Below are positions 1-36,513 of a DNA stretch of 36,513 bases, piece after piece. A program made the position numbers and the translations under genes. Numbering within the stretch: the stretch's first letter is position 1; every line of letters starts with the position of its first letter. The DNA is from Clostridia bacterium (GTDB lineage: Bacteria; Bacillota; Sulfobacillia; DUSP01), in NCBI GenBank assembly GCA_012842575.1, contig DUSP01000127.1:1-36513 (forward strand), written 5' to 3'. The notes under the pieces are model-generated. The model was not told the DNA's origin, did no database searches, and worked only from the letters and a program-made list of their open reading frames with translations.

Positions 1-398
1 CCCTCGCGAAAAACGACCCGTACGATCCCGGCATTGATCACCATCTTGGCGCATGTGGCACAGGGAGCGGTTGTGCAGTAAAGGGTCCCGCCCTGAACGC
101 TGAAACCATAAAGAGAAGCCTGGATTATGGCGTTTTGTTCCGCGTGTAAGCCCCGACACAATTCCTGCCTCTCGCCCGAAGGGATGCCGAGTTTAGTCCT
201 CAAGCAGCCCGTCTCCCGGCAATGGAGTAGGCCGCTGGGCGCGCCGTTATAACCCGTCGCCAGGATCCGCTTGTCCCTCACGATTATTGCTCCGACTCTC
301 CGCCTCAGACACGTGGATCGCTTGGAAACCACTTCTGTGACTTCCATGAAATACTCATCCCAGCCGGGACGTTTGGTCGCGCATTCGGCATCCCCCAT
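1..398 (-). CDS. comEB: Deoxycytidylate (dCMP) deaminase, ComEB type, C-terminus cut off by window edge
   Basis: Zinc-dependent deaminase of the cytidine/deoxycytidylate family, expected to convert dCMP to dUMP for dTTP synthesis. Translating the minus strand from ATG at 398 gives [17 protein letters not shown]..., then the zinc-site glutamate motif HAEQNAI and the downstream PCATC motif that supplies two cysteine ligands. The loop with two extra cysteines before HAEQNAI (HCRETGCLR) is typical of dCMP deaminases rather than free cytidine deaminases. The frame is open to base 1, so about 132 codons are seen and the C-terminus is missing. AGTGAGG lies just before the start. It is the last visible gene of the rho–prfA–rpiB block, a position where comEB is common in Firmicutes. 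Not in the supplied ORF track because it is open-ended. Confidence 0.92.
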
Positions 399-447
399 AC
401 CTCACTTCTCCTTAACCATTTCTTCTTAAATTAAATTCTTCTTATTC

Positions 448-482
448 TTGTTCCTTTTTCTTCTTTTTGTTCCTTTTTCTTC
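448..482. repeat. 19-bp-period tandem repeat in T-rich spacer
   Basis: The 16-mer TTGTTCCTTTTTCTTC occurs exactly at 448–463 and 467–482. It sits in the 183-bp spacer between comEB and rpiB-ywlG. On the transcribed (minus) strand it is purine-rich and lies upstream of the comEB ribosome binding site. I see no gene in the spacer. Confidence 0.85.
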
Positions 483-540
483 GCATCAGCTCGCGCAGGC
501 TGTGGTAGATCGGAATTTTTTCCTAAATTTCTTCGTTTAT

Positions 541-595
541 CTATTTCTTCCTTAATTTCTCCCTTATGTTCTCCGTTATGCCTATTTCTCCCTTA
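541..595. repeat. Degenerate copies of the rpiB-ywlG gene end
   Basis: The 12-mer ATTTCTCCCTTA occurs exactly at 555–566 and 584–595. The second copy contains the last codons and stop of the rpiB-ywlG ORF. Weaker copies (TATTTCTTCCTTA, TGTTCTCCGTTA) fill 541–583. The spacer therefore looks built from repeated echoes of the gene's 3' end. Confidence 0.7.
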
Positions 596-1889
596 CACCC
601 CTGTATTGGGCTCTAGCCCCGCCTACCAATTTCGGCCGTGTTCTCGCCATGACCAGATTGGCATGACCGATCTTCTTCACTTGGCTCCTAACCGGTACTG
701 CCACTGGCCGCAAGTGCATGCCGATCAACGTATCCCCTATATCGATACCGGCGTGGGCCCGTATGCTTTCGACAGTCACCGGGTTTTTGAACCTATCCAT
801 GGCCAAAGCAGCCAAGGCTCCGCCAGCGTGTAAGACCGGGTACACACTCACTTCCTCAAGCCCGTAGCGTTTCATCACTTCTTTTTCGACCACAAGAGAA
901 CGATTGATATGCTCGCACCCCTGTATCGCAAGATAAAGGCCGTTCTTCGACGTTACGTCCAAGAGTACATCGAGCACCGCGCCGGCGATTTCCACGCTAG
1001 ACCCCTTTCCGATCTTTTCACCCTTTATTTCGCTGGTGGAACATCCGACGACGAGTATCTGTCCGGGTTCGAGGTCGGCGACAGATAGAAGATCCTCACA
1101 TGCGCTCGCTAGGTCGGCCTTTATTCTGCTGAGATCCGGTAACGGGGCACCTTCCGGCCCGTACCGTTCCTGCTCGAACTGCTGCGCCCCGAATTGCTCC
1201 GGCCCATACTGCTCTAGCCCATGCTGCTCCGATCCGTACCGGTCTGGTCCGTGCCGCCGCCCCGGTTTCTCTCCTTCAGGCTCTTGACGACGCTCGCCTT
1301 GCGAGGTTTTACTGGGTTCATGAAGTTCTTTAAGAGGATGGCCTCCCGCATTGGCGATAGCGTGGGGCTTTGCTTCGAGCGGTTCTTCGGGTTCTTTAAG
1401 AGAATCGCCACGAACATCCCGCTGGTAAACCGCTTCACGGGCTTCAATGAGGCTTATCTTTTGAACCCTCCGCTCGTGTCTGCCCCCCTCAAACCCCGTT
1501 TTCAGCCATACCTCAACGATGTTTTTCGCCAATTCTTCACCCATGACCCAGCTACCTAGAGCCAGCACGTTCGCGTCATTATGAAGCCTGGACTGGCGCG
1601 CCGAGAACGGGTCGTGGCAAAGCGCCGCTCTTATCCCGCGCACTTTATTTGCGGCGATGGACATGCCGAGACCCGTGCCGCATATGAGGATGCCCTTTTC
1701 GCTGTACCCGTCTCGTACGCTCAGAGCGACCTTCTCCGCGATATCCGGATAGTCCGCGGATTCGGCCGAATCCACGCCGAAATCCACCACGTCCCATCCG
1801 CTTTTTCTCAACCATTGGACCATACGCTGCTTTAGGTCAAACCCTGCATGGTCAGAGCCTATCGCAAGGGGAACATTACCTGCCAACAA
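582..1889 (-). CDS. rpiB-ywlG: Fusion protein: ribose-5-phosphate isomerase B + YwlG/TIGR01440 (DUF436) domain
   Basis: Residues 1–150 are RpiB, interconverting ribose-5-P and ribulose-5-P. IGSDHAGF, the catalytic-cysteine motif CGTGLGMS and HNDANVLALG are all present. Residues about 255–435 match the YwlG/TIGR01440 family of unknown function (VVGCSTSEIKGEKIG, QGCEHINRSLVVE). In Bacillus these are two adjacent genes, ywlF and ywlG; here they are one uninterrupted frame. The intervening ~100 residues are hydrophilic and repetitive, with five-residue units such as YGPEQ, HGLEQ and FGAQQ, and a repeated LKE-EP segment. The start is TTG: GGAGGTG of the ribosome binding site is formed by the last codons of the upstream gene. 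A second TTG directly follows at 1886 and has better spacing. The fusion being functional is inference; the continuous frame is seen. Confidence 0.93.
   Translation of the reverse strand: MLAGNVPLAIGSDHAGFDLKQRMVQWLRKSGWDVVDFGVDSAESADYPDIAEKVALSVRDGYSEKGILICGTGLGMSIAANKVRGIRAALCHDPFSARQSRLHNDANVLALGSWVMGEELAKNIVEVWLKTGFEGGRHERRVQKISLIEAREAVYQRDVRGDSLKEPEEPLEAKPHAIANAGGHPLKELHEPSKTSQGERRQEPEGEKPGRRHGPDRYGSEQHGLEQYGPEQFGAQQFEQERYGPEGAPLPDLSRIKADLASACEDLLSVADLEPGQILVVGCSTSEIKGEKIGKGSSVEIAGAVLDVLLDVTSKNGLYLAIQGCEHINRSLVVEKEVMKRYGLEEVSVYPVLHAGGALAALAMDRFKNPVTVESIRAHAGIDIGDTLIGMHLRPVAVPVRSQVKKIGHANLVMARTRPKLVGGARAQYRGVREK
1153..1244. repeat. 15-bp-period coding repeat in the RpiB–YwlG linker
   Basis: Successive five-codon units encode YGSEQ, HGLEQ, YGPEQ, FGAQQ and a degenerate FEQERYGPEG. 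The period preserves frame, so the array expands the linker without breaking translation. It has the composition of a flexible hydrophilic tether. Confidence 0.8.
1315..1409. repeat. Repeat–insert–repeat locus 1 (29 bp / 37 bp / 29 bp)
   Basis: Copies at 1315–1343 and 1381–1409 match at 23 of 29 positions, sharing GTTCTTTAAGAG near their centre. The 37 bp between them are unique by eye. The offset is 66 bp, exactly 22 codons, so the fused rpiB-ywlG frame is preserved. Counted by eye. It belongs to a set of seven similar loci in this window. Confidence 0.6.
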
Positions 1890-3635
1890 TTACACCTCCG
1901 GCGAGTCGAGCTTCTGCGCGTCAAGTTTATTTATCAGCGCCCTGACAGATTTCTCGAGTTCTCTCCATGTTTCCTCGTAGGCTTCGTCGGAAAGCCCATA
2001 CGGGTCACCGACATCGACCTCTCCTCTTCCCTCAATTGGCACCCAAGAGCCCCCTCCCTCGTCTTGATTTCGTCGATCTTTGGCATGGATCTTTTGTTCG
2101 GGAGGTGCTAAAAGCCCCGCATATTCCTTCAGCGTAAAGATGCGGTCGGCTTTCTTTGGTTCTTGCCTTCTCAACATGTCCCTCTGAAAGGCGGTCATGG
2201 TCAATACGAGATCGGCTTTCTCTATCATCTCGGAGTTGACTCTCCTCGAGCGATGACGCGAAAGGTCTACACCGTGTCTTCGGGCGACGTTTCTGGCCTG
2301 AAGAGATGCCGGTTCCCCTTCTGCCGCCGCCATCCCGGCGGACTCCGCCACCCATGGTGGTTTCGCCAGATGGTTGAACAACCCTGCCGCCATGGGACTC
2401 CTGCACGTGTTTCCGGTGCACACGAAAAGGACCTTTTTTGTCCCTGGGGGCTTTGTGGCTTTTTCTTCCCCGCATCCCCCCGGAGGTGTCTTCACGTTTT
2501 CGGGAACGCTCTCGGCGTTTTCGGGAAAGCTCTTAACGGTTTCGGGAAAGCAACGAAAGTCGGCGGCCCTCCTCAGCCTGTTCATAATAGCTAAGCCCAA
2601 TCCCGTCGAGCAGAACCCTTCCGCCACCACCGTTTGGACCCCCGCGTCGTCCATTTCCCTCAAACACCCAAAAAGGCGCGAAGCCACTTCCCTCAAGTGC
2701 TCCCTCGACCCTACCGTCATCACCACGACCCCTTCTTTGAAGTGGCGGCGATACGCTTCCTCGGTTTCCTCGGAAGCGAGGATGCCTACCGGTGCTCGGG
2801 TCTCGTCTAACAAGGATCGTACCAGACGGATGGCGCGCCTTGCTATGTCCTCGGTGCTATCGGGCATTCTGGGATCCGGCTCCACGAGCCATACGGTCGC
2901 TTTGGGCGAGTAATGCCGATATTTCTGTCCGGGCGACCTCGGTGGACTCGAGTCTGCCGGGGACAAAGCGCCGTCCACCCGTGGATCCACCGTGACCCCT
3001 GGGACGAACGGGCGGAGGTCTTCGATCGTTATGTATCCAGGTCTCAGGATGAGGGGTTTATCTCCCGATATATCGAGTACCGTGGACTCTACCCCGATAC
3101 CCGTCGGCCCCCCGTCGATTACGGCATCTATTCGTCCGTCCAGATCATGAACAACGTGTTCGGCAGTGGTCGGGCTCGGATAACTTGAAATGTTAGCGCT
3201 GGGTGCGGCGATGGGAACCCCCGCATGTCGGATTATCCCTAAAGCCACGGGGTGGTCAGGCATACGGATTCCCACAGTATCCAGGCCGGCTGTAACGATG
3301 TCCGGGATCAAATCGGACCGCTTGAACAATATTGTCAGCGGCCCGGGCCAGAAAGTTCGCATCAATGTCCGTATCTGGGGCGGAATCTCCGTCACGAGGG
3401 GCCTTACCTCATCGAACGACGAAACATGCACTATGATGGGGTTGTCGGCGGGCCTTCCCTTGGCTTCAAATATCCGTCGCACTGCTTGGGCGTCGAGGGC
3501 ATTGGCCCCGAGGCCGTAAACCGTCTCCGTAGGGAACGCAACCGTCCCGCCGGATCTGAGAATGGCGCCCGCCAAAGAAAGTACCGCCTCGTCCGGCTGT
3601 CGCGGATCAACCCGGTACACCGGAGTCCTACCCAT
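1890..3635 (-). CDS. sua5-ywlE: Fusion protein: threonylcarbamoyl-AMP synthase (Sua5/YwlC) + low-molecular-weight phosphatase (YwlE)
   Basis: The N-terminal ~350 residues are TsaC/Sua5: a YrdC domain (GGTVAFPTETVYGLG, RPADNPIIVH, PSANISS) plus the Sua5 C-terminal domain after SPGQKYRHYSPKA. It makes threonylcarbamoyl-AMP for the t6A37 tRNA modification. From about residue 400 follows a low-molecular-weight protein phosphatase with P-loop CTGNTCRS and general-acid motif DPYG. The B. subtilis equivalent, YwlE, is a protein-arginine phosphatase. The linker is three 7-codon repeats (FPETVKS, FPENAES, VPENVKT). The ORF track starts at GTG 3647; I prefer ATG 3635 (MGRTPVYRV), preceded by AGGTGA at good spacing. 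Its stop codon is shared with the downstream ribosome binding region. In Bacillus these are ywlC and ywlE, separate genes. Confidence 0.93.
   Translation of the reverse strand: MGRTPVYRVDPRQPDEAVLSLAGAILRSGGTVAFPTETVYGLGANALDAQAVRRIFEAKGRPADNPIIVHVSSFDEVRPLVTEIPPQIRTLMRTFWPGPLTILFKRSDLIPDIVTAGLDTVGIRMPDHPVALGIIRHAGVPIAAPSANISSYPSPTTAEHVVHDLDGRIDAVIDGGPTGIGVESTVLDISGDKPLILRPGYITIEDLRPFVPGVTVDPRVDGALSPADSSPPRSPGQKYRHYSPKATVWLVEPDPRMPDSTEDIARRAIRLVRSLLDETRAPVGILASEETEEAYRRHFKEGVVVMTVGSREHLREVASRLFGCLREMDDAGVQTVVAEGFCSTGLGLAIMNRLRRAADFRCFPETVKSFPENAESVPENVKTPPGGCGEEKATKPPGTKKVLFVCTGNTCRSPMAAGLFNHLAKPPWVAESAGMAAAEGEPASLQARNVARRHGVDLSRHRSRRVNSEMIEKADLVLTMTAFQRDMLRRQEPKKADRIFTLKEYAGLLAPPEQKIHAKDRRNQDEGGGSWVPIEGRGEVDVGDPYGLSDEAYEETWRELEKSVRALINKLDAQKLDSPEV
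2490..2552. repeat. 21-bp tandem coding repeat, three copies, in the Sua5–YwlE linker
   Basis: Units 2490–2510, 2511–2531 and 2532–2552 share the core TTTCGGGAA. Each equals seven codons, giving the FPE(T/N)-rich linker. Frame-preserving, and analogous to the repeat linker of the neighbouring fusion. Confidence 0.88.
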
Positions 3636-3712
3636 ATGGTCTATCACCTCGTCCGCTCTCCCGGACCACGAGAGGTTCGAGAACTTTCATAAGGGCCTTA
3701 ACGATATCCGTA

Positions 3713-3737
3713 CCGTAATACCTCCCCGTAATACCTC
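3713..3737. repeat. 13-bp direct repeat in prmC–sua5 spacer
   Basis: CCGTAATACCTC occurs at 3713–3724 and 3726–3737. The spacer between prmC and sua5-ywlE (about 130 bp) holds no other recognisable element. Confidence 0.85.
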
Positions 3738-3767
3738 TTGGCCCGTCCTTAGCCAAACCGAAGGGGA

Positions 3768-4712
3768 TTACTCGACGACGTCCGCTCCCCGTCCGGTTTT
3801 CCGAATCACCAAAACCCGGTCTATCCCCGTGAGATCTTTGAGCAACCTCACGACTTCTAACCCGTTCGTCCCACGAACGTAAGAACATATCCTTGACGCC
3901 TGACCTCTACCGACCTCGAGAAGAAGCCACCCACCCTGAACGAGCCTTGACGGCGCTTGGTCGATCAGGCGTTCGATGAGTTCTACACCGGTCCTACCGC
4001 CCAAAAGCGCGGTTTTGGGCTCGAAATCGCGTACCTCGCGGACGAGGTGATTCATCTCTTCTTCGCCTATATACGGGAGATTCGCCAGGATCATATCCAC
4101 CGGAGACGAAACGGGGTCCAAAAGATCGCCTCGAAGAAACGTCATGCGCTCCAAGACTCGGTGTAAAACGGCATTCTCCCGTGCGACCTCAAGGGCGAGA
4201 TGGTCCAGGTCGGTGGCGATCACCTTCACATTCGGGACGTAATACGCCACCGATACCCCTATGGCGCCGCTCCCCGTTCCCACGTCTACGACGGTAAACT
4301 CGGCGCCAGCGCCATCGGTAAAGACTCTGGGTTGTCTCTCCCTGAGGATGGAAATGGCTTCCTCCGCCAGGATTTCCGTTTCGGGTCTGGGTACGAGGAC
4401 GCCTGGTCGTATCTTGAACGTAAGAGACATGAACTCCTTTTTGCCCGTTATGTACTGCACGGGCTCGCCGGCAGCGCGCCGGAGGATGGCGTTCCTGAAT
4501 CTCGCCAAAGCACCGGCGGGAAGCGCCAGGTTTCTTTCTGTAAGGATCACGTAAAGCGGTAAAGATGCCGCCTCGCTTAACAGCAAGCCGGCATCTCGCA
4601 GAGCCTCCTTTACGCCCGCCTCGCCGAGAATGCGCACTCCTTCTTTTAAGGCTTCGCCCACGGTGCCGGCTTCGCCGCCGCCCTTACCTATCTCACCCAC
4701 GGGACAGAGCAT
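3768..4712 (-). CDS. prmC: Peptide chain release factor N5-glutamine methyltransferase PrmC/HemK
   Basis: SAM-dependent methyltransferase that methylates the glutamine of the GGQ motif in release factors. An N-terminal helical substrate-binding region includes [19 protein letters not shown]. The SAM-binding loop [11 protein letters not shown] and acidic residue in VIATDLD follow. The catalytic tetrapeptide, normally NPPY, reads NLPY here ([12 protein letters not shown]). The reading frame starts at ATG 4712 inside the 3' end of prfA, a 20-bp overlap, so translation is probably coupled to its own substrate gene; a GTG at 4700 is a possible alternative. At 314 residues it is slightly longer than the usual ~280–290, mainly through a glycine-rich N-terminus and short insertions. 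Confidence 0.95.
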
Positions 4713-5784
4713 TCCCTGCCCCCGACGCGGCCAGCCTGGCAGCCTGGTTCTCGGTGATCAAGGGGTCTATTATCATGTCCAAATCACCGTCGAGGATTTC
4801 CGGCAGCCGGTGTGTCGTGAGTCCTATTCTATGGTCGGTCACGCGGGCCTGCGGGAAATTATACGTACGGATCCTCTCGGACCGATCGCCGGTTCCAATC
4901 TGTATCCGCCTCGCCATGCCGATCTCCTCTTCTTGCTTAGCCCTGGCCATATCCAAAAGCCGCGCCCTGAGAACCCGCATCGCGCGTTCCTTGTTTTTGT
5001 GCTGGGACTTCTCGTCTTGGCACGTCACCACCAGGCCGGTCGGCAGGTGCGTAATCCTGACCGCGGAATAAGTGGTGTTCACACTTTGACCGCCAGGGCC
5101 GCTCGAGCAGTAAGTGTCTATTCGGAGGTCGTTTGGGTTTATCTCCACGTCCACTTCTTCGGCTTCGGGCAATACAGCCACCGTCGCGGCTGACGTATGT
5201 ATCCTACCGCCCGATTCCGTGACCGGTACCCTTTGGACCCTGTGAACGCCGCTTTCGTACTTCAGTCTGCTATACGCTCCGCGCCCCTCGACTACGAAGA
5301 TGATTTCTTTAACACCGCCGATATCGGTATAGTTCGCGTTAAGGACCTCGATCTTCCATCCGCACCTCTCGGCGTAGCGCGTATACATCCTGAACAAATC
5401 TGCAGCGAAAAGGGCGGCCTCTTCGCCGCCCGTACCCGCCCGGACCTCCATGATGACGTTCTTTTCGTCGAGCGGGTCCTTGGGCAGAAGGAGAATCTTC
5501 AGCTCGCGCTCGACTTCGTCGAGTCTATCTTCGAGTTTTGACAGCTCTTCTTCCAGAAAGCCCTTGAAATCCTCTTCTACGCCCTCCCGGAGCATGTTTT
5601 CGGCTTCCTGGATTTCCGATACCAGCGACTTATACTCCCTATATTTCTCGACGATCTCAGAAAGCTGGGCTTGTTCTTTTCCCAGCCGTTCGAGTTCCGA
5701 ACGATTTGATATCACCCTGGGATCGCCGAGTTGCTCGTTCAACGCCTCGTATCTTCGCTCAATGGCCTCTAACTTATCGAGCAT
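4693..5784 (-). CDS. prfA: Peptide chain release factor 1
   Basis: Recognises UAG/UAA and triggers peptide release. The RF1-type codon-recognition tripeptide PVT ([10 protein letters not shown]) and the peptidyl-hydrolysis motif GGQ ([12 protein letters not shown]) are both present. The acidic coiled-coil N-terminus precedes them. The ORF track begins at GTG 5793; ATG 5784 ([18 protein letters not shown]) matches the family start and has AAGGG about 10 nt upstream. Its 5' flank, including that AAGGG, repeats the 3' end of the preceding yqhQ-like gene. The 3' end overlaps prmC. Confidence 0.97.
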
Positions 5785-5788
5785 GGTA

Positions 5789-5928
5789 ACCACTACCCTT
5801 CAACACGCGGGAACTAAAGCGACAACAAAAACCAATGCACGAAACTCGCGGCGGCATGCGGCGGCATGCGGCGGCATGCGGCGGCATGCGGCGGCATCGT
5901 GGCATTGTGACCACTACCTTTCCAACAC
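5789..5928. repeat. Gene-end duplication flanking the yqhQ–prfA spacer
   Basis: ACCACTACCCTTCAACAC at 5789–5806 recurs as ACCACTACCTTTCCAACAC at 5910–5928 (one substitution, one indel). The right copy contains the stop codon of the yqhQ-like gene; the left copy supplies the ribosome binding site of prfA. The 103 bp between them consist largely of the 10-bp array below. Confidence 0.75.
5851..5897. repeat. 10-bp tandem array GCGGCATGCG, 4.7 copies
   Basis: Four exact copies at 5851–5890 and a partial fifth (GCGGCAT) to 5897. Every unit contains the palindrome GCATGC, so identical palindromes recur once per helical turn. The array lies in the prfA leader on the transcribed strand. Period 10 is not a codon multiple, and the ORF-track entries running through it are best treated as spurious. 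Confidence 0.95.
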
Positions 5929-7095
5929 ACCCATGAGCGCACCGATGGCCACCTCGATCTGCCCGTCGTCGGGTTCCCTGGTGGTGAGGCCCTGAAGCCA
6001 TATACCAGGTTTCGACATCCAGTTGAGTATAGGCCGCTTGCCACCGGATCCTGCGAGTTTGATCATCTCGTAAGACAAAGATGCCACCGCAGGCAGGAGT
6101 AAAACCCTGTAAAGTATCCGCTGCCAAACACTCGGCCACCCGAAGAGCGAAAACAGCGCAACACTCACGAGCCCCACGAAGAGCAGAAAACTCGTCCCAC
6201 ACCTCGGGTGAAACCTCGAGCTCCTCCTCGCAGAGTCCAGCCCAAGACCGCCGACGCCTTCGCCTTCAAGGGCGTTTATGGCCTTGTGTTCGGCTCCGTG
6301 GTATTCCAGGACCCGCTGGATGTCTTTTATACGAGATATGGCCCACATATAAGTCAAAATGAGTCCGATCCTTATGAATCCCTCGACGAGGTTGAACGCT
6401 ATGGTGCTCACTGTCCCCGTCGGCTGTTGCGCCCCGACCCCGACCGGTAATCTCCAAGGGTTCCAGGCGAAACCGGCAAGCAATGTGGGGAGCAGCCCGA
6501 ACACGCCCACGACGAAAGCGACTGCGGTAAAGATCATCCAGAACATATCCCGGGTCGTGAGTTTGGCGTCTTCGCCCTCCAGAACCTCGTTAGCCGAGTA
6601 TAGAAGAGCCTTAATACCTATGTATAATGTCTCCGCCAGCGCTACCGGTCCCCTGATAAACGGCTTACCGAGGAAGCGCCAGCGCCTACCCCATGAAACG
6701 AAGGCCTCACGATGGGTGATTATCCCCCCGTCAGGCCCCCTCACTGCCACGGCGAAGGACCTCGGGCCCCGCATCATGACGCCCTCGATGACGGCCTGGC
6801 CACCGTATTGAAAGGCCCCTGAGCCGGGCCTGATGATCTTAAGGCGTGGAGGCGCCTGAAAAAGTCCCAATACAAGGGTCAAAACCACGTAGGCACATTC
6901 CAACAGCACAAAGAAGAGCGTGCGCTCAAACCCCGCACCCCACCTAGCCGAATGGCCCTTTGATTGGCCCTTCGGTCGACCTGCCCGGTATGAAAATCGG
7001 CTCACCAATTGATACAAGGCAGAACTCTTAAGGCTCTGCCTTGTCCTTCTCATGAGTCCGAGTCCGTCCTTAACTCCGCTCGCCCTGCTCGCCAT
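5914..7095 (-). CDS. yqhQ: DUF1385 membrane protein (YqhQ family)
   Basis: Integral membrane protein of unknown biochemical role, widespread in Bacillota. Family signatures are YGGQAVIEGVMMRG, the YHGAEHKAINALE motif with histidines and glutamate that could bind a metal, and HPRCGTSFLL. About five hydrophobic segments are visible, including one near residues 60–80, a pair around 190–220, one around 240–260 and a pair around 300–345. It has an extra ~90-residue basic N-terminus compared with the core family. ATG 7095 overlaps rpmE by 26 bp; an internal ATG at 7053 is possible and neither has a strong ribosome binding site. Neighbours rpmE and prfA are the usual ones. Gene symbol by homology only. 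Confidence 0.9.
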   Translation of the reverse strand: MASRASGVKDGLGLMRRTRQSLKSSALYQLVSRFSYRAGRPKGQSKGHSARWGAGFERTLFFVLLECAYVVLTLVLGLFQAPPRLKIIRPGSGAFQYGGQAVIEGVMMRGPRSFAVAVRGPDGGIITHREAFVSWGRRWRFLGKPFIRGPVALAETLYIGIKALLYSANEVLEGEDAKLTTRDMFWMIFTAVAFVVGVFGLLPTLLAGFAWNPWRLPVGVGAQQPTGTVSTIAFNLVEGFIRIGLILTYMWAISRIKDIQRVLEYHGAEHKAINALEGEGVGGLGLDSARRSSRFHPRCGTSFLLFVGLVSVALFSLFGWPSVWQRILYRVLLLPAVASLSYEMIKLAGSGGKRPILNWMSKPGIWLQGLTTREPDDGQIEVAIGALMGVLER

Positions 7096-7282
7096 ACTTG
7101 GCCTTGAACCTCTCTACCCGGCCGCCCTTATCGATTATCTTCTGGATCCCGGTATACAGAGGGTGGCACCTGGAACATATATCGACCCTGATGTTCTTCT
7201 TGGTAGACCCCACGTTATATACCGCACCGCAAGCGCAGGTTATGGTCGTCCTGTAGTAAGGAGGATGTATTTTCTCTTTCAT
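7070..7282 (-). CDS. rpmE: 50S ribosomal protein L31, zinc-binding form
   Basis: 70 residues, full length. The cysteine pairs CACG and CSRC form the zinc site of the C+ type of L31, and IHPPYY and HPLYTG are family motifs. AGAGGGGTGAG lies upstream of ATG. It sits between rho and the DUF1385 gene as in many Bacillota. Confidence 0.97.
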   Translation of the reverse strand: MKEKIHPPYYRTTITCACGAVYNVGSTKKNIRVDICSRCHPLYTGIQKIIDKGGRVERFKAKYGEQGERS

Positions 7283-7427
7283 GGCCTCACCCCTCTAGTC
7301 TCATGCGATTAATTATAACACAAGGGAAAAAACCGAGAAACCCCGCCAGCTGAGAGCCCAACGGCCCAAAGAAATGGGATAAACGAGGATAGACGGGACG
7401 CTAGAGAAGCATTTACCCTGTCGCTAC

Positions 7428-7509
7428 TGGCCTACCTACAAAGGATCGAAAGGAGGCACCCTCGACCGGCCCAGACTCCTTCTTTGGCCTACCTACAAGG
7501 GATCGAAAG
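7428..7509. repeat. Repeat–insert–repeat locus 2 (25 bp / 32 bp / 25 bp)
   Basis: TGGCCTACCTACAAAGGATC... at 7428–7452 recurs at 7485–7509 with a single A/G difference. The 32 bp between the copies match neither flank by eye. The locus is in the 241-bp rho–rpmE spacer, just downstream of the rho stop on the transcribed strand. Confidence 0.92.
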
Positions 7510-7510
7510 C

Positions 7511-7540
7511 GGTAGATGCTACGTTACGAGAGCATCTGCC
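7511..7540 (-). terminator. Hairpin at the 3' end of rho; weak terminator candidate
   Basis: GGTAGATGCT and AGCATCTGCC form a ten-pair stem (one G·U) with a 10-nt loop that spans the rho stop codon. No T-tract follows on either strand, so it may protect the 3' end or do nothing rather than terminate. Confidence 0.35.
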
Positions 7541-8804
7541 CCTTTTCCCGCATCGAGTGAAGCTCCTTGAGTATGCCGCTCATGAATTCCTTGTTGGATT
7601 TGGTCTTTTTGAGCCGTTCGATTAGAAGTTCGGTGACCTCCGCCGTTTCCATGTTATTTGTAACCTTCCGGAAAGCCCATATGCTATCCAGTTCTTCCTG
7701 GGAAAGAAGAAGCTCTTCCTTCCTCGTTCCGGATCGCTTGACGTCTATCGCCGGGAACACGCGCCTTTCCGAAAGCTTCCTATCGAGGTGCACCTCCATA
7801 TTACCGGTGCCTTTGAACTCTTCGTAAATGACGTCGTCCATACGGCTACCGGTCTCCACCAGCGTCGTAGCGATGATGGTAAGACTTCCGCCTTCCTCTA
7901 CGTTTCGGGCAGCCCCGAAGAACCGCTTCGGTTTGTGAAAGGCCGTGGGATCCATACCGCCGGACAAAGTCCGCCCGCTGGGCGGGACCACCAGGTTATA
8001 CGCCCGGGTCAACCTCGTGATACTGTCAAGAAGGATTATTACGTCCTTTTTGTGCTCCACGAGCCGCTTGGCCCGTTCGAGAACCAGTTCCGCCACCTTG
8101 ATATGGTTCTCAGGGACCTCGTCGAAGGTCGAACTGATCACTTCCCCTTTGACGGAACGTTGCATATCGGTAACTTCCTCGGGCCGCTCGTCAATGAGGA
8201 GGACCATGATGTGCATGTCCGGATAGTTGGTGGACACCGCGTTGGCGATTTTTTTCAAAAGCACGGTCTTACCGGCCTTCGGAGGAGCGACGATAAGGGC
8301 TCTCTGGCCGCAACCGATGGGCGCCACCAGGTCGAGCAGCCGGGTGGATATCTCCTCCCGGGTCGTTTCAAGCCTGATCCGACGGTTGGGGAATATGGGC
8401 GTGAGACCGTCGAAGTGCACCCTGTCTTTGGCGGTCTCCGGGTTCTCCCCGTTTATCGCTTCGACCCTGAGGAGCGCGAAGTACCTCTCGTTCTCCTTGG
8501 GCCTCCTGACTTGACCCGAAACGAAGTCTCCCGTCCTTAAGTCAAAGCGGCGGATTTGCGAGGGGGAGACGTAGATGTCCTCAGGGCTGGGCAGGTATTG
8601 GGTTGGCCGCAAAAAACCGTATCCCTCGGGCATTATCTCGAGAAACCCCTCCGCGAACAACAGCCCGTCTTTTTCGGTCCTCGCCTTCATTATCTCGAAT
8701 ATCAGCTCTTTCTTCCTCATAGTGCTTGCCCCGGGGATCTCGAGCTCTCTGGCGAGCTTATAGAGCTCCACCAGGGTCATTTGTTCAAGTTCCGCAAGTC
8801 CCAA
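7524..8804 (-). CDS. rho: Transcription termination factor Rho
   Basis: Hexameric RNA-dependent ATPase that ends transcription. 426 residues with no large insertion. In order: N-terminal Rho domain ([14 protein letters not shown]), RNA-binding cold-shock-like domain ([25 protein letters not shown]), Walker [11 protein letters not shown], Walker [12 protein letters not shown]-loop region and the R-loop context [16 protein letters not shown]. The start is TTG at 8804, with GAGGTGA six bases upstream. The upstream 263 bp carry degenerate repeats but no clear gene. Confidence 0.98.
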
Positions 8805-8823
8805 ACTCGTTCACCTCGACCTC

Positions 8824-8873
8824 GAATTAGTCATCTCGTTGAATTAGTCGTACTCATCGAGTCTCATTAAGTC
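8824..8873. repeat. Degenerate short repeats upstream of rho
   Basis: GAATTAGTC occurs at 8824–8832 and 8841–8849, with a weaker CATTAAGTC at 8865–8873. They lie directly upstream of the rho ribosome binding site. Confidence 0.6.
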
Positions 8874-9067
8874 ACCAGATGGACGGATCGACGACTTGAC
8901 CATGGGCGGCCACCTCGACTCCGACCATGAGGGGACGCCGCTTTAGACCAAAGGGGATGAAAAGCCGGTAAAGACATGGAAAACGGTCATCGGAAAACCG
9001 CAATCGTTGAATAGAAATCGAATAGAGATCAGCAGAAATGGGTCAAATTACGCCCTATTCAGGTTAT

Positions 9068-9715
9068 TCAAGACTTGGGGATGTGACGAGAATCCTCTTC
9101 AAATCGTTTTATCCCTATGTCGGTCAGAGGGTGATGAAGCATCTGCTCCAATACCTTGAAGGGGACGGTGGCTATATGGGCTCCCGCCATCGCGGCCTCC
9201 ATGACGTGAACGGGGTGCCGTATGCTGGCGGCTATTATCTCGGTCCGAAAACCATACGAGCGAAAGACTTCGGCAGAGGTTCTCACCACGTCCATTCCCG
9301 GGTTACCGATATCGTCCAACCTTCCGACAAACGGGCTCACGTAGGTCGCCCCGGCCAAGGCGGCCAACAATGCCTGGTTAAAGGAAAAGATGAGCGTCAC
9401 ATTGACTTTTATCCCATCGCGAGAGAGCGCATGGGTCGCACGGAGCCCTTCCTCGGACATGGGGATTTTTACGGCGATTTTGTCCGAAAGGGATGCGAGC
9501 CTATGGGCTTCTTTTATCATTTCATCGTACTGCGAAGATATGACCTCGGCACTGATGGAACCGTCAACGATAGAGGCGATTTCCTTGATAACCTCTTCGT
9601 AGCTTCTCTTTTCTTTCAATACAAGACTGGGGTTCGTGGTAACGCCGCTCAATACGCCCCAGGAATTAGCTCGCCTTATTTCATCTACGTTTGCGGTATC
9701 GAGGAATATCTTCAT
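9068..9715 (-). CDS. fsa: Fructose-6-phosphate aldolase / transaldolase-like protein
   Basis: Class I (Schiff-base) aldolase of the small transaldolase subfamily, 215 residues. The N-terminal [14 protein letters not shown], the TTNPSL motif, the Schiff-base lysine in IAVKIPM and [10 protein letters not shown] are all present. Small family members act as fructose-6-P aldolase or as transaldolase; sequence alone does not decide. It begins three bases after the stop of the zinc-ribbon gene, so the two are likely cotranscribed. Position upstream of rho is standard for Bacillota. Confidence 0.94.
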
Positions 9716-9718
9716 GGG

Positions 9719-10471
9719 CTAGTTTCCATCCCTGTCCTTCGATCTGGAACTCCTGCGTTTTCGCCTAGTCTTGGGGGAATTCGCGTTGTTCGACTCCGCT
9801 CTCCGTTCTCTGGCACTGACCAAAAAGTCGCCGATGCCATCGAAGTTCTCTAGGTCTTCGGGGCAAGATGCGGGCAACTTTTGGCGTTTCCCGCACGCCG
9901 GGCACTTAAGCTCCAGCCTGTCCTTGTAGATGTTCACTTCGAGCTTAGAGTTTCCGCAGGGGCAACCGAGTTTACCCCCGGTAGCCAGCGAGTGAAGCCG
10001 CTGCAGCGTCTCATACATCACCTGTGGGTCGTCGAAGTATTCCTCGAAGCTTGCCTCCGCCACCCGTGCGTCCAGCTCTTCCCGGGGCCACTCGGCCGCT
10101 TGCCTTACGCCCGCCTCTTCTCCCATGAATCCGATCTCGAGCTCCGTCTCAAGACACGACAGGGCCTTTATCTCCTTCGAAAAGAAATCCCTGGTGCTGA
10201 AAGAATAGGTGTGCGGCTCTTCGCATAATGGACAGGTCACCTTCAGCCAAAATCCCTGCTTGGACTCATGCCCGAGTGAGGCCTTTTCTTGGCCGCAGCG
10301 ACAACGCACGGATGCAGACTGAGTCTTCCCCAAAGAAAACATCGAAACACGATGGTATCCCATTTTCCCACAGGAATGACATCTTAGGGCTATTACGGTT
10401 TCGGGAACAAAGAGGACGTCGCCGCGCGGTCTTTGGTGGGGACGCTTTTCTTTGCTCGCAGAGTCACTCAT
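9719..10471 (-). CDS. Zinc-ribbon protein, CpXC-like, unknown function
   Basis: Soluble protein of about 250 residues with several cysteine pairs: CHSC, CRCG, CPLC, CPCG and CPAC. The first four pairs are spread as in CpXC-type proteins, suggesting two or three zinc ribbons. The middle (residues about 110–165) is acidic and helical; the C-terminus is a lysine/arginine-rich tail (KTRRKRRSSRSKDR) that could contact nucleic acid. I choose ATG 10471 over GTG 10474 because GGAG lies nine bases before it. It is the first gene of the minus-strand run, directly ahead of fsa. No enzymatic motif is seen, so no function is assigned. Confidence 0.8.
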   Translation of the reverse strand: MSDSASKEKRPHQRPRGDVLFVPETVIALRCHSCGKMGYHRVSMFSLGKTQSASVRCRCGQEKASLGHESKQGFWLKVTCPLCEEPHTYSFSTRDFFSKEIKALSCLETELEIGFMGEEAGVRQAAEWPREELDARVAEASFEEYFDDPQVMYETLQRLHSLATGGKLGCPCGNSKLEVNIYKDRLELKCPACGKRQKLPASCPEDLENFDGIGDFLVSARERRAESNNANSPKTRRKRRSSRSKDRDGN

Positions 10472-10569
10472 CACGTCTTTCTCCAGCTACTTCCAGGATA
10501 GGGGATCTACCTTGCCTCCATACATATCTTATTCTTCACATGAGCTACCTTCTCGTCAATAGGCTTAGG

Positions 10570-13500
10570 TCAGTCGGTAGCTTCGGAGGCATCCTCACTC
10601 TCTTCCTCCATAAAGGCCGCGAACATAAAGGTCGCGAAGACCTCTGCCTTGAACACCATTACTAGTTCGCCGGGATTGCCGGAATTCCTCTCCGCCATAC
10701 CTTTATTATCTCCCATAGATTCCAATTTAAACCTGCCCTCGAAATAGCCTAAGCCGTCACTCTTGACCAGGATACTCACTTCTCTTGGGAGTGGCCCGAA
10801 GACAAACACTTTGACCCTCCCGTATCTGGCATGATACCAAAGTCCGTCCAAACGAACTCGAGCGTCCACCGCTTCCAAAGACGGTATCTTCCTCACGGTA
10901 ATCAGTACGGGAACCGGATCTGGACCGGGTACGTCCCCCGACGGCATAGCCCCAACCAGCGGTCTTACGGTTACGGAAAACCGAGCGTCACTCCGCGTGA
11001 CCGTTACCGGTATCGCGGCCAGGACCTCCCCTTTGTCGGCATCTTCCAGGATAACGTATCCGTAGTAGACGCCTTCTTCCTGGGGGAGGCTGATCTTTAC
11101 TTTAAACCGAAGCCTTTCTCCTTCTTTAATCGGTAAGACATCTAGGCTTTCGGGGAGCTGCCCCGTCAAGGCCTTTCCTTTCGCCGGTATATCGAGGAGG
11201 ATCTCGGGCTTTACCGAGATCATGTCGTGCTGATAAATCACCTCACTACTGAATTTACAGGTAACCGCCCCGCTCCTTATGTCGGAAGTCTCGACATAAG
11301 CCACATACTTCCCGGGAAGTGGATCCTTGACCCAAATCTCTTCACAGGGTACGCCCCGTCGGGCCGAGGCAGCCACCTCCTTCCAGCCGGCAGAAGCCTC
11401 GTCGTACCTGTATAGGAATATATCGAGGTCCGCGCCCGTACTCCCGGGCTCACATGCCTTCACAAAGAGCCAGCGTGCTCCCTCCTTTACCACCCCGATC
11501 TCCCCCACGCCGGCCTCTTCGGCATCCACCTCGAGGATCTGCGATACCACGCTCCGCGAAGGAGAAAGGCCGACACCTTCTATTCTTACGTTCTTTTCCC
11601 CGGACATATTTATGATTTCAATATCGCGCTCCGTTTGCGGACCTTCCCCCGCCCCGACGAAGACGTCAAGGCCCGAGGGCTTCGCGAAATTCCCCTGGAG
11701 TCGCACTCTGAGCTGGTAATCCGACGAAGAAAGCCCATACAAAGAACAAGCGGGATCACTCAACACCACGATCTCCCAGACTCCGGGTTCGGGGTCTTGA
11801 AACACCTTTACGTCCATATCCCCTTGCGGGGTGACGGATCTCACGCCTTCAACGGGCAGGAGGGGCTCCATCCTGCCCACAAAACCGCCGGAATAGGCAA
11901 TCCTTCCGCCAGGGGCATAAATCATCATGGCGACCCTCCCTGCGGAAGACCCGTCACGCCCAATACTAGACCTGAGGGACACGAATAGGTCACTCCCGAA
12001 GGGCGGCACTTCGACGAAATATCTGCGGAAAGCGGCCGGTGCGAGGTTATCATTATGAGCGGTGCTCCAGATATTAGATTCGTCGAGCTTTTCCGGCACC
12101 ACCAAAGTTTGAAGGATTTCCACCTCGGTACCGTACGATTCGGGGTCGTCGCCCTCCACGACGGCGCTATAAAATCCGGGTTCACGAGATGGGCAGTAGT
12201 CGATGGGAAGGGTTCTTTCCCTCACCGGCAGCACCGTCAGAACGCTTTGAAACATCCGGATCCACGGAGGGAGGCCACCGAACTCAAGCCGGTAAGGTCT
12301 CGGAGACAGGTTGGCGATATAGTATTCGATTCGACCGGGGGTCTCGTCTTTCACGAATATCCCGCCGTCTTGAAAACCGCCCCCGACTTCAGCGACGACC
12401 CTCATCTCCGAAACCCGTTCAAAGCGCGTCAATTCGTTGTACGCGCGATTGACGTCCACCAATCCGTGACCCTGTTCCGTAGGAGTAAGCCCTTGTATGG
12501 GCCTACTTCCCATGAGAAGGGCCCGGCGAACCGCTTCGGCTCTCTCCCTTGAGTTCAGTTTTGCAGCGGCGGGCGTCTCTAAGAGCAGCGCCAACGCACC
12601 CGCAACGTGCGGCGCGGCCATACTCGTCCCTTCGAAGGTCTCGTACCCGGATTCGTTGAGCCACAAAGGAACGCACGACGTAGCACACGCCGGCCCCAAA
12701 ACATCCGGAAGGAAGCCGCCGTCAGCCCTAGGGCCTACGCCGCTATACGGCCAGAGGCCCTCTTTCGGCACCACGTAACCGTAATAGTGCTTCCACATGG
12801 ATGGCGACATGTAGCCGCCTACAGTTATCGAGCCGTAGGCCCCTCCCGGGGCCGAAGCGCTCCCGAGCCCCGGACCTTCGTTGCCCGCCGAGATCACAAA
12901 AGTGACGCCGTATTTACGCGCGAGCTCCTGTATCATCTGGGATTCCGCAGTGAAACTCCCACTTCTGTCAAGGGACCCACCGATACTCACGGATATGACG
13001 TCCGCGCCGTTTTGGGCAGCATACTCGAGCGCCCGGGCGATGTTTTCCCAGGAACCCCTTCCGCAGGAATCCATGGCTTTCAGGCACATGATGGCGGCGC
13101 CGGGGGCTATGCCGCGCATTCCCTCGTTTGCCCCGGGAACGCCCGGTCTATAGGCCGCCGCGATCCCAGCCACGTGCGTCCCGTGCCCGTTGCCATCAAA
13201 CCCGAGCGTGACCCACCGCCCGCTTTCATTGATCTCGCTTACCACGAACGGAACTCCCGTCTTCGCACCGGGACTTCGCGGGGCCCCTCCGAAATACCCC
13301 ACATCGCCGGATACCTTGTACGGTTTCATTCCTACTTCATCCCTCAAGTCCCAGTCGTGGTCGGTATCCACGAACACGGTATCATACCGCCCGCGCTTTT
13401 CGGTATCCACTAACAGGACGAAGAAACTGTCGAAGGATGTTCCGTTCTTATCGAGATCGCCCCCACACGGACTATCCCGGTCTATGTCCGTTTCCCTGAG

Positions 13501-15255
13501 AAAACCGTAGCGCAGTTGCCCGCTTTTGCTCTTCGTGGCTATAGGACCTATCCAAACCTCGCCGGCCTCAGTCATCACTTTTTCGCCGAAACCGACCCTT
13601 TGGCCGAAAGCCCCTACGCTACCGCCCCCAAGAGGGGCAATCACGGATTCTCTGGTTGAGACGAAACCCTCGCCGCTGAAATCCTTCCAGTCTATGATCT
13701 TGTGCTCACCCTGCGGACCAAACCTCAGGTCCGGGTGGGTCACGTCTATTCCCGTATCCACGATGGCGATGACGGCACCGCGACCCGTAGCCCCGGTCCT
13801 GGCCACGAAAGAGGGAACGGAAATGGCCGAAGTATTGATGTCGAATCCCGAGGAATCGTATACGATACTACGCGGTACCTGACCGGCTGCCGCCACCTTT
13901 ACATGCGAGCCATCACTTCGGGTATGAAGGCCGGACACCCATGAGTCAACGCTACGAGAACCGGTGGCACGGACGTCTTGGGATCCGGGCGCGAATTCCT
14001 CGGCCGGCTCGACGTCGACGAATATCGCCCGCTGGTTTTGCCCGAATACGATGAATACCTCGTCAAAAGGCTTGATTTCCCTGGGGTTACTTCTCTTGCT
14101 CTCTCGGTATATCAGGGCATCATTGCTCAACTTCACTTTGACGACTCCGACGGCGGCTTTCCCCGCCGGGTCGGCCTTTGTCACGTCACCTGACGGCAAC
14201 GTACGACCGGGAACGGCTGGCTCGAAAACCCCCACTTCTCCCACACCTATGGCCGCATACGGCCTGATCTCAAGTACCGCCTCACCTGTATCCGTGTCCG
14301 CCACGCCGCTCACGGCATTTTCCGCGTTCGGGACCACGTTCGGAGCGCCGTTGACGTTCCCGGCGCTGCCAGCATCACCCGGACCGCGCACACCTGGCGG
14401 CGAACTGGAAGATTTCTTCGGAACGGATCCCGATACCTTGACTACGACACCCGAATAGTCGTAGTCATTTCCAAAAAGGACCAGAATACGCCTAATTATG
14501 GCCGCCGCTTCAGCTCTCTTGGTATATTCGTTCGGTCTGAAGGTGCCGTCGGGGTACCCCCGCATGAGACCTCTTCCGAACGCAAAAGATACCGAGTCTT
14601 CGGCCCACTCGGGAATGGAAGTAGCATCCTTAAATCGGGAAGCAAGAAGCGGTGAGGCAAAGGGTACAGCCGGGGCGTCCAGGCCCGATCCGGCCGTAGC
14701 TTCTCCGCCGGCCCCCCTTTCTTGTGAACCGCCACCAGACCGCATCGAGTCGGGCGACTTACCCATTCCGTAATAAACAGCGCGCATCAACATGGCCGCA
14801 ATCTCGGCCCTGGTGACGTATTCCTCGGGACGGAAGGTGTTGTCGGGGTACCCCGAGACGAGCCCCAATTCGGCGGACAGTGTTATGTAACCTCTCGCCC
14901 AATGGGTGTCAGGTACGTCTCGGTAAGAGCGGACATACGGGGAGGCCGCAATTTCCTGGGCGGCCGAATTCAAACCGAGCCCCCCCACCAAAAGCTTGGC
15001 GAATTCCGCCCTCGTCACAGGTTTTTCGGGAAAGAAAAACCCCTCATCGCGCCCCGATACAAGCCGCTTTGATGCAAGATGGTATATGTCCCTTTCAGCC
15101 CAGTGGCCTTCTACATCCCAAAAGCGAGGAACCGGTTGGGCCGCTTCTGCCCGTTTCACCCCGGCAGAACCGCATGGACTCAGGGTACCGACTATGAGTG
15201 CTATGGCCACTGCGGATGAGACCACAAGCCGCGACGGGATTCCCGCGAGTCTCAA
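10570..15255 (-). CDS. SLH-domain-anchored subtilisin-family (S8) serine protease
   Basis: Large secreted protease of 1561 residues. A signal peptide (residues 1–38, ending AEA) is followed by three S-layer homology domains at about 45–95, 112–160 and 207–260, each with the TRAE or KRAE core, which bind cell-wall polysaccharide. The S8 domain carries the catalytic triad Asp500 (IVDTGID), His691 (NGHGTHVAG) and Ser878 (GTSMAAPHVAG). The Asp–His spacing of about 190 residues is far longer than in subtilisin and includes an insertion around DLDKNGTSFDSF. Residues 950–1561 look like several beta-sandwich domains. TTG start overlaps the ctp stop by four bases, so the two proteases are translationally coupled. 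The C-terminus holds a 15-bp tandem repeat. Substrate unknown. Confidence 0.95.
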   Translation of the reverse strand: MRLAGIPSRLVVSSAVAIALIVGTLSPCGSAGVKRAEAAQPVPRFWDVEGHWAERDIYHLASKRLVSGRDEGFFFPEKPVTRAEFAKLLVGGLGLNSAAQEIAASPYVRSYRDVPDTHWARGYITLSAELGLVSGYPDNTFRPEEYVTRAEIAAMLMRAVYYGMGKSPDSMRSGGGSQERGAGGEATAGSGLDAPAVPFASPLLASRFKDATSIPEWAEDSVSFAFGRGLMRGYPDGTFRPNEYTKRAEAAAIIRRILVLFGNDYDYSGVVVKVSGSVPKKSSSSPPGVRGPGDAGSAGNVNGAPNVVPNAENAVSGVADTDTGEAVLEIRPYAAIGVGEVGVFEPAVPGRTLPSGDVTKADPAGKAAVGVVKVKLSNDALIYRESKRSNPREIKPFDEVFIVFGQNQRAIFVDVEPAEEFAPGSQDVRATGSRSVDSWVSGLHTRSDGSHVKVAAAGQVPRSIVYDSSGFDINTSAISVPSFVARTGATGRGAVIAIVDTGIDVTHPDLRFGPQGEHKIIDWKDFSGEGFVSTRESVIAPLGGGSVGAFGQRVGFGEKVMTEAGEVWIGPIATKSKSGQLRYGFLRETDIDRDSPCGGDLDKNGTSFDSFFVLLVDTEKRGRYDTVFVDTDHDWDLRDEVGMKPYKVSGDVGYFGGAPRSPGAKTGVPFVVSEINESGRWVTLGFDGNGHGTHVAGIAAAYRPGVPGANEGMRGIAPGAAIMCLKAMDSCGRGSWENIARALEYAAQNGADVISVSIGGSLDRSGSFTAESQMIQELARKYGVTFVISAGNEGPGLGSASAPGGAYGSITVGGYMSPSMWKHYYGYVVPKEGLWPYSGVGPRADGGFLPDVLGPACATSCVPLWLNESGYETFEGTSMAAPHVAGALALLLETPAAAKLNSRERAEAVRRALLMGSRPIQGLTPTEQGHGLVDVNRAYNELTRFERVSEMRVVAEVGGGFQDGGIFVKDETPGRIEYYIANLSPRPYRLEFGGLPPWIRMFQSVLTVLPVRERTLPIDYCPSREPGFYSAVVEGDDPESYGTEVEILQTLVVPEKLDESNIWSTAHNDNLAPAAFRRYFVEVPPFGSDLFVSLRSSIGRDGSSAGRVAMMIYAPGGRIAYSGGFVGRMEPLLPVEGVRSVTPQGDMDVKVFQDPEPGVWEIVVLSDPACSLYGLSSSDYQLRVRLQGNFAKPSGLDVFVGAGEGPQTERDIEIINMSGEKNVRIEGVGLSPSRSVVSQILEVDAEEAGVGEIGVVKEGARWLFVKACEPGSTGADLDIFLYRYDEASAGWKEVAASARRGVPCEEIWVKDPLPGKYVAYVETSDIRSGAVTCKFSSEVIYQHDMISVKPEILLDIPAKGKALTGQLPESLDVLPIKEGERLRFKVKISLPQEEGVYYGYVILEDADKGEVLAAIPVTVTRSDARFSVTVRPLVGAMPSGDVPGPDPVPVLITVRKIPSLEAVDARVRLDGLWYHARYGRVKVFVFGPLPREVSILVKSDGLGYFEGRFKLESMGDNKGMAERNSGNPGELVMVFKAEVFATFMFAAFMEEESEDASEATD
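10609..10638. repeat. 15-bp tandem repeat at the 3' end of the S8 protease gene
   Basis: CATAAAGG(C/T)CGCGAA occurs twice back to back (10609–10623, 10624–10638), encoding FATFM and FAAFM. It lies about 40 bp before the stop codon, in the same 3'-end position as other duplications here. Confidence 0.9.
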
Positions 15256-16694
15256 TTCACAGATACCACCCCTGGTTTATCGTGTACAGAAGCCCCTATG
15301 CGTTCCCTCAATATGGAGAGGGCGGCATCGAGCTGGGCGTCTTTATCGCGTGAAGCGCTTTCTTCGCTCCCCGATTCTTTAGAGCCAGCGTCCTTCTGAG
15401 CCGCCTCACCGGTCTTGACCACCACAAAAGAAGGGCGCGTGTCTTCGACGACGAAGTCGGGCTTTACTCCCGTGCCCTGGATAGACCTACCCCCGGCGGT
15501 GAGGTACTCACCCGTGGTCACTTTTAGTGCAGAGCCGTCCGCCAACTTGTATATGGTCTGTATGAGACCTTTCCCGAATGTAGTCGTGCCGACGATCACC
15601 CCGGTCCCTCTATCCTGTATGGCTGCGGCTACGATTTCCGAACCGCTCGCGGTGCCCTCGTTGGTGAGCACCACCAGTCCTATGGGATCGGGGATGCCAT
15701 TGTGACTTATCCGCCTCGTAGGACGACCCCGCTCTTTAACCGTAAGGATGGGACCGGGCGGCACGAACATGGCGGCCACCGAAATGGCTTGGTCAAGGAG
15801 GCCACCGCTGTTATTCCGCAGGTCGAGTACGAGGCCGGATAACCCCTGCGACTTCAATGCCTCATAAGCCTCCTTGGTCTCTTTGGCTACGTTATCATTG
15901 TTGAACGTCTTTATCTTAAGGTACCCTATACCCGGTTCCAACATCCTGTACTCCACCACATGGACCGTGACGAGCTGCCTCTTCATGCTCACCTTGAACC
16001 GTCCGACGCCTTCCCTGTCGATCTCAAGCCGTACCTCGGTTCCCACGGGACCCTTAATCAAACCCGATACCTTGTCGAGGGAAGCCCCGACCACGTCTAC
16101 ATCTTGAACTTTGACGATCCTGTCCCTTGGTTTGAGGCCCGCTGCCTCGGCAGGCATACCCTCCATGACGGAGACAATGGTCACGTAATCGCCGACCTTT
16201 TCGATGGTTACCCCTATGCCGCCGAAGGTCCCCTCCATGGAGTGACTGACCTTCTCGTACTCCTCAGGAGGCATGTACGAAGTGTACGGGTCGCCCAAAT
16301 GGAATATCATTCCTGAAATCGCGGCGTCGATCATCCCTTTGACATCCCGAACCTTGTCGGGTTTATAAAACCGCGCCTCCAAGAGACTGAGGACCTCCTC
16401 GAGCCGCATTAGTTGAGTCTTTAGGTCCGCATCTTCGGAAGCGTGCGCCTTACGAGGCTCATACCCGCCGGGACCCTCTGTCTGCCAAGACCATATCGAG
16501 CCAAAGGGTCCTACATTGAGAAGCAAAGCCAATACCAGGCAGGTAACAAGGAGCAACTTGGCGCCACCGCGAAGGCGGCTGGGGTTGTCTTTATGAATCG
16601 CCGGCCCTCCCTTCCCTCTCCGGAGTCCTACCGATCTCCATCTCCAGAGTCCTGCCAATGCTCGAGCGGGCGCTTTCGGGTCATCCTTACTCAT
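15252..16694 (-). CDS. ctp: C-terminal processing protease, S41 family, with PDZ domain
   Basis: Membrane-anchored serine protease with a Ser/Lys dyad. A single N-terminal hydrophobic segment (LLLVTCLVLALLLNVG) exports the domain outside. Then follow a helical region, a PDZ domain (GGIGVTIEKVGDYVTIVSV) and the S41 core with Ser350 in NEGTASGSEI and Lys375 in TTFGKG; the 25-residue gap matches the family. A hydrophilic serine/glutamate-rich stretch precedes the C-terminal helix. The ORF track begins at 16745, but ATG 16694 (MSKDDPK) is preceded by GAGGAAGG and is preferred. It is the first gene of a two-gene operon with the SLH subtilisin, suggesting joint action on envelope proteins; CtpB-type members signal in sporulation, but that role is not shown here. 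Confidence 0.95.
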   Translation of the reverse strand: MSKDDPKAPARALAGLWRWRSVGLRRGKGGPAIHKDNPSRLRGGAKLLLVTCLVLALLLNVGPFGSIWSWQTEGPGGYEPRKAHASEDADLKTQLMRLEEVLSLLEARFYKPDKVRDVKGMIDAAISGMIFHLGDPYTSYMPPEEYEKVSHSMEGTFGGIGVTIEKVGDYVTIVSVMEGMPAEAAGLKPRDRIVKVQDVDVVGASLDKVSGLIKGPVGTEVRLEIDREGVGRFKVSMKRQLVTVHVVEYRMLEPGIGYLKIKTFNNDNVAKETKEAYEALKSQGLSGLVLDLRNNSGGLLDQAISVAAMFVPPGPILTVKERGRPTRRISHNGIPDPIGLVVLTNEGTASGSEIVAAAIQDRGTGVIVGTTTFGKGLIQTIYKLADGSALKVTTGEYLTAGGRSIQGTGVKPDFVVEDTRPSFVVVKTGEAAQKDAGSKESGSEESASRDKDAQLDAALSILRERIGASVHDKPGVVSVN

Positions 16695-17119
16695 CGTCAG
16701 CCTTCCTCTCTCAGAATCTCCGTATTTAGACGTACCCGCAATCAAAGGTGTTTCATTAGGGTTTTGCGGGTTTCAATAAGCGATCTTGCCTCCGAGAGCA
16801 GGTCCCATGCTGGGTTCCCGTAGTCGGTTTAGCGGGTTTCAATAAGCGATCTTGCCACAGGTTCGTATCAATCACACTTCAATCACACTGGCTATTCGCC
16901 AGGATCCTCCCGTATCCTCCCGCTCCTAGAGTGCATGACAAGACCGTGAGAAAGCGCTTGCCGTTATGCCCGCCGACCGAGTCCGACGGAGGGTACATAA
17001 GAGCGTACATAATGGGTGGGACACATAATAAGATCCCCAAAAGACATAACCATCGCGAAAAAATCAAATGCTATCTGAAAGACCCTATCTTAAGGACGCC
17101 GTTGAGGAGTGATACTAGA
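16695..17119. other. Divergent intergenic region between ctp and the anchored unknown protein
   Basis: About 425 bp with no convincing gene. It holds repeat–insert–repeat locus 3 and must contain the promoters of both flanking genes, but I see no strong -35/-10 pair. The ORF-track extension of the plus gene back to 16931 lacks a ribosome binding site. Confidence 0.6.
16760..16856. repeat. Repeat–insert–repeat locus 3 (31 bp / 35 bp / 31 bp)
   Basis: Copies at 16760–16790 and 16826–16856 differ at one position; the 25-bp core beginning GCGGGTTTCAATAAGCGATC is identical. The 35-bp insert matches neither the sequence after the right copy nor that before the left copy, by eye. This argues against a simple tandem duplication. 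Offset 66 bp. Confidence 0.95.
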
Positions 17120-17992
17120 GTGGGTTCCTCTCCCAAAAGATATCGGAAGGGGTTCGTCTGCGGCGATCTAGGCGATCTAGTGGTTGCCATTCGTACCGGT
17201 TTATGCGTCGGTTTGGGGATAGGTCTTACGACCGGCTTTCTTCTGCCCGGCGTGATAGTAAGTGATTCTCCCGACTACAATCCGAAATTCGGTTCCGCAT
17301 CGACGCCCGCGACGACCGTTACCAGCACGCCTTTGCAGGAAACCGTATCCGAGAATTCCGGTTCGGACAAAGTTGCCGTCGAGGAGGGCTCACCACCCGA
17401 TATCGCCTTCGCCCAGCCAGATAAGAGCTCGCAGGCGGGTCGCCCGGGGCAGGATCACTCGGGGCAGAGTCGCTCGGCGCCGGATCGTCACGAAACACGA
17501 CCGGATGATACTCCGAAGAGTGACAATGCCGCTATGCCATCGAACAAACCAGTAGCGAGCCCATCGAGCGCCGACCCCGACCAAGCGTTGGCAGTGGCCC
17601 GGCTCTTTTCACAAGTCGCCATTACCCTGGTGGAAGACGCTATTCTCAACGGTAACCCGCTGCCTCTAATGGCGCACCTCGCCCGCCCCGACGTAAGAAG
17701 AACCCTCATTACTATGGCCGATTCCGAGGACTTCGATGATTTCGTTCTGTCCATGGTACAAAATCCCAGAGTAGCGGCCATATTGACGAAGATCTCGTAT
17801 TCAAAACCTTTGCAACGACGATTGGTAGCCCTCGTCGACGCCCCTCAAGTGCAGTTTATCGTGGATTCGCTGGCCGATAAGCCACAAGTGAGGGAAGCAA
17901 TCAAAAGAGCCCTCGAACTCCAACGCCTCGAGTTGCCGTCGCCCTTTATACCCTTTTTACGCTTACGACTAACCGGACTTCAACCTCAGTAG
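17120..17992 (+). CDS. Unknown membrane-anchored protein with repeat-rich linker
   Basis: No family recognised. From GTG 17120 (MGSSPKRYRKGF...) the protein has 290 residues: a short basic cytoplasmic start, one hydrophobic segment (TGLCVGLGIGLTTGFLLPGVIV), a disordered linker of about 100 residues rich in S, P, D, and a helical C-terminal domain of about 130 residues (SQVAITLVEDAILNG through VREAIKRALELQ) that looks made of repeated short helices. The linker contains 15-bp repeats. The start is chosen because GGAG lies ten bases upstream; the ORF track's start at 16931 has no such site. It converges on the RsfA-like gene, with which it shares a duplicated 3' segment. An external, cell-wall-facing role is inferred from topology only. 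Confidence 0.6.
   Translation: MGSSPKRYRKGFVCGDLGDLVVAIRTGLCVGLGIGLTTGFLLPGVIVSDSPDYNPKFGSASTPATTVTSTPLQETVSENSGSDKVAVEEGSPPDIAFAQPDKSSQAGRPGQDHSGQSRSAPDRHETRPDDTPKSDNAAMPSNKPVASPSSADPDQALAVARLFSQVAITLVEDAILNGNPLPLMAHLARPDVRRTLITMADSEDFDDFVLSMVQNPRVAAILTKISYSKPLQRRLVALVDAPQVQFIVDSLADKPQVREAIKRALELQRLELPSPFIPFLRLRLTGLQPQ
17448..17492. repeat. 15-bp coding repeat in linker of the anchored protein
   Basis: Three successive units beginning GGGGCAGGATCACTC, GGGGCAGAGTCGCTC and GGCGCCGGATCGTCA encode GQDHS, GQSRS and APDRH. Frame-preserving. Confidence 0.75.
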
Positions 17993-18046
17993 TTGTGCTT
18001 AGCAGGCAGCTCTTATACCCTTTTTACGTTTACGACCAACCCGAAC
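17946..18046. repeat. Repeat–insert–repeat locus 4 (34 bp / 33 bp / 34 bp) shared by two convergent gene ends
   Basis: Copies at 17946–17979 and 18013–18046 agree at about 29 of 34 bases, beginning TTATACCCTTTTTACG. The left copy encodes the C-terminus of the plus-strand gene (FIPFLRLRL). The right copy, read on the other strand, encodes the last codons and stop of the RsfA-like gene (VVNVKRV). The 33-bp insert contains the stop of the left gene. Confidence 0.85.
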
Positions 18047-18903
18047 TGATCCACCTGGTACTTCAATTTTCTCCCGAAATCGCCCAGGGAAGTCACTTTC
18101 TCGACACTACCGAGGTTGATGAACTCGTTGATGAGATAATCGAGGGTCCTGTATTGTTCTTTAACCCTCTCCAACTGAGACGTGAGCTCATTCACCCGCT
18201 CTTCTAGGTCTTCTTTCCTCTGCTCTAGCTCGGATATCCGAGCACTCATGCCAGGGGCATTGATACCGGCTTCTGCGAGCTCGGCCAATCTGGCAAGCCC
18301 CCTCACCATGCCGTCGAGGTCAAGACCTCTTATGTTCTTGGCACGCCTCAGGAACTCCGAAAGGCCAAGCAAGAAGGAATCCTGGTCTTCCTGAAGGGGA
18401 ACCGCACTGAGGGCGGCCGCGCCCGAATGGCTCCTCTTTGACCCACCTTTCTTGAACCCGTGCGCGCCCTTGATCTGGTTTCCGGCGGAAGACCTCATAC
18501 CGCCGCTTTTTGATCCACTTTCCTTTTCGGAAGCAGAGGTATGATCCGTGCCCGAAGCGAAGCCCTCATCACGTTCGCCTTTGCCCTGTAGGAGACGGTA
18601 ATACCTCGCCCGAACGGCCACCGAGGTTCGATCCAAATTGGCCGCTATATCCTCAATCGCCCTCGCGATGCCTACTGGCCTGCCGCCATTCCGCACCAGG
18701 CTCAGGGCCCTCTCTTCGACGGACCGAAGGAGCCATGCGTCTTCCTCAGGCGTCCATGCACGCCCCCTACCACGGCGCAATGTAGATTTCAATGCCATTT
18801 TCTCGGTCAACCCCTTACTATCGCTCCCATACCCCTTTTGCTCCCGATTTGTTCCTCCGCCCGATACTCCGCCGACGCTGCCAACGGCCATTCTCTCCGC
18901 CAT
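18013..18903 (-). CDS. Myb/SANT-type regulator with coiled coil, RsfA-like
   Basis: Probable DNA-binding protein. A SANT/Myb-like helix-turn-helix (RAWTPEEDAWLLRSVEE ... LDRTSVAVRARYYRLLQ) is followed by a disordered glycine/serine/lysine linker, a helical segment, and a coiled coil (ISELEQRKEDLEERVNELTSQLERV). This order matches the RsfA/YlbO group, known in Bacillus as prespore regulators, so it hints at sporulation. The start is uncertain: I choose ATG 18903 (MAERMAVG) because GGAG lies six bases upstream; the ORF track extends to 19083 and another ATG at 18798 lies just before the Myb domain. The C-terminal codons lie in a duplicated segment. Confidence 0.75.
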   Translation of the reverse strand: MAERMAVGSVGGVSGGGTNREQKGYGSDSKGLTEKMALKSTLRRGRGRAWTPEEDAWLLRSVEERALSLVRNGGRPVGIARAIEDIAANLDRTSVAVRARYYRLLQGKGERDEGFASGTDHTSASEKESGSKSGGMRSSAGNQIKGAHGFKKGGSKRSHSGAAALSAVPLQEDQDSFLLGLSEFLRRAKNIRGLDLDGMVRGLARLAELAEAGINAPGMSARISELEQRKEDLEERVNELTSQLERVKEQYRTLDYLINEFINLGSVEKVTSLGDFGRKLKYQVDQFGLVVNVKRV

Positions 18904-19094
18904 CAAAGACTCCAATGTATTGCCTTCCTTTCCTTCATTCTGGATGACTTCCGTCCCTTCGTCACCGGACCACTTCTCTTCATGGGCCAAGTCCTTCTCT
19001 TGCGTCTCCATCACAACGCAAAACCTCCCGTGTGTTCCCATAGTCACAAATGCGAATGTTCTAAAGTCCAAGGAGTGCCTCAAAACTCAAAGCA

Positions 19095-19118
19095 CCACGT
19101 ACCGAGTACGGTACGTGG
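19095..19118. promoter_or_regulatory. Perfect inverted repeat, 10-bp arms, 4-nt loop
   Basis: CCACGTACCG and CGGTACGTGG are perfect reverse complements separated by AGTA. The site lies between two minus-strand genes: downstream of the nucleotidyltransferase-like ORF and upstream of the RsfA-like gene. It could be an operator or a transcript-end hairpin; no T-run follows. Confidence 0.55.
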
Positions 19119-19258
19119 GCGGGTTATGTCATTCTTGAGGGAAGTATGTGGAAGAACGCGCTACTTTATGCAACGCGTTCAGCACATTGTCAAATAGGTG
19201 AATCAAAAGATAAAAAGATAAATCAAGGGAGTTCGTAATAAGGTCGTACAAGAAAGTT

Positions 19259-19672
19259 TCATTCGTGAAGAAACCATATGGGTCGCTCCACCGCCCGTAT
19301 CAGGAACGGGTCTTTGGACGAAAGTCTCTTTTGAAATTCCGTTTTGGAGTAGTGTAGATAATTGACCTGCAACGAAGTGACGCCCTCCAGGGCCCTTGCG
19401 AGCCCGAGGAGCGTACTGGGTCCTGCGTTACCGATGAATATCAAGCCGGCATCCTTTGCCGACCAACTAAAAAGGATCGCTTGCTCGATTCGTCCATCCG
19501 GGGCGTCCAGATGCTTTATCGCCTCTTTTAGGATCCTCTTGAATTCACACGGGTCCGGGGTCTTTATGTGGGTTTGCGATGAGTCTCCTGGTTCGGGACC
19601 TTGAGGTCGCCGGTTCAAATCCGGGGTCTTTATGTAGCCTTGCGATGAGTCTCCGGAAGCCCGGCGTGACAT
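19259..19672 (-). CDS. Degenerate nucleotidyltransferase-like protein with repeat-derived N-terminus
   Basis: 137 residues. The C-terminal ~95 residues resemble the end of MNT-type nucleotidyltransferases in pattern (hydrophobic strands, then VNYLHYSKTEFQKRLSSKDPFLIRAVERPIWFLHE). The usual GS...D.D active-site signature is not present: at its place the sequence reads FSWSAKDAGLIFIGNAG. If related, it is catalytically inactive. The N-terminal 45 residues come from a duplicated DNA segment (GDSSQGYIKTPD and GDSSQTHIKTPD) with a tRNA-like insert. GGAGG lies eleven bases before ATG 19672, so this stretch is probably translated. Function unknown; family assignment tentative. Confidence 0.5.
   Translation of the reverse strand: MSRRASGDSSQGYIKTPDLNRRPQGPEPGDSSQTHIKTPDPCEFKRILKEAIKHLDAPDGRIEQAILFSWSAKDAGLIFIGNAGPSTLLGLARALEGVTSLQVNYLHYSKTEFQKRLSSKDPFLIRAVERPIWFLHE
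19555..19654. repeat. Repeat–insert–repeat locus 5 (34 bp / 32 bp / 34 bp) with tRNA-like insert
   Basis: Copies at 19555–19588 and 19621–19654 match at 31 of 34 positions, beginning CCGGGGTCTTTATGT. The 32-bp insert and adjoining bases resemble a tRNA 3' half (see next entry). Offset 66 bp, 22 codons, so the ORF on the minus strand stays open. Confidence 0.9.
19584..19624 (+). other. tRNA-fragment-like sequence (anticodon arm to T arm, proline-like)
   Basis: TGGTTCGGGACC has the form of an anticodon loop with CGG flanked by GG/CC pairs, and GAGGTCGCCGGTTCAAATCC looks like variable loop plus T arm (stem CCGG/CCGG, loop TTCAAAT). No D arm, acceptor stem or CCA is found, and the anticodon stem has two mismatches, so this is not a functional tRNA. 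It fills the insert of locus 5. Confidence 0.45.
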
Positions 19673-19725
19673 CGACGTACATACCTCCCTATCGGCTCAT
19701 ATTGGAAAACCTTCCTTTTGTTACC

Positions 19726-19755
19726 AATATACCATTAATTACCAGCCCATTTCAA
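19726..19755 (-). promoter_or_regulatory. Candidate promoter for the nucleotidyltransferase-like ORF
   Basis: On the minus strand TTGAAA, 18 bp, TATATT lies about 45 bp upstream of ATG 19672. The region is AT-rich compared with its surroundings. Confidence 0.35.
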
Positions 19756-19904
19756 GTATTCGACATTATTAAGTTAACTTTCGTTGTCAACTTTAGGTTT
19801 TCCGACGGATGGTAACGGTTGCCACCCCCGATGTATTTTTGTAACAGCGCTTTCATAGGATGTAGTGGTGCTTACGCTTACCCTGAAGCCGAGGAAGGGT
19901 ACGG

Positions 19905-21194
19905 ATGAGTCAGACATACCACTCTCGTTGCAGACCCGTTTTTCCGGCAGTCGCGGTGGTTTTCCTATTGACCGCGTTTTCATGTTCTTTCATAATTACG
20001 GTCCAAACGCTTACACTGACCTCAAATCCGTCCTATCTGTCAATAATAAACCGAGAGTACGACGACGGCAGCGATCGCACCGCAAATGAACCGAAGAAGC
20101 AGGAGTATTCTGTCGAGAGAAATTCCAAAAGTGTCGAGAAAGACCAAAAAAGACCCGAAAGCTTTAGGCCGGTAAAGGCCGGCGCCGGGGGTCCAGTAAG
20201 GGGGATAATCGTCTCTTACGGAACGGATCTGACGTCCGAGGACGAGTTCCGGCATTTCAGGCACGGATTTGACCGGTGGTTGTACCCTTGGGAGGTCGAC
20301 TGGGCCGCTGGCATACCTGGAGTAGAGCCGAACCGTCAGATCTTTTTGTCATCCCCGCCCATCACCGGCAGTGACGTTCAAGAACTGCAAATTGGGTTGA
20401 AGAAGATCGGTTTTTACGATGGCGCTGCGACCGGTGTCTTCGATAGGAATACATGGGCTGCAGTGCGGCGTTTCCAAGCGGCTCGGGGGCTTGAGGCAAA
20501 CGGCATTGTCCGCTCCGGCACATGGGTTGCCCTCGAGGAAGAGGTGTCTCGGGTCGAACAAGCCCCAAAAGGGGAGGCTAGGCCTCCTGGGAAAGACCGG
20601 CCCCTTTCGGCGCCCTCCGTACCTCCCGGTCCTGTAGAAATAGTGGTAGACTTGAAGACCTTGAGTCTTACCCTTTACTCCGGCGGCTTACCGATACGCA
20701 CCTATCCTATCGCCATCGGTAAGAGCAATACGCCCACTCCCATAGGGGAGTTCAAAGTCATAAACAAGAAGGTCAACCCGGGAGGACCGTTCGGCAGCCG
20801 GTGGATGGGGCTTAACATACCGTGGGGCATTTACGGCATCCACGGTACCAACCGGCCCTGGTCCATAGGAAGCCATGCGAGCGCTGGCTGTATACGAATG
20901 CATAATCATGACGTCGCCGAGTTGTTCGATCAGGTACCCATCGGGACAAGAGTGACAATTAAAGGCAGGGAGTTTTCGGCTGGCATCAACCGTGTCATGA
21001 AAATCGGAAATACCGGGAAGGACGTCCAGTACGTCCAGCAGGTCTTAAGAAGAATGGGTTATGACGCGGGGCCGCTCGATGGGTACTTCGGCCCGCTGCT
21101 CCAAGAAGCCGTTCTACAAATGCAGTCCTTTTACGGGCTTCCTCCCACAGGTGAAATAGGGGAGACAGAGCTCTACGTAATGGGTATCAAGTGA
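19905..21194 (+). CDS. L,D-transpeptidase (YkuD) with two peptidoglycan-binding domains
   Basis: Exported cell-wall enzyme, 429 residues, expected to form 3-3 cross-links or attach proteins to peptidoglycan. An N-terminal signal/anchor (VAVVFLLTAFSCSFIITV) is followed by a polar linker, a peptidoglycan-binding domain (DVQELQIGLKKIGFYDG ... AVRRFQAARGL), the YkuD catalytic domain with IHGTNRPWSIG and nucleophile Cys329 in SAGCIRMHNHD, and a second peptidoglycan-binding domain (DVQYVQQVLRRMGYDAGPLDG). Domains flanking the catalytic core on both sides is less common than a single N-terminal one. GGAAGGG lies five bases before ATG. It stands alone on the plus strand after a divergent spacer. Confidence 0.93.
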   Translation: MSQTYHSRCRPVFPAVAVVFLLTAFSCSFIITVQTLTLTSNPSYLSIINREYDDGSDRTANEPKKQEYSVERNSKSVEKDQKRPESFRPVKAGAGGPVRGIIVSYGTDLTSEDEFRHFRHGFDRWLYPWEVDWAAGIPGVEPNRQIFLSSPPITGSDVQELQIGLKKIGFYDGAATGVFDRNTWAAVRRFQAARGLEANGIVRSGTWVALEEEVSRVEQAPKGEARPPGKDRPLSAPSVPPGPVEIVVDLKTLSLTLYSGGLPIRTYPIAIGKSNTPTPIGEFKVINKKVNPGGPFGSRWMGLNIPWGIYGIHGTNRPWSIGSHASAGCIRMHNHDVAELFDQVPIGTRVTIKGREFSAGINRVMKIGNTGKDVQYVQQVLRRMGYDAGPLDGYFGPLLQEAVLQMQSFYGLPPTGEIGETELYVMGIK

Positions 21195-21258
21195 ATTCAA
21201 GGCATCCCGACCAAGACCCGCTAGATCGAATCGAATGTCCAGGTGGTCGAGCGGCCCA

Positions 21259-22794
21259 ATGAATATGAATATGAAACTAAAAGAGGGGAGCGAAAAGGGG
21301 AGGAGAGTACGGTTTCCTTTCCGCGCTTCACGTTTCCTCGTGTTTTTAGGCCTCGTTTTATTTTTATCGCCACTCTTGGCCTATTGGATGGCAGTACGCT
21401 ATCCCGACCGCGCGCTCACCATCTTTCCCAACTTTAAGTATCATCCGCTGAGGATCCACTACGAGCGAGAACGCCTCCGAGTGAACCCCCTGGTACAATT
21501 TGATCCGCAGCGACTGTACACTCTAGAACTCTGGGACGTACGCTGGCCGATATTCTGGCACGAATACTTCCAATACGAGGAGTTCCTGGTTTATACGCTA
21601 GAAGGGTTCTTCGAACGTCACCCGAACGTCAGCGTGCACATCACACTGTTTTCGCCCGAAGATTACCTGACTGCCCTCAGGACCGCGCTCTCCGAAGGAA
21701 ATCTCCCGGATGTGTATGTGGGCCCGATCCTCCCGGAGTTATTGGAGTCGGGTCGCGTGATAGCGGTAGACGCTTTCCTGACCCCGGAAGACCGGGCTCT
21801 ATACGACACACGAACCTTGGATGTCATTTCCTCCAAAAGAGGGGTCATCGGTTTTCCACGGACCATTGGGGTTTACGGGTGGCTCGCCAACGCGGAGATC
21901 ATGAAAAGAGTCGGGATGAACCCCGATATCACCGTCTCGGATGGTTGGACCTGGAACGACTTTCACACCTTTGCCGGTAAGGTGAAGGAGGCGGGCCTCA
22001 CACCCCTTGCCCTTGACAATTTCCGGGGCGGCGTCACGGCCGTAAAACATCTCTGTATGCAGACCGATGAAGGCTTGGGTGAAGACTTGTATACAGAGAA
22101 CGGCGAACACCCTTCTTTACCCCGCTTGACCGAAGCGGGGCTCGGTACGACTTTGGAATTCCTCGATGGCTTAAGGAAGGCAGGATACCTTCCGGATCCT
22201 GTAAAAAACATGTATAAGCGGATGATACCCGGCTTCTGGAACGGTCAAATCGCGGTGATCGGACCCTGCGGGCCCGGTATGACAAGACACGTGCTAGAGA
22301 GGATGGAGAGGCTGGGGGCCGGTAAGGAGGGCGGGGCGCCGGCCGCTAAAGGTTCCACGAACGTCACTCCTGTCCTGGTGCCAATTCCTGCCCGAAGGCT
22401 TGGTGACGCCCGTACACCCTTCGAAGTCACCGTAGCGGTGCCCCTCGATCCGGGCGGTCAATCCGACAAAGCCCCCCCTGACCTAGGGCACGCCAGGCTT
22501 GCGGTGGAATTGGCGCGGTTTTTGTCACAAGCGGATGTGGCGTGGGTGGCTTATAAACTCGGAGAAATACCCGCGTATTTGCCGGAGAGACAGCGCTGGG
22601 AAGCGCTCGTGCCATCTTGGCTGCTTCATTCCATGAAGGCGCTTCTTGGCAGGGTGATACCGCCTGAGGAAGGGCCTCCCGGTGTTATGGGTCAGGCCCT
22701 GACGGAGGAGGCCCTCCGGGATCAGATGGAGCCCATTTTGGAGGAGTTCTGGGAAGGCGGCGTCGGTTCCGCGCAGCGCGAACAGACACCGTAA
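21259..22794 (+). CDS. Extracellular solute-binding protein, family 1-like, anchored by N-terminal helix
   Basis: Resembles periplasmic-type sugar-binding proteins of ABC importers: LPDVYVGP, RVIAVDAF, GWLANAEIMKRVGMNPD, WTWNDFHTFAGKVKEAGLTPLAL and FWNGQIAVIGPCGP follow the family order. The hydrophobic N-terminal segment (FLVFLGLVLFLSPLLAYWM) has no lipobox cysteine, so it is probably a membrane anchor instead of a lipoprotein signal. No permease or ATPase gene is near, making it an orphan. The start is uncertain among ATGs at 21235, 21259, 21265 and 21271, the last three being an AATATG repeat; none has good spacing to a ribosome binding site. The 3' end overlaps the convergent perR-like gene by 73 bp. 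Confidence 0.8.
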   Translation: MNMNMKLKEGSEKGRRVRFPFRASRFLVFLGLVLFLSPLLAYWMAVRYPDRALTIFPNFKYHPLRIHYERERLRVNPLVQFDPQRLYTLELWDVRWPIFWHEYFQYEEFLVYTLEGFFERHPNVSVHITLFSPEDYLTALRTALSEGNLPDVYVGPILPELLESGRVIAVDAFLTPEDRALYDTRTLDVISSKRGVIGFPRTIGVYGWLANAEIMKRVGMNPDITVSDGWTWNDFHTFAGKVKEAGLTPLALDNFRGGVTAVKHLCMQTDEGLGEDLYTENGEHPSLPRLTEAGLGTTLEFLDGLRKAGYLPDPVKNMYKRMIPGFWNGQIAVIGPCGPGMTRHVLERMERLGAGKEGGAPAAKGSTNVTPVLVPIPARRLGDARTPFEVTVAVPLDPGGQSDKAPPDLGHARLAVELARFLSQADVAWVAYKLGEIPAYLPERQRWEALVPSWLLHSMKALLGRVIPPEEGPPGVMGQALTEEALRDQMEPILEEFWEGGVGSAQREQTP

Positions 22795-23159
22795 AACTCA
22801 AGCCTATGTCCCAATACCTTAAGGCCGGAACTCTCGGAGGCTTCTTCATCGAGACTACGCTTCACCGGCATATCCACGTCCAGAACGCTTCCGCACGAGA
22901 CGCAGACCAAGTGATAATGGGGTTTGGGATTCCCGTCAAACCTGCTCTGCGCCGCACCGAAATCGAGCTCGAGTATCTCACCGGCCTCTTTTAACAGACG
23001 GAGGTTCCGGTAAACCGTACCGAGGCTGACGTTGGGTATCTCCCGCTTCACTTGCTCGTATATCCAGTCTGCAGTGGGGTGGGATTTCGTCCCCCTCAAG
23101 ACCTTCAGTACCGTGTCACGTTGTCGTGACTGCCTACGTTTGGCGAGTTGATTTAGCAT
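22722..23159 (-). CDS. perR: Fur-family repressor, PerR-like
   Basis: Metal-dependent repressor of 145 residues, full length. The winged-helix region contains HPTADWIYEQVKREIPNVSLGTVYRNLRLL. The HYHLVCVSCG segment gives the regulatory-site histidines plus the first structural-zinc CxxC pair, and GVCSRC gives the second. Length, HPTA...VSLGTVYRNL and the two CxxC pairs fit PerR (peroxide sensing) best, but Fur or Zur cannot be excluded. GAGGGGG precedes ATG 23159 by seven bases. The last ~24 codons, including GVCSRC, lie opposite the end of the solute-binding gene. Confidence 0.88.
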   Translation of the reverse strand: MLNQLAKRRQSRQRDTVLKVLRGTKSHPTADWIYEQVKREIPNVSLGTVYRNLRLLKEAGEILELDFGAAQSRFDGNPKPHYHLVCVSCGSVLDVDMPVKRSLDEEASESSGLKVLGHRLEFYGVCSRCAEPTPPSQNSSKMGSI

Positions 23160-23179
23160 GAACGAACCCCCTCGACAGT

Positions 23180-23185
23180 ATTATA
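23180..23185 (-). promoter_or_regulatory. Candidate -10 box of the perR-like gene
   Basis: TATAAT on the minus strand about 20 bp upstream of the start codon. No convincing -35 at the right spacing; an autoregulatory Per box could overlap but is not clear. Confidence 0.35.
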
Positions 23186-23259
23186 CCGGAACGACCAAGC
23201 CGAATGAAAGGAAAAACCTCTTTTGCCGCCGTCATCACCGCCATCATCGACCGTCGGTC

Positions 23260-23337
23260 GATTTCGGGAAGGCACAAACTTTAGATCTTGGAAAGATGCT
23301 GAGTTTGGATTTCGGGAAGGTGAAGGTCCCAAGTTTA
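23260..23337. repeat. 24-bp degenerate tandem repeat upstream of the aldolase gene
   Basis: Units starting GATTTCGGGAAGG (23260), GATCTTGGAAAGA (23284) and GATTTCGGGAAGG (23308). In one plus frame they read DFGKAQTL, DLGKMLSL, DFGKVKV; the period of 8 codons keeps this frame open, but there is no convincing start site. The 298-bp spacer holds no other clear element apart from the next array. Confidence 0.7.
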
Positions 23338-23398
23338 CGAAAACAAACTACTTTCAGAGGACAGAGAGCAAAGGCAGCGAAATATCACCTAAATAATT

Positions 23399-23443
23399 GA
23401 AGATGACAAGCATGAAGACGACAAGCGTGAAAATGACAAGGCG
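23399..23443. repeat. 15-bp tandem repeat, three copies, just upstream of the aldolase start
   Basis: GAAGATGACAAGCAT, GAAGACGACAAGCGT and GAAAATGACAAGGCG follow one another directly before the ribosome binding site. Confidence 0.9.
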
Positions 23444-23457
23444 GGGGGCTACACAGA

Positions 23458-24078
23458 ATGACCGAACACGCCGATATCGGCCACCTGAACCCGGCTTTGA
23501 AGGATCTTGTGGAGGAGCTCGTCTTTGTATCAAAACGCCTTTACGGCCGTGGGCTAGTGGCCGGTACGGGCGGCAACATCAGCGTGAGGGTCCCCGGGCT
23601 TGGCCTGATACTCATCAAGCGCAGCGGGGTTTGTCTCGGCGACGTAGTGGAAGATGACTTCCTCGCGGTGAACTTCGAAGGTGACATCGTATCCGCATCG
23701 AAGGAAGAGGGGATCGTGCCCTCTAAGGAGCTGCCCTTTCACCTCGCCATCTATTCAGTTCGCCCTGACGTGAATTCGGTGATCCACACCCATTCTCCTT
23801 ATTGCACCGCATACGCTGTTTCTGGAAAAGATCTATCGGCTGTTACCGCGCAGGCCGAATCAGGGCTCGGGCGGGTGCCGCTGATCCCATTCGCCCCTCC
23901 GGGCTCCGATCGACTCGCGCGGCTTGTGGCAAAGACATTCGGGGAACACGATGTTAGAGTCGCGCTTCTCGAAGGACACGGGGTAGTGGCGGTAGGACGT
24001 ACTGTGAAGGAAGCGTACTATACGGCGGACCTCGCCGAAGAGACGGCCAAGGTTTGTTATCTCGTCGAGAAAATGTAA
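23458..24078 (+). CDS. Class II aldolase/adducin family protein (fuculose-phosphate aldolase-like)
   Basis: Zinc-dependent aldolase, 206 residues. The phosphate-binding GTGGNISVR, the catalytic glutamate in PSKELPFHLAIY, the two zinc histidines in IHTHSPY and the third in LEGHGVVAVG are all visible. The family includes L-fuculose-1-P and ribulose-P aldolases and dehydratases; which sugar phosphate is used cannot be told. It precedes the MttB-type genes by about 190 bp of repetitive spacer, so cotranscription is possible but not certain. A G-rich stretch (GCGGGGGGC) lies before ATG. Confidence 0.88.
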   Translation: MTEHADIGHLNPALKDLVEELVFVSKRLYGRGLVAGTGGNISVRVPGLGLILIKRSGVCLGDVVEDDFLAVNFEGDIVSASKEEGIVPSKELPFHLAIYSVRPDVNSVIHTHSPYCTAYAVSGKDLSAVTAQAESGLGRVPLIPFAPPGSDRLARLVAKTFGEHDVRVALLEGHGVVAVGRTVKEAYYTADLAEETAKVCYLVEKM

Positions 24079-24097
24079 CCGGTCAGAAAATGTAACC
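24067..24097. repeat. Duplicated 3' end of the aldolase gene
   Basis: GAGAAAATGTAACC, containing the stop codon, recurs as CAGAAAATGTAACC after three bases. The following 160 bp to the mttB start are further degenerate A/G-rich repeats, for example AGTGCGCTAAGAGGGC and AGTGCGCCAAGAGGAC, with no gene. Confidence 0.85.
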
Positions 24098-24265
24098 AAG
24101 AGAACGTCTAAAGAGAGTGTCTGAGAGACAGCCTCGAGAGAATGCCTCAAGAGAGCGAAAAGAATGCCCAAGCAGCGCCTAACATAGTGCGCTAAGAGGG
24201 CAGTGCGCCAAGAGGACACTGTGCCAGGAGAATACGCCCAAGAACTGCGAAAGGAGAGAGCCGTC

Positions 24266-25726
24266 ATGAGGGCAAACCAGGTAATTCAAGCTGCTCCGGA
24301 ATTTCGGGTCTTATCCCGCTCCCAGATGGAAGAGATCCACAGAAGAAGCCTCCATATCCTCGAGCGCACCGGTGTCGCGGTCTACCACGAAGAGGCGTTG
24401 CGACTGCTAAAGGAGGCCGGGGCATACCTGGCGGGAGACAACCACGTCCTTATCCCCCCCGCCCTAGCCGAAGAAGCCCTCTCCTGGGCCCCGTCCAGCG
24501 TGACCATCTACTCGAGGGACGGAGAGCCTGCCATGTACCTCGAGGATTCGAGGTCCTATTACGGCACGGGGGCGGACTGTCTCTACATCATAGACCCCTA
24601 CACAGGGCAGAGGCGTAACTTCGTCAGCGCCGACCTGGTGGCGGGAATGAAGGTATGTGATGCCCTCCCCAACATCGACTTCGTCATGTCAATGGGGATC
24701 ATATCCGACGTCCCGCGCGAAACCTACGACATCCATCAGTTCGTGATCATGACGGCCAACACCTCAAAGCCCATAGTATTCCAAGCCCAGACGCCCGAAA
24801 TCTGCAAGACCATCATAGAGATGGCGGCAGCGGTGGCAGGAGGACGGGACGCCCTCCGCATGAGGCCGTTCATCATCCTCTACGCGGAGCCGAGTTCGCC
24901 GTTACGCCACTCCCATGAGGCTCTGGGGAAACTCCTGGCCATGGCCGAAGCGGGCCTTCCTACCGTTTACGCGCCGGGCATCATGGTGGGCGCCACTTCT
25001 GCCGTGACCTCCGCCGCCGCCCTCATCCAGGCGAACGCGGAGATATTAAGCGGCCTCCTCATAGCCCAGCTGAAGAGGAAGGGCTCGCCGTTCATCTACG
25101 GAGCGGGGACTCCTCCAATAGACATGGGGACTATGGTCTGTACGTATTCCGCCCCCGAGCACATGCTGAGACTTGCCGCCATGGCAGACATGGCCCGGTT
25201 TTACGACCTCCCCTCCTGGGGTTTCGCGGGCTGTAGCGACTCCAAGACCCTCGACCTCCAGGCCGCTGCGGAAAGCGGCATGTGGGCGGTGATTTCCGCC
25301 ATCACCGGGGCCAACCTCGTCCACGACGTCGGTTACCTGGGATCGGGCCTTACCATGTCCCTCGAGATGATAGTCCTCAACGATGAGCTCATAGGAGCAG
25401 TCAAATCATTCATGGCCGGCATAAAGATGGACGACGAGGCCTTTGGCGAGGACGTGATCCACAGGATAGGCACTGGCGGTCACTTCCTGGGAGACGACCA
25501 TACGCTGCGCCACTTCAGGGGGAACTGGATGCCGCGGCTATTCGACAGGTCAAACTACGCCTCCTGGGAGGCGGCCGGGAAACCCGACCTTCACTCCAAG
25601 GCGAACGCCAAGGTGAAGGAGATCCTCGCCGGTCACACTCCAAAGCCGCTGCCCGAGGAGAAGATGGAGGCGTTGCGGCGCATCGTGGAAAGATTTGAAA
25701 GAGAGGATGGTCGCCTACCGAAATGA
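24266..25726 (+). CDS. MttB-family (COG5598) corrinoid methyltransferase homologue 1, pyrrolysine-independent
   Basis: Homologue of trimethylamine methyltransferase MttB and its non-pyrrolysine relatives, which move a methyl group from quaternary amines such as glycine betaine to a corrinoid protein. Signatures include YYGTGADCLYIIDP, DALPNIDFVMSMG, ILYAEPSSPLRHS, FIYGAGTPPIDMGT, FAGCSDSKTLD and the GANLVHDVGYLGSG segment. The frame has no in-frame UAG, so it belongs to the non-Pyl branch. ATG 24266 is chosen over the ORF track's 24203 because AAGGAGAG lies seven bases upstream. The stop overlaps the next start as ATGA, indicating translational coupling. No corrinoid protein, activase or second methyltransferase lies in the window. 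Substrate unknown. Confidence 0.9.
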   Translation: MRANQVIQAAPEFRVLSRSQMEEIHRRSLHILERTGVAVYHEEALRLLKEAGAYLAGDNHVLIPPALAEEALSWAPSSVTIYSRDGEPAMYLEDSRSYYGTGADCLYIIDPYTGQRRNFVSADLVAGMKVCDALPNIDFVMSMGIISDVPRETYDIHQFVIMTANTSKPIVFQAQTPEICKTIIEMAAAVAGGRDALRMRPFIILYAEPSSPLRHSHEALGKLLAMAEAGLPTVYAPGIMVGATSAVTSAAALIQANAEILSGLLIAQLKRKGSPFIYGAGTPPIDMGTMVCTYSAPEHMLRLAAMADMARFYDLPSWGFAGCSDSKTLDLQAAAESGMWAVISAITGANLVHDVGYLGSGLTMSLEMIVLNDELIGAVKSFMAGIKMDDEAFGEDVIHRIGTGGHFLGDDHTLRHFRGNWMPRLFDRSNYASWEAAGKPDLHSKANAKVKEILAGHTPKPLPEEKMEALRRIVERFEREDGRLPK

Positions 25727-27882
25727 CCTCGCGGAGGCTCGGGTTAGGAATCGACACAGGGGGAACGTATACAGACGGTGTTCTTTTGGACTTCGATAAG
25801 AACGAGGTCGTATCCGCCGCGAAGGCTCTGACGACTCATGACAATTTAGCGGTGGGGATAAGAGAGTGTTTGGGCCGCCTTGCCATAACCGCGCCCGAAG
25901 AGGTCGTACTCGTCGCCCTTTCGACCACGCTTGCCACCAACTCCATAGTGGAGGGTCGGGGGAAGAAGGTGGGCGTGGTACTAATCGGCCCGGAGGAAGT
26001 GAAGGACCTCCCGTCGGAACGCGTCTTGAGGGTTCGGGGAGGCCATGACGTAAACGGAAACGAGATCGAAAGCCTTGACATCGTGACGCTGGCCGAGTGG
26101 GTCAAAAGCGCACAGAAGGACGTAAGCGCCTTTGCCATATCAGGTTACATGAGTGTTCGGAACCCTGAGCACGAAAAGGCGGCGAGGTCCGTGATCCAAC
26201 GTGAAACCGGCCTTCCCACCGTATGCGGCCATGAGCTCACCACGGAACTCGGATTCAAGGAAAGGACTATTACGGCGGTCTTCAACGCCAGGCTCATACC
26301 CGTAATATCGGATCTCCTCGACGCCGTAAAGTCCTCGCTCTTGGCCTCCAATATCAAGGCCCCTCTGATGGTAGTCAAGGGCGACGGGGCGCTCATTCAC
26401 GAATCCGTAGCGCGTCTTAGGCCGGTGGATACCATCCTCTCGGGTCCGGCCGCCAGCGTGACGGGGGGAATGTTCCTCACCGGCCTCGGAGAGGGCGTAG
26501 TTGTGGATATAGGTGGGACCACTACGGACATTGCCGTCCTTCATGAGGGAAGGCCCTATGTAGACAAGGAAGGGGCGACGGTAGGAGGCTGGCGTACCAG
26601 GGTCAAAGCCGCCGACATCACGACCCTTGGTGCGGGGGGAGACAGTTACATACAGGTCGGCAGGGACGGGGTCATTAAGGTAGGACCTAAGAGAGTCGTG
26701 CCCATTTCATACGCCTGCCACGATAACGAGGCCCTCGCAATGGAGATCTCGGAGATCGCAGACGAGGTGGTCGGAGCCGGGAGTCGTACGGCCCGGGGGC
26801 GAAAGGGCGGTTACTGGGATCCTCTTTTCTTTCAGCCAGTCGACATCCTGATACCAAACGGCCTAATGCCAAATGGTTTAATACCAAGCGGCGCCGCGGC
26901 CGGCGAACCCGGATCTCGCGAATACCGCGCCTCATGCGATGCAAGATCAGACGAAAGAGCCCGTGACGAAAGATCTTATACAAATATTCATACAAATAGC
27001 GAAAAAGCGGTGCTTTCGTTGCTCAAAGACGGCGCGCACACCCTTCGTTACGTGGCCGCCGCTTTGAACAAAGATGTCGACCTCCTTCCGATCATGAGTT
27101 TGGTGGAGCGTGGCTTAGTGACGCTCTCTTCCCTCACGCCTACCGACATACTCCACGTGACCGGGGAGTTTACGCTCTGGAACAAGCAGGCAGCGGAGGC
27201 CGCATGCCTTGTAGAAGCCTCGAGAGCGGGGCTTGACCTCCAGGGCTTTATCTATCGCGTTAAGGAAGAAATGACTCAAAAAATCGCCGCTGCGATACTG
27301 GAGAAACTACTTTCCCTCGAAATGGATAAAAAATCGCCTCGCGGTTTCCAGGAAATGTCTGGATCGGAACTTGACGCCTTCGTCCGAAGAATTCTTCACC
27401 GCGACGGCGCGGAAGTATCAGTAGTCCCCAGGGTCAGACGACCGCTGGTAGGGCTCGGCGCCCCGGTCGGGGTTTACCTTCCCGCCGTGGCCCGACGCCT
27501 CGGGACCGCCGTGTTCGTTCCGCCCGAGGCGCCATGGGCTAATGCCATAGGGGCCGTGACCGGGAGCGTATCCGAGGTGGTCGAGATCCTCATCCATCAG
27601 GACCCGAGCGGTGGGTACGTGATGTTTTGTCCCGACGAAAGAAAGGTCTTCGATGACCTCGAAGAAGCCAAGCGGCACGCAGAGCGGATCGCCCGTGAAA
27701 TGGCGCTTGCGGCCGCTAAAGCAGCGGGCGCTGAAGATCCCGCTGTCAGCGTCCGGACCGAAGAGTCGTGGTCTACGGTCGGCGGAGGAGACCGTCTGCA
27801 CGTGCGTACCAGGGTCGTCGCCCAAGCCTTTGGTAAGCCTGGGTGGAAAGCAGGGCTGGAAAGCCGGGACGTGAGGTCGTGA
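25723..27882 (+). CDS. Hydantoinase-A/oxoprolinase-like ASKHA ATPase
   Basis: 719 residues. The phosphate-1 motif GIDTGGTYTDGVLLD, the ATTxATN-type motif (STTLATNSIVEGRG), SGPAASVTGG and the phosphate-2 motif VVDIGGTTTDIAVL (around residue 260) place the first ~370 residues in the HyuA/oxoprolinase family. An adenosine-type motif GLGAPVGVYLPAVA lies near 575. Between, residues about 380–430 are a low-complexity insertion with IPNGL/MPNGL repeats, followed by a winged-helix-like stretch (EKAVLSLLKDGAHTLRYVAAAL). No HyuB partner is present. It overlaps MttB homologue 1 (ATGA) and the DUF1638 gene. Since RACo corrinoid activators are also ASKHA ATPases, an ATP-dependent role in corrinoid methyl transfer is possible, as is hydrolysis of an N-methylated cyclic amide; both are inference. 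Confidence 0.83.
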   Translation: MTSRRLGLGIDTGGTYTDGVLLDFDKNEVVSAAKALTTHDNLAVGIRECLGRLAITAPEEVVLVALSTTLATNSIVEGRGKKVGVVLIGPEEVKDLPSERVLRVRGGHDVNGNEIESLDIVTLAEWVKSAQKDVSAFAISGYMSVRNPEHEKAARSVIQRETGLPTVCGHELTTELGFKERTITAVFNARLIPVISDLLDAVKSSLLASNIKAPLMVVKGDGALIHESVARLRPVDTILSGPAASVTGGMFLTGLGEGVVVDIGGTTTDIAVLHEGRPYVDKEGATVGGWRTRVKAADITTLGAGGDSYIQVGRDGVIKVGPKRVVPISYACHDNEALAMEISEIADEVVGAGSRTARGRKGGYWDPLFFQPVDILIPNGLMPNGLIPSGAAAGEPGSREYRASCDARSDERARDERSYTNIHTNSEKAVLSLLKDGAHTLRYVAAALNKDVDLLPIMSLVERGLVTLSSLTPTDILHVTGEFTLWNKQAAEAACLVEASRAGLDLQGFIYRVKEEMTQKIAAAILEKLLSLEMDKKSPRGFQEMSGSELDAFVRRILHRDGAEVSVVPRVRRPLVGLGAPVGVYLPAVARRLGTAVFVPPEAPWANAIGAVTGSVSEVVEILIHQDPSGGYVMFCPDERKVFDDLEEAKRHAERIAREMALAAAKAAGAEDPAVSVRTEESWSTVGGGDRLHVRTRVVAQAFGKPGWKAGLESRDVRS
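26851..26892. repeat. 15-bp coding repeat in the hydantoinase-like gene
   Basis: ATACCAAACGGCCTA, ATGCCAAATGGTTTA and ATACCAAGCGGC encode IPNGL, MPNGL and IPSG. It marks the low-complexity insertion between the ATPase core and the winged-helix-like stretch. Confidence 0.9.
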
Positions 27883-28634
27883 TGGAAGGTCGCGACGGTA
27901 GTGGTGTATGTAAGAATGAGAATAAGAGTGAGGGCGCTAGAGGCACCGGAAAGACGAGGATATTCGCGTGTCAGACCATAAAGGAAGAACTCCTGACGGT
28001 CGTCGAACGACTCCCCGAGGTCCAACGCGCTGCGCTCGAGGTCGAGTTTTTGCCGTACGGACTTCATCGTACACCCAAAATCCTTGGTGACGAGTTGAGA
28101 CAAAGACTCGACATGTCACGGGGCGCGAGTACGATCATCTTGGGTTATGGTCTGTGTTCCAATGGTGTCGTAAATCTCTCTCCGGCTCGGGGTCAAAGGT
28201 TGGTGATGCCGAGGGTACACGATTGTATCAGTATTCTCCTGGGTTCCAGGGCAGCTTACGACGAGGAGTTCAAGGCCCAACCCGGTACCGTATACCTGAG
28301 CAGGGGATGGATAGAATCAAAGGGCGACCCCTACTCGGAGTTCCTCGATTACACCTCGAGGCACGGAGAGGAAACCGCACGGTGGGTTATCGGCGAGGAA
28401 TACAAAAACTACACGCGTGTCTGTTTCATCGATACCGGGCTGCCGCGTATAGAAGAGTTCAGAGCCTACTCAAAGAGGGTGGCGGAGTTCCTCGGCCTAC
28501 GTCACGAAGAAAGGAAGGGTTCCCAGAGGCTTTTGGAAAAGCTACTGTTGTTTGGAGTAGGCGGCGAACCCGACGATGACGAAATACTGGTCATTGAGTA
28601 CCCTAACGGTATTGAGCAGGAGATGTTTTTTTGA
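27882..28634 (+). CDS. DUF1638 protein
   Basis: About 250 residues. Family motifs are FACQTIKEEL near the start, LHRTPKIL, ILGYGLCSNGV, the conserved PRVHDCISILLGS and YLSRGWIESKGDPYSEF. The conserved Cys and His residues suggest a metal or corrinoid contact, but no activity is known. DUF1638 genes are repeatedly found beside corrinoid methyltransferases, which fits its place between two MttB homologues. The start is ATG 27882, overlapping the previous stop by one base, with GAGG five bases before; the ORF track starts 13 codons earlier. The first ~25 residues are low-complexity. The 3' end is tandemly repeated. Confidence 0.85.
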   Translation: MEGRDGSGVCKNENKSEGARGTGKTRIFACQTIKEELLTVVERLPEVQRAALEVEFLPYGLHRTPKILGDELRQRLDMSRGASTIILGYGLCSNGVVNLSPARGQRLVMPRVHDCISILLGSRAAYDEEFKAQPGTVYLSRGWIESKGDPYSEFLDYTSRHGEETARWVIGEEYKNYTRVCFIDTGLPRIEEFRAYSKRVAEFLGLRHEERKGSQRLLEKLLLFGVGGEPDDDEILVIEYPNGIEQEMFF

Positions 28635-28688
28635 GCAGAAATGTTTTTTTGAGCAGGAGACGTTTTTGGGAGATGTTTTCTGAGTAGG
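28612..28688. repeat. 18–19-bp tandem copies of the DUF1638 gene end
   Basis: TTGAGCAGGAGATGTTTTT, TTGAGCAGAAATGTTTTT and TTGAGCAGGAGACGTTTTT follow in line, with a fourth weak copy to 28688. The first contains the last codons and abuts the stop. They form the whole spacer to the next gene. Confidence 0.93.
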
Positions 28689-28702
28689 AAAGGAGAGGCG
28701 AC

Positions 28703-30163
28703 ATGGAAGCCATTGTAGGGCCAAGAGCTGATCGGGTTTGCCGCAAATCCCTCGGATTGCGCGTGCTGGAGCCGGACCAAATCGAAGATATTCACCAAGC
28801 AACTCTGGAAGTGCTCGATAGAACCGGGGTTGAGGTATACAACGACCGTGCCCTCGATATATTGAAGCGAAACGGCGCCCGGGTACGAGGGCGGCGGGCG
28901 CATCTTCCCGCGTGGATGGTGGAGGAAGCGCTGAGGAGCCGCCCGAGGCGTGTGCCGATCGGGGACCGGGGGGACGGCCGGGCCATGTTACTCGAGTCGG
29001 ATAGGTTTTACTTCGGGACCGGCTCGGACACCCCGTTCGTCCTCGATCCGTTTACACAAAAACGGCGCCCCGCCACGAAACTCGACGTTCAACAGGCCAC
29101 CTTGGTTTCGGATGCACTCCCCAACATCGATTTCGTCATGTCCTTAGGTCTTGCCTCCGACGTACCGGCCAAGACATCGGACCTCCACCAGTTTGAGGCC
29201 ATGATCTTGAATACGAAAAAACCCATCATCTTCACCGCTCATGACGCTCAAGGGCTGCTCGATATCCTGGAAATGGCCGCTATAGCCAAGGGCGGGGAAG
29301 AACGACTCCAAGAAAACCCCAACATCATCCTATATGCAGAACCCAGTTCACCGCTGATGCATTCCGACGATGCCCTCGAAAAGCTCATGATTGCGTCCGA
29401 GAGGCGGATTCCGGTCATTTATACACCCGCCGTCATAGTGGGCGCCACGGGACCCGTGACGGTGGCAGGCGCAATAGTCCAGGGGAACGCCGAGCAGCTG
29501 AGCGGGCTCGTCATACAACAATTGGTGGCCAAGGGTGCTCCGTTCATTTACGGAGGGGGCATACCGGTGATGGACATGGTCACGTCCGTATGCACGTACG
29601 CGGCCCCGGAACTACACCTCGCCAACGTGGTCCTTGCAGAGATGTCTCGGTTCTACGGCTTACCCGTGTTCACCACGGCAGGATGTAGCGACTCCATGTT
29701 ATTCGATCAGCAGGCCGGCATCGAGGCGGGCTTTACCATAATGCTCAACGCCTTGAGTGGCGCCAATCTCATTCACGACGTGGGATATCTGGGATCCGGT
29801 ACCACATCTTCCCTGGAAATGCTCGTGGCTTGCGATGAAGTCATCGGCCTCGTAAAGCGCATCGTGGCCGGACTGGATACGAGCCGCGAAGCCCTGGCAG
29901 TGGATCTCATTCATAAAGTGGGACCCGGAGGTCACTACCTGGCGGAGGAGCATACCTTACGGAACTTCAGGAAGGAACTGTGGTTCCCAAGCCCCGTCAC
30001 TAACCGACAAAACTACGACGGTTGGGTGGCCCAGGGGTCAAAGACCATGGGTGAACGGGTCCGAGAACGCATAAAGGAAATCTTGGGGAGCCACAAGCCT
30101 CCTGCTCTCGACCCAGATAGCCAGAAAGCCATAGCCGAAGTAATAAAACGGAGGGAAAGGTAG
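28703..30163 (+). CDS. MttB-family (COG5598) corrinoid methyltransferase homologue 2, pyrrolysine-independent
   Basis: 486 residues, clearly paralogous to homologue 1: YFGTGSDTPFVLDP, DALPNIDFVMSLG, ILYAEPSSPLMHS, FIYGGGIPVMDMVT, TAGCSDSMLFDQQ and GANLIHDVGYLGSG align motif for motif, and both end with the EHTLRNF/DHTLRHF region. No in-frame UAG. The two differ at scattered positions in the middle of the barrel, so different methyl donors are likely. AAGGAGAGG sits four bases before ATG. It closes the plus-strand run aldolase–MttB–HyuA-like–DUF1638–MttB. Confidence 0.9.
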   Translation: MEAIVGPRADRVCRKSLGLRVLEPDQIEDIHQATLEVLDRTGVEVYNDRALDILKRNGARVRGRRAHLPAWMVEEALRSRPRRVPIGDRGDGRAMLLESDRFYFGTGSDTPFVLDPFTQKRRPATKLDVQQATLVSDALPNIDFVMSLGLASDVPAKTSDLHQFEAMILNTKKPIIFTAHDAQGLLDILEMAAIAKGGEERLQENPNIILYAEPSSPLMHSDDALEKLMIASERRIPVIYTPAVIVGATGPVTVAGAIVQGNAEQLSGLVIQQLVAKGAPFIYGGGIPVMDMVTSVCTYAAPELHLANVVLAEMSRFYGLPVFTTAGCSDSMLFDQQAGIEAGFTIMLNALSGANLIHDVGYLGSGTTSSLEMLVACDEVIGLVKRIVAGLDTSREALAVDLIHKVGPGGHYLAEEHTLRNFRKELWFPSPVTNRQNYDGWVAQGSKTMGERVRERIKEILGSHKPPALDPDSQKAIAEVIKRRER

Positions 30164-30229
30164 AACAATAAAGCCCGGTGGCACCCTTTGATTGGATTCA
30201 AAAGCGGGATTTGGAATGCCGCTCAGACG

Positions 30230-30260
30230 TAGAAAACCTAGAAAACATAAGAAAACATAG
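30230..30260. repeat. 10-bp degenerate A-rich tandem repeat
   Basis: TAGAAAACC, TAGAAAACATA and AGAAAACATAG follow each other between mttB homologue 2 and the small basic ORF. Confidence 0.75.
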
Positions 30261-30290
30261 AAGCTGAACAAGTTAGGGCACCGGGTTCAT

Positions 30291-30614
30291 ATGGGAAAAG
30301 TAATCGACTTTTGGTTCAGGAGACGGTATATGAACGCGAAAAAAAAGGGCGCCCGACGCAAAATGAGGCAACGGGCGCTCCTTAGGTTTTCCCGCTCTGA
30401 CCTAAAGCGCAAACAACGCCAAATGGAGCGACAGGAAAAGCTCGTGCGCTTATTCATCAATTCGCTCGTAAATGCCAGGACTTCAAACGGTGATAAGCCC
30501 AAGACCAATGACCATTCCCAGTCGTCGGAGAGTATCCTGGCCGAAGAATCCTTATCGTCGGAGCACATTCTGGCCCAAGAGTCGTTCCCCGGAACGGGGA
30601 GTGACGACAAATAA
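30291..30614 (+). CDS. Small basic protein, unknown
   Basis: 107 residues. The first ~60 residues are strongly basic and helical (RRRYMNAKKKGARRKMRQRALLRF, RKQRQMERQEKLVRLF), the rest is acidic and disordered with a short internal duplication (ILAEESLSSEH / ILAQESF). No family recognised. There is no good ribosome binding site before ATG, but codon choice looks like that of the neighbours. The basic-then-acidic plan could suit nucleic-acid binding; this is a guess. Its last codons lie in a duplicated segment. Confidence 0.45.
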   Translation: MGKVIDFWFRRRYMNAKKKGARRKMRQRALLRFSRSDLKRKQRQMERQEKLVRLFINSLVNARTSNGDKPKTNDHSQSSESILAEESLSSEHILAQESFPGTGSDDK

Positions 30615-30690
30615 GTGATAGCCGCTCACTCTGCCTGTTGCCGCTTCACATGGTCGAGCTGCTCCTGGGAGTGACGACAAATAAGTGATA
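30597..30690. repeat. Repeat–insert–repeat locus 6 (24 bp / 46 bp / 24 bp)
   Basis: GGGAGTGACGACAAATAAGT... is identical at 30597–30620 and 30667–30690. The left copy holds the last codons and stop of the small basic ORF. Weaker similarity (CTCAC) continues a few bases past each copy, so the true repeat may be longer and the insert shorter. The right copy ends four bases before the stop of the convergent niaX-like gene. Confidence 0.95.
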
Positions 30691-30693
30691 CTC

Positions 30694-31209
30694 TCACCTT
30701 GATCTGGCTTCTGCGGCGGCCCCGCGGAGTATCCCCACTCTCCTCAATGCCTCGAAAACCAGGACCGAGATACCCGCGTCTACCACGTGATGCAGCGCAG
30801 TGCCGACGCCGACTACGACCCCGGCATTATATAGGGTGAATCCAAAAGGCAAGACAATTAGGGCCTCGAGGACGGCATGAACCGGCAGGGCGATGAGCAA
30901 GGCCTGCCAGTAGGAAAAGCCTTTCCTATAAGCTACTGCTCCTACGAAACCCACCGCCGAATGCATCAGCGCCCTCGCCGCGATGGCCGGCCCCAGTTTT
31001 ATGAGGAAACCGAGGGCCGAGCCGACTCCCACTATCACGGCGGTGTAAGGGCTTATGAGCATCGCCAGCATCAAAGGGACATGAGAGCCAAGCGTCGCGG
31101 AAAAAGGCGGAAGGTACACCCCTAAGACGCCACCGAAAGCCAGCGGTATTACCAAGGCCAAAGCCGTCAACAGCGAAGCATATACGGTTTCGTGGGTTCT
31201 GTTCATCAT
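30694..31209 (-). CDS. niaX: ECF transporter substrate-binding (S) component, probable niacin type
   Basis: 171-residue membrane protein with about six hydrophobic helices: YASLLTALALVIPLAFG, PLMLAMLISPYTAVIVGVGSALGF, ALMHSAVGFVGAVAY, ALLIALPVHAVLEALIVLPFGF and a last one near HHVVDAGISVLVF. Size and topology fit an energy-coupling-factor S component, which binds the vitamin and docks on a shared EcfAAT module not in this window. The niacin call rests on context: the regulator niaR is next door and a palindrome suited to NiaR overlaps its promoter. AGGAGG lies six bases before ATG 31209; a second ATG follows directly. Confidence 0.8.
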   Translation of the reverse strand: MMNRTHETVYASLLTALALVIPLAFGGVLGVYLPPFSATLGSHVPLMLAMLISPYTAVIVGVGSALGFLIKLGPAIAARALMHSAVGFVGAVAYRKGFSYWQALLIALPVHAVLEALIVLPFGFTLYNAGVVVGVGTALHHVVDAGISVLVFEALRRVGILRGAAAEARSR

Positions 31210-31344
31210 TCACTACCTCCTAAGACCTGATAGCCTCTTCGCAAGAACAGACGCTTCGATTCCGTCGGCCGCCCACCGCGTTCTACGCCATTCTTTACTG
31301 GGAACGCGTAGCCAGTTACGCTTTTCGTGGTACGGCTAGTCATA

Positions 31345-31366
31345 CTTTTTACGTTCTTTTTACGTT
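31345..31366. repeat. 11-bp perfect tandem repeat in the niaX leader
   Basis: CTTTTTACGTT occurs twice back to back, and a third weak copy (GGTTTTACG) follows. It lies within the ~170-nt 5' leader predicted from the promoter. I see no riboswitch fold that I recognise. Confidence 0.85.
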
Positions 31367-31383
31367 ATTGAGGTTTTACGAAA

Positions 31384-31412
31384 ATTCTATGCCTTGACAG
31401 GTGTCTTGTCAA
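31384..31412 (-). promoter_or_regulatory. niaX promoter overlapped by a NiaR-type operator
   Basis: On the minus strand TTGACA, 17 bp, TAGAAT makes a near-consensus sigma-A promoter. The palindrome TTGACA-N7-TGTCAA (31394–31412) covers the -35 box and half the spacer, so a bound repressor would block RNA polymerase. NiaR proteins bind TGACA/TGTCA-type palindromes in niacin genes, matching the neighbouring niaR. Confidence 0.7.
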
Positions 31413-31475
31413 CAGTCATATTAGGTCGCAAAAAATCGCGCAGTTTTTACTTATACTGGTGCTGGTTCTCGGGCT

Positions 31476-31991
31476 CTACTTGAGGAGATATCCTTTTTTG
31501 GAGAGTTCGCGCTCGGCACGCTCTATAGCCTCGTTGTCAACCGCTCTGACCGTATGGAGGTGAACACCTTCCGTGAGGGATGACAGAAGTTTCGCCCCGG
31601 ATTCGCTTAAGCGACGCATGAATTCCTTTACATCGGAGGGATCGTCTAGGTATAAAGCCCCCGTCAGTTGTCCGTATATCGGATGTTCTACGATGACGTC
31701 GATTACCGAGACCCCTTCTTGGACTATCGTCATGAGCTCGTCCTCGACTTCCTCACGTCCGTGCTTGGTGGCGATTAGCCTCGTTATTCCGGGGGAAGGA
31801 GAGGGAACGCTTACGGTATAACCCTGCGGGGTTGCGATTATCGGATGTCCTGCCGCTCTGAGGAGCGCTATGTCCTGTACGATTACCTGGCGGGATACTT
31901 TCATCTTAGATGCCATCTCGGTTCCGGTAATGGGATGTGCTGTCGAACGCAGCCACTCCAGTATGGCTGTTCTTCTGGCCTCAGCGTCCAA
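31476..31991 (-). CDS. niaR: NiaR (YrxA-type) niacin-responsive repressor
   Basis: 171 residues. N-terminal HTH_11 winged helix (RRTAILEWLRS ... KVSRQVIVQDIALLRAAG) and C-terminal 3H ligand domain with the conserved histidines in TKHGREEV, VEHPIYGQL and GVHLHTV, which bind a metal and nicotinic acid. It represses NAD-synthesis and niacin-uptake genes when niacin is ample. The start is TTG 31991 with AGGTGGTGA seven bases upstream. It lies just upstream of its likely target niaX on the same strand. Confidence 0.94.
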   Translation of the reverse strand: MDAEARRTAILEWLRSTAHPITGTEMASKMKVSRQVIVQDIALLRAAGHPIIATPQGYTVSVPSPSPGITRLIATKHGREEVEDELMTIVQEGVSVIDVIVEHPIYGQLTGALYLDDPSDVKEFMRRLSESGAKLLSSLTEGVHLHTVRAVDNEAIERAERELSKKGYLLK

Positions 31992-32199
31992 CGAAGTCTC
32001 ACCACCTAATCCTCGTTAGTATCCACCGTACACTCTTGACCAAGTCACGACGATGCGCTTTTCGGACACAGGAGCATTCGCGCCCCGTCAGATTCATGGT
32101 ATCTCCCGATGACCGGGAAGACCGCTCCTTAGAGGCGAAGACCGCCTATATCGGGGACCGTTTCCGTTTCCAGATCTACAATACGCTCTATATCCCAGG

Positions 32200-32973
32200 T
32201 CAGGAAGCCGTCCATCCACCGTCAACGGGGATCACCTGTCCTGTTATGAAGGCAGCCGCGTCAGAAGCCAAAAATACCACGGCCCCCACGATCTCGTGGG
32301 GCTGCGCAAATCTTCCCATGGGCGTTCTCCTCATGAGGTCTTCTGCTATATGGGGGTGTTTGCGTACTCCGGATGTCATGTCCGTGGCGGTGTATCCGGG
32401 AGCCACGGCATTTACCCTTATACCGTACTTCGCCCAGTCTATCGCCGCCACCCTGGTGAACGCCACGAGCCCCGCCTTAGACGCACAGTAAGCTGCGAGG
32501 CCCCGAAGGCCGACAATGGCTCCTATGGAAGCCACGTTTATGATACAACCCCCGCGCCCCCGCTCGATCATGGACCTGGCACTCATGCGCGACCATAAGA
32601 AAGGACCACGCAGGTTGACCGCGAGGATTTCATCCCACTCCGAAGAGGTAAGTTTCTCGGCGGACTTCAGCACGGGGCTAATGCCGGCGTTATTTACCAG
32701 TACATCCGGGGGTCCCACTCGCTCCGTTATCAGCAAAAAAGCCTCCTCCGAACCCTTCTCGTCGGACACGTCCGCGGGTACCGCCAGTGCTTCTTGACCC
32801 ATCTCTTTGATGGTCCTTTCCACTCTTTTCAGACCGGAAACGGTCCTGGATACGAGGGCCACCCGCGCCCCCGCCGCGGCAAGGCCCAACGCGATTTCTT
32901 CCCCGATACCGCGGCTTGCACCGGTGACGATGGCGGTCCGCCCGTCGAGGCGGAATTCCCCTGGCGAAAACAC
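32200..32973 (-). CDS. Short-chain dehydrogenase/reductase, FabG-like
   Basis: 257 residues, classical SDR. The NAD(P)-binding TGASRGIG, the NNAG motif, catalytic Ser (NVASIGA), Tyr and Lys (YCASK), and VAPGYTATDM are all present. Arg/Ser in SRT after the second strand suggests NADP preference. Classical SDRs of this size reduce acyl-carrier or sugar-derived ketones; the substrate is not predictable. GTG start with AAGGAGAT eight bases upstream. It is separated from niaR by 208 bp with no clear element. Confidence 0.92.
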   Translation of the reverse strand: MFSPGEFRLDGRTAIVTGASRGIGEEIALGLAAAGARVALVSRTVSGLKRVERTIKEMGQEALAVPADVSDEKGSEEAFLLITERVGPPDVLVNNAGISPVLKSAEKLTSSEWDEILAVNLRGPFLWSRMSARSMIERGRGGCIINVASIGAIVGLRGLAAYCASKAGLVAFTRVAAIDWAKYGIRVNAVAPGYTATDMTSGVRKHPHIAEDLMRRTPMGRFAQPHEIVGAVVFLASDAAAFITGQVIPVDGGWTAS

Positions 32974-33123
32974 GCGCTCTATCTCCTTCTAACGGGAACT
33001 TCTGAAAAAGGCTTTCACTACACTACAATGCCATAGATCCGTGCGAGGAACGCCTTGCCCTGTTCTACAAGCCCAAGCGCAAGCGAACCGTCCTCGGCCC
33101 AAGAGGAGGCTTTTGAGGCACTC

Positions 33124-34362
33124 CTATCTCCAGGACGAAAGATACCGCTGTTGTTCTTCCGTGAGAGCTTCAAGGCCGAATCCCATACTGGAGAGCTTCA
33201 GGGCGGCGACTTCTCTGTCGATCTCTTCAGGAACCCGGCAGACGTCACACGGGAGCGAGGGCTTGGACTTGACCAGCCATTCGAGCGTCAGGGCCTGGTT
33301 CGAGAAGCTCATATCCATGACTTCTGCGGGATGGCCTTCGGCTGCAGCGAGATTGACCAACCTGCCCTCACCGATGAGAAGGAGCCTACGCCCGTCAGCC
33401 ATGGTGTATTCGATCACGTTTTCACGAATCCTTTGCTTCGAAAGCGCTGACCCCTCGAGGGCTTGTACGTCTATTTCAACGTTGAAATGGCCGGAATTGG
33501 CGAGAATCGCCCCGTCTTTCATGAGGGCAAAATGTTCGTCCCTTATAACGTGGATGTTGCCCGTGGCCGTAATGAATATGTCCCCGTATGGTGCCGCCTC
33601 GGCCATGGTTGCCACGCGAAAACCGTCCATTGCGGCTTCGAGAGCCTTGATGGCGTCCACTTCGACCACGGTGACCCTCGCCCCCATCCCCTGCGCCCTT
33701 TTCGCTATACCCCTGCCGCACCAACCGTAACCGGCCACCACGATGTCTTTCCCCGCAATGAGGCAGTTGGTAGCCCTGAGGATCCCGTCTATGGAAGATT
33801 GTCCGGTTCCATAGCGGTTGTCGAAGAGGTATTTCGTCATGGCGTCGTTTACTGCGATTATGGGGTAACGAAGGACCCCTTCCCGCGCCATGGCTTTCAA
33901 CCGTATGACGCCTGTGGTGGTCTCTTCTGTCCCGGCTATTACCCCCTCCAGGACGTCTTGGCGCTCGCAATGCAAGGTGCTCACCAGATCCGCTCCGTCA
34001 TCCATGGTATATTGAGGGCGTTTGTCGATGATCTTGCGAATGTTGTCAAAGTACGTGTTCCTGTCCTCCCCGCGTACGGCGAAGGTCGGGACGCCTAAAT
34101 CCCTTAGGGCGGCCGCTACATCGTCCTGCGTGCTCAGAGGATTTGAGGCGCATAGGAACACCTCTCCGCCCCCTTCTTTTATGGCGAGGACGAGGTTGGC
34201 CGTTTCGGTGGTGACGTGAAGGCATGCTCCCACTCGTATGCCGGTGAGGGGCTTTTCCTTAGCCCACCTCTTCTTTATTGAGTCCAGCACCGGCATCCGC
34301 CTCGATGCCCAAAGAATGCGGGAGTAACCCTCTTCTGATAGTGCGCTTTTCCCGGATGTCAT
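33124..34362 (-). CDS. ahcY: S-adenosylhomocysteine hydrolase
   Basis: NAD-dependent enzyme that splits S-adenosylhomocysteine into adenosine and homocysteine, relieving product inhibition of methyltransferases. Motifs: CLHVTTETANL, DDGADLVSTLH, GTEETTTGVIRL, the NAD fold VVAGYGWCGRGIA, and GHFNVEIDV. The length (~412) matches bacterial/archaeal forms that lack the ~40-residue insertion. The C-terminal NAD-contact Lys/Tyr tail typical of the eukaryotic enzyme is not obvious. ATG 34362 is preferred over GTG 34398 because AAGGAGA lies just upstream. It is a plausible partner for methyl metabolism but is transcribed away from the MttB-type run. Confidence 0.95.
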   Translation of the reverse strand: MTSGKSALSEEGYSRILWASRRMPVLDSIKKRWAKEKPLTGIRVGACLHVTTETANLVLAIKEGGGEVFLCASNPLSTQDDVAAALRDLGVPTFAVRGEDRNTYFDNIRKIIDKRPQYTMDDGADLVSTLHCERQDVLEGVIAGTEETTTGVIRLKAMAREGVLRYPIIAVNDAMTKYLFDNRYGTGQSSIDGILRATNCLIAGKDIVVAGYGWCGRGIAKRAQGMGARVTVVEVDAIKALEAAMDGFRVATMAEAAPYGDIFITATGNIHVIRDEHFALMKDGAILANSGHFNVEIDVQALEGSALSKQRIRENVIEYTMADGRRLLLIGEGRLVNLAAAEGHPAEVMDMSFSNQALTLEWLVKSKPSLPCDVCRVPEEIDREVAALKLSSMGFGLEALTEEQQRYLSSWR

Positions 34363-34528
34363 GAACGCGTGGTCTCCTTTCTGGGGTAAATCTTCCACGG
34401 ACGGGCTTGTATTCCCTCCTGTTACGCCCGCGCATTCGAGTCCGCGGCAGGTCTGCCTTACCCAGCGCTATTATAAATCTTACTATGGAAATTAAGTTGC
34501 GTTGGTCGGCGTTTCGCCGCCTGAGGAA

Positions 34529-34552
34529 AAATGTGATTGGAAATGTGATTGG
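34529..34552. repeat. 12-bp tandem repeat upstream of the argC promoter
   Basis: AAATGTGATTGG occurs twice in line, followed by a half copy. It lies just ahead of the -35 box. Confidence 0.9.
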
Positions 34553-34559
34553 AAGTGGG

Positions 34560-34588
34560 TTGTATAAATATACAAGCATAGTTATAAT
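34560..34588 (+). promoter_or_regulatory. argC promoter with overlapping ARG-box-like palindrome
   Basis: TTGTAT, 17 bp, TATAAT forms a good sigma-A promoter about 47 bp before the argC start. TGTATAAATATACA at 34561–34574 is an AT-rich palindrome similar to the TGNATNNNNATNCA ARG box bound by ArgR/AhrC and covers the -35 box. Arginine repression is inferred. Confidence 0.6.
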
Positions 34589-34634
34589 TATAGACATCTG
34601 CCTTGACTTAGGAGGCCTTCGGAGGTTAATCAAA

Positions 34635-35849
34635 ATGGATAAAGTCCGTGTGAGCATTATCGGGGCTACCGGTTATGCCGGGGTCGAACTCGTCCGGATC
34701 CTCGCCCTACACCCCGAGGTCGAGATCGTCGGCATCACCAGCGACTCCTACGAGGGAAAGAGCATACAGGAAGTGTTCCCACACTTACGCCCGCTCGGAC
34801 ACCGCCTCCCGCCGAAACTCTTGGGACATCAGGCGGATGAAGCTCTGAAAGAGGCAGACGTAATCTTTACGTCTCTTCCGCACGGCCATGCGATGGGAAT
34901 TGCCCGGAAGGTCGTAGAGGCAGGGAAGTACATGATTGACCTGGGAGCGGATTTCCGTCTGAAGGACGCGGGTTCCTATCGGGCGTGGTACGGTCTCGAG
35001 CATGCCTGTCCCGACCTCCTCGAGCGCGCGGTGTACGGTTTACCCGAAGTTCGGCGGGATGAGATACGACGATTGGGGGAGAAAGCAGGCGGGATTGTGG
35101 CGAACCCGGGATGCTATCCCACCAGCGTCATCTTGGGACTTGCACCCCTGGCGCGTTCGGGATTGGCTCCAAAGCGGGGCATAATCGTCGACTCCAAGTC
35201 AGGCGTCTCGGGAGCCGGAAGGGGGGTTTCACTCAAGACGCATTTCTGCGAGGTTAACGAAAACATCTCGGCCTATAGCGTTGGCGGCACCCACCGCCAC
35301 GTACCGGAGATAGAGCGGGAGTTGTCAAGCCTGGCCGGGGAGAATGTCACCATAAGCTTTACGCCCCACCTTTGCTCCATGATACGCGGGATCCTCAGCA
35401 CCATCTACGTGCCTATGGATTCGACCTCTCCTCCCGTACCTGAGCCAAGACACGGCGATCGTCACCAACTCGGAGAGTACTTGCGTGATTCCACTGTTGC
35501 CGCGTCCGAGCTGGAATACCGCATCTTGGAACTCTACCGGGATTTCTACAAGGACGCCCCGTTTATAGACGTCCTCGGAACCGGGAACGCCGCGTCTGGT
35601 GCCGAGGCTGGCACATCACAGAGGGCCGACATCCAGGGCCCTCCCGAAGCGCCCGAAACAAAGGACGTGCTCGGTAGCAACCTCTGCCGCATCGGACTGA
35701 AGTTCGACTCAAGAACGTCCACGTTGGTGGTGGTTTCGGTCATCGATAACCTCGTTAAAGGGGCCGCAGGCCAGGCGGTTCAGAATATGAATGTTCTCAT
35801 GGGCTTTCCGGAAACCGAGGGTCTATCGCCCGTGCCAATTTATCCGTGA
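34635..35849 (+). CDS. argC: N-acetyl-gamma-glutamyl-phosphate reductase
   Basis: Third step of arginine synthesis, reducing N-acetylglutamyl-phosphate with NADPH. The dinucleotide motif GATGYAGVELVRIL, catalytic cysteine in ANPGCYPTS, the KSGVSGAGR stretch and GGTHRHVPEIE are present. At 404 residues it is about 60 longer than usual. The extra length sits in two surface insertions near the C-terminus: after IYVPM (STSPPVPEPRHGDRHQL) and after VLGTGN (AASGAEAGTSQRADIQGPPE). ATG 34635 follows GGAGG by nine bases; the ORF track starts 76 codons too early. argJ follows directly. Confidence 0.95.
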   Translation: MDKVRVSIIGATGYAGVELVRILALHPEVEIVGITSDSYEGKSIQEVFPHLRPLGHRLPPKLLGHQADEALKEADVIFTSLPHGHAMGIARKVVEAGKYMIDLGADFRLKDAGSYRAWYGLEHACPDLLERAVYGLPEVRRDEIRRLGEKAGGIVANPGCYPTSVILGLAPLARSGLAPKRGIIVDSKSGVSGAGRGVSLKTHFCEVNENISAYSVGGTHRHVPEIERELSSLAGENVTISFTPHLCSMIRGILSTIYVPMDSTSPPVPEPRHGDRHQLGEYLRDSTVAASELEYRILELYRDFYKDAPFIDVLGTGNAASGAEAGTSQRADIQGPPEAPETKDVLGSNLCRIGLKFDSRTSTLVVVSVIDNLVKGAAGQAVQNMNVLMGFPETEGLSPVPIYP

Positions 35850-35928
35850 AGCATTGAGTGACACAGCATACCATCCCAGGCTAAGACTAAGAGCTATCGC
35901 CTGTACCAATTTATCCGCGAAGGCATTG
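35821..35928. repeat. Repeat–insert–repeat locus 7 (35 bp / 36 bp / 36 bp): echoed argC end
   Basis: TCTATCGCCCGTGCCAATTT... at 35822–35856 recurs at 35893–35928 with about four substitutions and one indel. The left copy contains the argC stop; the right lies just before the argJ ribosome binding site. The 36-bp insert is unique by eye. Confidence 0.88.
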
Positions 35929-35956
35929 TTTCGGTAGGTGAAAAGGAGGTCGCGCG

Positions 35957-36513
35957 TTGTCGTATAGAGGATCGGATAAAGAAGGGAAGGTCTTGCATCA
36001 CCCCAAAGAAGCGGGTCTTGGCGATGCGAAAGAAACGGGACTCAGCGGCACCAGTATAGGGGCTCATACGGGTATGGGGGCTTATGAGAGAAGCGGTGTG
36101 ACCGTGGCGGGCGGGTTTCTCGCAGCGGGCGTCCATTGTGGTATCAAGAAGGAAAAGCCCGACCTGGCCATGCTGTATTCAGAGACCGATTGTATAGCGG
36201 CGGGAGTGTTCACGAAGAACAAGGTGAAGGCGGCTCCCGTCCTCGTCACCAAAGAGAGAGTGGAGGCCGGGAACACTTTACGGGCGGTGGTAATAAACAG
36301 CGGGAACGCCAACGCATGCACGGGCAAAAGGGGCATGGGGGACGCCCTGGAGATGGCCCGGCAGACCGCCTCGTGTCTGGGGATCGATGCGTTACAAGTG
36401 GCGGTGGCCTCCACCGGCGTAATCGGGGTACCCTTACCCATGGACCGCGTGAAGGAAGGGATCGTGGCCGCCTCTAAGTCGCTCTCACCGTCTGGTGGAA
36501 GCGAAGCGGCCAA
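35957..36513 (+). CDS. argJ: ArgJ, bifunctional ornithine acetyltransferase/N-acetylglutamate synthase, 3' end outside window
   Basis: Recycles the acetyl group in arginine synthesis. From TTG 35957 the frame reads through to the window end. The family signatures GGFLAAGVHCGIK, GVFTKNKVKAAPV, VINSGNANACTG and STGVIGVPLPMD are present. The autoprocessing threonine lies beyond the end and cannot be checked. AAAGGAGGT ends six bases before TTG, a strong site that settles the start. An unusual N-terminal extension of about 35 residues (KEAGLGDAKETGLSGTSIG...) precedes the conserved beginning, rich in G, S, T. Absent from the ORF track in this frame because it is open-ended. Confidence 0.92.
   Translation, partial: MSYRGSDKEGKVLHHPKEAGLGDAKETGLSGTSIGAHTGMGAYERSGVTVAGGFLAAGVHCGIKKEKPDLAMLYSETDCIAAGVFTKNKVKAAPVLVTKERVEAGNTLRAVVINSGNANACTGKRGMGDALEMARQTASCLGIDALQVAVASTGVIGVPLPMDRVKEGIVAASKSLSPSGGSEAA

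Follow-up and report, generated by a model that had tools for sequence, protein, structure and literature searches.

A HyuA-like ATPase and a DUF1638 protein as a probable maintenance pair for corrinoid methyl transfer in a Clostridia bacterium

Introduction

The window analyzed here is an entire contig of 36.5 kb, within which two MttB-superfamily methyltransferases flank a HyuA-like ATPase and a protein of the DUF1638 family. The question raised by this arrangement is what an ATPase of the hydantoinase type and a DUF1638 protein contribute to methyl transfer. A preliminary description of the locus had offered two roles for the HyuA-like protein, namely activase of the corrinoid system or amidase opening the ring of an N-methylated substrate.

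Gene arrangement

Five open reading frames on the + strand, all running in one direction, encode a class II aldolase, MttB1, the HyuA-like protein, the DUF1638 protein, and MttB2. They were called at positions 23458-24078, 24203-25726, 25723-27882, 27843-28634, and 28703-30163, respectively. MttB1 more probably begins at the ATG at 24266 than at the GTG at 24203 of the longer frame, because a Shine-Dalgarno sequence, AAAGGAGAG, precedes the former; the gene would thus extend from 24266 to 25726. For DUF1638 (PF07796, E 2e-42, 145 bits versus a cut-off of 27), the ATG at 27882 is likewise a more probable start than the GTG at 27843, and the gene would occupy 27882-28634. The junction between MttB1 and the HyuA-like gene is an ATGA at 25723-25726, and the HyuA-like and DUF1638 genes share a single base, 27882, within a TGATG. 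The open reading frame calls, the Pfam matches, and the junction sequences all agree with the gene order and overlaps originally described.

The fuculose-phosphate-aldolase-like protein ahead of the run (23458-24078; Pfam Aldolase_II, E 3e-50) is indeed present as reported, but the related loci do not show it to be a conserved partner. Among these, a class II aldolase was found only in L093, approximately 7 kb away and on the opposite strand. Not being conserved, the aldolase was rejected as a member of the pathway and is probably a bystander.

The two MttB proteins

Both methyltransferases match the 500-position MTTB profile (PF06253) over its full length, MttB1 at positions 12-497 (E 5e-95) and MttB2 (28703-30163) at positions 26-496 (E 8e-104). 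They are 48% identical to one another. Each is more similar to another MttB of this genome, encoded on contig C133 (49% and 54%), than to its neighbor, and therefore the two window copies are not a recent tandem duplication. At the pyrrolysine column both proteins contain a cysteine (AGCSDS), whereas two other MttB genes of the genome have a TAG codon exactly at that site (GG*ADSK), in keeping with the first designation of the window proteins as pyrrolysine-free. Among solved structures, MttB2 comes nearest to glycine betaine methyltransferase (9yce and 2qne, E about 5e-71), although the aligned chain of that enzyme has a leucine at the pyrrolysine column rather than the cysteine of the window proteins. 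Other members of the superfamily without pyrrolysine are MtgB of the MtgB/MtgC/MtgA system of Desulfitobacterium hafniense, MtpB, MtcB, and MtyB. In MtgABC, however, MtgB is accompanied by a corrinoid protein and a methyltransferase II, both of which are missing from the window operon.

The 36.5 kb contig itself gave no Pfam or profile match for a corrinoid protein, for an MtgA-type enzyme, or for HyuB. The earlier remark on the missing MtgA-type enzyme and HyuB therefore stands, and HyuB (PF02538) gave no matches in the whole assembly (92.8% complete). The remark on the missing corrinoid protein holds for the contig but not for the genome; seven corrinoid proteins are encoded elsewhere, and the local gap is covered by these genes. 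The genome also carries, away from this contig, two RACo-type loci and PylS. A pterin or UROD-type methyltransferase II was not found on those of its contigs that carry corrinoid protein and MttB genes.

A corrinoid protein gene lies close to HyuA in relatives L057 to L061, and its loss here might be taken to mean that the operon is a chance assembly, or the decayed remnant of a complete cluster, with no joint function left. Against this, every reading frame is intact, the translational overlaps are preserved, DUF1638 retains all four of its invariant residues, and the seven corrinoid proteins of the genome are available. Decay is accordingly considered highly improbable.

Linkage and gene neighborhoods

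In a subfamily tree, the HyuA-like protein belongs to a clade separate from ordinary HyuA. The subfamily profile scores 646-856 bits in the five subfamily genomes of the window's class as compared to 271 bits or less for ordinary HyuA; among subfamily fragments the minimum, 457 bits, belonged to a broken copy. Within that class (154 genomes), DUF1638 is found in 5/5 subfamily genomes versus 5/149 of the others (Fisher p 4e-7), and elsewhere it is found in 45 of 50 sampled subfamily genomes, many with the genes unlinked, against a background of 53/289 Alphaproteobacteria; these counts and the p value ignore shared ancestry. Some of the five sampled genomes without DUF1638 are incomplete MAGs. 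The co-occurrence spans methanogens and several bacterial phyla, with Bacillota and Rhizobiales among the bacteria, and both genes are present in a Ruegeria genome (L148). In addition, a natural DUF1638-HyuA fusion of 939 amino acids is encoded in a Lentisphaerae MAG (L121), on a single MAG contig. On the basis of the co-occurrence in the same genomes and the one fusion, the two proteins are a probable working pair. The task of this pair is probably to keep the B12 machinery active.

The 80 loci examined were the best-scoring ones rather than a random sample. In bacterial relatives, 19 of 26 HyuA-like loci contain at least one, and 17 of 26 at least two, of the following: a corrinoid protein, MttB, DUF1638, a pterin methyltransferase, and RACo. 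None of the 15 ordinary-HyuA loci has any of these five neighbors. In L059 the order is BCCT (betaine transporter family)-corrinoid protein-MttB-MttB-HyuA-DUF1638, and in L058 pylD and a PylC-like gene lie between two corrinoid protein genes. The HyuA-like genes of archaea and Proteobacteria are mostly unlinked to methyltransferase genes. In L246 and L247, DUF1638 adjoins RACo, a corrinoid protein, or a pterin methyltransferase, and the HyuA-like gene is located elsewhere. The relatives' loci, together with published work on DUF1638 (PMC5764234; PMC12478193), uphold the initial view of a corrinoid-dependent methyl-transfer locus and of DUF1638 as a recurring member of such systems.

An uncharacterized protein, c36, with a B12-binding domain and a DGHSYG (DxHxxG) motif is encoded near the HyuA-like gene in L089, L096, and L091, which represent two genomes without DUF1638 and one close relative. 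When the PDB was searched with this gut-clade neighbor, the B12-binding part alone was matched, and weakly.

The HyuA-like ATPase

The HyuA-like protein (25723-27882) matches the HyuA ATP-binding domains PF05378 and PF01968 (Hydant_A_N, E 1e-30; Hydantoinase_A, E 7e-30). A Foldseek search with its AF2 model (pLDDT 85) returned HyuA and acetone carboxylase as the best matches (9h03, 5svc, 6yra). By sequence and by fold, its nearest counterparts are the ATP-binding subunits of the HyuAB hydantoinases, 5-oxoprolinase, caprolactamase, and acetone carboxylase. This closeness to N-methylhydantoinase and related subunits, along with the betaine-type transporter in one relative's locus, would fit a scheme in which the HyuA-like protein and DUF1638 handle the substrate, with the ATPase acting either ahead of MttB demethylation or following it, to phosphorylate or open an amide or ring of the N-methylated compound. 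HyuAB-type systems have a HyuB partner, however, whereas the window protein has none in its assembly and falls in a separate clade. Furthermore, the pair spans methanogens, Bacillota, and Rhizobiales, whose substrates should differ, and the genetics of DUF1638 point to methionine synthesis rather than amide catabolism (PMC5764234). Substrate handling is thus judged unlikely. The absence of HyuB from the assembly weakens the ring-opening amidase role suggested at the outset, and the family tracks DUF1638 across phyla rather than a substrate pathway.

RACo and RamA are, like the HyuA-like protein, ASKHA ATPases tied to corrinoid proteins. Given this common fold, with RACo structures among the Foldseek matches (3zyy, E 1.7e-4), and a contig without a RACo gene, the HyuA-like protein could be envisioned as the reductive activase itself, substituting for RACo or RamA on the operon's corrinoid protein. 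Yet RACo and RamA contain an Fe-S domain, and the window protein gave no Pfam match to Fer2, Raco_middle, or RACo_C_ter; in the subfamily alignment, no cysteine occurs among the conserved columns. The protein also coexists with RACo, both in its own genome, with its two RACo loci, and in several relatives, where a complete 2Fe-2S RACo lies within the same locus. The coexistence and the missing cysteine led us to discard a RACo substitute, and an activase as originally proposed is very unlikely. From the neighbors of the subfamily and its lack of a conserved cysteine, it therefore follows that the HyuA-like protein is most probably neither a stand-in for RACo nor one half of a HyuAB amidase.

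Alternatively, the HyuA-like protein could reactivate cobalamin enzymes in general, in the manner of GlmL/EutA, by swapping damaged corrinoid both in methyltransferases and in a mutase-like enzyme of gut Clostridia; DUF1638 would then be the adaptor for the methyltransferase branch. The window protein matches PF13941 (MutL/GlmL) with 31.8 bits (cut-off 27), and its relatives reach 42.8 bits; EutJ-like structures were matched as well, and the DxHxxG B12 domain of c36 in L089, L091, and L096 would be in accord with such a role. The best PF13941 match, however, covers only positions 3-56 of 450, corresponding to a short common ASKHA motif that is also found in other HyuA-type proteins. We regard a general reactivase as somewhat unlikely.

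The DUF1638 protein

Cys 30, His 62, Cys 92, and Cys 115 of DUF1638 (codons at 27969, 28065, 28155, and 28224, within 27969-28226 of the + strand) are invariant in 44/44 aligned sequences, and in the AF2 model (pLDDT 89) each directly follows a β-strand. This Cys3His set suggests a predicted metal or Fe-S site. Since Foldseek gave no confident fold (best E 2e-3, TM 0.33), the proposed site is drawn only from the conservation and the strand positions; weak Foldseek matches, among them a CbiX-type protein (DR2241) and BzdNO, were disregarded. A PDB sequence search returned nothing significant (E 0.3 or worse), and a Pfam search of the alignment at a relaxed E-value supported no other family.

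In Phaeobacter, DUF1638 is required for B12-dependent methionine synthesis, and its mutant is rescued by methionine, as are those in the split methionine synthase and a RamA-like gene; the authors proposed no specific function (PMC5764234, 2018). In Ruegeria, DUF1638 is up on N-osmolytes (PMC12478193). DUF1638 serves corrinoid methyl transfer in the split methionine synthase system of Phaeobacter inhibens and Ruegeria (PMC5764234, PMC12478193), although the acceptor there is homocysteine and a HyuA-like protein is not implicated. A second likeness, by annotation, is with the glycine betaine clusters of 'Ca. Formimonas warabiya' DCMF, Sporomusa ovata, and Ca. Frackibacter, in which MttB occurs with a gene annotated as hydantoinase A; in strain DCMF grown on glycine betaine, HydA was abundant along with three MttB proteins (PMC9768040). 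The DCMF-type cluster differs in containing a corrinoid protein and methyltransferase II, with DUF1638 not reported and no role proposed for HydA (PMC9768040).

Proposed function

The explanation we favor, and consider reasonably probable, is that the HyuA-like protein and DUF1638 work as a pair that uses ATP to maintain corrinoid methyl transfer, with the exact chemistry being conjectural. The substrate of MttB1 and MttB2 would be an N-methylated amine, quaternary or otherwise, and the acceptor of its methyl group would be a corrinoid protein whose gene lies outside this contig. Hydrolysis of ATP by the HyuA-like subunit would open or remodel an inactivated corrinoid protein, and DUF1638, via its putative Cys3His metal or Fe-S site, might help restore or load the active cofactor. 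The pair would act in addition to RACo. Direct contact between the two proteins, ATP hydrolysis, a bound metal, and the exact step are presumed in this scheme.

More tentatively, and with less than even confidence, the two proteins may be the two components of an ATP-dependent machine, widespread and previously unrecognized, for repairing or reloading the corrinoid proteins of methyltransferases. It would be distinct from RACo/RamA and from the known B12-mutase reactivases, and DUF1638 would bring to it a new type of Cys3His site for a metal or an iron-sulfur cluster. If so, such a machine would occur in methanogens and in anaerobic bacteria as well as in aerobic Proteobacteria of sea and soil. 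The link by co-occurrence, shared operons, and gene fusion provides a testable partner for DUF1638. Many proteins now annotated as 'N-methylhydantoinase A' would then be B12 maintenance proteins rather than hydantoinases.

Operon content and related loci

The preliminary description placed five genes at 23458-30163, encoding a class II aldolase, MttB1, a HyuA-like protein, a DUF1638 protein, and MttB2. Open reading frames, Pfam matches, and a check of the junctions confirmed these genes, all on the forward strand, their coordinates, and their overlaps. The start codons of MttB1 and DUF1638 are more probably ATG 24266 and ATG 27882, respectively. The assembly is 2.47 Mb in size and 92.8% complete, and the window constitutes one entire contig. 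The HyuA-like and DUF1638 proteins are each encoded once, and no match to HyuB, the partner subunit in HyuAB hydantoinases, was found anywhere in this 92.8% complete assembly. Elsewhere in the window, two apparent fusions adjoin each other, RpiB with DUF436 (582-1889) and Sua5 with a low-molecular-weight phosphatase domain (1890-3647), and a subtilase of 1561 residues with three S-layer homology stretches is encoded at 10570-15255.

Searches of 60 related genomes and scans of 85,462 species genomes yielded 86 loci, including the window; 80 were the best-scoring relatives rather than a random sample. The class II aldolase is not common to them. The HyuA-like proteins form a clade separate from ordinary HyuA (SH-aLRT 98). 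Of the 26 loci from the bacterial portion of the clade that includes the window protein, 19 have one or more genes of a corrinoid methyltransferase system and 17 have at least two; the 15 ordinary-HyuA control loci have none. The full operon at L126 encodes a corrinoid protein, two MttB proteins, the HyuA-like protein, RACo (the reductive activase of corrinoid proteins) with a 2Fe-2S domain, DUF1638, and a pterin-type methyltransferase. The L059 operon has in addition a BCCT transporter, and L058 adjoins pylD and a PylC-like gene. In the Desulfobacterales operons L118, L126, and L104, genes for an ACT-domain protein and a 3-phosphoglycerate-dehydrogenase-like protein also lie close to those for RACo and the pterin methyltransferase. 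In two Rhodobacterales loci, L131 (6211-9986) and L148 (5952-9998), the HyuA-like gene follows GST and QueG-like genes. Enzymes of the QueG family (epoxyqueuosine reductase) depend on cobalamin, and this gene order may be no more than chance synteny in that lineage.

Association with DUF1638

The HyuA-like subfamily occurs in five of 154 genomes of the window's class, all five of which encode DUF1638; only five further genomes of the class have DUF1638 above the Pfam cut-off (Fisher p = 4e-7, ignoring shared ancestry). The two genes lie on separate contigs in G046 and ∼12 kb apart in G001. DUF1638 was likewise present in 45 of 50 further genomes having the subfamily, picked mostly among those lacking it locally. 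These 45 include each of the 20 genomes counted as alphaproteobacterial, versus 53 of 289 in an Alphaproteobacteria sample (p = 3e-14, again ignoring shared ancestry). Where the HyuA-like gene is unlinked (L246, L247), DUF1638 still adjoins a corrinoid protein, pterin methyltransferase, or RACo. A natural fusion was observed in a Lentisphaerae MAG (L121, 7146-9965, forward strand), in which a single open frame of 939 residues contains a complete DUF1638 domain (34-223) and then a complete HyuA-like domain from 284, both with intact motif sets.

DUF1638 was not found in G160, G163, G168, G171, or G175. Two of these, G171 and G175, are draft MAGs in which the HyuA-like gene adjoins methyltransferase genes. 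In G163, G168, and a relative whose genome does have DUF1638 (L091), the HyuA-like locus includes an uncharacterised protein of ∼590 residues with a C-terminal B12-binding domain bearing a DGHSYG motif; its N-terminal part matched no Pfam family or solved structure. In gut Clostridia this protein is encoded at L089 (10086-11876), L091 (9994-11754), and L096 (317-2074, reverse strand). Because a putative B12 protein shares the locus, there are hints that the HyuA-like family may serve B12 enzymes more widely.

Structure models

The model of the HyuA-like protein (pLDDT 85) best matches HyuA and acetone carboxylase subunits and, at lower rank, RACo, the hydroxyglutaryl-CoA dehydratase activator, and EutJ. 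The subfamily alignment contains no conserved cysteine column, and thus an Fe-S cluster of its own is unlikely. For the confident DUF1638 model (pLDDT 89), the PDB yielded no confident match. Cys 30, His 62, Cys 92, and Cys 115 are invariant in all 44 bacterial and archaeal sequences, and in the model each lies directly C-terminal to a β-strand of the first domain; a putative metal or Fe-S site would be expected to show this pattern.

Corrinoid and pyrrolysine genes elsewhere in the genome

The genome contains 12 MttB matches, RACo-type genes on two contigs, and seven corrinoid proteins, each carrying the B12-binding cap domain. PylS is clearly present, in a methylamine/pyrrolysine island on contig C11 (locus L020: 3212-3877, 3913-5160, 6290-7402, 8377-9168, 9319-10155, and 10213-11337) that also encodes two corrinoid proteins, an ATP-grasp protein resembling PylC, a dimethylamine methyltransferase apparently interrupted by TAG, and a PylB-like radical SAM protein. 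Two MttB genes, on C39 (1538-2938, L019) and C114 (2-1201, L026), each contain one in-frame TAG, which falls exactly on the pyrrolysine column (GG*ADSK); MttB1 and MttB2 of the window have cysteine there. Given these two genes and PylS in the same genome, the organism probably uses pyrrolysine. The closest in-genome relative of the window MttB pair lies on C133, amid two corrinoid proteins.

Discussion

In Phaeobacter, DUF1638 and a RamA-like gene are required for the split methionine synthase, and no specific proposal for DUF1638 was offered (Price et al. 2018, PMC5764234). N-osmolytes raise DUF1638 in Ruegeria (2025 PNAS, PMC12478193). In DCMF on glycine betaine, HydA, whose cluster has three MttB genes, is among the most abundant proteins, and no role was proposed for it (PMC9768040). 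Among the papers available to our search, none ties HyuA-like proteins to DUF1638.

The best-supported reading of the window run is a corrinoid-dependent demethylation operon in which the middle two genes form an accessory pair. Working beside RACo, the HyuA-like protein and DUF1638 would maintain corrinoid proteins. A role for the pair in corrinoid methyl transfer is quite probable; ATP-driven reactivation or loading as its specific step is a tentative suggestion. On the basis of the corrinoid proteins, RACo, PylS, and TAG-bearing MttB genes encoded elsewhere, the window MttB pair could draw on a corrinoid protein encoded at a different locus, and the organism very likely lives in part on methylated amines by means of pyrrolysine enzymes.
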